Source: Dehalogenimonas etheniformans (GTDB taxonomy: Bacteria; Chloroflexota; Dehalococcoidia; Dehalococcoidales; Dehalococcoidaceae). Taken from it: a stretch of 64,000 bases of DNA. The translations under genes were made by a program, and so were the position numbers. Of this stretch, positions 1 through 64,000 are shown in pieces. A model generated the notes under the pieces. It was not told the DNA's origin. It saw only the letters and a list, made by a program, of their open reading frames with translations, and did no database searches. Each line of letters starts with the position of its first letter. The first letter of the stretch is position 1. Location: contig NZ_CP058566.2 of assembly GCF_014672715.2 (NCBI RefSeq), positions 1,364,001 through 1,428,000 on the forward strand. Reading direction: 5' to 3'.

Positions 1-47
1 AAAGAAATCGCCACCATGAAAATGAAGATCCCAAGCTCGATAATCAT
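1..47 (-). CDS. Membrane protein N-terminus, cut by window edge
   Basis: An ATG at 47 on the minus strand opens a reading frame that runs off the left edge. It reads M-I-I-E-L-G-I-F-I-F-M-V-A-I-S, so the visible part is hydrophobic and could be a first membrane helix. The ATG overlaps the TGA stop of the receiver gene in an ATGA junction, so the two are probably one operon with translational coupling. A membrane sensor or transporter linked to the receiver is possible, but too little is visible to name a family. Confidence 0.45.
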   Translation of the reverse strand, partial: MIIELGIFIFMVAIS

Positions 48-391
48 TGTCTCGCCTCCCAAAGGGTTGCTTTCACCCGTTCCTGTAGTTCGATCTTATC
101 CAGTGGTTTGTACAGGTAGTCGTCAGCTCCGGCATCCAGGGCTCCAATCAGCCGCTCCGCACTGCCGTTGTGATCTGCGAGGAGAATGACCGGAACGCCG
201 GGCCGGGTTTTGAGGCCGCTTAAAATCTCATCCGATGCATTGTGCTCAAGGTCGACAATGACCAATCCGGCGGAATCAATACCGCCTTGTCCAGGCCAAG
301 TGCTGACTTTAACGCCTGATATGCTCCTTTCGAGGGTCCTTTTAATGTCCATGAAGACGTCACGATTGTCTTCGGCAACGAGTATGTCCAT
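44..391 (-). CDS. Receiver-only response regulator
   Basis: About 115 residues made of one CheY-like receiver domain with no output domain. The start M-D-I-L-V-A-E-D-N carries the acidic pocket after beta-1. The likely phospho-acceptor is the Asp of V-I-V-D-L, followed by V-I-L-L-A-D and the conserved Lys of Y-K-P-L-D near the end. The ATG at 391 is preferred over the longer frame from 451 because GAGGGG lies just upstream and because the receiver fold starts there. It overlaps the next gene leftwards by ATGA. A receiver with no DNA-binding part would act through protein contacts or as a phosphate shuttle. Confidence 0.85.
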   Translation of the reverse strand: MDILVAEDNRDVFMDIKRTLERSISGVKVSTWPGQGGIDSAGLVIVDLEHNASDEILSGLKTRPGVPVILLADHNGSAERLIGALDAGADDYLYKPLDKIELQERVKATLWEARQ

Positions 392-499
392 TTTCCCCTC
401 GCGTTCCCTGATTGATACCAGTCTAAATGAACACACCCACGCACCCGGCAACAGCTTGCAACAGTAAAAAAACTGTAAGAAGCATAATTGGCACTAACA

Positions 500-519
500 A
501 ACACGTAAAAAAACCAAGT
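500..519 (-). promoter_or_regulatory. Weak copy of the 20-bp dyad upstream of receiver gene
   Basis: Read on the minus strand: ACTTGGTT-TTTT-TACGTGTT. The right half matches the shared half-site (TACGTATT) at 7 of 8 positions; the left half is poor. TACAGT lies 22 bases further on, at 472-477, as a possible -10. The geometry is close to, but not identical with, the six better copies in this window, so this one is tentative. Confidence 0.35.
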
Positions 520-544
520 GACACGAAAGGTAACAATCTTCATA

Positions 545-576
545 AAACAAGGCTCTCCTTTCGGAGAGCCTTGTTT
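545..576 (-). terminator. Rho-independent terminator of OmpR-type regulator gene
   Basis: A 14-bp perfect stem (545-558 with 563-576) closes on a 4-base loop. On the minus strand it is followed by a short T-rich run. It lies 19 bases past the stop codon of the response regulator gene at 595. Confidence 0.85.
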
Positions 577-594
577 GGCTAACGTTTGTTCCGG

Positions 595-1275
595 TTACGA
601 CGGAGAAATCAAGCGGAAACCGATTCCTCTCTCGTTAACCAGCATGGGCGACCGGGCATCAGCCTCCAGCTTGGCTCTCAAGCGGTCAACATATACCCTA
701 ATGGCTTTGCTTGAGCCGGGGTAGTCCTCACCCCACAGCTCACGTGCGATGCTGCGATAAGAGGTGACCTGGCCGCAGTTGCGCATCAGGTGCTGGAGGA
801 TGATATTTTCTGCCCGGGTCAAAGGCACTTCCCGCCCCATGAAATATGCCCGATGGATAAAGGCATCCAAACGCAACAAACCACTGACCAGTGATTGACT
901 TTCAGCTCGCCCACGTACCCGCCGCAGAAGGGCTTTGGTCCGGGCGATGAATTCGATCTGCTTGATCGGCTTGGTCAGGCATTCATCGGCGCCGATGTCC
1001 AGGCAGCGGACAAGATCGACTTCGTTCAAATCGTTTTTGACGGCGACGATGGGCACCATTGAGAAAAGTACCAGTCTTTTCAGGAAATCGAAACCGCTCA
1101 TATCGGGCAGTTTGAGATCAGTGACCACAAGATCAAAACGTTCCCGTTCCGCCAGGTCCAATCCTTCTTCGCCTGAAGAACATGGAACTACACTCACATC
1201 AGGCCACGGGATTTTGAGAGTTGAACCGATGATTTCGGTACATTCTGGATCACCGTCGATAACGAGTACTTGCAT
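595..1275 (-). CDS. OmpR/PhoB-type response regulator
   Basis: About 226 residues. The N-terminal receiver runs over about residues 1-115, with phospho-acceptor Asp in L-V-V-T-D-L-K and conserved Lys in T-K-P-I-K. A C-terminal winged-helix (Trans_reg_C) domain covers about 135-225, recognised by L-T-R-A-E-N-I-I-L-Q-H-L, E-L-W-G and I-R-V-Y-V-D-R-L-R-A-K-L. It should bind DNA when phosphorylated. The ATG at 1275 is chosen over the frame start at 1311 because AAGGGG lies a few bases upstream. No histidine kinase is adjacent within the window. Its own promoter carries the shared 20-bp dyad, so it is either a member of that regulon or its autoregulated controller. Confidence 0.9.
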   Translation of the reverse strand: MQVLVIDGDPECTEIIGSTLKIPWPDVSVVPCSSGEEGLDLAERERFDLVVTDLKLPDMSGFDFLKRLVLFSMVPIVAVKNDLNEVDLVRCLDIGADECLTKPIKQIEFIARTKALLRRVRGRAESQSLVSGLLRLDAFIHRAYFMGREVPLTRAENIILQHLMRNCGQVTSYRSIARELWGEDYPGSSKAIRVYVDRLRAKLEADARSPMLVNERGIGFRLISPS

Positions 1276-1315
1276 CTGTCCCCTTTGCTGATCAAGAATC
1301 CGATCTAGCAATTTG

Positions 1316-1362
1316 ATTTTAGGTCTTGTGCAGGTGAGGACAAATACGTATTGCTACCTATT
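1316..1362 (-). promoter_or_regulatory. Dyad operator plus promoter of OmpR-type regulator
   Basis: On the minus strand: AATAGGTA-GCAA-TACGTATT (1362-1343), then 21 bases, then -10 TAAAAT (1321-1316). The -35 TTTGTC (1344-1339) starts with the last two T of the dyad and is 17 bases from the -10. The predicted transcript starts near 1309 and leaves room for the Shine-Dalgarno sequence before the ATG at 1275. Confidence 0.7.
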
Positions 1363-1452
1363 TTTGACTGAAACGGTACTAATTCTCTCAATTACATCAT
1401 TTGCAATATTAATACCGATAACATTGAGGGCCACGGAAAGGCTTATTAAGAG

Positions 1453-1713
1453 TTAACCACCCATACGGCGGTAGTACAAATAAAGGGCGATAGCGATAGC
1501 CAGAATGATAAAGGAAACGATGTTGGCGGAAATAATAACGACATCTCCCAAATGGATGCCGTAAATGCCCCATATGGTTACTCCAATCAAGAACTGGCCC
1601 AGAGTCATGAGGCTGATATCCTTGACGCACCTGGTACGCCGCATCTTGATGATCTGTGGAACAAAACCAAAGGTCGTCAAGAGGGCCGCAATGGCGCCCA
1701 CCACATACCACAT
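1453..1713 (-). CDS. SemiSWEET/PQ-loop family small transporter
   Basis: 86 residues with three predicted membrane helices. The F-V-P-Q-I in the first helix is the PQ-loop motif that defines the MtN3/SWEET superfamily. Single three-helix units of this length are SemiSWEETs, which dimerise to form a sugar or small-solute uniporter; the substrate cannot be told from sequence. The Shine-Dalgarno AAAGGAG stands before the ATG at 1713. The gene is divergent from the Smr gene, with overlapping promoters between them. Confidence 0.8.
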   Translation of the reverse strand: MWYVVGAIAALLTTFGFVPQIIKMRRTRCVKDISLMTLGQFLIGVTIWGIYGIHLGDVVIISANIVSFIILAIAIALYLYYRRMGG

Positions 1714-1746
1714 TCGAACGCTTCTCCTTTGTTTCTCATGGGGTCT

Positions 1747-1776
1747 TTGTCTTTATGTAACGTGGCATTATACAAT
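1747..1776. promoter_or_regulatory. Overlapping divergent promoters, SemiSWEET and Smr genes
   Basis: Plus strand: TTGTCT (1747-1752), 18 bases, TACAAT (1771-1776), serving the TTG start at 1806. Minus strand: TATAAT at 1772-1767 serving the SemiSWEET gene. The two -10 boxes overlap, so the two genes may compete for polymerase. Confidence 0.5.
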
Positions 1777-1805
1777 AATTTAATTTACTTACTAACGGAG
1801 GAACC

Positions 1806-2060
1806 TTGGCAAAGTTGGCGCTGGATCTCCATGACATCTACAATCGCGGCGCGGCGATCGAATCTGAACTCAACCGGGTGATCTCCGAGGCGGTGGCAAA
1901 AAAAGTTTCAATAGTCGAGATAATCCCAGGAAAGGGCTCCGGCCAGTTGAAAAAACACGTTCTCAGGTTCCTGGCCCAACCAGAGATAAAGAAGCTGTAC
2001 CACCGGATTGAGAAGGATGACAAAAACTTCGGGCGCATCTTCGTGCATTTCCGGTTTTAA
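1806..2060 (+). CDS. Stand-alone Smr-domain protein
   Basis: 84 residues, essentially one Smr domain. L-D-L-H-D at the N-terminus corresponds to the LDLHG signature and I-I-P-G-K-G-S-G-Q-L-K to the H-G-x-G-x-G loop, with Pro in place of the usual His. Smr domains act as DNA or RNA endonucleases or nucleic-acid binders and are best known at the end of MutS2. The start codon is TTG, fixed by GGAGG six bases upstream. The replaced His may mean weaker or altered nuclease activity. Confidence 0.8.
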   Translation: MAKLALDLHDIYNRGAAIESELNRVISEAVAKKVSIVEIIPGKGSGQLKKHVLRFLAQPEIKKLYHRIEKDDKNFGRIFVHFRF

Positions 2061-2086
2061 AGCTCACTTGCGGTCCCCAAAATCAA

Positions 2087-2133
2087 AATACGTACTTGTA
2101 CCAATTGACCGAAAGTTCTCCGGCATATACAGT
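2087..2133 (+). promoter_or_regulatory. Dyad operator plus promoter of glutaredoxin gene
   Basis: AATACGTA-CTTG-TACCAATT (2087-2106), 21 bases, then TACAGT (2128-2133) as -10. The -35 TTGACC (2105-2110) begins with the last two T of the dyad and is 17 bases from the -10. The layout is the same as in front of five other genes in the window. Confidence 0.65.
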
Positions 2134-2173
2134 GGACGTGTTGGACACCTTCACGAAGACAGGATAAACAGAG

Positions 2174-2416
2174 ATGGCTGACGAGATTATCATGTACGGC
2201 ACTACCTGGTGCCCCGATTGCTACCGGGCGAAGAGCTTCCTCAACAGCAGGGGAATCCCGTTCAAGTGGATCGACATCGCCACCGACCCCGCTGCCACAG
2301 CCGAGGTGGAACGCATAAACAAGGGCAACCGCAGCGTACCCACGATTGTCTTTCCGGATGGCTCCATCCTGGTTGAACCTTCTAATTCGGAATTGGAGAA
2401 GAAACTCAGTCCCTGA
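2174..2416 (+). CDS. Glutaredoxin-like / mycoredoxin-type thiol reductase
   Basis: 80 residues with a thioredoxin fold. The redox motif C-P-D-C sits at about residues 13-16 (T-T-W-C-P-D-C-Y-R-A-K) and the cis-Pro in S-V-P-T-I at about 55-57. The W-C-P-[DY]-C context resembles actinobacterial mycoredoxin and NrdH-like proteins more than classical glutaredoxin. It would reduce disulfides in the cytoplasm with a low-molecular-weight thiol or thioredoxin reductase. It forms its own transcription unit, with the dyad promoter in front and a terminator about 100 bases behind. Confidence 0.85.
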   Translation: MADEIIMYGTTWCPDCYRAKSFLNSRGIPFKWIDIATDPAATAEVERINKGNRSVPTIVFPDGSILVEPSNSELEKKLSP

Positions 2417-2515
2417 TCATCGAACTAAGTAACCAAACACGAGTTTATCCGTACCATCGTCCCAAGGACTTAGTACCGTTACAGCCAACTTCTACAGCCT
2501 CATTTTATCAAGATT

Positions 2516-2554
2516 ACGAGACTTCCTAAACAACAATACGGGAGGTCTCGTCTT
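2516..2554 (+). terminator. Terminator after glutaredoxin gene
   Basis: An 11-bp stem with one G-T pair (2516-2526 with 2541-2551), a 14-base loop and a short T run. It is the only strong hairpin between 2416 and 2660. Confidence 0.65.
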
Positions 2555-2659
2555 TAATCAGGTAGGTTTCCCAATTTCGCAAAGCCGATCCAATTGGTAC
2601 GATTCTGGTGTATCAAAAACGGTAAGGACAAGCGCGAACTCTGCGAAAGGAGAAACAAA

Positions 2660-2860
2660 ATGCCTGTGATGATTGGACTCGTCGGTGGTTTTTTAAACGG
2701 ACTGGGGATCGATCTCCTGTCAAAAGGCAACTATGCCCTAGGGATCGCCTGGTTTTTGATGGGGTTTGCTGTAGCGTGGATGCTCTACATGAGGGTGCGG
2801 GAAGACCAGAAGGCCGCCGTCAAAGTGGCGGTTAAGCGCCAGGATGATGACCCTAAATAA
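2660..2860 (+). CDS. Small two-helix membrane protein, unknown function
   Basis: 66 residues. Two hydrophobic stretches (about 1-20 and 27-46) precede a basic and acidic tail. AAAGGAG at 2646-2652 fixes the ATG at 2660 and rules out the longer frame from 2594. No family is recognised. It sits between the glutaredoxin terminator and the DUF502 promoter, so it is probably transcribed alone. Confidence 0.65.
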   Translation: MPVMIGLVGGFLNGLGIDLLSKGNYALGIAWFLMGFAVAWMLYMRVREDQKAAVKVAVKRQDDDPK

Positions 2861-2946
2861 ATGTCGTTCACGCCAATGATCTCTATTCTTGCCAGAAGAT
2901 TTGATGTCACAATTGAAAGTGGAGAACTAGTAACGCAACTGTTATA

Positions 2947-2993
2947 AATAGGTAATTGTACTTATTTCAAACACCCAGGATTTCTGCCATAAT
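2947..2993 (+). promoter_or_regulatory. Dyad operator plus promoter of DUF502 gene
   Basis: AATAGGTA-ATTG-TACTTATT (2947-2966), 21 bases, -10 CATAAT (2988-2993). The -35 TTTCAA (2965-2970) starts with the last two T of the dyad, with a 17-base spacer. Transcription would start near 3000, ahead of the ATG at 3016. Confidence 0.7.
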
Positions 2994-3015
2994 ATTTTGT
3001 AAGGTAAAATGCAAC

Positions 3016-3789
3016 ATGGCAGAAAAAAAGAATAATCCGATTCTAACTTCTCTCAGGAAAGACTTCATTTCAGGTCTGTTATTCCTGGTCCCATTCCTAG
3101 CCGCAATTGTAATCTTGCTCTGGGTCTTCAACACTATCGATGGGTTCCTCCAACCGATCATAAAACTGTTCTTCGGTAGAGAGATCGTAGGCTTGGGGCT
3201 AGCAAGCACCATCGTCCTCATCTTGCTCATAGGACTGATTCTTCACAACTACCTCGGCCGTTTCGTGCTTAAATCTCTCGACAAGGGACTGGAGCACGTG
3301 CCCATTTTTTCACAGGTTTACACTGGCGCCAAGCAGGTTATGTCTTCACTTGGCGGCGCTAAAAATGCCGCGTTTAAAGAAGCGGTGCTCGTTGATTTTC
3401 CGCAGAAAGGCGTAAAATCCCTGGCATTCATCACGAACGAATTGGAGGACGACAGGGGGGAAAAGATCTTCGTCGTCTATGTTCCCGGGTCACCGAACCC
3501 GACTTCGGGATTCCTCCAACTGCTTCGCGAGCATCAAATTGTCAGACCTGAGCTTGCCGTTGATTGCGCCATGCGTATGATTGTGTCCTGCGGCATGGTT
3601 ACGCCTGACAAATGCCACACTTTCGGGCTCGCGGACGGCTATCGAGCTGCGGTCGGTGCTCCTCAGGAAGTTCTGGGAGAAGGCGCCCTGCCTCAAGGCG
3701 TTCCTATTTCACTCTCGGAGGTTGAGAACCTCAAGATCAGTTCCTGCAAACTGGAAGAACAGGAGAAGATGAAAATACAATCTGAGTAA
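3016..3789 (+). CDS. DUF502 family membrane protein
   Basis: 257 residues. Two N-terminal transmembrane helices (about 18-40 and 58-80) are followed by a soluble domain with the family hallmark P-I-F-S-Q-V-Y-T-G-A-K-Q and a V-Y-V-P-G-S-P-N-P-T-S-G block. DUF502 proteins are widespread in bacteria and plants, with no settled biochemical role. The ATG at 3016 is chosen because the family begins with the charged stretch before helix 1 and because the promoter lies just upstream, which makes the longer frame from 2956 impossible. The acidic and basic C-terminal tail is not conserved. Confidence 0.85.
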   Translation: MAEKKNNPILTSLRKDFISGLLFLVPFLAAIVILLWVFNTIDGFLQPIIKLFFGREIVGLGLASTIVLILLIGLILHNYLGRFVLKSLDKGLEHVPIFSQVYTGAKQVMSSLGGAKNAAFKEAVLVDFPQKGVKSLAFITNELEDDRGEKIFVVYVPGSPNPTSGFLQLLREHQIVRPELAVDCAMRMIVSCGMVTPDKCHTFGLADGYRAAVGAPQEVLGEGALPQGVPISLSEVENLKISSCKLEEQEKMKIQSE

Positions 3790-3865
3790 TCCCTGCCTCA
3801 TCAACCTGTAGACGGTTATTCAAAGAGCGATAAAATAAGATCCCTAAACCATTTCGGAGAGCAAT

Positions 3866-4078
3866 ATGAAGTTGAAACAAAATCTCGGGCCGACAGATGG
3901 CCTTATCAGGGCGGTTCTCGGCATAGGTCTGTTCGTGATCGCCAATTTCGTTGTTGAAGGCGTTGCCGATGGGATCCTTGAGCTTCTGGGCGCCATTCTG
4001 ATCCTGACCGCGGTGATTGGATATAGCCCAGTATATGCACTGTTTAAAATTTCCACCCGCAAACCTGACCAGAGCTGA
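3866..4078 (+). CDS. YgaP-like membrane protein (DUF2892)
   Basis: 70 residues. The N-G-like start with G-P-T-D-G-L-I-R followed by two hydrophobic helices (about 15-32 and 36-54) is the DUF2892/YgaP transmembrane signature. In YgaP the same unit anchors a rhodanese domain; here it stands alone. GGAGAG precedes the ATG. A weak hairpin follows the stop. Confidence 0.8.
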   Translation: MKLKQNLGPTDGLIRAVLGIGLFVIANFVVEGVADGILELLGAILILTAVIGYSPVYALFKISTRKPDQS

Positions 4079-4116
4079 TTGGTCCGGGTTTTAAATTCCG
4101 AGGATTATCTCTCAAA

Positions 4117-4143
4117 ATATCCCTTCGTTGTAGAGGGATTTTA
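4117..4143 (+). terminator. Weak terminator-like hairpin
   Basis: Short stem ATCCCT/AGGGAT (4119-4124 with 4134-4139) followed by TTTTA. It lies between the YgaP-like gene and the cyclophilin promoter. Confidence 0.45.
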
Positions 4144-4164
4144 GCTGTAATCAAACCTCAATCC

Positions 4165-4194
4165 TTGGTAAAATAAACCGATTTCCCGTATGAT
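4165..4194 (+). promoter_or_regulatory. Promoter of cyclophilin pair
   Basis: TTGGTA (4165-4170), 18 bases, TATGAT (4189-4194). It lies 32 bases upstream of the ATG at 4227, with AAAAGGA as ribosome-binding site. Confidence 0.5.
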
Positions 4195-4226
4195 TAAGCT
4201 AAAACATCTTCTTAAAAGGATTACAA

Positions 4227-4799
4227 ATGCATTCTATTAAGGCCCTAATGATAATGGCGTTGCTTGCCTTATTGGCAGTAACTGGCTGCAGCACCAAAAT
4301 CACCTATGCGACCATCGAAACCAACATGGGATCGTTCAAGATCGAACTTTTCACCAAGGACGCCCCAAAAACTTGCGAGAATTTCATTTCACTGACCAAC
4401 AAGGGCTTTTACGACCAAACAACCGGAAACAAGGTCGTTTTCCATCGGATTTATAAAAACTTCATGGTCCAGACCGGCGACCCGACAGGTACCGGGGCCG
4501 GCGGTCCGGGCTATACCTTCGCCGACGAACTGCCGCCCAAACGACCTTATGATCCGGGCATCGTGGCTATGGCCAACTCCGGACCGAACACCAACGGCAG
4601 CCAGTTTTTCATCTGCACCGGGTCGATGGCAAGGAACCTGGATCAGACCCCCAACTATACCCAATTCGGGAGAGTGGTGTCGGGTATGGACGTCGTATTG
4701 GCGATAGAAGCCGTGCCGGTAATCAATAACGGAGCCGGAGAAGTCTCCAAACCTGTCGATCCGCCTTACATCATCAAGATCACCATCGAAAAAGCTTAA
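4227..4799 (+). CDS. Cyclophilin-type peptidyl-prolyl isomerase, lipoprotein
   Basis: 190 residues. A lipoprotein signal peptide ends in the lipobox L-A-V-T-G-C (Cys about 21), so the enzyme is anchored outside the cytoplasmic membrane. The cyclophilin domain follows: V-F-H-R-I with catalytic Arg, F-M-V-Q-T-G-D-P-T-G-T-G, the G-I-V-A-M-A-N-S-G-P-N-T-N-G-S-Q-F-F-I core, and a closing F-G-R-V-V-S-G-M-D. It should speed folding of exported proteins by cis-trans isomerisation of proline bonds. A close cytoplasmic paralogue follows 42 bases downstream, pointing to a tandem duplication. Confidence 0.93.
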   Translation: MHSIKALMIMALLALLAVTGCSTKITYATIETNMGSFKIELFTKDAPKTCENFISLTNKGFYDQTTGNKVVFHRIYKNFMVQTGDPTGTGAGGPGYTFADELPPKRPYDPGIVAMANSGPNTNGSQFFICTGSMARNLDQTPNYTQFGRVVSGMDVVLAIEAVPVINNGAGEVSKPVDPPYIIKITIEKA

Positions 4800-4841
4800 A
4801 TTAAAATAGGTAAGAGATAATACTTCGAGAAAGGAAATCCG

Positions 4842-5387
4842 ATGCCCGAATCCGCCAAACGTTGGAACACACCACCCGCCATGGAGATCGATCCGGCAAA
4901 AAAATATACAGCCACAGTGAACACGAGCCTTGGAACGTTCAAGGTCCAATTGTTCGCCAAGGAAAGCCCCAAAACGGTCAATAATTTCGTCTTCTTGTCC
5001 CGGCAGGGGTTTTACAGCGGGGTGATCTTTCACCGCATTATTAAATTGTTCATGATCCAAACCGGAGATCCCACCGGCAGCGGAGCCGGTGGTCCGGGAT
5101 ACAGATTTGCCGACGAACTCCCGGTCAAGCATTCCTATGATCCGGGAATCGTAGCTATGGCCAACGCCGGACCGAATACCAATGGCAGCCAGTTTTTCAT
5201 CTGCACCGGACCGCAGTCCAAAGGCCTCGACGGATGCCCGAATTACACCCAGTTCGGTCAGATTATCGAAGGTATGGATATCGTTCAAAAGATCGCCGGC
5301 GTTCCGGTCAGGCGTTCTCCTCACGGCGAGATGTCCAGCCCTGTCGACCCTCCGGTAATCCAGTCTATCGAAATCTCGGAAATGTAG
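4842..5387 (+). CDS. Cyclophilin-type peptidyl-prolyl isomerase, cytoplasmic
   Basis: 181 residues, the second member of a tandem pair. It has no signal peptide; the N-terminus is a polar extension of about 20 residues before the cyclophilin fold. Active-site blocks are intact: F-H-R-I-I, F-M-I-Q-T-G-D-P-T-G-S-G, and G-P-N-T-N-G-S-Q-F-F-I-C-T. The ATG at 4842 has AAAGGA upstream. With the lipoprotein copy this gives one isomerase on each side of the membrane. Confidence 0.93.
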   Translation: MPESAKRWNTPPAMEIDPAKKYTATVNTSLGTFKVQLFAKESPKTVNNFVFLSRQGFYSGVIFHRIIKLFMIQTGDPTGSGAGGPGYRFADELPVKHSYDPGIVAMANAGPNTNGSQFFICTGPQSKGLDGCPNYTQFGQIIEGMDIVQKIAGVPVRRSPHGEMSSPVDPPVIQSIEISEM

Positions 5388-5417
5388 GCCCAGGTTTTCT
5401 CAGCCCATTGGTTGACA

Positions 5418-5819
5418 ATGACCGACAAAACCATAATCCAACTGGCGGTATTCGAAGCCCCGGCAAGGCGGGTGTACGATGCGCTGATGAATTCCGAACA
5501 GCACTCGGCATTCACCGGCGATACGGCTTCGATCGACGCCAGGATGGGAGGACGTTTCAAGGCTTACGGCGATTACATTAGCGGCACTTTCCGTGAGATC
5601 GTTCCCGGGAAAAAGATCGTGCAAGATTGGCGAGCATCGGACTGGCCGCCCGGGGTTTTCTCGATCGTAACCATTCAACTTCAAGGAAAAAACGAAGTAA
5701 CTACCCTACGCCTGACCCAGGAAGGGGTGCCGGAGACATTCGCCGAGGAAATCTCTCAGGGCTGGCACGATTTCTACTGGGACCGCCTTCGTGAATACCT
5801 GGAAAAAGACGGGCATTGA
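5418..5819 (+). CDS. AHSA1/SRPBCC-type START-fold protein
   Basis: 133 residues. The sequence follows the AHSA1 pattern: a first strand with F-E-A-P-A-R-R-V-Y-D-A-L, then F-T-G-D, then F-K-A-Y-G-D-Y-I-S-G-T, I-V-Q-D-W-R and a final Trp-rich helix W-H-D-F-Y-W-D-R-L. This helix-grip fold binds hydrophobic ligands or partner proteins; bacterial members are mostly uncharacterised. The ATG at 5418 is preferred to the TTG at 5412. It may be co-transcribed with the cyclophilins, 30 bases upstream, and ends at a strong hairpin. Confidence 0.75.
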   Translation: MTDKTIIQLAVFEAPARRVYDALMNSEQHSAFTGDTASIDARMGGRFKAYGDYISGTFREIVPGKKIVQDWRASDWPPGVFSIVTIQLQGKNEVTTLRLTQEGVPETFAEEISQGWHDFYWDRLREYLEKDGH

Positions 5820-5850
5820 GCCAAGCTACGATCACTTGTATGAACCTGAA

Positions 5851-5883
5851 TCAGGGCGGCCTTTCCAGAAAAGGCTGCCCTGA
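5851..5883 (+). terminator. Hairpin terminator after AHSA1-like gene
   Basis: A 14-bp stem with one G-T pair (5851-5864 with 5870-5883) and a 5-base loop. The T run behind it is poor. It separates the AHSA1-like gene from the MoxR gene. Confidence 0.6.
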
Positions 5884-5898
5884 CTTATAATGAAAGAC

Positions 5899-6888
5899 AT
5901 GGTTATGGAAAGTTTTCCGGCTTCAAAAAAGGCTGATCAGACTTTCTCCTGGGCCTACCGTTCCGCAGCTGAAATAGTCGAGAACGTCGGCAAGGTAATA
6001 GTAGGTAAGAACGAAGCCATCAGGTTGGCGGTCATAGCCGTCATGAGCGGCGGGCACCTGTTGATAGAAGACGCACCGGGCGTCGGCAAAACGATGCTGG
6101 CGCGTGCGCTGGCGCGCTCGCTGGAGTGTTCTTTCAAACGCATCCAGTTCACCCCCGACATGCTGCCCGGAGATATCACAGGGACGACGGTATACAACCA
6201 GAAATCGGGAGATTTCGAATTCCGGGCGGGCCCGGTAATGGCTCAGATCGTCCTGGCTGACGAGATCAACCGGGCGACGCCCAAGGTTCAATCGGCGCTG
6301 CTCGAATGTATGGAGGAGCGCCAGATTTCCGTCGATGGCATAACCCATCCGATGCCGGCGCCGTTCCATGTACTGGCAACCCAAAATCCGATCGAGTATG
6401 AAGGCACATTTCCCCTGCCCGAGACGCAACTCGACCGTTTTGCCCTCCGTTTGTCCCTCGGTTTCCCGGACCCGGCCGGTGAACTGACAATCCTCGAAAA
6501 CCAGCGACGCCATCATCCGATAGAGGACCTTGGACCGGTAATCCATGCCGAGGACCTGGTCACTCTTCAAACGATCGTCAAAGAGGTATTCGTAGACCGG
6601 CTGGTCAGCGAATACATAGTATCCATTTCCGGCGCCACCCGGAAACACCCGGCACTGTACCTTGGAGTATCACCCAGGGGCTCGCTGGCTTTGTTCCGAA
6701 CCGCCCAGGCGCACGCCCTACTGTCTGGACGGGACTACGTTCTACCTGATGACGTCAAAGCCTTGGCGGTGCCGGTATTGGCCCACCGGCTGGTGCTCGA
6801 TCCGTCGAGCGCCCACAAAACCGGCAGCCGTGAAATTATCAGCGAACTGATTACGACAATCCCAGTTCCGGGGGCTTCGGGCAGGTAA
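5899..6888 (+). CDS. MoxR-family AAA+ ATPase
   Basis: About 329 residues. Walker A is D-A-P-G-V-G-K-T, Walker B is [10 protein letters not shown], sensor 1 is [10 protein letters not shown], and Arg fingers and a MoxR lid follow. MoxR ATPases work as chaperones that mature protein complexes, usually encoded next to a DUF58 protein as here. Start choice: three ATGs (5890, 5899, 5905) are in frame. TATAAT at 5886-5891 overlaps the first, and 5899 lies 7 bases behind it with no Shine-Dalgarno sequence, so a leaderless mRNA starting at 5899 is possible. Next gene is 29 bases downstream. Confidence 0.9.
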
Positions 6889-6917
6889 AACAACTTCTCA
6901 TTTGAGGGGTACGGCGG

Positions 6918-8144
6918 ATGGGTAAACGGTGGGGATTAATTGCTGTCACCGGCTTGCTAGCAGCGGCAGTAGCTGTGACAGGATCAGTGCTGGTCCTCAG
7001 GGTGTTTTATGCCTGGTCACTGTCGCTTGCCCTGGGATTTTTGTGGGTTGCCTTCACCTCGAGAGGAATTTCCTTCAGCATAACTCCCCTCCCTGACCGC
7101 GCCCAGGTTGGCATGTCCCTGCGCCAACAGGTTTCGATATCGGTTAAGGGCTTTCTCCCGAAACCCGGCATCAGTATTCAAGCCAACAATGATCTCCCCG
7201 GGGGAAATGTAACAACCACCATGGACCTGTGGGCAGGCAAGGCGACAGCCTGGCAGGCGGATTACCCCCTGAATCGCAGGGGCCGCTTCCATCTCGGGTC
7301 CTTCAGCCTGCAATTGGGCGACCCTTTCGGCTTATTCCGGCGGGATATCCAGCTGGGATCGTCCTCAGAAATACTCGTCCACCCGTTGACTGTGCCGCTG
7401 CCGCCATTTTCCTTGCTGGGACTGAACGGCAGCGGGCTATCAAAGCGGATGCCAGAATCACTGTCGGCTTCTGCTTCCAACATCAGGGAATACACCACCG
7501 GCGATAGCCTGCGTCACATCCACTGGCGAAGCACGGCCCACACCGGCCGGTATATGGTTAAGGTTTTTGATGCCGACCGATCCCGCCACCACCCCGAAAA
7601 TTTTTGGGTAATCCTGGACATGGGGAGCAATCACTCGGGAAGAGAGGATGACTCCACCGCCGAATACGCCGTCACCCTGGCGGCATCTCTGGCTAAGGAA
7701 TATATCTCGCACGGATACCGTTTCGGACTGTTGGCCGCCGGAACCGAACCTGTCGTATTTCCTTCAAACACCGGCCAGGAACATTTGACGGACATCCTTG
7801 ATTTCCTCGCGGTCGTAACGCCGAACGGGTCGTTCTCTTTCTCCGAATTACTGGCGAGACACCAGGGACTATTCGGCTCAAATTCCACGGTGATCATCAT
7901 CACCCCATCGCCGGGAAGTTCGCTGATAGAGAGTTTTCATCAGTTGAACTCCCGCGGCTGCGCGGCGGCTTATTTTCTTATCGACGGCGCCGATTTCGGC
8001 GGGTATAGCCCGGCGGCGGCCGGCAGGACGCTGACCCAACTAGGAGCACCGGTGTATCTCCTCAAGCGCGCCGAAACCTTCAAACAGTCCCTGGACAAGG
8101 CGGCCAACGCGACGCCCTGGCTGGAGGGAGCTAGCCGGTCATGA
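6918..8144 (+). CDS. DUF58 domain protein
   Basis: 408 residues. Two transmembrane helices (about 8-50) precede a soluble region ending in a DUF58 block. The signature R-E-Y-T-T-G-D-S-L-R-H-I-H-W-R-S-T-A is clear at about 192-210, followed by a vWA-like fold (V-I-L-D-M-G-S-N-H-S) that lacks a fully canonical MIDAS motif. DUF58 proteins pair with MoxR ATPases and transglutaminase-like membrane proteins. GAGGGG lies upstream of the ATG. It overlaps the next gene by ATGA (8141-8144), so the three genes form one coupled operon. Confidence 0.9.
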   Translation: MGKRWGLIAVTGLLAAAVAVTGSVLVLRVFYAWSLSLALGFLWVAFTSRGISFSITPLPDRAQVGMSLRQQVSISVKGFLPKPGISIQANNDLPGGNVTTTMDLWAGKATAWQADYPLNRRGRFHLGSFSLQLGDPFGLFRRDIQLGSSSEILVHPLTVPLPPFSLLGLNGSGLSKRMPESLSASASNIREYTTGDSLRHIHWRSTAHTGRYMVKVFDADRSRHHPENFWVILDMGSNHSGREDDSTAEYAVTLAASLAKEYISHGYRFGLLAAGTEPVVFPSNTGQEHLTDILDFLAVVTPNGSFSFSELLARHQGLFGSNSTVIIITPSPGSSLIESFHQLNSRGCAAAYFLIDGADFGGYSPAAAGRTLTQLGAPVYLLKRAETFKQSLDKAANATPWLEGASRS

Positions 8145-10300
8145 CAATTCGATCGCGTCCAAATGAGTATATCCGCGGCATCTCATCGATCGGCGCCGTC
8201 CTCTGGAGCGCTGCCTTGACCGCCGCCTCCCTGGGGGTGGCCGTTTGGTCGCTGCAGTCCGCCAAATGGTTCAATCCAAACCCTTCGTTCATGCTGGTCC
8301 TTTTATCCGGAATAGCCTTAAGCACTTTTCTGGCGTTAACCGGGATGAAGCAACGCCTGGCGATGCCGATCATGGTTTTCACCGGTTTGCTCGTCTCCAT
8401 CTGGCAATCCATGAGCGCGATGCCTGAAGTTGCCAGCTCGAGTGCCTGGTCCCGGTGGCTGGCTGCCCTGGCTGAACCGGCCAGAGATCCGGCGGCATTC
8501 GTTATGGTGTTGGTAATAGTTACCTGGCTGATCGGCTCTTTCGGCGCCTGGTATGCTGTGCGGCGGAGGAACGGCTGGATAGCGTTTGGCCTCGGGTGCA
8601 TTCTGGCGATTCTAAATCTGGTCAATTTACCAAGGGATTTTTCCTACGTGCTGCCGCTTTTCACGGTCCTCGGTCTGGCGCTGATCGTCCAGACTAACTG
8701 GGCGAAGTTCGACCGTAAAAAAAGCTCAGGAAACCGCACCCTCCAAATAATCCCGGGGACGTTAATCTGCGTAGCTGTGACTCTGGGGGCTTTTGCACTG
8801 CCCCAATCTCCAGCTGAAACACTCGACTTGAACATCGATGGTGGTGCCATTTATTCCGCGATCAAAAACAATGGTTTCAATGTTTTTGAGGCAGTACCGT
8901 CCAAAGTCAAAACGATATTGAGTTCCACACAGGAAACAGTGAGTTTCGGGGAGTCACCAGACCTCGGTGACACCGTCAGATTCATTATTACTCCGGCTAT
9001 GCCCGGATATTTCGCAACTCGTTACTACGATACATATTCTGCCGGCGGGTGGAGCAACAGCCCGCTCAACGAAACCAGCATACCGGCAAATCAATCCCTC
9101 GGGGAAGCCGTACCGCCCTTAAAAGCAGCCACCGTTCATTATAAGGTTGAAAGTGAGGTAAAAACCGATATTATCCTGGTCAACGGCCGACCTGAGACGC
9201 TGGACATTTCGACTCTAGCGAAGAGCCTGCCGGCAATGAGCGGAATCGATATTTCTTCATTGGCGGCGACCAAGATACTATCTGCTTACTCCTCATACGC
9301 GGTGGTCTCCCAAATTCAAGTCGCAATTGTTGCTGATCTTTTGAAAGCTAACAGCTCCTACCCCGAATGGATCACCCAAAGGTATCTGCAATTACCGGCC
9401 AATTTGCCCCGGTCAGTGAAAACCCTTGCCCAACAACTGACGCGTGGAATTCCCTCTTCAACGACCGGGACTTCGACCTATAACAAGGTTGTTGCCATAG
9501 AAAATTATCTCCTGAATTTTAAATATGAAATCGACGGTACGCTAATCAACGGGAACACAGACGGCGTAGCGGCCTTCCTGGCTGAGAGACAAGGCAACTG
9601 CGTCAACTTCGCATCGGCTCTGGTGGTGATGCTCAGAGCCGCCGGCGTCCCCGCCAGGTTTACCCAGGGTTACCTCGGATCCGAGGTCGATGCAGACGGC
9701 AAGAACTTGTCGATCTACGGCCGCGACGCTCATGCCTGGGCCGAAGTATATTTTCCCGACTACGGCTGGGTTCTCGCCGAGGCCACGCCAGGGAAACCAA
9801 CGGATAACTTCACCGGGTTTTCGAGCCAAATACCCGGGGGCACTGTTCCACCCGACACCGATACAACGCCAATCATCGGGGACGACCCCCAGACGCCTCA
9901 AAATCCTCCAGGCACTTCTCCGTACAGTCCAAGCAGTGATTTTCATTTCTCCTGGATCCTTTGGGGATTGTTGGCCGGGTTAGTCCTGACGGCAGGAGGC
10001 GGGACCATTTACCTCACGCGAGCGCCAAATCCGCAGGCGATGTATGTCCGCCTTAGGTGGTTGGGCGGGCTTTACGGCGAAAAAGCCCGCCCTGCCGATA
10101 CCCCCGGAGAGTATTCTCGCCGGTTGGGTCTCAAGTTGACCGCCGAAGCGACCGAAATCTCGGCAATCACTGATGCTTTTGCCCGCTCCCGCTACGGACG
10201 TCCGGGGTCAGCCGATATTGCCAGCAGAGATGAACTGATGGACACCTGGAAAAAACTAAGCGCCGGTCTGATTCGCGGCCGGTTCTTTTATCCCAAATAA
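8141..10300 (+). CDS. Transglutaminase-like membrane protein (TgpA-like, DUF4129)
   Basis: 719 residues. Five to six N-terminal transmembrane helices (to about residue 220) precede a large extracytoplasmic part. The transglutaminase core has Cys in Q-G-N-C-V-N-F-A-S (about 487) and His in D-A-H-A-W-A-E-V (about 530). The third position is E-A-T-P rather than Asp-Pro-Thr, as in many relatives. A further helix at about 605-625 leads to a cytoplasmic DUF4129 tail with E-Y-S-R-R-L. Together with MoxR and DUF58 it forms a known three-gene module linked to cell-envelope functions; the substrate is unknown. Confidence 0.9.
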   Translation: MTIRSRPNEYIRGISSIGAVLWSAALTAASLGVAVWSLQSAKWFNPNPSFMLVLLSGIALSTFLALTGMKQRLAMPIMVFTGLLVSIWQSMSAMPEVASSSAWSRWLAALAEPARDPAAFVMVLVIVTWLIGSFGAWYAVRRRNGWIAFGLGCILAILNLVNLPRDFSYVLPLFTVLGLALIVQTNWAKFDRKKSSGNRTLQIIPGTLICVAVTLGAFALPQSPAETLDLNIDGGAIYSAIKNNGFNVFEAVPSKVKTILSSTQETVSFGESPDLGDTVRFIITPAMPGYFATRYYDTYSAGGWSNSPLNETSIPANQSLGEAVPPLKAATVHYKVESEVKTDIILVNGRPETLDISTLAKSLPAMSGIDISSLAATKILSAYSSYAVVSQIQVAIVADLLKANSSYPEWITQRYLQLPANLPRSVKTLAQQLTRGIPSSTTGTSTYNKVVAIENYLLNFKYEIDGTLINGNTDGVAAFLAERQGNCVNFASALVVMLRAAGVPARFTQGYLGSEVDADGKNLSIYGRDAHAWAEVYFPDYGWVLAEATPGKPTDNFTGFSSQIPGGTVPPDTDTTPIIGDDPQTPQNPPGTSPYSPSSDFHFSWILWGLLAGLVLTAGGGTIYLTRAPNPQAMYVRLRWLGGLYGEKARPADTPGEYSRRLGLKLTAEATEISAITDAFARSRYGRPGSADIASRDELMDTWKKLSAGLIRGRFFYPK

Positions 10301-10323
10301 AAGAATCGAAAAAGATAAACTCT

Positions 10324-10344
10324 CTGTTCACCCCAAATGAACAG
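10324..10344. terminator. Hairpin between convergent genes
   Basis: CTGTTCA/TGAACAG stem (10324-10330 with 10338-10344). A second AT-rich hairpin overlaps the end of the transglutaminase gene (about 10283-10305). Together they could terminate both convergent transcripts. Confidence 0.4.
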
Positions 10345-10352
10345 TTCAATAA

Positions 10353-10994
10353 CTATTTGACCGGTGTATCGACTAGGTGCGGCAGGTGCGAGCCGGCAAA
10401 TACGATCCAGGCCAGGTTTACCCCCGCAAGCAACCTTTCGCTGATACCGATGAATCTTATCGGGTTCAAGGGCAGCAACTGGAAAGCGATCAGCCCACCA
10501 ATGGCGGCCATTAAATAAGAGAAGTGCAGGATTGTAGCCGAATCCGGATTGTTGCCGATGGCCCTGGAAAGCAGGTAACAATTGATCGGGAATAGCGCGG
10601 CTAGTACGATCACTGTGGTCACATGAATTCCGCCGCCCAACGACTCTATACCCAACCCCGGATCGGTCTTGAAAACGGTGATTATCCCGAACCCAATGCT
10701 CATCACGGCAAAAATAAGACCGGAGATTCTCACCCAATGGTTTGTCCTGGCGGACTTAGACGAGAGGATAAATGCCGCGAACATAATCTGGGTGAAGCCA
10801 GCAGCCGCCATGCCGAGTTGTTCCAGCCATCCCCAAGGATAGAATACCAGGTCGCTGATGGATTCATTCAACGGGTTATAGCCGGAATTCAGGCTGACTC
10901 CCATGGCATCGCAAATGACGACGGTGGCCGCGGCCAGACCGCAAATGATGGGAAGAGATGATGAGATAGTCTCATGCAGACGACGTCGAATCAC
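10353..10994 (-). CDS. DUF998 membrane protein
   Basis: 213 residues with six predicted membrane helices. The DUF998 pattern N-P-L-N-E-S-I-S-D-L is at about 40-49, where N-x-x-x-x-x-S-x-L is typical. Function is unknown in this family. The start is GTG at 10994, and TATAAT ends only 6 bases upstream with no Shine-Dalgarno sequence, so the mRNA is probably leaderless. Confidence 0.8.
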   Translation of the reverse strand: MIRRRLHETISSSLPIICGLAAATVVICDAMGVSLNSGYNPLNESISDLVFYPWGWLEQLGMAAAGFTQIMFAAFILSSKSARTNHWVRISGLIFAVMSIGFGIITVFKTDPGLGIESLGGGIHVTTVIVLAALFPINCYLLSRAIGNNPDSATILHFSYLMAAIGGLIAFQLLPLNPIRFIGISERLLAGVNLAWIVFAGSHLPHLVDTPVK

Positions 10995-11000
10995 AATTTA

Positions 11001-11006
11001 ATTATA
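11001..11006 (-). promoter_or_regulatory. -10 box of DUF998 gene (leaderless)
   Basis: On the minus strand TATAAT (11006-11001) is followed by TAAATT and then GTG at 10994. Transcription starts about 7 bases after a -10 box, so the transcript would begin at or next to the start codon. The -35 region (TTAATT at 17 bases) is weak. Confidence 0.5.
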
Positions 11007-11056
11007 TGTGAATTTCGGGGCAAAATTAAAAATCCGTCGCTGCCTGTGGATAAGTC

Positions 11057-11797
11057 CTAATGAATATGGAGAACTTTTGACAGGAAAGCGCGTGAGCGCT
11101 CTTCTTTGGGGTTGATGAAAAAATCGTTCGGAGAAGCCATCTCGACGATGCGGCCTTCGTCCATGAATATCATACGATCTGCCGCCGCCCTGGCAAAGCC
11201 CATCTCGTGGGACACTACTACCATAGTCATGCCTTCCGCCGCCAGGCCGGTCATGACGTCCAGGACTTCCTTGATCATTTCGGGATCAAGGGCTGAGGTG
11301 GGTTCATCGAACAGCATGATTTTCGGATTCATGGCCAGGGCTCTGGCAATAGCCACCCGCTGCTGCTGACCGCCCGAAAGCTGCCCGGGAAATGCCCGTT
11401 CTTTTTCCGGGATGCCGACTTTTTTCAACAGTTCACGGGCTATGCCCTCAGCCTCCGAACGACTGCGCTTTCTGACCTGCATTTGTGCCAAAATGAGGTT
11501 ATCCATCACGGACAGGTGCGAAAAAAGATTGAATTGCTGGAAAACCATGCCGACTTCCTGGCGCACCGCGTTGATATTTTCAGTGCTGTCGAGCGGAATT
11601 CCATCGACGGAAATTCTGCCCGAGTTGTATTCCTCGAGCCGGTTTATGCAACGCAGGAGGGTCGACTTGCCAGAACCTGAAGGTCCGATAATGACCACGA
11701 CTTCACCCTTTTCGACGGTAAGACTGACGCCGCGAAGAGCGTGAACACGGCCGAAACGCTTGTGGACATCTTCGATCTCGATTATTGGCTCTGGCAT
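11057..11797 (-). CDS. Polar amino-acid ABC importer ATPase (GlnQ/HisP type)
   Basis: About 246 residues. Walker [11 protein letters not shown]-loop F-Q-Q-F-N-L-F-S-H, signature [14 protein letters not shown] and Walker [13 protein letters not shown] are intact. The Q-Q-F-N-L-F motif and the nearby family-3 binding protein place it in the polar amino-acid uptake family. The ATG at 11797 is one base past the permease stop, so the genes are coupled. Substrate (Gln, Glu, Arg or His) cannot be read from the ATPase. Confidence 0.93.
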
Positions 11798-11798
11798 G

Positions 11799-12626
11799 CT
11801 ATTTCTCATAACGGGTCTTTCGTTCGATAAATGAAACGATGCGCGCGGCAAAAAGGGTCATGATCAAATAAAGCAGCGCCACCATGGTCCATGTCTCAAT
11901 GGGGCTGAAATTAGTGGCCATGATTTCTCTGCCCCTCCGGGTCAGGTCGGCGACAGCCACGACCGATACGAGCGACGAATCCTTCAAAAGGGCGACAAAC
12001 TCATTGCCCATCGGAGGAAGAATGACCCTGAACGCCTGGGGCAGCACGACGAATCGCATGGCCTGGAAGTGGCTCATGCCAAGACTCCTAGCGGCTTCCA
12101 TCTGCCCCTTCGGGATGCTCTGAATGCCTGCCCGAACGATCTCGCTCATGTAGGCGCCATAACAAACGGTGATGCCGATAATGGCGGTAACAATCGGATT
12201 CGCCTGGTAGTTCTCCAGGGCTCCAACGTGGATCCAGGCACCAATTTTCTGGACGACAACGGGAGATACGAAATACCAGCCTATGAGCTGCACCAGGAGC
12301 GGAACGCCCCTGATAATTTCAACGTAAAGAGTGGCGACGCCAAAAATGATTTTATTCTTGGCCAGTCGGCTCAGGCCACCCACCAGTCCCAGTGCTACCA
12401 TCAAAACGTAAGAAACCACGGTAACGAGTGCGGTGATGGCGATTCCGTCGGAAACGAAGGAAACGATGTTTTTAAACGGGTCCGGCTTGATCACGACAAG
12501 GAGAATGATCAAGGCGGCAACGCCGGCGACCAACCACCACCAGGGGTCCTGGCGAATGTTGACCTCGCCGCCGGTGACGAATTTTAGTTCTTCTTTTGGC
12601 GTTACAACGGGTTCTTCTTGTTTCAT
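11799..12626 (-). CDS. Polar amino-acid ABC importer permease
   Basis: About 275 residues. After a polar N-terminus come about six membrane helices with the HisMQ/GlnP-type loop: [23 protein letters not shown], the EAA motif that contacts the ATPase. The ATG at 12626 is preferred to a TTG three codons earlier. A hairpin separates it from the binding-protein gene upstream, and the ATPase gene follows one base after the stop. Confidence 0.92.
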
Positions 12627-12640
12627 CTGTTGCAAAAAGG

Positions 12641-12664
12641 GAGAGGGTGCTTTCGCACCCTCTC
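12641..12664 (-). terminator. Intra-operon hairpin below binding-protein gene
   Basis: A 10-bp perfect stem (12641-12650 with 12655-12664) with a 4-base loop, followed on the minus strand by CCTTTTT. It stands just after the binding-protein stop and before the permease. Partial termination or mRNA protection here would keep binding protein in excess over permease, as is common in ABC importer operons. Confidence 0.75.
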
Positions 12665-12676
12665 TACTTCAAGAAG

Positions 12677-13450
12677 CTATCCTGCGAGCCATTTGGTAAC
12701 GAGCTGCTCGATGGTCCCATCGGACTTGATCTGGGACAAGCCCGAATTGATCTTGGTCAGCAAATCTTGTTTACCCTTGGCGACGGCAATACCGTAATCC
12801 TCGGTGGAAAGAGCTGATCCAACTGTTTTCAGGGCGGTCGCATTCTTTTTGACGTAGTTGTTGGCTATCGGGGTGTCGCAAATAACAGCGTCAATCTGGC
12901 CGTTCAAAAGATCCTGGTAAGCCAACCCGATTTCGTCATAGGACCTGACGGTGGCATTCGGAATGTCTTTTGCGAGTACTTCACCGGTTGTACCCAACTG
13001 GGCACCGATCTTTTTACCTGAAAGCGATGCCTGACCGGTGATCGTGGTGTTGTTCAGTTTGACGGTGATCATCTGACCGGCCGTGAAATAGGGATCGGAG
13101 AACATCATCTGGGCGGCGCGTTCAGGGGTGATGGTTATCGAAGAGATAGCGGCATCGTAAGTTCCCTGCGCCATACCGGCAAGCAGCGGATCGAAACCGA
13201 CGTTGATGTACTCAATCTCCAAATTGGCTTTGGCTGCAATGGCGTTTAGTAGGTCGATGTCAAAGCCCTCAATTTTTTTTGTGGTCTCGTTCACATACTC
13301 AAATGGCGCCCAGGTGGCATCGGTGGCGACACGGATTTTGAGCGGACCAGCAGTAGTAGTTGTGTCAGTGGTCCCGCCGTTAGAACAACCCGGCAGCGCC
13401 AAAGCCAATATGGCTACAACGGCTACTGCCAACCAGGTAAGCTTTTTCAC
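12677..13450 (-). CDS. Amino-acid ABC importer binding protein (family 3), lipoprotein
   Basis: 257 residues. A lipoprotein signal ends at A-L-P-G-C-S (Cys about 22), followed by a Thr-rich linker and a family-3 solute-binding fold. Recognisable parts are A-T-D-A-T-W-A-P-F-E-Y, G-F-D-I-D-L-L-N-A-I-A and S-S-I-T-I-T-P-E-R-A. It captures amino acids outside the membrane for the downstream permease and ATPase. The start is GTG at 13450, fixed by AAGGAGG eight bases upstream. First gene of a three-gene minus-strand operon. Confidence 0.93.
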   Translation of the reverse strand: MKKLTWLAVAVVAILALALPGCSNGGTTDTTTTAGPLKIRVATDATWAPFEYVNETTKKIEGFDIDLLNAIAAKANLEIEYINVGFDPLLAGMAQGTYDAAISSITITPERAAQMMFSDPYFTAGQMITVKLNNTTITGQASLSGKKIGAQLGTTGEVLAKDIPNATVRSYDEIGLAYQDLLNGQIDAVICDTPIANNYVKKNATALKTVGSALSTEDYGIAVAKGKQDLLTKINSGLSQIKSDGTIEQLVTKWLAG

Positions 13451-13597
13451 GATTTTCCTCCTTAGGTAGATTCAGAATGCCCAAGTTTACATTATCAGGC
13501 CATATTATGTCTATTGTTTTTGAGGCTATTTTCTCGTCTTTTATGAAGAAAAATTGCCAGATTCGGGCGTCACACCCGAGAATGATAAGGGTGCTTT

Positions 13598-14377
13598 TCA
13601 ACTGGCGGTAGCCGGTTCAGGCTGGTGGGCAGCACTGAGCTCAAGTGTGGTAATGAATTCACTGGCGAGTATCGCCATGAAGGCAGCAGGAAGCGTTCCC
13701 TCAAGGATAAAAGCGGGGTTGAACTGGATAAGACCAGCAATTACCGGAGACCCGAGGCCGCCTGCCCCGATTAAAGCACCGATCATGGCCGTCCCAATAT
13801 TGACCATGACCGAGATGCGAATGCCTCCTAATATGACAGGCAGACCCAACGGGATTTCCACCCTGAAGAGTGATTGGACCGGAGTCATGCCCATGCCTCT
13901 GGCTGAATCCAGCACGGTAAGCGGTACGCCGGAAAGTGCGACCGAGGTGCTGGAAACGATAGGAAAAAGTCCGTATAGAAACAAAGCTAAAACCGCCGGT
14001 TTAAGGCCGAAACCAAGCGCGGGCACCGCAAGCGCCAAAACAGCGATGGGCGGGAACGTCTGCCCCAGCGAAGTCAGGTGGCCGACCAGGGGATTAAGGG
14101 TTTTCCCCCAAGCCCGGGTAGTAAGGATACCCAGAGGGATTCCGATTGCCATCGAAAGGAATGAGGAGATACCCACCATACGGAGATGTTCCCAGAGGAA
14201 AATCCGCAAAGGAGCGCGGGGGTGCAACGCCTCGGTTTGGGAAGGGAACAAAAAACCGAAAGCATCCCGCCACCAAGTGTCGTTCGAGACAACGAGAATA
14301 AAGAGGGCGGTAAACAGCCCGAGCCAGATCCAGCGAGTCTCAGGCTGCTTTGCTATCGGTCGTTGCTTTTTCGACAT
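13598..14377 (-). CDS. Glycine betaine/choline-type ABC permease (second subunit)
   Basis: About 259 residues with six membrane helices. It is the shorter of two ProW/OpuC-like permeases flanking the ATPase gene. The conserved loop is D-S-A-R-G-M-G-M-T-P-V-Q-S-L-F-R-V-E-I-P-L, and G-A-G-G-L-G-S-P-V precedes the last helix. The ATG at 14377 overlaps the ATPase gene by 38 bases. The system probably imports compatible solutes for osmoprotection, but the ligand is not proven. Confidence 0.88.
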   Translation of the reverse strand: MSKKQRPIAKQPETRWIWLGLFTALFILVVSNDTWWRDAFGFLFPSQTEALHPRAPLRIFLWEHLRMVGISSFLSMAIGIPLGILTTRAWGKTLNPLVGHLTSLGQTFPPIAVLALAVPALGFGLKPAVLALFLYGLFPIVSSTSVALSGVPLTVLDSARGMGMTPVQSLFRVEIPLGLPVILGGIRISVMVNIGTAMIGALIGAGGLGSPVIAGLIQFNPAFILEGTLPAAFMAILASEFITTLELSAAHQPEPATAS

Positions 14378-15425
14378 CGGCAAGTGTGACCTCTCCCAGA
14401 AAAATCCCCGACTCGTCCACCACGGGCAACGCGCGCACTCCTTGACCTAACATTATCGACAAAGCCTGGCGGAGGGAAGCGTCCCGGGGAAGGGCGAAAT
14501 CATCCTGCGGGATGACCACGGCATCAGAAGGATTTCCCGCTCCCAACATCGTTTCATCTAACCAGCCTTTGAATTCCCCCCTGTCTCCGATGATCCAGGA
14601 AAATCGATTCGCCTGAGCGGTAATCTTGTCGATATCTGACAGTCTTATCGCGGAAGTTTGTTTTACGAAATCGGCTACTTTAAACCTAGAAAGGCGTTTA
14701 AGGGCTCGGTCGGTGCCGACAAAATCATGCACATATTTGTTGGCAGGCTTTGATAAGATATTTTCCGGCGTGTCATATTGAACGATTTCTCCGGCGGCCA
14801 TGATAGCTATGCGATCGGCGAGACGGATAGCCTCTTCAAGGTCATGGGTAACAAAAATGACCGTCTTTTTCAATCTCGATTGTATGCGCATGAATTCATT
14901 TTGGAGTCGGATCCGGGTCAGCGGGTCTACCGCACCAAAGGGCTCGTCCATGAGGAGGATAGGGGGATCCGCGGCTAGAGCCCGCGCGACACCCACCCTC
15001 TGCGCCTGGCCACCGGATAGTTCGGCAGGGTAGCGGTTAGCGTAATCTTTAGGTGATAAGCCGACCAGTTCCAGCAATTCCCGGACTCTCTTTTCGATGC
15101 GCTCCCGTTGCCAGCCGATGAGCTTGGGAACGGTGGCGATGTTTCCGGCGACCGTCCAATGGGGAAACAGACCCACTCCCTGGATGGCGTAACCGATGCC
15201 TCGCCGAAGGTCTTCCGATTTGATACCCGTGTTGTCCTGGCCGTCAATCAACACTTTACCGGCAGTTGGAGTCACAAGGCGGTTGATCACGCGAAGGAAG
15301 GTGGTCTTGCCGCAGCCCGAAGGCCCGATCAGCACGGTAACCTGTCCCCTCGGGATGGTTATCGAAACACCGCGGAGGGCATGAGTCGTGCCATAGTCTT
15401 TTGATACATCGAGGAGTTCGATCAT
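14340..15425 (-). CDS. Glycine betaine/choline-type ABC ATPase with CBS domains (OpuCA/ProV-like)
   Basis: 361 residues. The ATPase domain (about 1-240) has G-P-S-G-C-G-K-T-T, L-S-G-G-Q-A-Q-R-V-G-V-A-R-A and L-L-M-D-E-P-F-G-A-V-D-P-L-T. The C-terminal part (about 250-358) holds CBS-type repeats, the second clear in A-L-P-V-V-D-E-S-G-I-F-L-G-E-V-T. In OpuA-type systems CBS domains sense ionic strength and gate transport, so osmotic control is likely. It overlaps the upstream permease gene by ATGA (15422-15425). Confidence 0.92.
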   Translation of the reverse strand: MIELLDVSKDYGTTHALRGVSITIPRGQVTVLIGPSGCGKTTFLRVINRLVTPTAGKVLIDGQDNTGIKSEDLRRGIGYAIQGVGLFPHWTVAGNIATVPKLIGWQRERIEKRVRELLELVGLSPKDYANRYPAELSGGQAQRVGVARALAADPPILLMDEPFGAVDPLTRIRLQNEFMRIQSRLKKTVIFVTHDLEEAIRLADRIAIMAAGEIVQYDTPENILSKPANKYVHDFVGTDRALKRLSRFKVADFVKQTSAIRLSDIDKITAQANRFSWIIGDRGEFKGWLDETMLGAGNPSDAVVIPQDDFALPRDASLRQALSIMLGQGVRALPVVDESGIFLGEVTLADVEKATTDSKAA

Positions 15426-16570
15426 GCAGCGGCCACCTGCCCGGGACTCAGCCGGTCCTCGATGAATTGGAAGAAGGCATTAACAACCAATGCCATAATG
15501 GTGACGGACAGAGCCCCCAACAGGATCAAATCCGAGGCAGCCTGGCCGAGGCCCTGAAGGATAAAAAAGCCAAGGCCACCGGCGCCGATCAAGGCAGCGA
15601 CGGTGGTGCCACCCACCGCCTGGATGGCGGCGATGCGCAAGCCAGACACGATGGCCGGAGCCGCCAGCGGCAATTCGACATTGGACAGAAGTTGAAAGCG
15701 GCTCATGCCAACCCCGAACCCGGCATCACAAATTTCATTAGCAACCGATCTGATGCCGGTGTAGGTGTTCTGTACGATCGGCAACAGCGCGTAGAGGGTA
15801 ATGGCAATTACCGCCGGCAGAAAACCGATGGCCGAAATGCCCAGCGCAGGCAATAAGTCCCGGATAGCTGCCAAAGTCACAAGGAGTAAACCGAACAAAG
15901 CGAGGCTTGGCACGGTCTCGACTATACCGAGAAACCATAGGATAGGTCGGGCTGCTTTACTACCCTTAGAAATCCAGATCCCCAACGGAATGCCGATCAC
16001 GGTGGCAGCCGCCAGGCTAACGCCGAAGATGGACAGGTGACGCCAGAGTTCAGCCACAAACCTGGTACGTTGCGCATTGAATTCCACGATGACCGAGAGA
16101 CCATCACACCAGCCTGACGCCAGGATTGCCAGGACGGCCAATGGGCCAAGCATCGTTACCAGGGAGCTGAAAGGATGACCTTTACGGGTGGACACGAAAT
16201 AAAGAAGGTAAACCGCCAGGAGGGAAAGCCAGAACCCGCCAGAGAGACTGACGCGAGAAAGGACGCCAGCACCGGATAGGTGCCTTGTGGCAGCAAGACC
16301 GGAACCACCTATAACTTCGAATAAAACCACGAAAAACAAAACCGGGTAGGCATATTTTGACCAGGATTTTCGAATCGCCGCAATTGAGAGAATGACTACC
16401 CATGACCCTAACAGCAGAGTCCCTAGAACCAGACCGAGGCTTTCGAAAAATCCCAATCCCTGCCCGGAGACCAACCGGTTAGGGTTGAGACTGAACCAAT
16501 CGAGAAAAGCCGCTGAAATCCCGAGAACGACAGCGGCTGCGGCAACTGCATGTATCTCGAGTTTTTGCAT
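15422..16570 (-). CDS. Glycine betaine/choline-type ABC permease (long subunit)
   Basis: 382 residues. The C-terminal half is a ProW-like permease with G-I-R-S-V-A-N-E-I-C-D-A-G-F-G-V-G-M as EAA loop and G-A-G-G-L-G-F-F-I near the end. The N-terminal half adds about five more helices not found in minimal OpuCB proteins. Such long permeases occur in several lineages. The gene starts directly against the stop of the binding-protein gene. Confidence 0.88.
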   Translation of the reverse strand: MQKLEIHAVAAAAVVLGISAAFLDWFSLNPNRLVSGQGLGFFESLGLVLGTLLLGSWVVILSIAAIRKSWSKYAYPVLFFVVLFEVIGGSGLAATRHLSGAGVLSRVSLSGGFWLSLLAVYLLYFVSTRKGHPFSSLVTMLGPLAVLAILASGWCDGLSVIVEFNAQRTRFVAELWRHLSIFGVSLAAATVIGIPLGIWISKGSKAARPILWFLGIVETVPSLALFGLLLVTLAAIRDLLPALGISAIGFLPAVIAITLYALLPIVQNTYTGIRSVANEICDAGFGVGMSRFQLLSNVELPLAAPAIVSGLRIAAIQAVGGTTVAALIGAGGLGFFILQGLGQAASDLILLGALSVTIMALVVNAFFQFIEDRLSPGQVAAA

Positions 16571-17509
16571 TTAAGGTATGAAGTTTTTGGATTTCAGGTA
16601 ATCCCGGGCTACGGCGGCAGCGCCCCGGCCTTCCACCTGAATCTGAGCGTTCAGCGTCTGGAGAGTCAGCAGATCGAGGGTGGCAAAAACGGGATTCAAA
16701 ATTGTCGCCAGTTCGGGATATTTATCGAATACAACACCACGAACGATCGGCGCGGGAGCGTAGTAAGGTTGGGCATGCCGGTTGTCATCGAGGATCAACA
16801 AGCCCAGCGCTGCCAGGTCGCCGTCGGTCCCGAAGGCCATAGCCGCGTTCACGCCGCTGGTCCCCTCAGCGGCCGCTTTCTCAGTTGTCGCAGTTCCGCC
16901 GGTGGAGACGACTACCTGCTGATCGGGCCTTAAACTGAAGCCATAAGCAGCCTCGAAGGCCGGTAAAGCGACCTGGCTGGTCAGGAATTCTTCTGAAGCC
17001 GCCAGCTTGAATACCCCGCCGTTGTTGATATAGGCTGCCAAATCATCCATTGTTTTCAGGTTATTATTATCGGCGAATGTCTTGGTCACGGCGATGGCCC
17101 AAGTGTTGTTGGCCGGAGCAGGCTGCAGCCAAATGACATTATTGGCAGTTTTATCCAGTTCTTTGACCTTCTGGTATCCCGCATTGAAGTCCTGCCACAC
17201 CGGAGAATCCGCCAGGTTGAAAAAGAAAGCGCCGTTGCCGGTATATTCGGGATAAATATCGATTTCACCGTTGAGCAGGGCTCTTCGGACGATAGGAGTC
17301 TGCCCGGTAGCAGAACGATCATTGACAGTGAAACCGTAATCCCTGAGCATGAGTATGATAATTTGCGCCAGCAGAGTTCCCTCGGTGTCAACCTTTGAAC
17401 CGACGGTGATAGGTCCCTTGGTCGTGGTAGAAACAGGGGCATTGCCGCAACCCGAGAACGACAGAGCGAGAATTATTGCCGTTAAAAGGATCAGGAACCT
17501 GATTTTCAT
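16571..17509 (-). CDS. Glycine betaine/choline-type ABC binding protein (OpuCC/OsmF-like), lipoprotein
   Basis: About 312 residues. A lipoprotein signal ends in L-S-F-S-G-C-G, followed by the mature OpuAC-like fold: I-T-V-G-S-K-V-D-T-E-G, E-I-D-I-Y-P-E-Y-T-G-N-G, and a second-lobe G-V-V-F-D-K-Y-P-E-L. The Y-P-E-Y-T-G stretch is typical of the choline/betaine-binding group. The ATG at 17509 is chosen because the mapped promoter (TACAAT at 17552-17547) would start the mRNA near 17540, downstream of the alternative start at 17548. First gene of a four-gene operon. Confidence 0.9.
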   Translation of the reverse strand: MKIRFLILLTAIILALSFSGCGNAPVSTTTKGPITVGSKVDTEGTLLAQIIILMLRDYGFTVNDRSATGQTPIVRRALLNGEIDIYPEYTGNGAFFFNLADSPVWQDFNAGYQKVKELDKTANNVIWLQPAPANNTWAIAVTKTFADNNNLKTMDDLAAYINNGGVFKLAASEEFLTSQVALPAFEAAYGFSLRPDQQVVVSTGGTATTEKAAAEGTSGVNAAMAFGTDGDLAALGLLILDDNRHAQPYYAPAPIVRGVVFDKYPELATILNPVFATLDLLTLQTLNAQIQVEGRGAAAVARDYLKSKNFIP

Positions 17510-17546
17510 TCGCGAATTCCGTCTGTTATTCAAGCTTTCCGTTCTC

Positions 17547-17574
17547 ATTGTAGGTGATTGATAAATGAGGTCAA
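17547..17574 (-). promoter_or_regulatory. Promoter of betaine-type importer operon
   Basis: Minus strand: TTGACC (17574-17569), 16 bases, TACAAT (17552-17547). It lies about 40 bases upstream of the binding-protein ATG. Confidence 0.6.
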
Positions 17575-17621
17575 AACGTATGTTTGCGCCTTCTTAGACC
17601 GATAAGGCATAATTCCCGCAA

Positions 17622-17705
17622 ATGGTGATTGTGCTTATCAGCGCGGTTGTTGTCATCTACCTGGCGGTATGGGTCATCGCCGGCGTGTACCGTCACCTGC
17701 AGTAA
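17622..17705 (+). CDS. 27-residue single-helix membrane peptide
   Basis: A short open frame from ATG 17622 to TAA 17705 encodes 27 residues. Residues 2-22 are almost all Val, Ile, Leu and Ala with two Trp/Tyr at the interface, and the tail Y-R-H-L-Q is basic, so it would insert as one helix with a cytoplasmic C-terminus. A possible promoter TTGCGC-N18-CATAAT (17584-17613) ends 8 bases before the ATG. No Shine-Dalgarno sequence is evident. It ends 22 bases before the radical SAM gene and may be its leader peptide or a real small protein. Confidence 0.4.
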   Translation: MVIVLISAVVVIYLAVWVIAGVYRHLQ

Positions 17706-17727
17706 GGTCGTTCTCGGAGAATTCTGT

Positions 17728-19143
17728 TTGAAAATCCTTCTGGTCAATCCAGCCCGCAAGCATCTTGCCACCTTCGGCCATCACAGTGTTTTCCCCAACA
17801 GCCTGCTCTATATCGGGGCGGTGCTGGAGAAGGCGGGGCACGATGTGCGTATTTACGATAACCAGGTGGACCTTCGCGGGCCCAAGGATTTCATCGATTG
17901 GGGACCGCAACTTGTAGGCTTTTCCGTCCTGTCCGGTCCGAACATCGCTGAAGCCATCCAGCAGACGAAGGAATTCAAAAGGTATTTGCCGGACGTGAAA
18001 ACGGTCTGGGGGAATGTCCATCCGAGCGTCCTGCCGCAACAGACGATCGCCGAAGAATTTATCGATTATCTTTGCGTTGGCGCCGGCGAATATATGATGG
18101 CCGAATTAGCCAGCCACCTGGAAACCGGTTCACCCTCGATCGATAAGATCAAAGGGCTGGCCTGGAAGGATGATGGTAAAGTCGTTGTCAACGCGCCGAG
18201 CGAATTCATTAAAAATCTGGACGACCTCCCAGATCCGGCATGGCATTTGATCGACGTGCCGAAATACTGGGAAAAATCCCTCAATACCTCGCGTGGGTGC
18301 CCCAGCAAATGCACCTTCTGCTACTCGCCGCTCTTCTACAGAGGCTACTCCGGCGACCTGTCCGCTGCCCGTATCGTTTCCCAAATCGAGCATCTTCATA
18401 CAACCTATGGAGTGAAGTTTGTACGTTTCTTCGAGGACACCTTCACCTGTAACCGCGAGCGTTTGCGTGAGTTCTGCAGGTTAATGATCGAAAAGAAAAT
18501 GCCGGTGCAATGGGACTGCGACTCGAGAATCGGACTGTCAGACGAGGATATCGGTCTGATGTCCAAAGCGGGCTGCGTCAGTGTGGGGCTGGGCATCGAG
18601 AGCGGTTCACCCAGGATCATCAAGTTCATCAAAAAAGGCATCACAGTGAAAGCTGTCGAGGAGACGATTGAACGCCTAGCCCGCCACAAGATTATGCCTC
18701 GCCTCTACTTCATCGCCGAACTGCCCACAGAGACCGTTGAGGAGTTTAAGGAAACGCAAGATCTCATCAAGCGACTGGACAAGCCTCCGTACCAGTACAT
18801 GCCTTACAATCCCTTCCCGGGAACCGCACTCTATGAGTATTGCCTTAAAGAGGGTTTGCTTAAGGAGCCTGCAAGCCTGGCAGAATGGGCGAACGTTGTG
18901 ACACTGCGCGCCATCAACCCCAGATACCTGCTCGTACCTCCTGTGCTTTTGGATAAAGCCCTCGACGACCTGCGCGACATGTATTTCCTGCGCCCGTTGC
19001 GCTTTGCCCTGCGCCATATGCCACTCTATTTCACCCGTTTGAAGCCATGGCCTAAGGAATTGTGGAAAGGCATAAAGCGGTTCATCCTCTATTTCAATAC
19101 TCGGCCGGTGGCGGAGGGAAAATTACGAGGGCAATTACGTTAA
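17728..19143 (+). CDS. B12-binding radical SAM protein (paralogue 1)
   Basis: About 471 residues. The N-terminal cobalamin-binding Rossmann domain (about 1-140) begins L-L-V-N-P-A-R-K. The radical SAM domain has the [4Fe-4S] motif in S-R-G-C-P-S-K-C-T-F-C-Y (C-x3-C-x2-C, about 190-197). G-L-G-I-E-S-G-S-P-R is the SAM-binding strand. Such enzymes carry out radical methylations or rearrangements; the substrate is unknown. The start is the TTG at 17728 with GGAG upstream; the frame from 17629 adds 33 unrelated residues. The next gene but one encodes corrinoid salvage, which fits a cobalamin cofactor. Confidence 0.88.
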   Translation: MKILLVNPARKHLATFGHHSVFPNSLLYIGAVLEKAGHDVRIYDNQVDLRGPKDFIDWGPQLVGFSVLSGPNIAEAIQQTKEFKRYLPDVKTVWGNVHPSVLPQQTIAEEFIDYLCVGAGEYMMAELASHLETGSPSIDKIKGLAWKDDGKVVVNAPSEFIKNLDDLPDPAWHLIDVPKYWEKSLNTSRGCPSKCTFCYSPLFYRGYSGDLSAARIVSQIEHLHTTYGVKFVRFFEDTFTCNRERLREFCRLMIEKKMPVQWDCDSRIGLSDEDIGLMSKAGCVSVGLGIESGSPRIIKFIKKGITVKAVEETIERLARHKIMPRLYFIAELPTETVEEFKETQDLIKRLDKPPYQYMPYNPFPGTALYEYCLKEGLLKEPASLAEWANVVTLRAINPRYLLVPPVLLDKALDDLRDMYFLRPLRFALRHMPLYFTRLKPWPKELWKGIKRFILYFNTRPVAEGKLRGQLR

Positions 19144-19147
19144 TCTA

Positions 19148-19192
19148 GATTGAGATTCTTCCCCTTCGCTTCGCTCAGGGCCAGAATGACAA
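19148..19192. repeat. Short intergenic repeat-like element
   Basis: The stretch CTTCGCTTCGCTCAGGGCC followed by AGAATGAC resembles a family of short palindromic fragments scattered between genes in many bacterial genomes. It fills the gap between the two radical SAM genes. Only one copy of this exact type is in the window; a related one lies at 21430. Confidence 0.35.
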
Positions 19193-19209
19193 ATTGAAAA
19201 AATGAGCCA

Positions 19210-20622
19210 ATGCGCGTCTTATTAGTCAACCCTGCCAAACGTTTCGAAGGTTTCCTCGGTAAAACGAGGTCTCTGCAGCCGACAGTATTGCCCAATTCTC
19301 TACTTTTCATTGGCGCGGTTCTGGAGCGCGGCGGCCACCAGGTCATGATCTGGGACCAACAGGTCGACGCACGGCAACCGGCAGATTTCTTCAAGTCCCT
19401 CAATCCGCAACTCGTTGGGTTCTCCGTTTCGGTCGGGGGAATCATCTATGAGGCTATCGCGCAGTCGATAGAATTCAAGCGCCTAGATCCCTCGATAAAA
19501 GTGGTCTGGGGGAACGTCCACCCGAGTATGCTCCCCGAGCAGACCCTGGCCGAGGATTATGTAGACTACGTAGTCATCGGCCCCGGGGAGTACACAATGC
19601 TGGAATTGGTGGACCACCTCGAAAAACGGCAGCCATCCGACCTGTCGAGTATCAATGGCCTCGCATTCAAAAATGATCGCAAGGTCATCATCAACCCCGA
19701 CCGACCCTTCATCCAAAACCTCGACGAACTGCCGGACCCAGCCTGGCACCTGGTGCCGATGGAGGATTACTGGGAAAAATCCCTGAACACCTCCCGCGGC
19801 TGCCCCAGCAAGTGCATCTTTTGCTACAACCCGCCCTTTCATAAGGGCCAACTCGGCGAATTCTCCGCCGAACGCATCGTGTCCCAGATGGAGACCCTCA
19901 AGAAGAGCTACGACGTGCCGCTCTTCCGCTTCTTCGAGGACGATTTCTGCCACAACCGACCGCGGCTGCATCGGTTCTGCAAGCTGGTCATCGAAAAGAA
20001 AATGAAAATCCGCTGGGACTGCGACGCGCGCGCCGGCCTAACTGAGGAGGACGTACGGCTAATGAAGCAAAGCGGCTGCGCTTCAGTCGGCTTCGGCGTG
20101 GAGAGCGGTTCGCCGCGGCTGCTGAAATTCATCCGCAAGACAGCCAAACTCGAGGACATCAAGCAGACGTTCAAGCTCCTCGTCAAATACAAGATCCTGC
20201 CCAAGCTGTACCTGATCTCGGAACTGCCGACCGAAACCGTCGCGGACTTCGAGGCTACCAAGAATCTCATAAAAGAACTCGGCAACCCGCCATACCAGTA
20301 TGTCTCCTTCCTGCCCTACCCCGGGACCGAGCTTTATAACTACTGCATCGCTCGCGGCCTTGAGCCCCCGAAAACGACCGAGGAATGGGCGGCTTTTATA
20401 TCGCAACCTGATTGCGGCGCCCGGTGGTCCGAAGTGCCCAAAGAAATGACCGCCGCTTTCAAGCGAAAGCTGGTAAAATACTACTTCTGGCGGAGGACGT
20501 TCTTCGCTCTGCGGCACGGAATGTTTTCCTTCTATATCCCCGTCAACCCAAGCGCGAAGGAGTTCTTCCGCGTCATCCGATTCTGGTGGAGGTATTATGT
20601 CACCCGACCCTTGTACGGCTGA
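19210..20622 (+). CDS. B12-binding radical SAM protein (paralogue 2)
   Basis: 470 residues and clearly homologous along its length to the gene upstream: same V-N-P-A-K start, same N-V-H-P-S loop, same N-T-S-R-G-C-P-S-K-C-I-F-C-Y iron-sulfur motif and G-V-E-S-G-S-P-R-L-L-K-F-I-R block. A recent tandem duplication with separate start signals and a repeat between the copies is the simplest history. The ATG at 19210 has only a weak ribosome-binding site. It overlaps the cbiZ gene by 26 bases, which suggests coupled synthesis with corrinoid salvage. Confidence 0.88.
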   Translation: MRVLLVNPAKRFEGFLGKTRSLQPTVLPNSLLFIGAVLERGGHQVMIWDQQVDARQPADFFKSLNPQLVGFSVSVGGIIYEAIAQSIEFKRLDPSIKVVWGNVHPSMLPEQTLAEDYVDYVVIGPGEYTMLELVDHLEKRQPSDLSSINGLAFKNDRKVIINPDRPFIQNLDELPDPAWHLVPMEDYWEKSLNTSRGCPSKCIFCYNPPFHKGQLGEFSAERIVSQMETLKKSYDVPLFRFFEDDFCHNRPRLHRFCKLVIEKKMKIRWDCDARAGLTEEDVRLMKQSGCASVGFGVESGSPRLLKFIRKTAKLEDIKQTFKLLVKYKILPKLYLISELPTETVADFEATKNLIKELGNPPYQYVSFLPYPGTELYNYCIARGLEPPKTTEEWAAFISQPDCGARWSEVPKEMTAAFKRKLVKYYFWRRTFFALRHGMFSFYIPVNPSAKEFFRVIRFWWRYYVTRPLYG

Positions 20623-21415
20623 TTCAAAAAATCCTGTGTCGAAAATCACATACCGTGAGCATTTGGGCGAGTTTCACGGCACCAAAGCCGAGATCATCGG
20701 CCACTGCGTCTGGGACTACCCCGCCAACACCCTGGTCCTCCGCCTGCCGCAGCCCAAGTGGGTCCTGTGCGCTTACCAGGGTTACCGCAAGGTTACCTCC
20801 GTGCTTAACTGCTTCCACCCGCCGGAATCCTGGCGCGCCGTTGACAATACTAACCGCACCTATTGGGAATACACGCGCTGGATCCACCGCGAGATGCTGA
20901 AGCAAGTGGCCCCCGGTGAAAAGACGGCGCTTCTTTTCACCGGCGTAGACATGCACAAGCACGTTGTGGTCGAGGAGACATTTGAGGAATTGTGGGTGCA
21001 AGCCTGGGTCACCGCCGGCGTCAAGACCAATGCCCTTAGGATAGGCAGGGATGCCGCATATGGAATCGAACGAAAAGGACTATGGCAGCCTTTCGATCAT
21101 AAGGAGCCACCCCAGCCCGGCACTATCAACATCATCGTCCTCACCTCCTCAGACTTAGGACAAGCAGCCATGGCAAGCAGCTTTATTACAATCACCGAGG
21201 CCAAGACCGCAGCCCTCCAGGATCTGGACATTCGAAGTTCCTACAATCCCAAATTGCTCGCGACGGGGACCAGCACCGATCAGGTCTGCGTTGTTCCGGG
21301 GAATGGCGATCGATGCTTCTATGTATCGGGTCAGGTCAAATTGGGCGAGTTGATTGCCCGGGCTGTCACCCGCGGTGTTACCGAGGCTATCAATAAAGTG
21401 CGAGGCCAAGGATAA
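20597..21415 (+). CDS. cbiZ: Adenosylcobinamide amidohydrolase
   Basis: 272 residues. CbiZ hydrolyses the aminopropanol arm of adenosylcobinamide to adenosylcobyric acid so that scavenged corrinoids can be rebuilt with a new lower ligand. Family marks seen are A-A-Y-G-I-E-like core, I-N-I-I-V-L-T-S, and L-A-T-G-T-S-T-D-Q-V-C-V-V-P-G-N-G near 235-250, corresponding to the A-T-G-T-x-T-D block. The ATG at 20597 has GGTGGAGGT upstream and lies inside the end of the radical SAM gene. No cobalamin riboswitch was seen upstream. The N-terminal 15 residues are not typical and could be trimmed. Confidence 0.85.
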   Translation: MSPDPCTADSKNPVSKITYREHLGEFHGTKAEIIGHCVWDYPANTLVLRLPQPKWVLCAYQGYRKVTSVLNCFHPPESWRAVDNTNRTYWEYTRWIHREMLKQVAPGEKTALLFTGVDMHKHVVVEETFEELWVQAWVTAGVKTNALRIGRDAAYGIERKGLWQPFDHKEPPQPGTINIIVLTSSDLGQAAMASSFITITEAKTAALQDLDIRSSYNPKLLATGTSTDQVCVVPGNGDRCFYVSGQVKLGELIARAVTRGVTEAINKVRGQG

Positions 21416-21429
21416 TCGTTGTCCCACTA

Positions 21430-21465
21430 ACCGTTTCGTGTTTCGACAAGCTCAAGACGAACGGA
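21430..21465. repeat. Short imperfect-hairpin intergenic repeat
   Basis: CCGTTTCGTGTT at the left pairs imperfectly with AAGACGAACGG at the right across TCGACAAGCTC. The core resembles the widespread TCGACAAGCTCAGGACGAACGG-type intergenic element. Together with the element at 19148 it brackets the second radical SAM gene and cbiZ. Confidence 0.4.
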
Positions 21466-21478
21466 ATACAATAAAAAC

Positions 21479-22957
21479 GTGAAACACCGCGGCGGCAAAC
21501 TCCTAACCAAGTCCAAATTCATGGCCGGGCTACAATGCCCACGCTATTTGTGGATTTATGTTAACGATCCCAGCCGCATCCCCCAGCCAAACCTTATCAC
21601 CCAACACACCTTCGATCAGGGGCACGAAGTCGGGGAGATAGCCAAAAAGCTCTTCCCCGGCGGGCTCGACATGTCGAACCTGGGCTTTCGGGAAATGCTA
21701 TCGGAGACCTCGGCGCGTCTAACAGATCGGAAACCCATCTTCGAAGCTGCTTTTCAGTGTAATCAGCTATACGCCCGGGTCGATATCCTGAATCCGTCCG
21801 GTGATGACGGCTGGGACATCGTCGAGGTCAAGAGCGCTACCGAAGTAAAAGACGAAAATATCGCCGACGTAGCCTTCCAGCGTTACGTAGCGGAGCGGTG
21901 CGGGTTAACGGTAAACCGCTGTTATCTCGTCCACATTAACCGTGAATACATCAGACAGGGCGAGATCGACCCGGCCGGGCTTCTGATGTCTGAGGATATC
22001 ACCGAACGCGTTGCCGAGGTCATAGGCGGCATGGCTGATATGGTGGAGGACATGCTCCAGACTATATCCGGTGATTGCCCCGATTCGGTTATCGGTCGAC
22101 TTTGCGATTCACCCTACATTTGCCCGCTAAAAGACGGATGTTGGGCGTCGCTGCCGGAACATCCGGTCAGCGACCTTTACCGCATCGGATCGAAAATGGA
22201 TGACCTATTGAAACGCGGCATCACTTCGATCCGCGAGATTCCAGCAGGATTTAAATTAAACGAGAAGCAACTCATCCAGAAAACCTGCGTCGAGTGCGGT
22301 CAGCCCTATCTTGAAACCGATAAAATAGTCGATTTCCTTGCGGATTTGAAGTATCCGCATTACTTCCTCGACTTTGAGACTTTTGCGACTGCTATACCGA
22401 TGTTCGATGGAACCAAGCCTTTCCAACCCGTCCCGTTTCAATTCTCGCTGCATACTGTTGCGTCGCCATCATCTGGAGTTGAACATAAGTATTTTCTTGC
22501 CAGAGGACCCGGCGACCCGCGTCGAGAGTTCATCGAAGCGCTAAGCTCCTGTCTCGGAGAAGAAGGTTCAATTATTGTTTACAACCAGAGCTTCGAAGAA
22601 GGGGTCCTGGAAAAGTTAGCTGAGGCTTATCCTGAATACCAGAACTGGATCGAGAATGTTATATCACGGATGAAAGACTTGATCATTCCCTTCAGGAATT
22701 TTAATTACTATCACCCGAACCAGTGCGGCAGCGCTTCGCTCAAACACGTTCTGCCATCGATCGCAGGCATCACTTATGAAGGCATGAACATAGCTGAAGG
22801 GCAAACCGCAAGTCTGAAATTTATGGCTGCCGCATTCGGTGAGATTTCAGAACCTGACCGGCAAACGATCTTCAACGATCTTCTCGAATACTGCGGCCAG
22901 GATACGTACGGCATGGTACGCATAGTGGAGGAACTGAGGAAATTGGTCGTGTCTTAA
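21479..22957 (+). CDS. DUF2779 protein: Cas4-like nuclease fused to DEDD exonuclease
   Basis: 492 residues. The N-terminal half resembles Cas4/RecB-type nucleases: Cys20 in Q-C-P-R-Y-L-W, the nuclease core V-D-I-L-N followed by E-V-K-S, and a Cys trio in C-D-S-P-Y-I-C-P-L-K-D-G-C near 205-220. These four Cys could hold an Fe-S cluster. The C-terminal half (about 300-490) has D-F-E-T-F, V-Y-N-Q-S-F-E-E and a late C-G-Q-D-T-Y-G-M, as in DEDD 3'-5' exonucleases. Role is unknown; repair or defence are both possible. The start is GTG at 21479 without a clear Shine-Dalgarno sequence. Confidence 0.8.
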   Translation: MKHRGGKLLTKSKFMAGLQCPRYLWIYVNDPSRIPQPNLITQHTFDQGHEVGEIAKKLFPGGLDMSNLGFREMLSETSARLTDRKPIFEAAFQCNQLYARVDILNPSGDDGWDIVEVKSATEVKDENIADVAFQRYVAERCGLTVNRCYLVHINREYIRQGEIDPAGLLMSEDITERVAEVIGGMADMVEDMLQTISGDCPDSVIGRLCDSPYICPLKDGCWASLPEHPVSDLYRIGSKMDDLLKRGITSIREIPAGFKLNEKQLIQKTCVECGQPYLETDKIVDFLADLKYPHYFLDFETFATAIPMFDGTKPFQPVPFQFSLHTVASPSSGVEHKYFLARGPGDPRREFIEALSSCLGEEGSIIVYNQSFEEGVLEKLAEAYPEYQNWIENVISRMKDLIIPFRNFNYYHPNQCGSASLKHVLPSIAGITYEGMNIAEGQTASLKFMAAAFGEISEPDRQTIFNDLLEYCGQDTYGMVRIVEELRKLVVS

Positions 22958-22977
22958 AAAGATCCGATTTCCTAAAA

Positions 22978-23010
22978 GAAACGAGGCCCTCGACTTGAAG
23001 GCCTCGTTTC
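22978..23010. terminator. Bidirectional terminator
   Basis: An 11-bp perfect stem (22978-22988 with 23000-23010) with A- and T-rich flanks on both sides, between the convergent DUF2779 and SIMPL genes. Confidence 0.8.
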
Positions 23011-23029
23011 TATTTGAAGGGAGGAGGAG

Positions 23030-23773
23030 CTAATTGATGTTGTAGATGACCTGAACGGAAACAGTCAGGTCGGTATCGCCGGGAAGAATAGGAGTCGTAG
23101 AACCGGCAGCTCCGGCTTTCGAATCAAAGGACGGCGGAAGAACCCGGGCGGCGGTACTGGAAGAATCACTGACGTAGCTGACAGAACCCAGGGACACTCC
23201 GGTAACACGGGCGATCTGTTCAGCCTTGGCCTTGGCATCGAGAAGAGCAAGTTCACGAGCTTGATCGATCGCTTTAGTGGGATCATCCACAGAGAATGCG
23301 ATGCTATTGACGCGGACAGCATCACCTGCGGCGGCGACGGAAGCGTCGATGATTTTACCGGCGTTGGCGATCACCCGGACTTTTACGACGACCGTGTTGG
23401 TCACCTGGTAACCCCGGATAACGGGAGTGCCGATATCTTTGGTGTAATCATAAACTGGATAAATATTGAAGTTCTGTGTCTTGATGTCCTTGTCGGCTAT
23501 GCCCTGAGTCTTCAGAACGTTAATCAGCGCATCCATGGCGGCTGAGGCTTTTTGATTGGCATCGGCAAGCGTCGCTGATTCGACTTGAACTCCGAGAGAC
23601 AGGTTGGCAACATCGGGAACAACGGTCACTTTACCTTCACCCGAAACCCAGATTCCGACTTGCTGAGTGGTGTTGACGAGTTCACCAGATTGAGCAGCCG
23701 TAAATCCCATGACACCCATCCCGACAGCGAAGATGGCAATCGCTATCAGGGCTCCCAAGATACCCTTTTTCAT
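23030..23773 (-). CDS. SIMPL-domain (DUF541) exported protein
   Basis: About 247 residues. A signal peptide or N-terminal anchor (about 4-25) precedes the SIMPL domain, recognised by V-S-G-E-G-K-V-T-V-V-P-D-V-A, Q-N-F-N-I-Y-P-V-Y-D-Y and G-Y-Q-V-T-N-T-V-V-V-K-V-R. These proteins form oligomers at the cell surface; bacterial function is mostly unknown. AAAGGAG precedes the ATG at 23773, which excludes the longer frame from 23809. Confidence 0.88.
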   Translation of the reverse strand: MKKGILGALIAIAIFAVGMGVMGFTAAQSGELVNTTQQVGIWVSGEGKVTVVPDVANLSLGVQVESATLADANQKASAAMDALINVLKTQGIADKDIKTQNFNIYPVYDYTKDIGTPVIRGYQVTNTVVVKVRVIANAGKIIDASVAAAGDAVRVNSIAFSVDDPTKAIDQARELALLDAKAKAEQIARVTGVSLGSVSYVSDSSSTAARVLPPSFDSKAGAAGSTTPILPGDTDLTVSVQVIYNIN

Positions 23774-23889
23774 GGCGGTTCTCCTTTTACAAATTTTTTG
23801 CGGTCTCAAGAAGTATAACGGCGCATTTTCAAATTAGTTAGTACAGTTTTCTTCCCAAAATTTGCATATGGGCTCGCAAAAACCGGTGG

Positions 23890-23995
23890 TATAATTAGCA
23901 AAAATAACAACGGAGGAACCGGCCCGAGCCTGGGGGCGAGCGCCATTTCACCGTTATCCCGAATCCGGCGCAAGCGTAGGGCTGAAAGTTCTGCG
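23890..23995 (+). promoter_or_regulatory. Promoter and long GC-rich leader of cfa
   Basis: TATAAT at 23890-23895 has no good -35. It is followed by about 100 bases of leader. A strong GGAGG (23912-23916) is 80 bases from the ATG and seems unused. The stretch 23916-23944 can fold (CGG/CCG, GGC/GCC pairs). The cfa frame is open upstream through the whole leader but lacks an ATG, GTG or TTG; an in-frame CTG is at 23930. It may hold a structured RNA or an unusual upstream start. Confidence 0.35.
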
Positions 23996-25111
23996 ATGAG
24001 CAACGAAAAGGGTATCGTCCGGCAGTTGTTCTCCGAAGCTGAGATCACTCCCGATGGGGATAACGTTTATGACCCCCAGATACACGATCCCCGGTTTTAT
24101 AAGCGAGTACTTCAAGAAAAATCCCTCGGCCTTGGGGAGGCCTACATGGATGGCTGGTGGGACTGCCAAAGCCTCGACCAGTTCTTCCATCGCCTACTAG
24201 CCGCGGATCTGGATAAAAAAATCAGGAACAATCCCAGACTGCTGGCTGCCTTCGCCTGGAATACCATCACCAATCCAGGCCGCAAATCCAAGGCATTTGA
24301 AATCGGTCAAAAGCATTACGACATCGGCAACGACTTGTACAGGGCGATGCTGGATAAACGCCTCACATACACCTGCGGCTACTGGAAAGACGCCGAAACC
24401 CTCGATGATGCACAGGAAAGTAAACTGGATTTGGTGTGCCGTAAAATCAATCTGCGGCCGGGGCAAAAGGTGCTGGACATTGGGTCCGGATGGGGATGTT
24501 TTATCAAGTTTGCCAGTGAGCGTTATGAAGCTGAGGCAGATGGCGTTACCGTCTCAAAGGAACAGAAAGCCCTTGCCGACGAGATGTGTTGCGGCATTCC
24601 AGCACGGACTCAACTTAAAGATTATCGAGACATTGACGGCAAATACGACCACGTGGTGTCCCTGGGGATGTTCGAACACGTCGGGCACAAGAATTATCGA
24701 GTGTTTATGAAAGCGGTAAATAGGGCCCTTAGCGATGGAGGATTGTTCCTTCTCCACACAATCGGGGGAAACAAATCAACCTCTGGCTCTGATCCCTGGA
24801 TCACCAAATACATCTTCCCGAACTCCATGATCCCATCAATGGCACAGATCACCAGGGCGATCGAAGGGCTATTTGTGTTGGAGGACTGCCACAGCTTTGG
24901 AGCAGATTACGATAGGACTCTCATGGCGTGGCATCGAAATTTCACCAGCAACTGGCCCAGCCTCTCGAATAAATATGATGAACGGTTCTACCGGATGTGG
25001 ACTTATTTCCTCCTCTCCTGCGCGGGATCATTCAGAGCGAGGAAAAACCAGTTGTGGCAACTGATCTTTTCAAAACGGGGAGTGGCGGGGGGTTACCGGG
25101 CAATCCGATAA
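23996..25111 (+). CDS. cfa: Cyclopropane-fatty-acyl-phospholipid synthase
   Basis: 371 residues. Cfa transfers a methylene group from S-adenosylmethionine to unsaturated acyl chains in membrane lipids. Evidence is the long match to the family: S-L-G-L-G-E-A-Y-M-D-G-W-W, H-Y-D-I-G-N-D-L-Y, the SAM loop V-L-D-I-G-S-G-W-G-C-F, F-E-H-V-G-H-K-N-Y and the C-terminal F-R-A-R-K-N-Q-L-W-Q. The length is near the family norm. The ATG at 23996 has no good ribosome-binding site although a GGAGG lies far upstream. Confidence 0.93.
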   Translation: MSNEKGIVRQLFSEAEITPDGDNVYDPQIHDPRFYKRVLQEKSLGLGEAYMDGWWDCQSLDQFFHRLLAADLDKKIRNNPRLLAAFAWNTITNPGRKSKAFEIGQKHYDIGNDLYRAMLDKRLTYTCGYWKDAETLDDAQESKLDLVCRKINLRPGQKVLDIGSGWGCFIKFASERYEAEADGVTVSKEQKALADEMCCGIPARTQLKDYRDIDGKYDHVVSLGMFEHVGHKNYRVFMKAVNRALSDGGLFLLHTIGGNKSTSGSDPWITKYIFPNSMIPSMAQITRAIEGLFVLEDCHSFGADYDRTLMAWHRNFTSNWPSLSNKYDERFYRMWTYFLLSCAGSFRARKNQLWQLIFSKRGVAGGYRAIR

Positions 25112-25251
25112 TTGATCCCCGATTCCAGAAATTTCATTTTACCGTTGAATAATCCTCGATAACTTAAGTCCGCAGCCTCCCTGTGTCAACCGAATGCGAC
25201 TATGTTATTCTGATAATACATGTTCTTTAAGCTTTCGTGAAAAGGAATGTT

Positions 25252-26199
25252 ATGACACCTGAAATAAGTCCACACTTAAATGGCGACGTAATCCTGCGAA
25301 CCTCAGGGCTCACTAAATATTTCGGTACATTGGCCGCGGTCAAGAACCTGAACCTTGAACTTAGAAAAGGCGAAGTGTTCGGCTTCCTGGGGCCAAACGG
25401 CGCCGGCAAAAGCACCACTGTCGGCATGCTGCTCAATCTTATCGCTCCCACCGCCGGAGAGATTGAAATCTTCGGGCTAAAGCTCGAAGAACACCGATGG
25501 CCGATACTCAGAAGGATCGGGGCCATCATTGAAGAGCCGGCTTTTTATCCATATTTATCAGGTTGGGATAACCTAGAAGCCCTGAGCAAATCCATCGGAG
25601 ATGTACCCCTTACCAAGATCAAAGAGGTACTAGAAAGAGTCAATCTGTTCGACCGTTCAAGAGACCGATACCAAACATATTCGATGGGTATGAAACAGAG
25701 ACTCGGTATCGCCGCTGCGCTGCTCCGCGACCCGGAACTCATTATTCTGGACGAACCGACCAACGGGCTGGATCCGGCTGGCACCAAGGAGATCCGGGAC
25801 CTGATCCCGGAACTTGCCCATGAGAACCGCGCGGTATTCCTTTGCAGCCACCTTCTTCACGAGGTCGAACTGGTCTGCGACCGGGTAGCCATCATCAAGA
25901 AAGGCAACATGATCGCCAATGCCCAGGTGCGCGAACTGCTGACTACTGGGCAGGTACTCCAGGTTAGGGTTGTCGATTCGGACATAACCGCCGCCTCCGA
26001 TGTACTAAAAAACCTGCCGTGGATCCATTCGGTTAAATCCGAGAACGGCTATCTGGTGGTAGATGCTCCAAAAGAAAGCGGTGCCCAGGTCAACAAGGCG
26101 CTGGCGGAGAAGAATATCTTCGCTTCGGAAATCGTGCCCCATGTCGCCAGCCTGGAAGACATTTTCCTGGAGCTGACCGGAGGTGAGAGTCATGATTAG
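25252..26199 (+). CDS. ABC exporter ATPase (BcrA/CcmA type)
   Basis: About 315 residues. Walker A G-P-N-G-A-G-K-S-T-T, signature Y-S-M-G-M-K-Q-R-L-G-I-A-A-A-L and Walker B L-I-I-L-D-E-P-T-N-G-L-D-P-A-G are all present. The Y-S-x-G-M-x-Q-R signature and the separate permease gene mark a DRA/bacitracin-type exporter. The C-terminal extension (about 225-310) is typical. The ATG at 25252 has AAAGGAA upstream and is preferred to GTG 25237. It overlaps the permease start by 8 bases. Confidence 0.92.
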   Translation: MTPEISPHLNGDVILRTSGLTKYFGTLAAVKNLNLELRKGEVFGFLGPNGAGKSTTVGMLLNLIAPTAGEIEIFGLKLEEHRWPILRRIGAIIEEPAFYPYLSGWDNLEALSKSIGDVPLTKIKEVLERVNLFDRSRDRYQTYSMGMKQRLGIAAALLRDPELIILDEPTNGLDPAGTKEIRDLIPELAHENRAVFLCSHLLHEVELVCDRVAIIKKGNMIANAQVRELLTTGQVLQVRVVDSDITAASDVLKNLPWIHSVKSENGYLVVDAPKESGAQVNKALAEKNIFASEIVPHVASLEDIFLELTGGESHD

Positions 26200-27055
26200 G
26201 TTGATCAGCGCCGAACTGTTCAAACTGCGGAAACGCGGCATGACCCGGACCCTCCTGTTTGTGCTTATGGGGATCCTCGTGGTGGTGTACCTGATACTAT
26301 ATGCTGTCTCCAGGGCTAACATTCCGACCGGTCCCGGAGGACCAGGACAGATCGACTTGCAAACGGTGCTGGGACTTCCGGTGGCGATTCCTTTTGCCTT
26401 TAACATGTTGGCATCTTTAGGAACCGTACTGGCGGTCATCCTCATGGCCAGTTCCATGGGCAATGAATACAACTGGCGCACTATCCGCAGTACCGTCGCG
26501 GCTAGCGAGAGCCGATTCAAACTCCTGGGCGCCAAGTTAATTTCGGTTTTCATCTTCATTTTGATCGGGATGGTCATAGGCGTGATCACCGGATTCTTAA
26601 TGAGCATGATCACCACGGCTATAGGCGGAAACAGTTTTAACTTCAACTTCTTTACCGGAAGCTACGCCTGGGACCAGTTCCTTCAGTTCTGGCGGACTTT
26701 TTTCGTGATGCTGCCCTTCGTGTTCCTAGGTTTCATGCTCTCGATCGCCGGTCGCTCGGCCATGCCGGGCATTGCCCTGGGCATCGGAGTACTCTTTTTC
26801 GAGCCGATCATCACCGGTTTAATGAGTCTTGCGGGCGGTTGGGTGGCTGATATTCCGAAATATTTACTCGGGGCGAATGTGAACGTAATTACAGCACTGG
26901 CTAACCTGCCGGAAGGCTTCAGCGGAGGATTCGGCGGAGCCGGTGATAATTCAGCGCCTAGCGTTCTACATGCAACGATCTTGCTCAGCATTTACGCCAT
27001 CGCTTTTGTCACCTATTCCTTCTACTTATTCAAGAAGAGGGACGTCACTGGCTAA
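26192..27055 (+). CDS. ABC exporter permease (ABC-2 type)
   Basis: 287 residues with six membrane helices. The N-terminus I-S-A-E-L-F-K-L-R-K-R and the long first loop are typical of ABC-2 permeases that pair with BcrA-like ATPases. GGAGGTGA stands before the ATG at 26192, inside the end of the ATPase gene. The substrate is unknown; peptide antibiotics or lipids are common for the class. Confidence 0.88.
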   Translation: MIRLISAELFKLRKRGMTRTLLFVLMGILVVVYLILYAVSRANIPTGPGGPGQIDLQTVLGLPVAIPFAFNMLASLGTVLAVILMASSMGNEYNWRTIRSTVAASESRFKLLGAKLISVFIFILIGMVIGVITGFLMSMITTAIGGNSFNFNFFTGSYAWDQFLQFWRTFFVMLPFVFLGFMLSIAGRSAMPGIALGIGVLFFEPIITGLMSLAGGWVADIPKYLLGANVNVITALANLPEGFSGGFGGAGDNSAPSVLHATILLSIYAIAFVTYSFYLFKKRDVTG

Positions 27056-27071
27056 TCAAGGCGACGAGTCG

Positions 27072-27485
27072 ATGAAAGGAATTTACATTCTTGTTATCGA
27101 ATTACCGGCGGATGGCGAGATCAACACTCTGAAAAAGAAATTCACACTGTCCAAAGGGTTTTACATGTATGTCGGTTCGGCGATGAATAATCTCGAAGCC
27201 AGAGTTAAGCGTCACCTCTCGAAATCGAAAAAACAACACTGGCACATTGATTTCCTTCTGGACCGTGCCCGGATAAAAGCCGTATTCCTGGCTCAAACCG
27301 AAGCAAAACAGGAATGTCAACTGGCCGGTCAGTTTGCCCGATTAAAATCGGCCCACAACTTCGGGTGTAGCGACTGCCGTTGCTATTCTCACCTGTTTTT
27401 TGGTGAAAGCGAGAGCGCATTACGCGGGTCAGCCTTGCAAGGTTTTATAGCTATCGGACTTGAACCTCTGGAACAGGCAATTTAA
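27072..27485 (+). CDS. GIY-YIG-like (DUF123) protein
   Basis: 137 residues. It starts M-K-G-I-Y-I-L-V-I-E, and G-F-Y-M-Y-V-G-S-A-M completes the Y-x(n)-Y-x-G pattern, followed by R-V-K-R-H-L. The Cys block F-G-C-S-D-C-R-C-Y-S-H-L-F corresponds to the conserved C-S-D-C segment of DUF123. Such proteins are thought to be nucleases, but direct evidence is scarce. The ATG at 27072 is chosen because the longer frame lies inside the permease gene. Confidence 0.83.
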   Translation: MKGIYILVIELPADGEINTLKKKFTLSKGFYMYVGSAMNNLEARVKRHLSKSKKQHWHIDFLLDRARIKAVFLAQTEAKQECQLAGQFARLKSAHNFGCSDCRCYSHLFFGESESALRGSALQGFIAIGLEPLEQAI

Positions 27486-27510
27486 CTAATAATCCCGGCG
27501 CTGTTATAAT
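27482..27510 (+). promoter_or_regulatory. Promoter of lepB-pyrE group
   Basis: TTAACT (27482-27487), 17 bases, TATAAT (27505-27510). Transcription near 27517 leaves the AGGGAG at 27522-27527 as ribosome-binding site for the TTG at 27533, so the ATG at 27509, which overlaps the -10 box, is not the start of translation from this promoter. Confidence 0.65.
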
Positions 27511-27532
27511 GGGAAAAACTCAGGGAGACCGA

Positions 27533-28123
27533 TTGAAAGTATTCAAATCCGCCCTTCTCGAGATAGCCTATATCCTGGCAGGGGCGTTAATAATTTTCCT
27601 CCTTTTCCAGGTCACACTCCAAAACTCAATCGTCGACGGTTCCAGCATGGAACCCAACCTTATGAACGGCGATCGTTTACTGGTCAGCAAGGTAAGCTAC
27701 GTTTTCAGCGAACCGAAGCGTGGCGACATCGTGATCTTTCCTTCACCCTATAGCGACGGCAGGGAATTCATTAAACGCATCATCGGCCTGCCGGGAGAGA
27801 CGGTGCAGATCGTTTCCGGGGAAGTCCGGATCAACGGAACACTGATCGACGAACCTTATCTGGTGAATAAAGATACCAGAAGTTATCCGGCTACCGTAAT
27901 TCCAACCGGCGAATATTTCGTCATGGGTGACAACCGCCCGGTGAGTCTGGATTCCCGCCAGGGCTGGACTGTTAAACGCGCCGATATCAACGGAAAAGCC
28001 TGGCTGGTTTTTTACCCGTTCAAGAGTTTTGGATTCGCACCCAACCATAAATTTGCCGATATTGCCGCCGGCGCTGTCCTACTGCCAATTTTCATCCTTC
28101 GCCGACAGGAGAATTCTCATTAA
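27533..28123 (+). CDS. lepB: Signal peptidase I
   Basis: About 196 residues. One N-terminal helix (about 7-26) anchors the enzyme. The catalytic Ser is in G-S-S-M-E-P and the Lys in F-I-K-R-I-I-G-L-P-G-E; M-G-D-N-R near the C-terminus is box E. It removes signal peptides from exported proteins such as the lipid-free exports in this window. The TTG at 27533 with AGGGAG upstream is the better start. A short hydrophobic C-terminal stretch (A-G-A-V-L-L-P-I-F) may be a second helix. pyrE overlaps its stop codon. Confidence 0.92.
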   Translation: MKVFKSALLEIAYILAGALIIFLLFQVTLQNSIVDGSSMEPNLMNGDRLLVSKVSYVFSEPKRGDIVIFPSPYSDGREFIKRIIGLPGETVQIVSGEVRINGTLIDEPYLVNKDTRSYPATVIPTGEYFVMGDNRPVSLDSRQGWTVKRADINGKAWLVFYPFKSFGFAPNHKFADIAAGAVLLPIFILRRQENSH

Positions 28124-28685
28124 CGACATCGAAGCCCTATTCATCAAATCAGGCGCGGTCCTTAACGGACACTTCGTACTTACATCAGGTCTCCATTCTC
28201 CGGTTTATTGGGAAAAGTTCCGCATTATCGAAAACCCTGCCACGGCTGTGTCGCTATGTAATATGATCGCCGAGCACTTTAAGGGCAAAGGGATCGAACT
28301 GGTCGTCGGCCCAACTACTGGAGGCATCATCCTGGCGTTCGAAGTTGCACGCCTTATGGGATTGCCAGCAGCCTTCGCAGAAAAAGTGCCGTCCGGAGAG
28401 CGAGAATTCCGCCGGGGTTTTAAGATCAGAGCCGGCGAGAAAATCCTCGTTGTAGACGATGTGTTGACCACAGGAAAAAGCGTCCGCGAGGTTTTCGATG
28501 CTGTGGCCAAGCATAAAGGCGACATAGTCGGCGTAGGTGTCCTGGTCGATCGTTCCGATACTCCATTTGGTTTTGGCGCACCGCTGTTCAGTTGTTTGCG
28601 CGTCGCCAACATCCCTGCTTATAAACCAGAGCACTGCCCTTTGTGCCAGTCGGGACAACCGCTTACGAAGCCAGGGAGCAGCTAA
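28119..28685 (+). CDS. pyrE: Orotate phosphoribosyltransferase (AUU start)
   Basis: 188 residues if started at ATT 28119. It converts orotate and PRPP to OMP in pyrimidine synthesis. The PRPP-binding motif is V-L-V-V-D-D-V-L-T-T-G-K-S (seen as I-L-V-V-D-D-V-L-T-T-G-K-S), with G-P-T-T-G-G-I-I and a C-terminal C-P-L-C pair typical of one PyrE branch. No ATG, GTG or TTG exists near the expected N-terminus; AGGAG (28107-28111) sits 7 bases before ATT, and I-N-D-I-E-A-L-F-I-K-S-G matches family N-termini if ATT encodes Met. The alternative TTG at 28029 adds 30 residues inside lepB. Confidence 0.88.
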   Translation: MNDIEALFIKSGAVLNGHFVLTSGLHSPVYWEKFRIIENPATAVSLCNMIAEHFKGKGIELVVGPTTGGIILAFEVARLMGLPAAFAEKVPSGEREFRRGFKIRAGEKILVVDDVLTTGKSVREVFDAVAKHKGDIVGVGVLVDRSDTPFGFGAPLFSCLRVANIPAYKPEHCPLCQSGQPLTKPGSS

Positions 28686-29156
28686 ATGGGCACGGCGCTC
28701 GCCATCGCCGCCGTCATTTTCCTGGCTTTCACTATCATCACCGTCAACTATTACCTCATCCGCCGCCGTTTTGAAACACGTTTCAAAGAGTGGCAAGCCC
28801 AAGAACAAATCTACTGGCAAAATGAGGTTGAACGCACTTCCAGGCAAGCGGTAGCTCAAAGCCGGGCGGTCCTCGGCGGCAAGTTTACCGAGCAAATGGC
28901 TCCCTACCTGCCCGAATTCAAATATGATCCCACTGAAGCCCGATTCATCGGTTCGCCCATCGACTTTGTCGTTTTTCCGGGATTATCCGCCGGCGATCCC
29001 AAAGAGGTGGTGATCGTCGAGGTAAAGAGCGGCAAGAATTGCGTTCTGACTCCGTCGGAAAAAAAGATCCAGGAACTTATCGAGGACGGGATGGTACGGT
29101 GGGAGCTTATCGAGCGGCGATGTGAAGATGAAAGCAATTCTCAGGGCAATAGTTGA
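28686..29156 (+). CDS. Holliday-junction-resolvase-related endonuclease, membrane-anchored
   Basis: 156 residues. A single N-terminal helix (about 5-24) is followed by a charged coiled region and a domain with F-I-G-S-P-I-D-F-V-V-F and V-V-I-V-E-V-K-S-G-K. The D and E-V-K residues form a PD-(D/E)XK nuclease core, as in the Endonuc_Holl family. The ATG directly follows the pyrE stop. A membrane-anchored nuclease is odd for recombination; the biological role is unclear. Confidence 0.8.
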   Translation: MGTALAIAAVIFLAFTIITVNYYLIRRRFETRFKEWQAQEQIYWQNEVERTSRQAVAQSRAVLGGKFTEQMAPYLPEFKYDPTEARFIGSPIDFVVFPGLSAGDPKEVVIVEVKSGKNCVLTPSEKKIQELIEDGMVRWELIERRCEDESNSQGNS

Positions 29157-29632
29157 TGCCTGCGGAAACACGATTCTCAATTAAGCAGTTTGTCGAAGAC
29201 GAATTATCGCAACTTACCCGTTTGATCAATGAAACGATTGAGAAGTCGTATTCCAGCGCCTATCCGCCGAAGGCGGTTCGCTTTTTTCTTGATTACCATG
29301 CGCGTATGAACGTCCTCCGTGATGCCGGCGCCGGCACCATCTTGATCGGTTGGGAGAAAAAGAGCGCCGTTGCAACCGGTACGCTGGTCGGAAATCACGT
29401 ATCACGCGTGTTTGTCGGCGCCGAGTATCGAAAACGAGGCTACGGGAAAATGATCGCCGAGGAGCTAGAGAATCGAGCCAGGGCTAGAGACCTCAGGGCG
29501 TTGGAACTCGATGCTTCCGTGACATCCAGAAGTTTCTGGGAACGGCTGGGGTGGATCGTTATCTCTCACGAAGTTGAAATGGTTGAAGATGAACCTCTGG
29601 AATATTTCAAGATGAAGAAAGAGTTAGTCTAA
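29156..29632 (+). CDS. GNAT-family N-acetyltransferase
   Basis: 158 residues with a GNAT fold. The acetyl-CoA loop is seen in V-F-V-G-A-E-Y-R-K-R-G-Y-G-K-M-I (R-x-x-G-x-G/A pattern), followed by L-E-L-D-A-S and S-F-W-E-R-L-G-W. The acceptor substrate is unknown. ATG 29156 overlaps the TGA of the nuclease gene, so the two are coupled. It converges with mutL, whose stop is 2 bases away. Confidence 0.85.
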   Translation: MPAETRFSIKQFVEDELSQLTRLINETIEKSYSSAYPPKAVRFFLDYHARMNVLRDAGAGTILIGWEKKSAVATGTLVGNHVSRVFVGAEYRKRGYGKMIAEELENRARARDLRALELDASVTSRSFWERLGWIVISHEVEMVEDEPLEYFKMKKELV

Positions 29633-29633
29633 C

Positions 29634-31322
29634 CTAAGTCCGCTTAAAAAAACGTTCCAAAGCCGAGATTTCCAGCTTCATCAGGGTGGGGCGGCCGTGG
29701 GGGCAGGCGTTGGGAACTTGAGCTTTTTCTAAATCAAGCAACAAAACCCTTATTTCATCCATCGACAAAACTTTTCCCGCCCTGACCGCCGAGTGGCAGG
29801 CAATGAGTTCAGCCAATCTCTCCTCTCCCAGTGCGAGAGACTCCGGCGAGTTCAGGAATTCATGCAGAGCCGTTTGCCAATCGCCGCCCGATAATGCCTG
29901 TGGTATGGCGCGGACTAACAAACTGCGCTCACCGAAAGACTCAATGATAAAACCATAGGCAGCCAGTGTGGAAAACAGTGACGAAAACCGGTTCATCTCG
30001 GCCGGGAATAATTCTACATTCTGCGGTTCAAGGAACGCCTGCGACGATGGAATTCGACTCTTACGCCCGGCGATGACTTTTTCGTACATGATGCGCTCAT
30101 GCGCCGCATGCTGATCAATGATATAGAGACCGTCCGGACCTTCGGCAAGGATATAACATCCGGCCACTTGCCCCAAAGGCCTTAATGCGGGAATAGCCTG
30201 AGAGGGCGTAGGTCGGAGATCATTTCGTTCCGAAAATAGGTCCGTCGGAATGGAAGAAGTTTGAAATCCGCTCGGACGATAGTTTGAAAAAGCATCGGCG
30301 ACCGTTGGGGCTGCAACTGCCAAACTCGGAACCGGGGCTTCTCCGAGCAACGCCGCACGCACCGCTTGGCGCACGAACTCAAAGACTTTGCCGTCTTCGC
30401 GGAACTTGATTTCGGTTTTAGCCGGGTGGATGTTGATGTCGGTGTCAGATGGCGGAAGCCGAAGATTTATGATGGCATTGGGATAACGGCCTACTGTAAG
30501 TAAACCGTGACAGGCTTCCTCGATAGCTCGCGAAAGGATGTGGCTCCTGACCCAGCGCCGGTTGACAAAAAGGAACAAGCCAGTTCGATTCGCCCGGGAA
30601 TTTTCGGGCGCCGAGACAAGGCCGGCAATCGAAAATGAGCCATCGACAGCGGAGATTTCGATCATCCTGGCGGCGACATGATGGCCGAGAATTTCAATGG
30701 CGGTATCCCGCAATTTGCCGTTACCAGGTGTCATCAGTGTGTCCCGTCCGTCGACGATAAGTTTAAACCTGACCTCAGGATAGGCTAACGAATAATTGCT
30801 CACAACGGTCACGATATGCCCTGTCTCCGTAGTGTCCGACTTGAGGAATTTCAGACGCGCGGGCACCTCGCGAAAGAGATGAGAGACCGAAATAGTCGTG
30901 CCGCAAGCCCGCGCTATGGGACGGACTATATCTCCCCGGCCCCCTCGCAAGGACATCATCTTGCCGGATGGGCTTCCACTGACAGCCGTCGTCACTTCCA
31001 CCTCGGCCACTGCTGCAATCGAACCCAGGGCTTCACCTCGGAACCCCAGAGTTCCGATAGAGCTCAGATCATCAAACGACGATAGCTTGGAAGTTGCATG
31101 CCGGGCGAAAGCTAAAGGAAGTTCGTCGGATAGTATGCCACAGCCGTCATCGGATACCTTGATCAAACCTGCGCCGCCGCCTTTGATCTCAATGTCAATG
31201 CGGTGAGACCCAGCATCTATCGAGTTTTCCAGCAGTTCTTTGACTACCGAAGCCGGCCGTTCAACAACCTCGCCGGCGGCGATACGAGCCACGGTCTGGT
31301 GGTCGAGAACGCGGATGGGCAC
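29634..31322 (-). CDS. mutL: DNA mismatch repair protein MutL
   Basis: 562 residues. The GHKL ATPase part has E-L-L-E-N-S-I-D-A-G (catalytic Glu), D-D-G-C-G-I and T-L-G-F-R-G-E-A-L. The C-terminal part carries the endonuclease motif D-Q-H-A-A-H-E-R-I-M-Y-E and A-C-P-H-G-R-P near the end, so it is a nicking-type MutL. The start is GTG at 31322, overlapping the uvrD stop (TAGTG). No mutS is in the window. Linkage to uvrD is functionally consistent. Confidence 0.95.
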   Translation of the reverse strand: MPIRVLDHQTVARIAAGEVVERPASVVKELLENSIDAGSHRIDIEIKGGGAGLIKVSDDGCGILSDELPLAFARHATSKLSSFDDLSSIGTLGFRGEALGSIAAVAEVEVTTAVSGSPSGKMMSLRGGRGDIVRPIARACGTTISVSHLFREVPARLKFLKSDTTETGHIVTVVSNYSLAYPEVRFKLIVDGRDTLMTPGNGKLRDTAIEILGHHVAARMIEISAVDGSFSIAGLVSAPENSRANRTGLFLFVNRRWVRSHILSRAIEEACHGLLTVGRYPNAIINLRLPPSDTDINIHPAKTEIKFREDGKVFEFVRQAVRAALLGEAPVPSLAVAAPTVADAFSNYRPSGFQTSSIPTDLFSERNDLRPTPSQAIPALRPLGQVAGCYILAEGPDGLYIIDQHAAHERIMYEKVIAGRKSRIPSSQAFLEPQNVELFPAEMNRFSSLFSTLAAYGFIIESFGERSLLVRAIPQALSGGDWQTALHEFLNSPESLALGEERLAELIACHSAVRAGKVLSMDEIRVLLLDLEKAQVPNACPHGRPTLMKLEISALERFFKRT

Positions 31323-33553
31323 TAGGTCTTCTCCAGCCTGGCGAAAGAAAGAAGTAATTTCTTGAGCCCGGCGGTTTTAAAAGCGACAACAACCTCTGTA
31401 TCATCTTTGACCGGCAAAGTGCTGATTACCACCCCATCGCCAAACACGGCATGTTTTACCTGATCGCCGGTCTTAAAGGCCGGGGGCGTTGCTTTAACGT
31501 GGGTACGGGCAATTCCGCCCCCGATCGGGGCAGACGGTATGGTAGGCTGAGCGGGTCGTTCAGCATAATCGTAAAGTTTCTTCTGCAGCGGGATAAGAGG
31601 TTTGACCGGTTCCTCGCGGGCGGCGGTTGCCGTGGTGAGGTGCGCGGGAATAGATGCGAGGAACCGCGATGGTTCGTTAACGGTGCTGCCGCCCATCAGG
31701 CTTCGGCGGAACGCTCGCAGGAGATACAGCCGTCGCTTGGCACGGGTGACGCCCACGTAGCACAACCGCCGTTCTTCTTCCATCTGAGCGGGATCGTCGA
31801 ATGATCGGAAGTGAGGCAAAACGCCTTCTTCCAGGCCAACCATAAAGACTGCCGGGAACTCAAGCCCTTTGGCTTGATGCAGGGTGATCAGAGTAACGCC
31901 ACCTTCGGTTTCATCAAGATTGTCCACATCGGAAACGAGGCTTACACTTTCCAAAAACGGCGATAGAGCATCGCCAGGCAACAGGGAATTAAACGGCTCA
32001 GCGACGGTGCGCAATTCGGCGATATTCTCCAGCCGTTCTTCGCCGTCGGGTTGGGCTTTGAGGTATGTTGAATAGCCGGATTTTTCCAACACGTGATCGA
32101 AGAGTTCAAGTATTGGTAGAGTTTTGCTTTCGGCGATAAAACCCCGGATCAATTTGTAGAAAATATCGAAAGATGCGAGGGCACGGGCTGCCAGCGGCGG
32201 TTTATCAACCCCCGTCGACGACTGTTCCAAAGCTTCAAAAAGAGAAATGTCGTGTTGCTTGGCCCAGCTTTGCATCTCGAGGATCGATTTATCGCCCAAT
32301 CCTCGAGGGGGCATATTGATTATCCGCATCAATGAGACCGAATCAGCTGGATTATGGATAAGTCTGAAATAGGCTATAAGGTCTTTAACCTCACGCCGCT
32401 CGTAGAACCTGGTGCCGGCAACCAGCTTATAAGGCACCCCATAGCGGATGAAGGCCTCTTCCAGTGCCCGGGACTGAGCGTTAGTGCGGTACATAACGGC
32501 AATGTCATTCAGGCGGAATTTTTTCGATCCCGTCAGCCGCTCCGTTTCCCGAACAACCATCTGAGCTTCTTCCTGTTCGTTATAGGCTTCGATCAGGCAT
32601 ACCGGTTCGCCCGGTTCGTTTTCGGTCCAGAGTTTGATGCCTTTTCTAGTCCGGTTGTCGGCAATAATGTTGGAAGCAGTTTCCAGGATCTTGGCCGTCG
32701 ACCTATAGTTCTGTTCCAGATAATGAATCTGGGCGTCCGGAAAATCTTTTTCGAAATTGAACACGTTGCGCAAGTCGGCAGCCCGCCACGAATAAATGGA
32801 CTGGTCCGGATCGCCAACGACCGCGATGTTACGATGCCCTCCGGCCAAAAGTTTTACCAGTTCGTACTGCACCAAGTTGGTATCCTGGAACTCGTCAACC
32901 ATGATGTGGACATAGCGGTCCTGATACCGTTTCAGGATTTCAGGTTTACGTTTGAACAGGAAAACGGTCTTAAGCAAAAGGTCATCAAAATCGACGGCAT
33001 TGTTTTGAGAAAGCATCTTCTCATAACGCTCGTAAACCCGCCCGACAATCTCATCGAAATAATTCTTGCCGGTCTCCTTGAACTTTTCGGGAGTAACCAT
33101 TTGACTTTTGGCCTGGCTAATAGCCGCGGCGATCTTGGGCGCAGGAAACTGTTTGGGATCCACCTTGGCATCGATCGAAGCCTGTTTCAAGAGTTTTTCC
33201 TGGTCGTCAGCGTCAAAGATAACGAATTCAGGATGGATCCCTATGGCCTCCCCGTCTTTCCTCAAGATTCCGGCACAGATTGCATGAAACGTTCCGAGCG
33301 TCATGTCTTTGACTGAACCGAAGAGAAGTTTCTCAAGCCTTTCACGCATCTCGCGTGCGGCTTTATTGGTAAAGGTCACCGCCAGAATCCTGTGCGGGTT
33401 AATACCCACCGTTCTCACAAGATAAGCGATACGGTAAGTGATAACTCTTGTCTTACCTGAGCCGGGTCCTGCTAGGATAAGAACCGGCCCCTTGATGGCC
33501 TCGGCGGCCTTGCGTTGAGCGGGATTCAAATCTTTTAAAAAATCGGTATTCAA
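31322..33553 (-). CDS. UvrD/PcrA-type DNA helicase
   Basis: 743 residues. Superfamily 1A helicase motifs: L-A-G-P-G-S-G-K-T (I), M-V-D-E-F-Q-D-T-N (II), V-V-G-D-P-D-Q-S-I-Y-S-W-R-A (III), L-E-Q-N-Y-R-S-T (IV), and V-T-L-I-T-L-H-Q-A-K-G-L-E-F (V). The C-terminal tail (about 690-740) has a Tudor-like V-K-H-A-V-F-G-D-G-V-V segment, typical of PcrA, which binds RNA polymerase. The start is TTG at 33553, with TATAAT ending 8 bases upstream and no ribosome-binding site, so leaderless translation is possible. Confidence 0.94.
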   Translation of the reverse strand: MNTDFLKDLNPAQRKAAEAIKGPVLILAGPGSGKTRVITYRIAYLVRTVGINPHRILAVTFTNKAAREMRERLEKLLFGSVKDMTLGTFHAICAGILRKDGEAIGIHPEFVIFDADDQEKLLKQASIDAKVDPKQFPAPKIAAAISQAKSQMVTPEKFKETGKNYFDEIVGRVYERYEKMLSQNNAVDFDDLLLKTVFLFKRKPEILKRYQDRYVHIMVDEFQDTNLVQYELVKLLAGGHRNIAVVGDPDQSIYSWRAADLRNVFNFEKDFPDAQIHYLEQNYRSTAKILETASNIIADNRTRKGIKLWTENEPGEPVCLIEAYNEQEEAQMVVRETERLTGSKKFRLNDIAVMYRTNAQSRALEEAFIRYGVPYKLVAGTRFYERREVKDLIAYFRLIHNPADSVSLMRIINMPPRGLGDKSILEMQSWAKQHDISLFEALEQSSTGVDKPPLAARALASFDIFYKLIRGFIAESKTLPILELFDHVLEKSGYSTYLKAQPDGEERLENIAELRTVAEPFNSLLPGDALSPFLESVSLVSDVDNLDETEGGVTLITLHQAKGLEFPAVFMVGLEEGVLPHFRSFDDPAQMEEERRLCYVGVTRAKRRLYLLRAFRRSLMGGSTVNEPSRFLASIPAHLTTATAAREEPVKPLIPLQKKLYDYAERPAQPTIPSAPIGGGIARTHVKATPPAFKTGDQVKHAVFGDGVVISTLPVKDDTEVVVAFKTAGLKKLLLSFARLEKT

Positions 33554-33561
33554 AGCCGCCC

Positions 33562-33567
33562 ATTATA
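33562..33567 (-). promoter_or_regulatory. -10 box of uvrD-mutL
   Basis: TATAAT on the minus strand (33567-33562), 8 bases before the TTG start codon. A matching -35 is not obvious. Confidence 0.4.
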
Positions 33568-33629
33568 GCATTTTTGGTTTTCAGGAGGCAGGGCGAGGCA
33601 TGGTTTGGAAAACAGGCACTAAATAACTA

Positions 33630-33658
33630 TTGTTTTTACCCTGCGCCACTGATATAAT
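33630..33658 (+). promoter_or_regulatory. Promoter of pyr operon
   Basis: TTGTTT (33630-33635), 17 bases, TATAAT (33653-33658). Transcription near 33665 yields a leader of about 110 bases that contains the PyrR site and terminator. Confidence 0.75.
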
Positions 33659-33690
33659 ATCCAACAACTTAATAAGTAACCCCTCCTTTA

Positions 33691-33773
33691 AACCCGGTCC
33701 TGTGAGGCCGGCAAGGGTTAGCGGGATTAAACGCGCAGACACCTCTTGCCGGAAAATTGGCGAGAGGTTTTTT
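33691..33773 (+). promoter_or_regulatory. PyrR-binding site and attenuator of pyr operon
   Basis: GGTCCTGTGAGGCCGGCAAGG at its core (from 33696) matches the conserved PyrR-binding hairpin loop, flanked by AACCC/GGGTT arms (33691-33719). Behind it is a terminator: a 10-bp stem with one G-T pair (33741-33750 with 33759-33768) and six T. PyrR bound to UMP would stabilise the first hairpin and allow termination, shutting the operon when pyrimidines are plentiful. The GAGAGG that serves as pyrR ribosome-binding site (33762-33767) is in the 3' arm of the terminator. Confidence 0.85.
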
Positions 33774-33774
33774 A

Positions 33775-34311
33775 ATGTCCGCAAAAACGGTAATGACCGC
33801 TGAGGACATGCGCAGAACGCTGTCCCGGATTGCTCACGAAATCGTCGAGCGCACCAAGGACATCAAGTCGGTTGTACTCGTCGGCATGCAAACCAGGGGT
33901 GTACCCCTTGCTAATCGTCTGGCTTCTCTCATCGCTGACTTTGAAAAAGTTCAGGTACCTGTAGGCGCCCTGGATTTTTCGCTCTATCGAGACGATCTGG
34001 GTCGCCGCAACTTTAACCCGCAGGTAAAATCCACCGACATTCCGGTTGACATCGAAGGTAAAGTCGTCATCCTGGTTGACGACGTACTGTACACAGGCCG
34101 CTCGGTCCGCGCGGCTATGGATGCGCTGATCGACTACGGGCGGCCGCAGGTAATCCAGTTGGCAGTGCTAGTCGACCGTGGCCACAGGGAACTGCCGATT
34201 CGGGCTGATTATGTCGGCAAAAACATTCCGTCCGCAACCAATGAAGACATCAGGGTAAGACTGGCTGAAACGGATACGATGGATGAAGTACTCATCTCAT
34301 CAGGTGAATAA
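33775..34311 (+). CDS. pyrR: PyrR bifunctional regulator / uracil phosphoribosyltransferase
   Basis: 178 residues. PyrR senses UMP and binds the leader RNA; it also has uracil phosphoribosyltransferase activity. The PRPP loop is [13 protein letters not shown], with G-M-Q-T-R-G-V-P-L and [13 protein letters not shown] as family marks. The ATG at 33775 is set by GAGAGG eight bases upstream. First gene of the operon. The attenuator just ahead matches its known RNA target. Confidence 0.95.
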
Positions 34312-34315
34312 TATA

Positions 34316-35290
34316 TTGAACGAAATGACTGCAACCCAAAAGACGACCGACTGGAACCACCGCCACCTCCTTGATGTCGATGATTTCACGCCGGAAGAAT
34401 TCGAACTTGTTTTCGCGACGGCCGATGCCATGTCTGAAATCCTATCACGACCGATTAAGAAAGTGCCGGCGCTTCGCGGGCAAACGGTGGTCAACCTTTT
34501 CTATGAAAATTCGACCCGGACCCGTGCATCGTTCGAGATCGCCGCCAAGAACCTTTCGGCTGATGTCCTAAATGTCACCTCGACAGCTTCCTCAATAACT
34601 AAAGGTGAAAGTCTCATTGACACCCTGAAAACGCTGGAAGCACTTGGCGCGAATATCATCGTAATGCGCCATAATTTCTCGGGCGCCCCCTACCTAGCCA
34701 CCAAACATAGCAAAGCCAATATCATAAACGCCGGAGACGGCTGGCACGCCCACCCCACCCAGGCACTCCTCGACCTGTATACGATCCGGAAACACAAAGG
34801 CAGCCTCGCCGGACTCAAGGCTGTTATCGTCGGCGACGTGCGCCACAGCCGGGTAGCCCATTCCAATATCTGGGGTATGACCCGCCTGGGAATGGAGGTA
34901 ACCGTATGCGGCCCGCCAACCCTCATGCCGTACGGGCTCGAAAACCCCGGCTCAAATTTTCCGAAGGTGCGGGTCGAAAATCAGGTTGAAAAAGCAATCG
35001 AAGGCGCCGACTTGGTCATGGCTTTAAGATTACAGCGAGAGAGACAACAGGGCGGCCTGCTGCCTTCGGTTCGAGAATACGTCCAGCGCTACCAGGTTAC
35101 CTCTGAACGATTGAAAAAAGCTGCAAAAGACGTCCTGGTGATGCACCCCGGTCCCGTGAATGAAGACATCGAACTAGCCACCGAATCAGCCTATGGCGAA
35201 AGGTCGGTTATCAACGAGCAGGTGAGTAATGGTGTGGCTATCCGGATGGCGATTCTCTACCTGCTATCCGGCAGACAGGGTGAACTATGA
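34316..35290 (+). CDS. pyrB: Aspartate carbamoyltransferase, catalytic chain
   Basis: About 324 residues. It joins carbamoyl phosphate and aspartate. S-T-R-T-R-A-S-F-E binds carbamoyl phosphate; H-P-T-Q-A-L-L-D-L and the late H-P-G-P-V-N are also present. No regulatory chain (pyrI) follows. The TTG at 34316 lies eight bases after AGGTGA and is the better start; ATG 34325 is the alternative. Next gene overlaps by ATGA. Confidence 0.95.
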
Positions 35291-36582
35291 AAAGCATTTT
35301 GATTAAAAACGGCAGGTTCATCGACCCGGAACAGAGCAATGACCGTCACACTGACATTGCGCTTATTGATGGCAAAGTGGCCTGGATCGGTAGTGGCACC
35401 CTGCCTAAAGACGATTACGAGATTATTGATGCGTCAGGCATGATCGTCGCTCCCGGTTTCATCGATCTGCACACTCACCTTCGGCAGCCGGGATTCGAGG
35501 ATAAAGAGACAATTGCCACGGGAACTATGGCGGCGGCGAGGGGCGGCTTCACCACAATTTGCGCGATGCCCAACACAAACCCGCCAATCGAGAATCGCTC
35601 CATTGTTGATTATGTCAAGTGCGTCGCCTCAAGTGAGGGCATAGTCAGAGTACTCCCCATCGGATGCATCAGCAAAGGGCGCAAGGGCGAAATCCTTGCC
35701 GAACTTGGCGAGATGGGAACAGCCGGTGTCATCGGTTTCTCTGATGACGGCTCGCCGGTTCCAGGCGCGCGATTAATGAAACAGGCTATGGAATATGCCG
35801 CTGGCCTCGGCTTGCCGATTATCGATCATTGCGAGGAGCCAAGCCTGGCCGAGGGCGGCCAGGTCAACGAAGGCATTATCGCCACGCGGCTGGGGCTCGC
35901 TGGCATTCCCAACGCCGCGGAGGAGACGATGGTTGCCCGCGACATCGCCCTGGCTAAGCTGACTGGTGCCCGGATCCACCTTTGCCACATCAGCACCAAA
36001 GGTTCGGTCGATCTTATCCGTAATGCTAAAGCCGACAGCGTGCAAGTGACTGCCGAGGCCACCCCCCACCACCTCACCCTGACTGAGGAACGATGCCTGG
36101 GATACGACACCAATTCCAAGGTCAACCCGCCGTTAAGAACTCAAACTGATATAGATGCCCTTATCGCAGGACTTATCGACGGGACTATTGAAGCAATAGC
36201 AACCGATCACGCTCCACATTCCGAAAATGACAAGTGCTGCGAATTTGCCCTGGCACCCTTTGGCATATCCGGTCTGGAGACAGCTCTGGGAAGCCTTATG
36301 AAACTGGTGCACAACGGTAAAATACCGCTGCCTCTCATTATCGAGAAGCTGACCGCCGGACCGGCGCGGATTATAGGCGATGGGTTTGGAGCGACTGGTT
36401 CGTTAACGGTTGGCGACCCAGCCGATGTAGTGATTTTCGATCCGAAAGCGGAGTGGACCGTTGATGTTTCAAAATTTGCATCCAAAGGTAAGAATACCCC
36501 ACTCGCCGGGGAAAAGCTCAAGGGCAAAGTGATCGCCACGATCTATCACGGCAACATCGTTTACAAAGAGGATAACAGATGA
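35287..36582 (+). CDS. pyrC: Dihydroorotase
   Basis: 431 residues, type I dihydroorotase. Metal ligands in [10 protein letters not shown], then [13 protein letters not shown] and A-T-D-H-A-P-H are all in place. It closes carbamoyl aspartate to dihydroorotate. It overlaps both neighbours by ATGA junctions (pyrB upstream, carA downstream), so translation is tightly coupled. Confidence 0.95.
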
Positions 36583-37682
36583 CCAAACGCGCCATCCTGG
36601 TCCTGGCCGATGGTTCGGTCTTTGAAGGGAACAGTTTCGGGGCGGAAAAAGACGCCTTCGGGGAGGTGGTCTTTTCCACCAGCATGACCGGCTATCAGGA
36701 AATGTTAACCGACCCATCCTTCGCTGGGCAGATACTTATCCCGACCTTCCCCTTGATCGGCAATTATGGGGTTAACCCTGCGGACTGGGAATCGGACCGG
36801 CTGCAGGTTCGAGGTTTTGTGGTCCGGGAAGAATGCGCCGAACCCAGCAACTACCAAACTGAAGCAACGATTGATTCTTATTTGAAACAGGGCGGCACTC
36901 CGGGGATATGGGGGCTCGACACCCGCGCCATTACCCGGAAACTACGCAGCCATGGCGTAATGATGGGCATGATAACCTCGGACAAGACGCCGGGGCAAGC
37001 GTTCGAAATCCTGCGGATGTCTCCGATATACGGTACGACAGACCTAGTCAAAGAAGTGTCCACCAAAGCGACTTATGACTGGGACTCGGAAGATATACCC
37101 GAGACAGCTCCTCGCGTGGCGCTGCTGGACTGCGGCTGCAAGTTCAACATCATGAGGATACTCAGGCATCATGGATGCCGGGTTACGGCCTTCCCTTGCA
37201 CTGCAACAGCCAAAGAGATGCTAGCCATAAATCCCGACGGAATCCTGTTATCGCCCGGTCCGGGTGATCCGGAACTCCTGGACTACGCCACCGAGACAGT
37301 CAGAGGGCTGGTCGACGCTGGTAAGCCGATCATGGGCATCTGCCTGGGCAATCAGATCGTAGCCAAGGCTTTCGGGGGGCATAACTTCAAGCTGAAATTC
37401 GGCCACCGCGGCGGTAATCACCCTGTCAAAGACCTGGCTACCGGGCGAGTCCACATTACCGCGCAGAACCACGGCTATGCCGTCGACCCGGAATCTCTCA
37501 AAGGCAGCGGATTAGAAGTAACGCACATCAATCTAAACGACGGCACAGTGGAAGGAATGAGGCACAAGACATTGCCGATCTTCACCATCCAGTATCACAG
37601 TGAGGCCAGCCCAGGCCCTTTGGATAATACCTATTTGTTCGAACAGTTCATGACTATGATGGGGAGGACCGATGCCCGCTAA
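36579..37682 (+). CDS. carA: Carbamoyl phosphate synthase, small subunit
   Basis: 367 residues. The glutaminase domain has the Cys in G-I-C-L-G-N-Q, and His and Glu in Y-H-S-E-A-S-P-G-P. The N-terminal [10 protein letters not shown] and D-T-R-A-I-T blocks are typical CarA. It supplies ammonia from glutamine to CarB. AGAGGA precedes the ATG. It overlaps carB by 11 bases. Confidence 0.96.
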
Positions 37683-40600
37683 ACCTTCTAAAGTCCTGAT
37701 TATCGGTTCCGGTCCAATAGTTATCGGGCAGGCGGCGGAGTTCGATTATGCCGGAACTCAAGCCTGCAAAGCGATGCGCGAGGAAGGCGTGACCAGCGTG
37801 CTGGTCAACTCCAACCCGGCAACCATCATGACCGATGAAGAAATCGCCGACATTGTTTACATTGAACCCCTGACCGTGGAATCTGTTTCCCGAATCATCG
37901 AACGGGAGCGTCCAGACGGTTTACTACCGACATTGGGCGGCCAGACAGGTCTAAACCTGGCAGTGGATCTGGCCGATGCGGGTGTTTTGGATAAATACAA
38001 TGTTCGCGTCCTCGGTACGCCAATCGACACGATCCGTAAGGCTGAGGACAGGGAACTCTTCAAGCAACTGTTGCTTTCTATCGGTGAGCATGTTCCCCCC
38101 TCTGAGACGGTCACTACCGTTGAAGAAGCAAAGCGTGTTGCCGGGAAGCTGGGGCTGCCTCTCATCATCCGCCCGGCTTACACCCTCGGCGGCACCGGCG
38201 GCGGCATCGCCAACGATATGGACGAGTTCGAGGAGATCGCCGCGGGCGGTATCGCCGCCTCACCGATTCACCAGATACTTGTGGAGAAGTCTATCGCCGG
38301 TTGGAAAGAGATCGAGTACGAGGTGATGCGGGATGGTGCCAACAACTGCATCACCGTCTGCAACATGGAGAACTTTGATCCGGTTGGCGTACACACCGGC
38401 GACTCCATAGTTATCGCCCCTTCGCAAACCCTTACCAATAAGGAATACCAGATGCTGCGGACGGCGTCCATCAATATCATCAGGGCGCTGGGCATCGAGG
38501 GTGGATGCAATATCCAGTATGGCCTCGACCCGTACAGCGCCACTTATTATGTCATCGAGGTCAATCCTCGCGTCAGCCGCTCTTCTGCCCTGGCATCGAA
38601 GGCAACAGGTTACCCCATCGCCCGCGTGGCAGCTAAAATCGCGACTGGCAAAACGCTCGACCAGATTCCCAACGCAGTCACTGGGAAGACAATGGCTTCG
38701 TTCGAACCTGCCCTCGATTACGTAGTGGTCAAGATTCCCCGCTGGCCGTTCGACAAATTTGCCACCGGCGACAGGATCATCAATACCCAGATGAAAGCCA
38801 CCGGCGAAGTCATGGCCATCGACAGAACCTTCGAAGCGGCCCTACAGAAGGCGGTGCGATCGCTGGAGTTCGGTAAGAAATCTATCTTATGGGAAGACTC
38901 ATCCTGGGGGCTGGTCGATGACATCTCAAGTTACCCCTTGAAACCGACCGATCTGCGGCTCTGGTCGATCCTGGCGGCGCTACGGCGAGGCATCACGCCG
39001 CAGCAGATCTTCCAAGCCACCAGGATCGACCTTTGGTTCCTGAAAAAACTGCTCAATATCATCACGATGGAGAAGCGCTTGCTGTCGGAAACCCTGAACC
39101 CGGACCTGCTGCGCGAGGCCAAGAGACTCGGCTTCGGTGATGAACAAATAGCCACCCTGGGCGACCGTTTGCCTGAGCAGGTACGCGAGTTGCGCAAACA
39201 GTGGAAAATCCTGCCAACTTACAAGATGGTGGACACCTGCGCCGCCGAATTCGACGCTGAGACCCCTTATTTCTACTCAACCTACGAATCCGAAAACGAA
39301 GCCGTGCCCGAAAACTGCGATAAAGCCCTGGTTATCGGCTCAGGGCCGATCCGCATCGGCCAAGGCATCGAGTTCGATTATTGCTCGGTACATGCGGCTA
39401 TGTCTCTGTCCAAAGCCGGATACCAATCGATTATGGCAAACTCCAATCCGGAAACGGTGTCCACCGACTTCGACACCTCCAATCGCCTCTACTTCGAACC
39501 ACTCGATAACGAGAGCGTGCGGGATATCCTAGACAATGAAAACTCGGGTTGTTCCCAGCTAACCCCCTCCATCTGCCAGTTCGGCGGTCAAACGGCTATC
39601 AACCTGGCATATCCCTTGACTCGCACCAGCAATCCGATCATCGGATCCTCCGCTGAAACCATCGATCTGGCTGAAGACCGCCGGCGTTTTGAAGCCTTTT
39701 TATCCGAACTCGACATCCCTCAGGCTCCGGGCGCCGGGGTAACAACGCTCGACGAAGGGCTGAATGTTGCGAACCTAATAGGCTACCCGGTGCTGGTGCG
39801 GCCCAGTTACGTGCTGGGCGGCCGGGCTATGGAAATCGTCTACGACGCCTCCGAGTTGGTCCGTTTCATGAAACTGGCGATGGAACTTCAAACCGGCCAT
39901 CCGGTACTGATCGACAAATACCTTATGGGCAAGGAATGCGAGGTCGATGCCATCGCCGACGGCCAGCAAGTCCTTATTCCGGGCATCATGGAGCACATCG
40001 AACGGGCCGGTGTCCATTCGGGAGATTCGATGGCTGTTTACCCTGGGCTCGGCTTGACTCCAGAGGAAAACAAAACCATTGTCGATTACACCACCCGCAT
40101 AGGCCTCGCCCTCAACGTCCGCGGCCTGATGAACGTCCAGTTCGTCATCATGCGCTCCGAAGGCCAGAGCAAAGTATACATCCTGGAAGTCAACCCCCGA
40201 GGTTCGCGCACCGTCCCATTCCTCTCTAAAGTAACCGGCGTGCCGATGGTGGACGTTGCGGTGAACGTGATGCTGGGAAAAAGCCTCAAAGATCAAGGCT
40301 ACGATGGCGGCTTGTGGCCTGCCCGGCCTCTCGTAGCTATCAAGGCTCCGGTATTTTCAATGTCGAAACTCATCGGTGTAGATACCTACCTTGGTCCTGA
40401 GATGAAATCAACGGGAGAAGTCATGGGTGTAGACCATGATATGAAAGGCGCTCTGATCAAAGCCTTGATCGCAGCCGGTCTAGCGTTGCCTCCAGAAGGC
40501 AGTATCCTCCTGTCTATCGCAGACCGGGACAAGGCGGAAGCGTTGCCGCTAATCCGTAAATTGCATTCTATCGGTTACCACTTATACGCAACCGAAGGCA

Positions 40601-40902
40601 CGGCGGTGATGATCGAAGTTGCCGGGATGCCGGTGAAAAAGATTTCTAAGAAATTATCTGAAGGTCACCCAAATATCGTGGATATGATAAGACAAGGTAT
40701 TGTCTCAGGGGTCATCAATACCTCTACCGGCGGCAGGGTGCCGCTTCGGGATGGATTTCATATTCGTCGGGCTGCCGCCGAAAAACGTGTGCCGTGTTTC
40801 ACCTCTCTCGACACCGCAAGAGTGGCCATCGACGCATTGGCTGACACGGGCTACAATTACAATATTAAATCGATGCCCGAGTATCGCAATGGCAAAGAAT
40901 AA
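37672..40902 (+). CDS. carB: Carbamoyl phosphate synthase, large subunit
   Basis: 1076 residues, full family length. Two ATP-grasp halves are visible: [19 protein letters not shown] near the start and [15 protein letters not shown] at about 555. The C-terminal MGS-like allosteric domain (about 935-1070) contains T-S-T-G-G-R. The ATG at 37672 has GGGGAGG upstream, inside the carA end. Supplies both pyrimidine and probably arginine synthesis. Confidence 0.97.
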
Positions 40903-41674
40903 ACCTCAGGCGTGCATGGCAACCGTTCTATCTAACGATGCGGTCATGCCTAATGTTTTCCAATTGAGGTTGCAGTGCCCGGAAATAGCGCATTCAGGCG
41001 AACCCGGCCAGTTTGTTATGATCAAATGCGGGGACAATCTGTTGAGACGGCCCATCAGCATCTCTGACGCCAACGGTCCGTCCGAACAATTTAGTCTGCT
41101 GATTGCAAAGGTGGGCAAAGGCACCGATTGGCTCTCGAGCGTACGGCCCGGTGACGAACTCGATATTATCGGCGCTCTAGGGAACGGATTCACCATCGAC
41201 GACCGAACCGAGAGATTGTTGCTCATCGGGGGAGGTATGGGCATTGCTCCGCTCAACTTCTTGGCTTCCAGAGCGACCGGACTGGGGAAAAAAGTTACCT
41301 TGATGTTGGGCGCTCGTACGGGCGAACTTCTCTGCCCGTCTTCGCATCTACCCCAGGTCAATGAATGTGTATTCTGCACCGAGGACGCCTCGGTAGGGAT
41401 TAAGGGGCGTGTCACCGATTGTCCCGACGCTTACATAGAAACCGCCGAACAGATATTTGCCTGCGGACCACTACCCATGTATCGAGCCCTGGCTAAGGAC
41501 CATCGCTTTGGCGGTAAACCAATGCAGATCTCCCTCGAAGTTCGTATGGCCTGCGGGATCGGGCTTTGCTACGGCTGCACGATTAAAACCAAAAACGGTC
41601 AAAAACAAGTTTGTGAGGATGGACCTGTATTTGAGATGGACGATATTTTATGGGACGAATTGGCTGACCTTTAA
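40889..41674 (+). CDS. pyrK: Dihydroorotate dehydrogenase electron-transfer subunit
   Basis: 261 residues. The FAD domain has L-L-R-R-P-I-S-I-S, the NAD domain has [11 protein letters not shown], and the [2Fe-2S] Cys are in [11 protein letters not shown] with a fourth Cys in Q-V-C-E-D-G. It passes electrons between PyrD and NAD. The ATG at 40889 overlaps carB by 14 bases; the long frame from 40700 is inside carB. The partner pyrD is not next to it, which is unusual for a class 1B enzyme. Confidence 0.93.
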
Positions 41675-41703
41675 GGTGATTGCGAAACATTCCAGAGTAG
41701 CCC

Positions 41704-43068
41704 ATGAATAATCCTCCAAAATCGATGGACCAAATCCAAATCATAGTAATTGGCGGCGGTGCCGCTGGACTCATCGCCGCTGGCCGGGCGGCTGAACTCG
41801 GGGCTAGTGTAACGTTATTGGAACGCATGGACGCCCCGGGGAAGAAACTGCTCATCACCGGCAAAGGCCGCTGCAACATAACCAACACCGCTCTGCTCAA
41901 GGAATTCTTGTCCGCTTTCGGCCCGAATGGCAGATTCCTCCACGGGGCTTTTCACCGTTTCTTCCGGGATGAGTTGTTGGACTTCTTCCGCCGCCGCGGC
42001 GTCGAAACTGAGAACGAACGGGGGGGAAGGGTCTTTCCCGTTTCGGATAATGCCGCCGATGTCGTTAACGCGCTGGTGTCATACGCTAAGGGAAACGGCG
42101 TTGAAATCAGACCAAACAGCCGCGTCGTCGGTATTGAACGAGGCTGCGACGGTATCATTAGCGTCCAGCTCGAGTCCTGCGAGATATTGAGCGCAAAAGC
42201 CGTCATCCTGACAACAGGCGGCGCCTCCTACCCGGCCACCGGTTCAGCGGGCGACGGCTTCAAGTTGGCTCGGGGCGTCGGTCACAAAATAAACCCTTTA
42301 TACCCGGCGCTGGTGCCGCTGGTCCTGAAGGAAACCAGTTTCGCCATTGCCTGCCAGGGCGTAGCTCTCAAAAACATCCGGCTTACTGCTTTTGCTTGTG
42401 ATAAGGTATCGATCCCGGAAGTGACGATTGAACATGATTACGGTCGCGGCACGGGCTATGAAAAACCGGCAAAACCGATCATCGAGAGCCGTTTCGGTGA
42501 GATGTTGTTCACCCATTTCGGCATCGGGGGACCCATCACATTGCTGATGAGCCAGGCAGTGGCGCGGGCACTGGACGCCAGCCCAGTGTCTATAAGCATC
42601 GACCTCAAACCCGCACTCTCAAACAAAGAACTCGATACTCGTTTGCAGCGCGAGTTTGCCGCCTCTCCCAAACGCCAACTTCCGGCGATCCTGCGAGAAT
42701 TATTACCTGAAAAAATGGTAGAGGTAATGGCGGGAATTTCAGGGATTCCCCTGGGACGGACGGCCTCCAATTTCACCATCGAGAATCGTCGTTCCCTGGT
42801 CAGGCTCCTCAAGAACTTAACCTTCGAGATAAAGTGCACCCTGCCGCTGGGCGCGGCCATGGTTACCGCCGGCGGCGTCGAACTTACGGAAGTCGATCCC
42901 AAGACGATGGCCTCAAAATTGGTGCCCGGTCTATATTTAGCCGGCGAGGTTTTGGATCTGGATGCCGATACAGGGGGATATAATCTCCAGGCGGCGTTCT
43001 CAACCGGTTGGGTAGCCGGAGAAGCGGCCGCGAATTTCCTTGAAACAACAGGCACCCGGGAATCCTGA
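41704..43068 (+). CDS. FAD-dependent oxidoreductase, HI0933/BaiN family
   Basis: 454 residues. The FAD-binding motif is V-I-G-G-G-A-A-G-L-I-A-A; K-G-R-C-N-I-T-N, T-G-G-A-S-Y-P-A-T-G-S and a C-terminal G-E-V-L-D-L-D-A-D-T-G-G-Y-N-L-Q-A-A define the HI0933/BaiN family of flavoproteins. Known members reduce unsaturated steroids or related compounds; most are uncharacterised. It lies 29 bases after pyrK, so it may be the last gene of the pyr operon without being a pyrimidine enzyme. Confidence 0.9.
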   Translation: MNNPPKSMDQIQIIVIGGGAAGLIAAGRAAELGASVTLLERMDAPGKKLLITGKGRCNITNTALLKEFLSAFGPNGRFLHGAFHRFFRDELLDFFRRRGVETENERGGRVFPVSDNAADVVNALVSYAKGNGVEIRPNSRVVGIERGCDGIISVQLESCEILSAKAVILTTGGASYPATGSAGDGFKLARGVGHKINPLYPALVPLVLKETSFAIACQGVALKNIRLTAFACDKVSIPEVTIEHDYGRGTGYEKPAKPIIESRFGEMLFTHFGIGGPITLLMSQAVARALDASPVSISIDLKPALSNKELDTRLQREFAASPKRQLPAILRELLPEKMVEVMAGISGIPLGRTASNFTIENRRSLVRLLKNLTFEIKCTLPLGAAMVTAGGVELTEVDPKTMASKLVPGLYLAGEVLDLDADTGGYNLQAAFSTGWVAGEAAANFLETTGTRES

Positions 43069-43086
43069 GTTCTCTTAACTTTGCGT

Positions 43087-43092
43087 TATAAT
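43087..43092 (+). promoter_or_regulatory. -10 box of pfk gene
   Basis: TATAAT about 32 bases ahead of the TTG start. No convincing -35 at normal spacing. Confidence 0.4.
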
Positions 43093-43124
43093 TAATCTAA
43101 CAAATCGAGCAAAGAGGGCGGTAC

Positions 43125-44093
43125 TTGAAAAAGATAGCTGTACTTACCAGCGGCGGCGACGCACCAGGAATGAATGCCGCCATCAGAGCTATCGTCAGAT
43201 ACGGCACCTCATCCGGTTTCGAAGTCATAGGAACGAATAACGGCTACTCCGGCTTGATTGCCGGAGAATTCCGACCTCTGGGACCACGCGACGTCTCTGG
43301 AATCATCCAGTCCGGAGGCACGATCCTGGGATCAAGCCGTTCGAAAGAATTTGAAACCGTGGCCGGAAGACAAAAAGCGATCAACAATCTTGTCTCTTCC
43401 GACATCGAGGCATTGATTGTGATAGGCGGCAATGGTTCCCAAACCGGCGCTCACCTCCTGAACCAAATGGGGTTTCCCGTTGTCGGCGTGGCTTCAACGA
43501 TAGACAACGACTTGTACGGCACCGACCAGAGCATCGGTGTCGACACGGCCCTGAACATCGTGCTGGAAGCCATCGACCGTATCAAAGTCACCGCCTCGTC
43601 CCACCACCGTGCCCACATCGTTGAAACCATGGGAAGAAACCACGGTTATCTGGCATTGACCGCCGGCATCGCCGGAGGAGCGGAATGCGTAGTTATCCCT
43701 GAAGTTGAAGTTAGCCCTGAACAAATCGCTAGGGTAATCGAGGAAACATATTCACGCGGCAAATCACACTGCCTCATCGTGGTGGCTGAAGGCGCCTACT
43801 GGAATGCAATGCGGCTTCAGGAGCACTTCAAGGAAAATCCAAGTTTGGGGTTTTCCATCCGTACCACCATATTGGGTCACGTCCAGAGAGGCGGGGCGCC
43901 GACAGCATTCGATAGGATGCTCGGCACTCGAATCGGGATCGCAGCGATAAGGGAACTCGCCTCTGGTCGCTCAGGCTCGCTCCTCGGCCTGGCCTGCGGG
44001 GAAATAGAGGCTACCCCGTATGCCGAGGTCGTCAGCCATAAAAAGACACTCGACCTTTCAATCCTTGAGACCGCCGAAAAACTCGCCCGATAA
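43125..44093 (+). CDS. pfkA: 6-phosphofructokinase
   Basis: 322 residues. Family motifs: S-G-G-D-A-P-G-M-N-A-A-I-R near the start, T-I-D-N-D-L-Y-G-T-D for catalysis, M-G-R-N-H-G-Y-L and H-V-Q-R-G-G-A-P-T. The nucleotide loop reads I-G-G-N-G-S, with Asn where Escherichia coli has Asp103. Gly at the next position favours ATP over pyrophosphate as phosphoryl donor, but the Asn leaves this open. The start is TTG with AGAGGG upstream. Confidence 0.93.
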   Translation: MKKIAVLTSGGDAPGMNAAIRAIVRYGTSSGFEVIGTNNGYSGLIAGEFRPLGPRDVSGIIQSGGTILGSSRSKEFETVAGRQKAINNLVSSDIEALIVIGGNGSQTGAHLLNQMGFPVVGVASTIDNDLYGTDQSIGVDTALNIVLEAIDRIKVTASSHHRAHIVETMGRNHGYLALTAGIAGGAECVVIPEVEVSPEQIARVIEETYSRGKSHCLIVVAEGAYWNAMRLQEHFKENPSLGFSIRTTILGHVQRGGAPTAFDRMLGTRIGIAAIRELASGRSGSLLGLACGEIEATPYAEVVSHKKTLDLSILETAEKLAR

Positions 44094-44240
44094 GGAGTTT
44101 TAACATAGCAGAGAGTACCATGCCTGCTGAAACCAAAACAAAGCAGCTACTAACACGGCGCAAAGGCGACCAAACCTTTATAAGTACCAATTTGCCACTC
44201 GGACTTACTGATAGAAAAATCTTGATAAGGGGAGTGTCCC

Positions 44241-45215
44241 ATGTCCACGCTACTCCTCACGCGGCACGATATCCTAACCCTGATAACGATGCCGGAGACC
44301 TTGAAAGCAGTCGAACAGGCCTTCACCGATTACGCGCTTGATAAAGCAGCAATGCCCTCCAAAGCCTACCTGACGTTGCCGTTAGGCGATTTCCGGGCTA
44401 TGCCGGCATCGGTGCCGGGGGCAGCCGGCTTGAAATGGGTCAACGTGCATCCTGAGAACAATAAACTGGGATTGCCGACGGTGATGGCTATCGTCGTATA
44501 TTCGGACCCGGAGACCGGCTACCCGTTGGCCATCCTGGATGCTACCGAACTCACGGCATACCGGACGGGGGCAGCCGGCGCCATCGCCAGCAAATACCTT
44601 GCCAGAAAGGATGCCAATTCGCTGGGGTTGATCGGTGCGGGCAAACAAGCGCAGACGCAACTTCTGGCTCATTCGGAATTTTTCAAATTCGATGAAATCA
44701 TGGTGTTCGACCGGTCTTCTGAATCCGCGGAACGGTTCAAGTCTCTATTCCCAAATTATCCGATCAAGATCGTGAGCCTGGAACAAGCCTGCGGCGCCGA
44801 TATCGTCTGCACTTTGACACCATCAAGAAACCCTTTTTTGAAACTCCGCTGGCTTAAGCCGGGCGCCCATGTCAACGCCATCGGCGCCGACGCAAAGGGC
44901 AAAGAGGAACTTGAACCCGAAGTATTGGCAAATTCTATCGTGGTCGTCGATGACATCGAACAATCGACCCACGCCGGAGAACTCAATGTTCCGATTTCTA
45001 AGGGTTCATTCGGCATCCAAAACATCTACGCAACCCTTGGTGAATTGACATCAGGTAAAAAAGCGGGACGCAGCGATCCCCAGAAGATTACCGTCTTTGA
45101 TTCGACCGGGCTGGCAATCCAGGATATCGCGACCGCCCGAACGATTTATACCAAAGCACTCGCAAATCAAGCCGGCTTGAATTTTGATTTCATACAATTT
45201 GAACAAACCTATTGA
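44241..45215 (+). CDS. Ornithine cyclodeaminase / mu-crystallin family dehydrogenase
   Basis: 324 residues. The Rossmann motif is L-G-L-I-G-A-G-K-Q-A-Q-T-Q. The substrate side shows P-S-K-A-Y-L and L-K-W-V-N-V-H-P. The NAD pocket V-F-D-R-S with Asp and the lack of the ornithine-specific segment make an archaeal-type alanine dehydrogenase or related amino-acid dehydrogenase more likely than true ornithine cyclodeaminase. GGGGAGTG precedes the ATG. The 147 bases upstream hold no clear gene. Confidence 0.85.
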   Translation: MSTLLLTRHDILTLITMPETLKAVEQAFTDYALDKAAMPSKAYLTLPLGDFRAMPASVPGAAGLKWVNVHPENNKLGLPTVMAIVVYSDPETGYPLAILDATELTAYRTGAAGAIASKYLARKDANSLGLIGAGKQAQTQLLAHSEFFKFDEIMVFDRSSESAERFKSLFPNYPIKIVSLEQACGADIVCTLTPSRNPFLKLRWLKPGAHVNAIGADAKGKEELEPEVLANSIVVVDDIEQSTHAGELNVPISKGSFGIQNIYATLGELTSGKKAGRSDPQKITVFDSTGLAIQDIATARTIYTKALANQAGLNFDFIQFEQTY

Positions 45216-45230
45216 GAAAATTCTGTTGTT

Positions 45231-45260
45231 TTGAAAAGCATTCGAACAAATTCTTATAAT
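45231..45260 (+). promoter_or_regulatory. Promoter of sensor kinase gene
   Basis: TTGAAA (45231-45236), 18 bases, TATAAT (45255-45260), about 45 bases before the ATG. It lacks the 20-bp dyad found ahead of the partner receiver gene. Confidence 0.65.
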
Positions 45261-45304
45261 GATTCACTTCATTTTTATCTTCGGCGCAGCTTCAATAAGA
45301 AACA

Positions 45305-48300
45305 ATGAACGCAAGTAAAACCAGAACGGCCCCCATTTCGGTGCGAATGCTGTCGGCCGGAGTCCTGGCTTTTATCGGGTTTTACGTCTTATCAAGGACC
45401 GATTACCTCCTTTTCCACAGCATTGTGGAACTGCTTGGTGTCGCTGTCACATTCAGCATCTTCGTTATCTCCTGGAATGCCCGTCGCTTCATATCTAACG
45501 ATTATCTGCTGTTTATCGGCATCGGTTTTTTATTCGTCAGTATTTTGGGCACGATGCACACCCTGTCCTACCGGGGTATGGGGATTTTTAACGACTTCGA
45601 ACCTACCAACCTTGCGGCTCAATTTTGGATCGCCGCCCGATACCTTCAAAGCCTGACACTAATCCTGGCGCCGCTATTCATCCACAGCCGGTTGAATTCC
45701 AACGCAGCGTTCACGGTGTTTGGAATCGCCACAGCTCTGATATTGATTTCAATTCTCGTCTGGCAGGTTTTCCCTACCGCTTTCATTGTGGGAAGCGGCC
45801 TCACCGCTTTCAAAATAATCAGCGAGTATATCATCTCCGGCATCCTGGTTGGCGCCATCTTGTTATTGCGGCGTGACCGAGACGAATTCGGTCCTAATGT
45901 CATCACCTTCCTCACCGTCGCCATGCTGGCGAACATCGGATCGGAGATGGCATTTACCCTGTATACCGATGCGTACGGTTTTCTGAACGCCGTCGGGCAC
46001 TTCCTGATCCTCGTTTCGATCTACTTCATCTACAAGGCGATCATCGAGACCGGACTGTCCCGCCCCTTCGACCTGATGTTCCGCCAATTGAAGCTGAACG
46101 AAGAGCACTTCGAGGAACGGGCTAACGAGCTACAGCGTTTTGAACTCCTGTCGAACAACTCCCGCGACATCATCCTGATGGTCAGGGCGGACGATGGGCG
46201 CATCGTTGAGGCCAACACAGCCGCTACCTCCGCCTACGGTTATGACCGGGAAGAACTCTTGCATTTGAAAATCGGAGATCTCAGGGCTGCGCCTGAACAG
46301 GAAATGATTTCCCGGCAAATGGCGGAGGCCAACGAAAAAGGCATCATGTTTGAAACAGTTCACCGGCGTCGCGACGGCAGCGAATTTCCGGTTGAAGTCA
46401 GTTCCCGGGGAGCTACCATCGCCGGCACCAGACTTTTGCTGTCTGTCATCCGCGATATTACGGACCGCAAAAAGGTAGAGGACGCTCTGAAAACGAGCGA
46501 GGCCAAGCTCCGGGTGCAGTTGGACTATATACTCTCATCGGAAGCTCATCCGGTCGAGTACGACCTGGGCGCCGTCCTTGACCTGCCTGCGGTTCAGAAC
46601 ATGATGGAAGACCTATATAAGGTGACAGGAATAGGGTTTTCAATTATCGATCTCAAGGGCAAGGTTCTGGTTGGCACCGGATGGCAGGAGATCTGTACGG
46701 AATTCCATCGAAAAAATCCGCGGGCCTGCGCTAACTGCATCGAGAGCGATTTAGCCTTGACTCGGGGCGTTGCACGAGGCGAATTCAAAACGTATAAGTG
46801 CAAAAATAACATGTGGGATATCGTCACACCCCTATATATTGGCGACCGTCATGTCGGCAACGTCTTTACCGGCCAATTTTTCTTTGACGACGAACAACTT
46901 GACGAAAGCCGTTTTTTGAAACAGGCGGATGAATTCGGTTTCGATAGGTCCGCGTACATTACCGCCTTGAAACGGGCGCCACACCATAGCCGGGTTAAAG
47001 TCGCCGCCCTGATGGATTTTTTCACTCGATTTTCATCGATGGTATCGGAACTGGGGTACTCCAACCTGAAACTAGCCAAAGCCAAGGCAGATATCGAAAG
47101 AACTGCGGAAGCCCTTCGTCAGAGTGAACAACAATACCGCATTGTCGCGGACTTCACCCACGATTGGGAATACTGGCTGAGCCCGGCTGGCGAGTTCTAT
47201 TACAACTCTCCTTCCTGTGAGGCGATCACTGGATATTCGAGGGAAGAGTTCAACAACGACCATACCCTAATCACCCGGATCGTCCACTCTGATGACCGCG
47301 AACTGCTGACGAATCATCTCTCGGCTTCGGCAGTCGACCAGGACGAGAGTGAACTCCGGTTTCGTATCATCCGCAAGGACGGCCAGGAGCGCTGGCTGGG
47401 CCATGTCTGCCGACCGGTTTACGATGCTCACGGGTCGCCGCTGGGCCGCCGCGCGTCGAACCGGGATATCACCACAAATGTCGAGGCGGAACAGGAAGTC
47501 AAGAGAAGCCGGCAGGACTTAGCCAGAGCCCAGGAAGTTGGCAAGATCGGCAACTGGTTTATGGACACTCGCCGTAACATCCTCACCTGGTCCGACGAAA
47601 CCTACCGTATTTTCGAGGTGCCTACAGGCGAAGCCATAACCTATGAACGCTTTTTAGCCAGCGTTCACCCCGATGACAGGCGGTTTGTGGACGATAGCTG
47701 GCAGGCCGCCCTCAGTCAGCAGAAACCGTATGACATTGAGCACCGCCTCGTAGTTAACGACCGTTTGAAATGGGTGCGGGAGAAAGCTGAGTTGGAATTT
47801 GGCCACGACGGTTCGCTCCTCGGCGGCTTCGGTATCGTCCACGATATCACCAACCGTAAAAAAGCTGAAGAAGCTGTCAAAGCAGCGGCAGAGGAATGGC
47901 AGGCAACTTTCGATTCGATTAACGACATCATCATGCTCCTCGATCCCGAGCACAAAATAATCCGTGCCAATCGAGCCTTCACCGAGACATTCAAAATCCC
48001 TGTTGAACAGGCAGTGGGAAAATATTGCTACGAAGTCGTCCATGCCGCAGCTCATCCGCCGGCTTTCTGTCCCCACCGGCGCACCATGAACTGCGGAGCC
48101 GAAGCCAAAGAAGAATTCATGGAACCGAAATTGGGCATATTTATCGAAGCCACGACCTTGCCGATCATCGACGTCGACGGAAAATGCGTCGGCAGCGTCC
48201 ACATCGTAAAAAACATCCACGAAAGGAAGCTGGCCGAAGCCGAGCGGGAAAAATTACATCAACAGATCGATGAACAGCGCCGTCTGCTGCAAAATACCCT

Positions 48301-49402
48301 GGACCAACTGCCTACCGGAGTAGTCATCCGGGACGCGCACGGAACGCTGGTTATGGCCAGCAGTCAATTTGCGCGCATTTTCGGCGAACCGCCGTCAAGT
48401 GAAAACACGTTCGACTTGAGCCGCAGCTATCACCGGGATGGAAGATCATACCTAGCATCTGAATGGCCGATGAACCGGACGATCGCCACAGGCGAAGCGG
48501 TCGATAATGAAGAGATGGACATTGTCCGCAAAGACACCAGCCGCGCCACGGTGGTTGCCTCAACGAGCCCGATCCGCAACGATACAGGACAGATCATCGC
48601 CTATGTCGGAGTGTTCCGTGACATCTCCGACAGCAAGCGTGCCGAACAAGCAATCCAGGAACTGAACGCCAGTCTGGAACGCCGTGTCGAACAGCGCACC
48701 ATGGAATTGGAGACCGCTTACGCCGACCTTTCCGAGCAACTAAGGTTCCGAGCTGAGGCTGAAGAATCCCTCCGTTCATTGTCCAGCAGGCTGCTCTCGA
48801 TCCAGGAGGAGGAGCGGCGGGCGATCGCCCGGGAACTCCACGATCAAACTGGCCAGAGCCTGACAGTGCTGAAGCTTATGTTCGGCCGGGCCGACCGCAT
48901 GGCGCCTGAGGAAATGAAACCGATCCTCAAAGACACGGGGAACCTTATCGCAGAGATCATCAAACAGGTGCGGAGCCTGTCGTTGTCGCTTCGACCGGGC
49001 ATCCTCGATGATTTGGGTCTGGTAGCCGCGATGGAATGGCTTTTCAAACAACTCAAGGCGCAAACGGATCTTCAGGTTCATTTTGAACACGATGAAATAT
49101 CGGGTTTGTCTTCAGATATGAACACGGTAATTTACCGTATCACTCAGGAAGCACTGACCAACATTATGCGGCATGCGGGCGTGAAAGAAGTATGGGTTCA
49201 GATGTCGATCAAGGATCACACTCTCACTTTGAAAATCGAAGATCATGGCCGCGGATTCGATCCCGCTGCATCAAGCATGTCAACCGGGCTGTCGGCAATG
49301 CGAGAGAGAGCCGCTTTATTGGGTGGAACATACTCGCTTGAATCCAGTCCGGGTAAAGGCACGATTATCAACGTAAATTTACCTTATAAACCAACTAAGT
49401 AA
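45305..49402 (+). CDS. MASE3-PAS-PocR-PAS sensor histidine kinase (NarX-type core)
   Basis: 1365 residues. Order: MASE3-like membrane sensor of about seven helices (about 10-250, with G-T-M-H-T-L-S-Y-R-G-M-G), PAS (about 285-400), a PocR ligand-binding domain (about 412-585, with A-C-A-N-C-I-E-S-D and N-V-F-T-G-Q-F-F), four PAS-like units (about 605-1115), HisKA_3 with phospho-His at about 1179 in A-R-E-L-H-D-Q-T-G, then HATPase with D-H-G-R-G-F. PocR domains bind small organic ligands. The HisKA_3 type pairs with NarL-like receivers; one lies 90 bases downstream. No clear Shine-Dalgarno sequence at the ATG. Confidence 0.92.
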   Translation: MNASKTRTAPISVRMLSAGVLAFIGFYVLSRTDYLLFHSIVELLGVAVTFSIFVISWNARRFISNDYLLFIGIGFLFVSILGTMHTLSYRGMGIFNDFEPTNLAAQFWIAARYLQSLTLILAPLFIHSRLNSNAAFTVFGIATALILISILVWQVFPTAFIVGSGLTAFKIISEYIISGILVGAILLLRRDRDEFGPNVITFLTVAMLANIGSEMAFTLYTDAYGFLNAVGHFLILVSIYFIYKAIIETGLSRPFDLMFRQLKLNEEHFEERANELQRFELLSNNSRDIILMVRADDGRIVEANTAATSAYGYDREELLHLKIGDLRAAPEQEMISRQMAEANEKGIMFETVHRRRDGSEFPVEVSSRGATIAGTRLLLSVIRDITDRKKVEDALKTSEAKLRVQLDYILSSEAHPVEYDLGAVLDLPAVQNMMEDLYKVTGIGFSIIDLKGKVLVGTGWQEICTEFHRKNPRACANCIESDLALTRGVARGEFKTYKCKNNMWDIVTPLYIGDRHVGNVFTGQFFFDDEQLDESRFLKQADEFGFDRSAYITALKRAPHHSRVKVAALMDFFTRFSSMVSELGYSNLKLAKAKADIERTAEALRQSEQQYRIVADFTHDWEYWLSPAGEFYYNSPSCEAITGYSREEFNNDHTLITRIVHSDDRELLTNHLSASAVDQDESELRFRIIRKDGQERWLGHVCRPVYDAHGSPLGRRASNRDITTNVEAEQEVKRSRQDLARAQEVGKIGNWFMDTRRNILTWSDETYRIFEVPTGEAITYERFLASVHPDDRRFVDDSWQAALSQQKPYDIEHRLVVNDRLKWVREKAELEFGHDGSLLGGFGIVHDITNRKKAEEAVKAAAEEWQATFDSINDIIMLLDPEHKIIRANRAFTETFKIPVEQAVGKYCYEVVHAAAHPPAFCPHRRTMNCGAEAKEEFMEPKLGIFIEATTLPIIDVDGKCVGSVHIVKNIHERKLAEAEREKLHQQIDEQRRLLQNTLDQLPTGVVIRDAHGTLVMASSQFARIFGEPPSSENTFDLSRSYHRDGRSYLASEWPMNRTIATGEAVDNEEMDIVRKDTSRATVVASTSPIRNDTGQIIAYVGVFRDISDSKRAEQAIQELNASLERRVEQRTMELETAYADLSEQLRFRAEAEESLRSLSSRLLSIQEEERRAIARELHDQTGQSLTVLKLMFGRADRMAPEEMKPILKDTGNLIAEIIKQVRSLSLSLRPGILDDLGLVAAMEWLFKQLKAQTDLQVHFEHDEISGLSSDMNTVIYRITQEALTNIMRHAGVKEVWVQMSIKDHTLTLKIEDHGRGFDPAASSMSTGLSAMRERAALLGGTYSLESSPGKGTIINVNLPYKPTK

Positions 49403-49438
49403 ACCTGTTTAACATAATTAGTCCCATTCAGACGACTA

Positions 49439-49485
49439 AATACGTATCATTACGTATTTTTTTAATACCTGGTTCCGCCTAAAAT
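49439..49485 (+). promoter_or_regulatory. Perfect dyad operator plus promoter of receiver gene
   Basis: AATACGTA-TCAT-TACGTATT (49439-49458), the only perfect copy in the window (arms extend to 9 bp). Then 21 bases and -10 TAAAAT (49480-49485). The ATG at 49492 is 6 bases past the -10, so the mRNA should be leaderless. It gives the receiver its own promoter, separate from the kinase. Confidence 0.75.
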
Positions 49486-49491
49486 ACAATT

Positions 49492-49932
49492 ATGAAATCA
49501 TTGGGCGACGACGGTGTTTGGGATATGACTACGATAGTTCTAGCGGATGATCACAAAATTGTGCGGCAGGGTGTTCGCGCTCTGCTGGAATACGAGCCCG
49601 ACTTCGATATTGTGGGCGAAGCCGGAAGCGGCAGTGAAGCTTTGTCACTGTTAGAAACAACCATCCCTGACGTGCTTGTAACAGACCTCTCGATGCCCGG
49701 GCTCACTGGAATCGAACTGGCTGATGAAATCAGAAAACGCCGATGGCCGACGAAGGTGATTATACTTTCGATGCACGGTGATGAACCATATGTAGCCAGG
49801 GCGATGGCCTGCGGCGCCTCGGGATATATCTTGAAAGAATCAGGGGTTGAGCATACGGTAAACGCCATCAGGGAAGCCCTGGCGGGCGGTCGTTACGTCA
49901 GCCCTCCCCTGGTGATGCCTTCGATCAACTGA
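49492..49932 (+). CDS. NarL-type receiver without DNA-binding domain
   Basis: 146 residues. Receiver signatures are V-L-A-D-D-H-K-I-V-R-Q-G-V-R, phospho-Asp in V-T-D-L-S-M-P-G, and Lys in I-L-K-E-S-G. The protein stops at S-P-P-L-V-M-P-S-I-N, exactly where NarL/LuxR proteins continue into the helix-turn-helix. No HTH remnant was seen in any frame behind the stop, so this is a genuine loss or a truncated family form. The ATG at 49492 fits the leaderless promoter; ATG 49525 is an alternative. Likely partner of the large kinase upstream. Confidence 0.88.
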   Translation: MKSLGDDGVWDMTTIVLADDHKIVRQGVRALLEYEPDFDIVGEAGSGSEALSLLETTIPDVLVTDLSMPGLTGIELADEIRKRRWPTKVIILSMHGDEPYVARAMACGASGYILKESGVEHTVNAIREALAGGRYVSPPLVMPSIN

Positions 49933-50090
49933 CACAAATAAATCAATTAAGATCGGCCGTCAATAAGTCTTTTCGCGGTTGATCCCGGTGGTCTTTCGAT
50001 TTATCCTCCCCCTGGAATCTTATGTACTCAAGCCCAAGATGCTGATAAACTAAGACCGTTGTTAGTAACTCAATAGCTTGAGGAGACAGT

Positions 50091-51080
50091 ATGCCTGAGT
50101 CTTCCGGATCCAGCGGAGTTCCCTTCCGAGGCAAGATTTTCCCCCATTTCACACACGGCATCGCCTGCGATATCACCGAAACTATCGGCAATACCCCTCT
50201 TGTGCGTCTGAACAGGGTGAGCGCCGGGACCGGCGCTGAACTCGTAGCCAAACTCGAATCTTTCAACCCTTTGCATTCGGTCAAAGACCGGATCGGCGTC
50301 GCCATGATCATCGATGGCGAGGCAACAGGGAAACTCAAACCCGGCGCCACGATAGTCGAACCGACTTCAGGCAACACGGGGATCGCGTTAGCTTTTACCG
50401 CGGCGGCCCGGGGCTACCACCTGATATTGACCATGCCGGACACTTTTTCGGTGGAACGGCGCCAGTTATTCACCATTCTCGGTGCCGAGTTAGTCTTGAC
50501 CCCCGGTGCCGAGGGTATGCCTGGAGCAATACGCAAAGCCCAAGAAATAGTCGACGCCAATCCGGGTTTTTTCATGCCCCAACAATTTAAGAATCCGGCA
50601 AATCCTGAAATCCACCGTTTGACCACTGCCGAAGAAATCTGGCGGGACACGGGGGGGAAGGTCGATGCCATTGTCGCCGGGGTTGGCACCGGCGGCACGA
50701 TTACCGGAGTTGCCGAAGTTCTTAAGACCCGGAAGCCGTCTTTCAAGGCTTTCGCTGTCGAGCCGGCGTCTTCGCCGGTGATCTCCGGCGGCAGTCCTGG
50801 TCCCCACCGGATACAGGGCATCGGTGCAGGTTTTGTTCCAAGGAACCTGCGGACGGATTTGATAGACGAGGTGATCGAAGTCAGCGATGATGCTGCCGGG
50901 GAGATGACCCGACGTCTCGCCAAAGAAGAGGGAATCCTGGCGGGTATTTCTTCCGGCGCAGCGGTATGGGCAGCAGTCGAAATTGGAAAACGGCCGGAGA
51001 TGAAAGGCAAATTGATTGTCGTAATTTTGCCGGACACGGGGGAAAGGTACCTTTCCACCTGGGTCTTTAAAGGGAGCTAA
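50091..51080 (+). CDS. cysK: Cysteine synthase (O-acetylserine sulfhydrylase)
   Basis: 329 residues, a PLP enzyme of fold type II. The PLP Lys is in H-S-V-K-D-R-I-G and the phosphate loop is [20 protein letters not shown] near the N-terminus and G-I-S-S-G-A near the end complete the family set. It makes cysteine from O-acetylserine and sulfide. The N-terminal 25 residues are longer than usual. GAGGAG stands upstream of the ATG. Confidence 0.93.
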
Positions 51081-51282
51081 TCTTCAGGAGCAGAGAATAT
51101 AATGGATTGGCGAGACCTGGTCATCGATGGTTACGGCCGGATTTTTGAACTGCTCGACCCGGCGCTCCAGGCTGGCTTGGGAATAAGAATCCGATCGTCT
51201 TGTTGTTAACTTATCATGAACTATATACAATATCCCAAACCGATCTTCTGAGTTCGGGCAAGGCCCGCGAAGGTGAACATCG

Positions 51283-52557
51283 ATGCCCTCCTTAAAAGAT
51301 ATTCTGGCGGTCATCATGGGCGGCGGCCGCGGCACCCGCCTGCACCCCCTGACCGCTCTGAGGGCTAAGCCTGCCATCCCCCTGGCGGGTAAATACCGCC
51401 TCATCGATATCCCCATCTCCAATTGCATCAACTCCAGCATATTCAGGATCAGTGTCCTCACCCAGTTCAACTCAGCTTCACTCAACCGTCATGTTAGCCA
51501 GACCTATCAGCTCGACCGGTTCCACGCCGGATTTATCGAAATCCTGGCTGCCGAACAAACTGTGATCACCAGCGATTGGTACCAGGGAACGGCGGATGCC
51601 CTGAGGAAACAGCTGATTCAAATCCAGTCCGCCAACCCCTCCGATATCCTCATACTAGCCGGGGATCATCTCTACCGCATGGATTATTCTAAAATGGTCG
51701 AGTGTCACTGGTCTTCCGGGGCGGATATCACCGTCGGCGTTATCCCGATCGGCGGAGAGGAAGTCGACAGATTCGGGGTCCTGAAACGCAGCGCCGACGG
51801 CAGAATCATTTCTTTCAATGAGAAGCCCAAAGACCCGGCATCCCAGGCCGCCATGGTCAGCTATCCGGATCGAACCAACTGCTATCTCGGTTCAATGGGC
51901 ATCTACGTTTTTAAAGCCGGCGTTCTTGCCGATATCCTGACGAATAAACCGGATTTCGTCGATTTCGGAAAGGATGTTATTCCCTGGGCTGTCGATAATC
52001 TGACTGTTTTCAGCTATGAATTCGATGGCTACTGGCGAGATATCGGTACTATTCGCTCGTTTTACGAGACCAATCTCGAACTGACACGCCAGGACGCGCC
52101 TTTCAACTTTTACGACCCTCGAGGACCGATTTACACCCACGCACGGTTTTTGCCCGGTTCGATTATCGAGGATTCAAGCCTGCACGATGTTTTGCTCGGA
52201 GACGGTTGCCTGGTCAAGAGTTCCAGCGTCATTCACTCGGTGGTTGGCGTCCGCAGCCAGATACGGCGCGGCAGTGTCATCAGCGATTCTGTGCTAATGG
52301 GTGCCGACTGCTACCGGGCCGACAACCACGATCGGCCGATCGGTATCGGCGAGAAATGCTACATCCAGGGCGCCATCATCGATAAAAACGTCAGCATTGG
52401 AGCCGGCACCGTGATCAAACCGTTCCCACGCGGCACCAACGCCGATCACGGCAGCTGGGTTATCCAGGACGGCATTGTCGTCGTGCCCAAGGGGACCGTG
52501 CTGCCTGAAGGCACTATCATCGAGCCTGAGACCATCGCCAAGCAGTTGACGTTCTAA
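51283..52557 (+). CDS. glgC: Glucose-1-phosphate adenylyltransferase
   Basis: 424 residues. It makes ADP-glucose for glycogen. G-G-G-R-G-T-R-L-H-P-L-T is the nucleotide loop; R-L-I-D-I-P-I-S-N-C, W-Y-Q-G-T-A-D-A and the catalytic D-H-L-Y-R-M-D-Y are present, followed by a left-handed beta-helix C-terminus. AGGTGA precedes the ATG. glgA follows after 5 bases. Confidence 0.95.
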   Translation: MPSLKDILAVIMGGGRGTRLHPLTALRAKPAIPLAGKYRLIDIPISNCINSSIFRISVLTQFNSASLNRHVSQTYQLDRFHAGFIEILAAEQTVITSDWYQGTADALRKQLIQIQSANPSDILILAGDHLYRMDYSKMVECHWSSGADITVGVIPIGGEEVDRFGVLKRSADGRIISFNEKPKDPASQAAMVSYPDRTNCYLGSMGIYVFKAGVLADILTNKPDFVDFGKDVIPWAVDNLTVFSYEFDGYWRDIGTIRSFYETNLELTRQDAPFNFYDPRGPIYTHARFLPGSIIEDSSLHDVLLGDGCLVKSSSVIHSVVGVRSQIRRGSVISDSVLMGADCYRADNHDRPIGIGEKCYIQGAIIDKNVSIGAGTVIKPFPRGTNADHGSWVIQDGIVVVPKGTVLPEGTIIEPETIAKQLTF

Positions 52558-52562
52558 GTCCG

Positions 52563-54062
52563 ATGCCTGAAAAATCAAGAGGTCCATCCAACCCTCGGTT
52601 CGTTATCACCATGGCTTCGGCAGAAATTGTCCCGTTTGCCAAAACGGGCGGACTGGCGGATGTCGTCGGCGCGTTATCCCAAACCTTAGCTTCGTCGGGA
52701 GCCAAGGTTAACCTTGCGATGCCGGCTTATCGTGCCGTAATCGCGAATTTTTTGGCGAAACAGAAACCGTCTACCACCCTCGCCATCCGCATCGGTGACA
52801 AGATCGTCGGCGTGCAGCTTTACAAAAAACGCATTGGGCGGTCTCTGAATGCCTTTTTTATCCGAGCGGATGAGTATTTCGACCGTGAATGCCTCTACGG
52901 GGACGATTCGGGAGACTACTCTGACAATGCGGAGCGTTTCGCCTTTTTCTCTAGGGCCGTTCTCGAGGTCGCGACCATAACCCGCAGCAAGATAATCCAT
53001 CTGCACGATTGGCAGGCGGCACCCACAGCCGCGTTCCTCAGGCTGCAACCTGAAAGATATCCTGCGCTATCGGATACAAGGGTCGTCCTGACCATTCACA
53101 ATCTCTCTTATCAGGGTCTATTCGGCACGGATCATTGGCCGGCGCTTGACCTTGATTGGCGTCATTTCAACCCTTCGCAATTCGAGTTCTGGGGCAAGAT
53201 AAACTACCTGAAGTCCGGTATCGCAACCGCCCACCGGTTGACCACCGTCAGCCCAACTTACGCCCTGGAGATTCAGCAGGACGGTGGCGGATTTGGCCTC
53301 GAAGGGTTGCTGAGAGAACGCGCAGAGGATCTCTCCGGGATTTTGAACGGGATCGACTACGAGGTCTGGAACCCAAATACTGATTCGTACATCAAGGAAC
53401 GTTTCGGTGCAACGGACGCATCGGGGAAAACCGAATGCAAGCGTTTTCTGCAGGATTGTTACGGGCTTGAACCAGATCCAAATGTGCCGATAGCCTGTGT
53501 CGTAACTCGTCTAGTGGAAGGCAAAGGCCTGGAGCTGATCATGGATATCAGCCAACAACTTCTTATGAAGGATGTCCAGCTCCTGGTACTCGGCCGGGGC
53601 GAGAGGCGTTATGAAGAATATTTTATGGAACTCGCACGTAAGAACACTGGCCGCGTCGGTACCAGAATTGCCTTCGATGAAGCCGCCGCCCACCAGATGA
53701 TCGCCGGAGCGGATATCCTCCTGATGCCGTCGAAAAGGGAGCCTTGCGGCCTTACCCAGATGTACGCGGTAAGGTACGGTACCGTCCCGATAGTCAGGCG
53801 GACCGGAGGCCTTGCCGATTCAGTTGAACCATATGACGCTACAAACCATCGCGGAACAGGTTTCGTGTTCGATGATTTTTCCGGGAAAGACCTGGTCGAA
53901 GCCGTCGACAGGGCACTTTCTGTGTACCACAATGAAATTGAATGGAAGTCACTCGTCCACCGGGCTATGACGGCCGACCATTCATGGGACCGTTCAATGC
54001 GGCAGTACCTGCGTTTGTACCAAGATCAACTTCAGAATCAGTCTATCCATCGATCAGGTTAA
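52563..54062 (+). CDS. glgA: Glycogen synthase (ADP-glucose type)
   Basis: 499 residues, GT5 glycosyltransferase. The N-terminal A-E-I-V-P-F-A-K-T-G-G-L-A-D-V-V-G contains the ADP-glucose-binding K-T-G-G-L; H-L-H-D-W-Q, L-T-I-H-N-L-S-Y-Q-G and P-S-K-R-E-P-C-G-L-T-Q are further marks. With glgC it forms a minimal glycogen operon; no branching enzyme is in the window. It converges with the peptidase gene and overlaps it by 4 bases. Confidence 0.95.
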   Translation: MPEKSRGPSNPRFVITMASAEIVPFAKTGGLADVVGALSQTLASSGAKVNLAMPAYRAVIANFLAKQKPSTTLAIRIGDKIVGVQLYKKRIGRSLNAFFIRADEYFDRECLYGDDSGDYSDNAERFAFFSRAVLEVATITRSKIIHLHDWQAAPTAAFLRLQPERYPALSDTRVVLTIHNLSYQGLFGTDHWPALDLDWRHFNPSQFEFWGKINYLKSGIATAHRLTTVSPTYALEIQQDGGGFGLEGLLRERAEDLSGILNGIDYEVWNPNTDSYIKERFGATDASGKTECKRFLQDCYGLEPDPNVPIACVVTRLVEGKGLELIMDISQQLLMKDVQLLVLGRGERRYEEYFMELARKNTGRVGTRIAFDEAAAHQMIAGADILLMPSKREPCGLTQMYAVRYGTVPIVRRTGGLADSVEPYDATNHRGTGFVFDDFSGKDLVEAVDRALSVYHNEIEWKSLVHRAMTADHSWDRSMRQYLRLYQDQLQNQSIHRSG

Positions 54063-55537
54063 GGCAATACCCACTTCCGGAAAAGCGCGCCCAAATCCTT
54101 GCCCGAACACGATTGGAACCAATTCTGAAATGACGCCGTGTTTACCACCTGCCACTCGAAATTCTTGCAGTAGGCTTGCAGGCAGTCTTCGAAAACAAGA
54201 CCTCCGATACAATCCGACAGCGCCGCCACGAACAGCGGTCCGCGTCCGTAAATAATGGAACCGTAGGTATATCCCGGGTACGACGACACCGGCATCCCGA
54301 TCGGAATTTCAGCTTTGAGCGTCCGTGACCAAAAACTGTTCCAACCGGACTTCGTGACGTTCCAGCCGTCCTGGCCGTGAACGTCGATATAGTAAAGGCT
54401 GGTTACATATTGGGTCAGGGACTCATCGAGCCATGGCTGGTTCACTTGATCACTGCCGACCAGATTGTAAAACCACTGGTGCGCCGTTTCATGGGCGACC
54501 GTTTCTTCCAGCAATGCCAGATTATCGTAGACGCTCATCCCGACGCAGACGATGCCGGGGTATTCCATACCGATGCCGCCTCCGGAGAGGGCTAGCGGCA
54601 CGATGTCGAATTCGGTGTAGGGATATAAGCCGAACCTGTCGCCATATGCTTTCAAAGCGTCCGTCGCCGTTGATAAAGCCTTGTCAGCCCCGTCCTGCTC
54701 TCCGGGGAGGTAGTAGCTGTTTACGGTTGTTTCGCCGATAGTCGAACTCTTCCTGGATAATTGGTCGCTGGCCACCAGGTAAAAATCTCGAGCCGGGCCG
54801 TCAGCAAATCTGACTATCTGGTTCAGTCCCTGCCTTTCGCCGCCGATCTCAACTCCTGAAGACACCAGGGTTACGTTCGAAGGCGCAGTGACTGTCGCCA
54901 GAAAAAAAGCGGCGTCATTATAGGTTTTATCTCCGTCAGGATCGGTAGACTCGATATGCCAGCCGCTCTCGTCGTAGACCGGGATGATCGGAAAGAAAGA
55001 ATCAAGAGCAAGCACTCCATTAAAATAGCCCAAAAGACCAAAATTTTGTTCGGCCGTTAAAGGGAGCGTCAAGCTAAAATCCAAGCTGATTGTAATCTCG
55101 TCATCTGGTTTTAATGCCTCGGGAAGAGTTACTTTCAGAGCCGATGAACTTGAAGTTGTCTCGAAATTTGCCGGTTTTCCATCTACAAAAACGACTGAAA
55201 CGACTTCCTGCCCGCCTGATTCGTTGGGGAACAACCTGAAATATAACGATGACAACTCAACCGTCTCCCGGTTGACGTAATGCGCCTCTTCGTGCCCGGT
55301 AACCGTTCCGAAACCTGGGGCAATACTCACATCCAAATGGTAGACAGTCAGCTCCGACATCGTTGCCATGGAGGCGTGTTCGCTCTGAATGAGATTGGGC
55401 TCATAAATACTCAAGTCTTGCCAATCGACATCTGGTGCAGTGGTTAACGCGGGAGTGCAGCCACCGGCGCCAACCAGCAAGACAAGTATGACGGTCAGCA
55501 ATATCGAATTGACGGACGAAATCAACTTTTGGTACAT
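54059..55537 (-). CDS. M1-type metallopeptidase, lipoprotein
   Basis: 492 residues. A lipobox V-G-A-G-G-C marks export and lipid anchoring. The gluzincin motif is H-E-T-A-H-Q-W with the third zinc ligand in W-L-D-E-S-L-T-Q-Y. G-I-G-M-E-Y-P-G stands in the place of the G-A-M-E-N exopeptidase loop. The protein is shorter than full aminopeptidase N and lacks the long C-terminal domain. It should trim peptides outside the membrane. The ATG at 55537 has no Shine-Dalgarno sequence; TAAAAT lies 12 bases upstream. Confidence 0.88.
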   Translation of the reverse strand: MYQKLISSVNSILLTVILVLLVGAGGCTPALTTAPDVDWQDLSIYEPNLIQSEHASMATMSELTVYHLDVSIAPGFGTVTGHEEAHYVNRETVELSSLYFRLFPNESGGQEVVSVVFVDGKPANFETTSSSSALKVTLPEALKPDDEITISLDFSLTLPLTAEQNFGLLGYFNGVLALDSFFPIIPVYDESGWHIESTDPDGDKTYNDAAFFLATVTAPSNVTLVSSGVEIGGERQGLNQIVRFADGPARDFYLVASDQLSRKSSTIGETTVNSYYLPGEQDGADKALSTATDALKAYGDRFGLYPYTEFDIVPLALSGGGIGMEYPGIVCVGMSVYDNLALLEETVAHETAHQWFYNLVGSDQVNQPWLDESLTQYVTSLYYIDVHGQDGWNVTKSGWNSFWSRTLKAEIPIGMPVSSYPGYTYGSIIYGRGPLFVAALSDCIGGLVFEDCLQAYCKNFEWQVVNTASFQNWFQSCSGKDLGALFRKWVLP

Positions 55538-55647
55538 GTTTATCGCTACATTTTAACCCATGGGAGATCCGGGCTGAACCAGCCCATTTGGAGAATCTGG
55601 TTTGCAGAAAACCGGGCTGATATGCTATATTTCGATTCTGTCCTCGT

Positions 55648-55723
55648 GGGGCCGTAGTTCACTTGGGAGAACGTTTGACTGGCAGTCAAAAGGTAGAGGG
55701 TTCGATCCCCTCCGGCTCCACCA
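55648..55723 (+). tRNA. tRNA-Ala (anticodon GGC)
   Basis: 76 bases with encoded CCA. Acceptor stem GGGGCCG/CGGCTCC holds the G3-U70 pair that identifies alanine tRNA. D stem GTTC/GAAC, anticodon stem TTTGA/TCAAA with loop CTGGCAG (anticodon GGC), and T arm GAGGG-TTCGATC-CCCTC are all regular. Confidence 0.96.
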
Positions 55724-55787
55724 ATTTGCCTTCTTTTCATTTCTACATTCTATTCAGTGATTCCTACAACCCATAGCGCCTTGTCTA

Positions 55788-55839
55788 TTCAGAGACCTGG
55801 TCAGGAAGTTAGAGGGTTCGATCCCCCACCCCTGAACCA
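55788..55839 (+). pseudogene. tRNA-like remnant sharing tRNA-Ala 3' sequence
   Basis: TAGAGGGTTCGATCCCC (55810-55826) repeats 17 bases of the tRNA-Ala T arm (55694-55710). The fragment ends in CCA, and TTCAG (55788-55792) can pair with CTGAA (55832-55836) as a partial acceptor stem, but there is no anticodon arm and the T stem has only three pairs. It could be a decayed tRNA or an attachment-site copy left by an element that used the tRNA gene. Confidence 0.5.
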
Positions 55840-55967
55840 AATTCCTCGCACGACCAGCTGATTTCCTCATTTTTTACAGATTTGTTTTTCCGACCCCAAA
55901 AAGCTTTTTTTGCGAAACGATTCGGTTTTAATTAGCTTTACCGCAAACGCAAGATTCGTTTCCGAAA

Positions 55968-56111
55968 TCAAATCTTCTGAAAGACCGTCCCTTCAGTAGC
56001 AACTAACCTCGGAAGCCTCTCCCGGCTTTCCAATGAACTCATTGCGCGAAACCAGATGACGCAATTCATTTCATAATTTGCTTCAGACACATTTGTGCTG
56101 TTTTCATTCAT
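55968..56111 (-). CDS. 47-residue open frame behind strong promoter, unknown
   Basis: ATG at 56111, stop at 55968. The ATG is 5 bases past a consensus TATAAT, so it would be read as a leaderless mRNA. The peptide is polar with one W-F-R and an acidic-basic mix, with no known motif. It may be the start of a decayed regulator gene. Coding status is unproven. Confidence 0.25.
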   Translation of the reverse strand: MNENSTNVSEANYEMNCVIWFRAMSSLESRERLPRLVATEGTVFQKI

Positions 56112-56116
56112 GGGGT

Positions 56117-56144
56117 ATTATAGCACATAAGTTCACTATGTCAA
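56117..56144 (-). promoter_or_regulatory. Near-consensus promoter facing left
   Basis: Minus strand TTGACA (56144-56139), 16 bases, TATAAT (56122-56117): both hexamers are perfect. Between them is GAACTTATGTGC, one base from the GAAC-N4-GTTC form of Gram-positive-type LexA boxes. No recognisable gene follows. Confidence 0.6.
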
Positions 56145-56297
56145 GCGACTCATGTCGTTTTTGGCAGGGAATATTTGTTATGTACTATGCTCGCTATGTT
56201 GATATACCTGAAATCCTTCACCTAAACGCATTCAGAATAACCTTCGCAATCCTGCTGCGAAATTTATTGTAGGTAAACACTCCCCCAACTCAATTTA

Positions 56298-56366
56298 ATT
56301 ACGTATTTTTACCCCGTAAAACACGTAAGAATACGGATAGTGTCTAAGCTTGATGAAACGCATAAT
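56298..56366 (+). promoter_or_regulatory. Tandem dyad operators plus promoter of surface protein gene
   Basis: Proximal dyad AACACGTA-AGAA-TACGGATA (56320-56339), 21 bases, -10 CATAAT (56361-56366). A poorer distal dyad ATTACGTA-TTTT-TACCCCGT (56298-56317) starts 22 bases earlier, two helical turns away on the same face. The -35 (TAGTGT) is poor, as expected for an activator-dependent promoter. A half-site AATACGTA overlaps the -10 at 56364. Confidence 0.6.
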
Positions 56367-56423
56367 ACGTAAAAAGTCTTAGAAACAAGGCCTGATAAAA
56401 AATTCCGTTTGAAGGGAAACAGC

Positions 56424-59123
56424 ATGAATCCCCTGAAAAACAATGGTGTTCTGTTGCACATCGTAGCCGGGGCTATAGGAGCGGTCGCTTCGTTCCTGAT
56501 GCTGGGATTCATGGTTATCCCCGCAATGGCGCAAACCGGCGGCACCTACACGCTGACGAATTCAACCACGTCCAACGTAAACCTGGACTGCGCCATCGAC
56601 TCAACAGGTATCACCCATGTCGTTTACCAGCGCGGCGGGGCTATCTATTACCGAGCGGGGACCAGCGGAGCCGAGGAAGTAGTCGATACTCCCCCAACCG
56701 GTTTCGCCGATAACAATCCGGCGATCGCCATCGGCCCGGACAACCTGCCTCAGATCGTGTGGGCAGCCAACGATGGCTCGTATTACAAAAAGAGAGCGAC
56801 AACCGGATGGCCGGCATCGCCCATTCTGGTGGGAGACGTACCGCTGGGAGGTAATCCCGACATCGCCATCGGCGCCGATAACGCACCCAGGGTGATATAT
56901 TCCGCAGACTGGGATGGAGACTCCTTGGCAGAGACGATGTTCACCACCGGGAACTTCCAAACGGCGACGGTGATCTTTGATAGCGGGCTAGACAACACCC
57001 GCGGCATCGGAAATTACTACTCCAATCCACACATCGCCATCGACTCCGCAGGGGTCTATCACGTTACGGCCGGTCACAAGCTTAACACGCCCGGAACTCC
57101 TAACGTTATCACATATTCGGTAGCTTACTTCAATTCGGCCGGGAGCGGAACCCGAATGGAATCCCCACCAAGGCCTTCCGAAGCCCAGTTCAGCCAGAAC
57201 CCGATCGCTACCACCGGTACGGGTGTCCGGGCGGCGTACGCCCAGGGGGGAAGCGCTTACTCGGCAACATTGGGAACAACCTGGTCCGAGGTTTCAATGG
57301 GGAACGTCACTGGTGTAGCCATAACCGGCGGAAGTTCCTTTGCGGCGGCTTACCTGTCCGGCACAAACATCATGTACGCGCTCTCAAGCGGCGCGGGTTT
57401 CGGTGCCGGGACCGCCGTGGACGCAGGCAACCTGCCTTCTTTGGTGTCCAATTCTACCGGAGTCTCGGTGTATTATCTTTCGGGCGCGGCCGTTTCCCAG
57501 GTCATGCTCAAGGTCTTTCCGTTTCCGAATGCGGCGCCGTTGGTGATCGCCAACCCGGCTAACGTATCGGTGACCGCCGGCGCCAACGCCGTCTTCACTG
57601 CCACCGCCAGCGGCAACCCCCTGCCCACCGTCCAGTGGGAAGTCAGTGTCAACAACGGGGCATTTACCCAGATAACCGGCGCCACTTCCACCACGCTCGT
57701 TATCTCGAATACCACCGCCGCCATGAGCGGCAATCGATACCGAGCGGTCTTCCACAACAACCAGCCGCCGCCAAACGGGACAACGGTAATCACCACCGCT
57801 GCCACACTAATTGTGAAAGTAACGCCGGTGATCGCTTACCACCCTGCCGGGATTGCCGCGGCGACGCCCCTCACCGCAGCCCAATTAAACGCCACGGCCA
57901 CCAATCCAAATCAGCCAGGTGTCGCTATTCCGGGCACGTTCACCTACAAACTGGCCTCGAATAACACGATACTGACAGTCGGCAGTACGTTGACCCCAGG
58001 CAACAAGTTAATAAACGTCAGCTTTGTGCCAAACGACACTATCAATTACAACAACGGCACTGGGTCGGGCACCATCAGCGTCGCGCTGCCCGCGCCGTCC
58101 GTCACGCTGGTATCCTCGGTCAACCCGGCTGCGGACGCCAACACCCAGATTACATTTACAGCGACGGTGGCCGCCACCGCTCCCAACCCTACGGGCACGG
58201 TGACCTTCAAGGAAGGCCAGGCGGCGCTGGGATCCGGGCCGGTGACCCTGAACGGCGGTACCGCCTCTATTACCGTCACTCTCCCCAGCGGTTACCACAA
58301 CATCACCGCGGTGTATAGCGGCGACGCCAATTATTCTTCCACGACTTCCAATGCGGTTTCGCAGACGGTTAATACCCCCGGTACCGGCGGCGGCGGAGGG
58401 GGCGGGGGAGGAGGCGGCGGTTTCGGGTCGCAGTTGATAGGCATCAACCTTGCGGGTGAATCACCCTTCATGGATGGCAACGGCAAGTCACTCACCCCCG
58501 GCGTCATCAGCACCGCAGACGGCAAGGTCACACTGTCCATTCCGGTCGGCGTCTATATCTGGAACGCCGCCGGCGCAGCCCAGCCTTTCCTGTCGGCCAG
58601 GGCGGTCGACAACCCGCCGCCGACGCCAGCAGGACAGGCGCTCATCGCGACCATTGAAATGGGCACCACCGGCGTTACCTTCAATCCCGGCATCTCGATC
58701 ACCTTCACCTATTCTGCCGCCGAACTCGCGTCGAATGTGGGTGAAAATAGCCTGTACATCGCCTGGTGGGACGGCTCGGTGTGGGTCAAGCTTGCCAGCA
58801 GCGTAGACACCTCCAAAAAGATGGTCACCGCCACCATCACCCACTTCACCACCTTCGCATTGCTGGGCGCCATCCAGGCGCCTCCCACGACGACTCCGCC
58901 GCCAACGACGACGCTGCCCCCAACCACCACGGGGGTTATTCCAACGACAACAATAGCCATGCCGTCCACAGAGCCGGTCACTACAACGACCGCGGCTCCC
59001 CCGGCATCCAGCCCGGTTAACAGCGGCAGTAAAGCGCTCGGTTGGTTACCGGTAGTCCTCGGGGGCGCCGCCGGGATCCTGGCCGTCGGTGTGATCATCA
59101 GCATCGCCAGACGGAAAAGATGA
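56424..59123 (+). CDS. Surface-anchored protein with Ig-like repeats
   Basis: 899 residues. A signal peptide ends near I-P-A-M-A-Q-T. An N-terminal region (about 40-370) has repeats of the I-A-I-G-P-D-N-x-P-x-I-V-W kind, suggesting a beta-propeller. Ig-like domains follow: one with V-T-A-G-A-N-A-V-F-T-A-T-A-S-G, an MBG-like one, and a Big_3_5-like one with F-T-A-T-V and Y-S-G-D-A-N-Y. Then come a run of eleven Gly, a beta-rich domain, a Pro/Thr linker and a C-terminal helix with R-R-K-R as membrane anchor. Possibly an adhesin or envelope-layer protein. AAGGGA precedes the ATG at 56424. Confidence 0.85.
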   Translation: MNPLKNNGVLLHIVAGAIGAVASFLMLGFMVIPAMAQTGGTYTLTNSTTSNVNLDCAIDSTGITHVVYQRGGAIYYRAGTSGAEEVVDTPPTGFADNNPAIAIGPDNLPQIVWAANDGSYYKKRATTGWPASPILVGDVPLGGNPDIAIGADNAPRVIYSADWDGDSLAETMFTTGNFQTATVIFDSGLDNTRGIGNYYSNPHIAIDSAGVYHVTAGHKLNTPGTPNVITYSVAYFNSAGSGTRMESPPRPSEAQFSQNPIATTGTGVRAAYAQGGSAYSATLGTTWSEVSMGNVTGVAITGGSSFAAAYLSGTNIMYALSSGAGFGAGTAVDAGNLPSLVSNSTGVSVYYLSGAAVSQVMLKVFPFPNAAPLVIANPANVSVTAGANAVFTATASGNPLPTVQWEVSVNNGAFTQITGATSTTLVISNTTAAMSGNRYRAVFHNNQPPPNGTTVITTAATLIVKVTPVIAYHPAGIAAATPLTAAQLNATATNPNQPGVAIPGTFTYKLASNNTILTVGSTLTPGNKLINVSFVPNDTINYNNGTGSGTISVALPAPSVTLVSSVNPAADANTQITFTATVAATAPNPTGTVTFKEGQAALGSGPVTLNGGTASITVTLPSGYHNITAVYSGDANYSSTTSNAVSQTVNTPGTGGGGGGGGGGGGFGSQLIGINLAGESPFMDGNGKSLTPGVISTADGKVTLSIPVGVYIWNAAGAAQPFLSARAVDNPPPTPAGQALIATIEMGTTGVTFNPGISITFTYSAAELASNVGENSLYIAWWDGSVWVKLASSVDTSKKMVTATITHFTTFALLGAIQAPPTTTPPPTTTLPPTTTGVIPTTTIAMPSTEPVTTTTAAPPASSPVNSGSKALGWLPVVLGGAAGILAVGVIISIARRKR

Positions 59124-59291
59124 CAGCCTGCATCGTCAAGATCTAAACGGCATTAGAGGGCAGTGGACAAGCCAGGAGGATCGGCTCGTTCACCAGGACC
59201 TATTGAGTCATCGCCGGCAATTCCGATTTTCGTTGTGCCCGTCCAAGATGGACTGGCATGTTTGGCTTGACTGGAATATGATTGCCTAACC

Positions 59292-59510
59292 ATGAAAACC
59301 ACGCTCCGCCTTCTGCTATCGATCGTCGCTATGGTGCTGATTGGCAACTTTATCATCCTGAGACTCTACGGAGACACGCTTCAAAGCTCCAACCTGTTCA
59401 TTGTCCGCGGCACCGTGTTTTACCCATTCGCATTCCTGAACGGAATCCTCGGCGTGGCACTCGGTGCATATATTTTCCTGGATTGGAGAAAAAGCCGCTC
59501 AGAATCTTAA
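59292..59510 (+). CDS. Small two-helix membrane protein, unknown
   Basis: 72 residues with helices at about 5-24 and 42-62 and a basic C-terminus (D-W-R-K-S-R). No family recognised. The ribosome-binding site is weak. It lies between the surface protein gene and a strong terminator, so it may be real; the two-helix pattern and charge distribution support coding. Confidence 0.5.
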   Translation: MKTTLRLLLSIVAMVLIGNFIILRLYGDTLQSSNLFIVRGTVFYPFAFLNGILGVALGAYIFLDWRKSRSES

Positions 59511-59533
59511 GATGCATGGACCAAGATCGAATA

Positions 59534-59569
59534 AAAGAAAGAGGGTGCCGTGTGGCACCCTCTTTCTTT
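59534..59569. terminator. Strong bidirectional terminator
   Basis: A 16-bp perfect stem (59534-59549 with 59554-59569) with a 4-base loop and A/T tracts built into its ends. It separates the small membrane protein gene from the convergent multicopper oxidase gene. Confidence 0.92.
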
Positions 59570-59583
59570 AGGAAGGACCGGGA

Positions 59584-62500
59584 TCAACGACTGAGAACTT
59601 TGATGTTGGTCGTGCCAAAGAATCCGAACCCATCCTTGGTCATGCCCCAGATGGATACCAAAGTCTGGCCGGCGGAGACACTGTCAGGTCGATCTAGGAA
59701 TGCCAGCAGGTCCGCTATCCCATCGGCGTTGGTGTCCTGAATCTGGATCTTGGTCGGCCGGGTGGACACATTGCCGAAAGGCGTGGGGCCGATCCTGACG
59801 GTAGCCTGATCGATGTTTCTAACATCGAAGGTGGAGCTGCCAAAGACGGTCATCTTGAACGTGCCTTTAGCATTCGGATTGAACACCTTCGGAGCAAAGT
59901 CAGCATCGACCTGAGTCGGAGCCTTAACGGTAACGACAGCCGTGTCGGATCCTACTCCACCATCATCGTCAGCGACCGTCACCGTGACGGTGAAACTGCC
60001 AGCGGTGGTGTAGACATGGCTTAACACGAATGTCTTGTCCGTAAGATCGAGGTTCATGGTTCCCGACCCATCGCCGTAGTTTACGGTTGCCGACCAGGCA
60101 TCGCTGCCCGGATCAGTGAAGGAACCCGAACTGGCGAAGGTGCCACCCACCGGGATTGTCTTATCCGGCCCTGCATTGACTACAGGTCCAGCGTTGCCGA
60201 CGCTAACGATCGCCGTGTCAGAACCACTGCCACCTTCGTCATCCATAACGACTACGGTTACAGTGAACACACCATTGTCGGTGTACTTGTGGCTCAAGGC
60301 GAAAGTCTTGTCAGCGTTAAGAGCCAAGGCCATGACTCCGGATCCGTCGCCGTAATCAACGGTGGCCGTCCAGAGATCGACATCCGGATCGGTGAAGGAA
60401 CCGGAACTGACGAAGGTATCGCCCTCGTTGATAGCTGCATCCGGGCCGGCATTAACCACCGGAACGTCGGTAAAGGCTACAAGGGCAGTGGCGGTACCGG
60501 AGGTGTTGAGACGGTCGGTAACCACAACGGTGATGGTATACGAGCCATGCTGAGCGTAGGTGTGGCTGAATACGAAAGTCATGTTGGTGTTCAGAGCCAG
60601 CGGATTGACTCCGGTTCCATCACCATAGTCGACCGTTGCCGTCCAGGGAGCCGCTCCGGAAGCCCGGTACGAGCCACCGCCACTAAGCACGAAGGTGGTA
60701 GGATCAGCCGCGGCGCTGTTGATCGTGACTACGGGCGGAGCATAGACCGCATCCGGCCGCATCATCTCGTTGTCTTCATGGTCAACGATATGGCAGTGCC
60801 AGACGTAGTCATACATGCCGTTCGGCCAGGCCTGAGATTGGACCGGCCCATTGGGAACGAACGCATAATGGATATCCGCAGCAGGAGTAGTAACCGGGAA
60901 GTGCTGCGGACCCCAGCGGACAACAAACCTGGTAACCATGAACGGGGGAACAAAAACCGTGTCTTTCCAGCCGGCTTCATTAGGATCGGGCGGAACTACT
61001 CCACCGGTGAGGAATGGGGTGATGTCCGGGTTGCCCCCGTATTTTCCTCCCGAGGCGGTTGAAGGTGTATAGGCCAGCGGAGGTCCAAAAGCCGGTTCAT
61101 AAGCTCCAGAAGCGAATGCCGCTTCATAAGCCGCGATGTAGCCGGTAGATACGGGAATGGGCGGAACGGCCATTGGATCCGGCCACATACCCATGTAGGC
61201 CTCCCGGTTTAATACCTGGAATTGAGCCAGATGGGTGTGAATAGGATGGGCATCCATAGTAGTATTGATGATCTCCCAGATTTCCGTTGTACCCTCAACC
61301 GGGAATTCGGTCAACCAGTTCATCAAACCGTCAGACTGGCCGCCGTTAACAGGCAACAGAGGCGGAGACATATGCTCGTTCGGCATCGCGGGATCGGGCC
61401 GCAATCCATTCCACTTGGAGTTATTGACCACAGCCTCCAGTGGACCGCCTACCCAGTTGTAAACAAGACCGGTGCCGTCGACGGGAGTGGTCCGAGGGGT
61501 ATCGAAAGCGATCTCATTGAGGGTCAGGGCGCGGATCTTATCTACGGTTACGCCCGCGGCCAGAGTCCCCGTGGCGGGATCTACCAGACGCACGATCTGT
61601 TGCGCGCCCGCCCTGATTGCAGGACCTGTTGCCGGGTTATATCCGGTATCCGGGGCTCCTGCCGTGACTCTAAATTGCATGACGACACCCGTTGTGGCTG
61701 GATCATTGAAACCAGTGGCGGTGAGATCGCTCAGCGGAGCATCTGGACCAAAGTTGTGAAGAACGAGCCTGTCGCCCACGACGGCGGTACCGAAATCGAC
61801 GATGAACTCAGCCCGCTCGCCGGGCATGATCCGCAGGTAATCAACAGCCACCGGGGTATCCAGGTAGCCTTGATCAGTGCCGATCTGCCAGATGGTGGGT
61901 TCGACTGGATTGATATTAGTCACCTGGTATCCCGCCAGAGTCGGAATATTTGGAGGGGGAGCATTTTTAAAGCTAAGGATATAGCTCCTAGAATTGGAAC
62001 CGTTGATCAGGAAGAAGCGCTGCCTTGTATTTGGAACGTTCAGATAAGGCCAGGCCTTACCGTTGACGCATAACGCAGCCAAGGTATTAGGATCACCATC
62101 GAAGAATTCCGGAGCCCAGAACTGGTGCTCCGGATTTAACGCAGGATTGGTGGGATCATCGGGGCCGGCAGGGAAGTAAAGCTGACCGTTTTGATCGAAG
62201 ATACGATCCTGGATAACCAGCGGAACCAGGACATCAGTTCCCACGCCAGTCGCAGTAAGGCCGGGGGGAAGCTGTAGGTTCGGATCGATTAGCAAGTACG
62301 CGCCTGCAAGACCGGCGTAAACATTAAGGCGGGTGGCACCCAGGGTGTGATCATGGAACCAAAGCGGGGCCGCTTCCTGGATGTTGGGGTAAGTATAGAT
62401 GGAATAATTCTGAGGTGTAATGCCGTCCCAGCCCTCGGAGTAGAATGCCTTGCCGGTCCTCCCAGCAGAAGTGAACCAAGCTTCAGGACCACCATCAACC

Positions 62501-63174
62501 GCCGCGATATCCTCTCCGCCATGCAGGTGCACCGCGGCAGGGATATCCGCCAGATAATGGGCGGGGTTGCCGATCCACGGAACCCCCGGATCCGCATTTG
62601 GAATATACATCGGGGAACCATCGGGGTTAGCCCAATGGAGACTCTGGTCGATGGCCCATTTATATGCCAGTACGTTGGTGGTATTTGCATTACCAAGATT
62701 GTTGGTGAATTTGAAGGTGTTGGGTGTGCCGCGAGCGGCTACCACAACAGGTCCGGTGTAAGTATCGCGGGTGATGGTGGTATCGGTCCCTGCCGTTACA
62801 TAGCCCCACACCCAGGTGCCGGTGTACGTTCCGGCGGCCGGAACAAAATCAGAAGGCAGCATGTTTGCCTTAAATTCACGCATCTCGATGTTGACTTGAG
62901 AGGCAGGCGTGACGATAGTTTGGATTGTTCCGTTAGGCAATGGAGTGATATCCAGAACAGGCAGCGGATCCAGGTATTTTGTCAAAGTTCCTCCCACAAT
63001 GGGCACCTGGCCCTGGGAGTTCGGCGTCATGACCGCCGCCTGAGCTTTGACTCTCTTGGGTTTTTCAATGAGTTGGACACCAGTTGCCGCCAGCGCGCCT
63101 AAGGCTACGCCAGCTGCGCCTGCCGCTTTGGCAAAATCGCGGCGTGTCATTTTGATCATGTCAAATCTTTCCAT
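59584..63174 (-). CDS. Tat-exported multicopper oxidase with three PKD domains
   Basis: 1196 residues. A Tat signal (T-R-R-D-F-A-K-A-A-G) opens the protein. Copper sites: H-L-H-G-G (about 213), W-F-H-D-H-T-L-G (about 271), H-P-I-H-T-H (about 641) and W-H-C-H-I-V-D-H-E-D-N-E-M-M (about 791), so type 1 and trinuclear centres are complete. It resembles CotA/bilirubin-oxidase and metal-oxidising enzymes. Three PKD-like repeats with V-D-Y-G-D-G-[ST]-G follow (about 820-1080), then a C-terminal domain with D-T-N-A-D-G-I-A-D. GGAAGG precedes the ATG at 63174. Oxygen or metal is the expected substrate pair; the exact one is unknown. Confidence 0.92.
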   Translation of the reverse strand: MERFDMIKMTRRDFAKAAGAAGVALGALAATGVQLIEKPKRVKAQAAVMTPNSQGQVPIVGGTLTKYLDPLPVLDITPLPNGTIQTIVTPASQVNIEMREFKANMLPSDFVPAAGTYTGTWVWGYVTAGTDTTITRDTYTGPVVVAARGTPNTFKFTNNLGNANTTNVLAYKWAIDQSLHWANPDGSPMYIPNADPGVPWIGNPAHYLADIPAAVHLHGGEDIAAVDGGPEAWFTSAGRTGKAFYSEGWDGITPQNYSIYTYPNIQEAAPLWFHDHTLGATRLNVYAGLAGAYLLIDPNLQLPPGLTATGVGTDVLVPLVIQDRIFDQNGQLYFPAGPDDPTNPALNPEHQFWAPEFFDGDPNTLAALCVNGKAWPYLNVPNTRQRFFLINGSNSRSYILSFKNAPPPNIPTLAGYQVTNINPVEPTIWQIGTDQGYLDTPVAVDYLRIMPGERAEFIVDFGTAVVGDRLVLHNFGPDAPLSDLTATGFNDPATTGVVMQFRVTAGAPDTGYNPATGPAIRAGAQQIVRLVDPATGTLAAGVTVDKIRALTLNEIAFDTPRTTPVDGTGLVYNWVGGPLEAVVNNSKWNGLRPDPAMPNEHMSPPLLPVNGGQSDGLMNWLTEFPVEGTTEIWEIINTTMDAHPIHTHLAQFQVLNREAYMGMWPDPMAVPPIPVSTGYIAAYEAAFASGAYEPAFGPPLAYTPSTASGGKYGGNPDITPFLTGGVVPPDPNEAGWKDTVFVPPFMVTRFVVRWGPQHFPVTTPAADIHYAFVPNGPVQSQAWPNGMYDYVWHCHIVDHEDNEMMRPDAVYAPPVVTINSAAADPTTFVLSGGGSYRASGAAPWTATVDYGDGTGVNPLALNTNMTFVFSHTYAQHGSYTITVVVTDRLNTSGTATALVAFTDVPVVNAGPDAAINEGDTFVSSGSFTDPDVDLWTATVDYGDGSGVMALALNADKTFALSHKYTDNGVFTVTVVVMDDEGGSGSDTAIVSVGNAGPVVNAGPDKTIPVGGTFASSGSFTDPGSDAWSATVNYGDGSGTMNLDLTDKTFVLSHVYTTAGSFTVTVTVADDDGGVGSDTAVVTVKAPTQVDADFAPKVFNPNAKGTFKMTVFGSSTFDVRNIDQATVRIGPTPFGNVSTRPTKIQIQDTNADGIADLLAFLDRPDSVSAGQTLVSIWGMTKDGFGFFGTTNIKVLSR

Positions 63175-63277
63175 TAAAAATCCTTCCTTCCTTTTTATTA
63201 ACCGTGGATTGAGATCCGGGAACCGAAATGGGGCACCGCTACACCTCCCGAAAAACACTTCGCTCAGTACTTAAGTC

Positions 63278-63324
63278 ATTATTAAACTGAATAATGTTGG
63301 GTGCTATAGGTATATCTACTTATT
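63278..63324 (-). promoter_or_regulatory. Dyad operator plus promoter of multicopper oxidase
   Basis: Minus strand: AATAAGTA-GATA-TACCTATA (63324-63305), 21 bases, then AATAAT (63283-63278) as -10. The -35 is poor. Transcription near 63271 would give a leader of about 100 bases. Confidence 0.6.
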
Positions 63325-63442
63325 TTTTACACATTTCAATACTCGTTTTTCAGGCCAGATGATCGGCATAAGTTAGCAATGGTATTGTATAGTTAGGTTT
63401 TGTCCCTGAAGTCCTATTTAATCGATTGGAGCCTATCATTTC

Positions 63443-63472
63443 TTGCCCGCCCCCAGCCCCCGCCCGTATAAT
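63443..63472 (+). promoter_or_regulatory. Promoter of methyltransferase gene
   Basis: TTGCCC (63443-63448), 18 C-rich bases, TATAAT (63467-63472), followed by GAGGAG and the ATG at 63498. Confidence 0.55.
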
Positions 63473-63497
63473 GCTGCTATTCAACCGAGGAGCGTTT

Positions 63498-64000
63498 ATG
63501 GCCGAAATTTCCCCTGAGATAAAAACCCCGAATTACTACAGCGTCGCCTATTGGCGGAAGTGGGCCGGACTCTACGACCGGACAACGAAACTAGCTTTTC
63601 TGCCCTTCGGGGGTGAAAAAAGATTCCGCCGAAAATTCGTAGCCATGGCGAAATTGAAGGATACGAACCAGGTGCTGGACATCTGCTGCGGCACAGGTTC
63701 CACCACAGCCATTATTGCCGAAGAGGTAAACCAGGGTCACATCATCGGCGTTGACCTTTCGCCCGATATGCTGGCCGTCGCCCGGAGAAAGGTACCAGCC
63801 CAGTGGGTCGGTTTCGAACGCGCCAGTGTCGATGCCCTGCCCTTCGGCGACAATTCATTCAATGCCATCTTATGTTCCTACGGCTTGCACGAAATCCCGA
63901 AGGAGATCCGCGCCGGGGCCTTGAAAGAGGTTTTCCGCGTCCTCAAACCGGGCGGCAAGTTCCTGACCCTGGATTACAACCTACCCCGCCGTTTCCCCGC
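63498..64000 (+). CDS. Class I SAM-dependent methyltransferase (UbiE-like), cut by window edge
   Basis: At least 167 residues, open to the right edge. The SAM-binding loop is V-L-D-I-C-C-G-T-G-S-T-T, followed by G-V-D-L-S-P-D-M-L, L-P-F-G-D-N-S-F-N and V-L-K-P-G-G-K-F. The Y-D-R-T-T-K N-terminus recalls the UbiE/MenG quinone methyltransferase group, so menaquinone methylation is possible. GAGGAG is upstream of the ATG. Two Cys replace the usual residues in the G-x-G-x-G loop. Confidence 0.85.
   Translation, partial: MAEISPEIKTPNYYSVAYWRKWAGLYDRTTKLAFLPFGGEKRFRRKFVAMAKLKDTNQVLDICCGTGSTTAIIAEEVNQGHIIGVDLSPDMLAVARRKVPAQWVGFERASVDALPFGDNSFNAILCSYGLHEIPKEIRAGALKEVFRVLKPGGKFLTLDYNLPRRFP

Follow-up and report, generated by a model that had tools for sequence, protein, structure and literature searches.

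The pyrE gene of Dehalogenimonas etheniformans, which encodes orotate phosphoribosyltransferase, very probably begins with AUU rather than with AUG, GUG or UUG. We put the probability at about 0.9 that its translation is initiated at position 28119 of the window (the whole stretch of 64,000 nucleotides that was analysed), where a Shine-Dalgarno (SD) sequence would place the ribosome and the initiator fMet-tRNA(CAU) would start a product of 188 amino acids. Judged by aligned loci, isoleucine-codon starts seem to be a recurrent state in this lineage, found in pyrE, infC, rplU and porC and, in the form of CUG, in purD. To a specialist, such a lineage-wide habit in core genes is more surprising than pyrE itself.

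The start site of pyrE

The window belongs to a genome of one contig with 2,068,322 bases (G000 below, with G001-G007 for the other members of its genus). The features around the pyrE start are the following.

27509..28123, + strand: lepB, signal peptidase I, 204 aa (open reading frame; TIGR02227, 149 bits; PF10502)
28107..28111, + strand: AGGAG, Shine-Dalgarno sequence of pyrE, read in the sequence, with a 7-nt spacer to ATT
28112-28118, + strand: spacer aattctc between AGGAG and the ATT of pyrE
28119..28121, + strand: probable ATT (AUU) initiation codon of pyrE, from the sequence and the relatives
28119..28685, + strand: pyrE, orotate phosphoribosyltransferase, 188 codons plus TAA (TIGR01367; PF00156)
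28121..28123, + strand: lepB stop TAA, whose first base is the third base of the pyrE start (T28121)

A sequence-only reading of this DNA had proposed the ATT start, and its position, the AGGAG, the 7-nt spacing and the T held in common with the lepB stop were all confirmed. The same reading held that ordinary starts are missing near the N-terminus; upstream in frame we indeed found only TTG codons, 30, 22 and 19 codons before the ATT (28029, 28053 and 28062), all three within lepB, while the first ordinary start downstream is a GTG at residue 44 (window 28248), beyond the conserved SGLHSPVYWEKFR block. A second in-frame ATT, at 28113-28115, lies just 1 nt from the SD. That a protein of 188 residues fits the N-termini of its family was borne out by a profile search, in which PyrE scored 170.7 bits against TIGR01367 (pyrE_Therm; cutoff 150.25), placing it in the family, with residues 3-187 aligned to positions 1-186 of the 187 in the model. 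The gene presents what characterizes an isoleucine-codon initiation site of the infC/pcnB kind, namely an SD-spaced codon at the aligned N-terminus and no usable ordinary start. No stable hairpin was found over the pyrE start, where folding did not differ from that of shuffled sequences (z 0.62 and -0.06). Directly downstream, the ATG of an Endonuc_Holl gene (PF10107, similar to archaeal resolvases; window 28686-29156, + strand) abuts the pyrE stop with no gap.

On the preferred reading, the AGGAG at its 7-nt spacing would place the 30S subunit on the AUU, which the ordinary initiator fMet-tRNA(CAU) would read, and ribosomes terminating on the overlapping lepB stop might also deliver 30S subunits to pyrE. 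We infer both that initiation actually takes place at this codon and that the 188-residue protein begins with methionine, not isoleucine. The motif by itself is not distinctive: AGGAG-N(5-9)-ATT occurs 6 times within the window against 9.7 expected, which is not above chance, so the case for the AUU start is a comparative one, and on the comparative evidence below we regard the identity of the start as well supported.

Start codons in relatives

We aligned 107 pyrE loci of the order and read the codon at the start position; it is an isoleucine codon in 19 of them (ATA in 9, ATT in 5, ATC in 5), spread over about ten families. Another 85 loci were classed as ATG, GTG or TTG, and three were ambiguous because a TTG precedes the ATA; G035 holds one further ATA pyrE. 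An SD-like match lies 5' of every one of the 19 isoleucine-codon starts, and in 9 of the 19 the stretch from the in-frame stop upstream to residue 12 contains no ATG, GTG or TTG at all. The column is identified as the pyrE start by its alternation between ATG and ATA behind related leaders in several families: ATG stands at exactly the same column in L009-L011, L018, L024, L029 and L073, and L073 reads GAGGGCGAGGTTG-ATG where L057 reads GGGGTGAGGTCA-ATA.

Two other ways of accounting for the ATT were weighed against these loci. Translation might begin at one of the upstream TTGs, giving PyrE an N-terminal extension of 19-30 residues that overlaps lepB; the codons are in frame in G000 and present in G004 as well, and the residues encoded upstream of the ATT in the pyrE frame (including ADRRILINDIEALF...) look conserved between the two. 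This conservation is only apparent, since lepB in the overlapping frame explains it, and the upstream TTGs have no SD, the TIGR01367 match begins at residue 3, and the same frame is closed five codons before the start in G005 and directly before it in G006. There, the sequence reads TAA-ATT-AAC (L005), and in G029 it reads TAG-ATA-GAT (L022), so that no start is possible upstream in either. The stops in G005 and G006 refute an upstream start for the gene family, and we consider it very improbable for G000. Alternatively, since ATT and ATG are one base apart, an original ATG might have been misread in sequencing or recently damaged by mutation. This is hardly credible, because ATT, ATC or ATA stands at the same column in independent genomes, several of them single-contig, which rules out an error, and because an ATG at 28119 would abolish the lepB stop.

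The sequence-only reading had asked whether close relatives keep the ATT. Aligned, they do carry ATT (G000, G004, G005 and G006) or ATC (G003 and G007) at this column, with ATA farther afield, and in most of the genus PyrE homology extends as far as residue 1 or 2. In G001 and G002, by contrast, an ATG lies a few codons upstream, so the AUU is missing from part of the genus; the isoleucine codon, present in 6 of its 8 members and in further families, is conserved but not universal. With the start region left out, a PyrE tree, many of whose inner branches are weakly supported, requires at least 11 changes between isoleucine-codon and ordinary starts. Beyond the order, 11 of 13 alignable pyrE loci have an ATG, GTG or TTG at most 7 codons from the aligned start, and in the remaining two the only such codon is an ATG farther away. 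A distant PyrE, of about 32-35% identity, is all that is seen in place of this type in some families of the order (G015, G052 (f6), G033 (f24), G046 (f37) and G048 (f39)).

The overlap with lepB

The overlap with lepB offers a further explanation, which we think unlikely: the lepB stop would hold T28121 in place, and the AUU would be a by-product with no role of its own. In G000, G004, G005 and G006 the T belongs both to the TAA and to the pyrE start, and replacing it by G would destroy the lepB stop; in G000 this would lengthen LepB by 14 codons. This 1-nt overlap is, however, absent in most other families. Nothing bars an ATG in G003 and G007, where pyrE has ATC and the upstream frame ends at +10 to +12, nor in L022, L025, L027, L028 and L066, where pyrE has ATA or ATT and 20 to about 190 nt separate the end of the upstream gene from the start; in relatives, this gene is called lepB-like from its end alone. 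Judging from these arrangements, the overlap can fix the T in no more than part of the genus and cannot account for the state of the order, and as a general cause it is ruled out by the other isoleucine-codon families that lack it.

The same comparison bears on the earlier suggestion that coupling to lepB could compensate for the AUU. Such coupling may operate within the genus, where start and stop overlap; with the upstream gene 20 to about 190 nt away elsewhere and many isoleucine-codon families devoid of the overlap, coupling is no general requirement.

Initiation machinery and expected expression

Examining IF3, the initiator tRNA and the anti-SD, we found nothing unusual by sequence. The 16S 3' end (GGATCACCTCCTTT, a single copy in the genome, at 260899) carries the standard anti-SD CCTCC, and thus no altered anti-SD was found there. 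The alignment of IF3 with bacterial IF3s of solved structure spans almost the whole protein. Nor did we find an initiator tRNA devoted to AUU: there are three CAU tRNAs, one of which has the initiator features C1:A72 and a GGG/CCC stem, together with an ordinary tRNA-Ile(GAU) just 3' of the 16S end (G000:261103-261179, + strand; L515). The latter was found by ARAGORN and is missing among the 45 RF00005 matches.

Initiation at the pyrE AUU may run at a lower rate than at AUG and may be sensitive to IF3. In Staphylococcus aureus reporters, AUU and AUA sites gave about 10% (up to 30%) of the AUG level (PMC13009471). Non-canonical starts are inhibited when IF3 is raised, and an SD and a short distance between stop and start favor re-initiation (PMC2268962). 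These published results make a lower, IF3-sensitive and partly lepB-coupled synthesis of PyrE plausible.

Relation to known isoleucine-codon starts

Isoleucine-codon starts are already known as a kind, and pyrE is an addition to infC, pcnB, cvfC1, ccpN and citZ. The open-access literature yielded no report of such starts for pyrE or rplU, or for Dehalococcoides, Dehalogenimonas or Dehalococcoidia. For pyrE, we know of no feedback. The infC gene, by contrast, is autoregulated by IF3 (PMC13009471); like pyrE, it has an isoleucine codon that follows an SD, lacks an ordinary start in the vicinity and is conserved in relatives, but its codon is invariant where that of pyrE alternates with ATG, GTG or TTG. 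The comparison of pyrE with infC and pcnB, drawn by the sequence-only reading, proved apt, as the infC of every one of 30 relatives starts with ATA or ATC.

The AUU start of Escherichia coli pcnB (cited in PMC13009471 and PMC4227106 from Binns and Masters 2002) also belongs to a chromosomal enzyme gene; a difference is that pyrE lies 3' of lepB and overlaps it. In S. aureus, cvfC1 (AUU) and ccpN and citZ (AUA) likewise combine an isoleucine codon with an SD, and the cvfC1 and ccpN starts are, like that of pyrE, conserved in relatives; these two have extended SD motifs, whereas pyrE here has AGGAG only (PMC13009471). The kinds of evidence differ as well: the S. aureus sites were mapped by ribosome stalling (PMC13009471) and pcnB was found by experiment to be translationally limited, whereas the AUU of pyrE is read here from sequence.

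Apparent unusual starts in other core genes

We screened 800 kb of G000 against the matching 800 kb of G004, comprising 556 ortholog pairs. Because of overlapping frames, a two-genome screen is noisy by itself. SD-spaced codons with no shared ordinary start numbered 7 for ATH against 8 for GCN and 11 for GAN, a count that fails to separate ATH from some non-start classes, and only cases conserved across a gene family were therefore accepted. About six unusual starts were well supported among the 556 sampled genes, or about 1%.

An isoleucine-codon infC start is expected from other bacteria, and infC (G000:870780, + strand; loci L108-L137), which served as the positive control, has ATA in 28 and ATC in 2 of its 30 loci. 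The rplU gene for bL21 (G000:1503093, - strand; loci L258-L287, L481 and L484) shows ATT as its aligned start codon in 29 of 30 loci of the order, mostly behind strong GGAGG-type SDs, and in 2 of 7 genomes of the class outside the order; ATG or GTG is found in one further genome of the order, G046, and in most of the rest of the phylum. For porC (G000:795300, + strand; loci L490-L513), named from its sequence as the pyruvate:ferredoxin oxidoreductase gamma subunit, ATC or ATT stands in 8 of 8 genomes of the genus, and outside it ATT in G011 and ATA in G017, G022 and G025. purD (G000:701707, - strand; loci L446-L471) has CTG in 16 of 22 readable loci of the order, ATC in G026, and TTG or ATG in others. 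A plsY-like paralogue (G000:1578630, - strand; L478-L480) is more variable, with ATA in G000 and G004 and TTG in G006; G003 and G007 have ATC or an ATG upstream.

The product of rplU is needed once per ribosome. The nearly fixed AUU of this ribosomal protein gene suggests that the codon need not be a severe bottleneck and may be less limiting in this lineage, so that the earlier view of AUU as a codon that limits expression finds partial support only. It is possible, at somewhat less than even odds, that selection on start codons is relaxed here, such that Dehalococcoidia tolerate AUU, AUC, AUA or CUG behind an SD at little cost and the pyrE start drifts near-neutrally. The repeated changes on the PyrE tree, the ATT of rplU across the order and in two genomes of other orders, the ATC, ATT or ATA of porC, the CTG of purD and the six or so cases among 556 pairs all favor this idea. 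Against it, the odd codon of infC and of rplU hardly varies, a pattern suggestive of selection and not of neutrality; IF3 and the initiator tRNA look ordinary by sequence; and AUU and AUA reached only about 10% of AUG in the S. aureus reporters (PMC13009471). Relaxed selection is compatible with initiation of pyrE at AUU 28119, as it concerns the cause of the codon and not the site. A more speculative notion, which we hold to be doubtful, is that infC, rplU, pyrE, porC and purD form a core set responding jointly to the level of IF3 or to a changed fidelity of start selection; if true, ribosome assembly, the synthesis of nucleotides and pyruvate metabolism would all be tied to the level of an initiation factor.

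Many gene finders allow only ATG, GTG and TTG, so genes with isoleucine-codon starts are given wrong N-termini or run into their neighbours. A survey of 36 genome triplets counted one switch from AUG to AUU per 61,358 ancestral AUG starts (PMC5622118). This contrasts with at least 11 changes in one gene of one order and with a ribosomal protein gene whose AUU is nearly fixed, which together make the lineage a natural test of how strictly near-cognate codons are rejected.

Further candidate isoleucine-codon starts in G000 belong to an HflX-like GTPase (882163, - strand), a short ORF (1012733, - strand) and a possible S6 gene (1022387, - strand). An ATA start for purF (G000:1314763, - strand) was rejected, as a GTG lies four codons upstream of the conserved ATA. 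This GTG follows a TATAAT by a few bases, without an SD, possibly indicating a leaderless mRNA.
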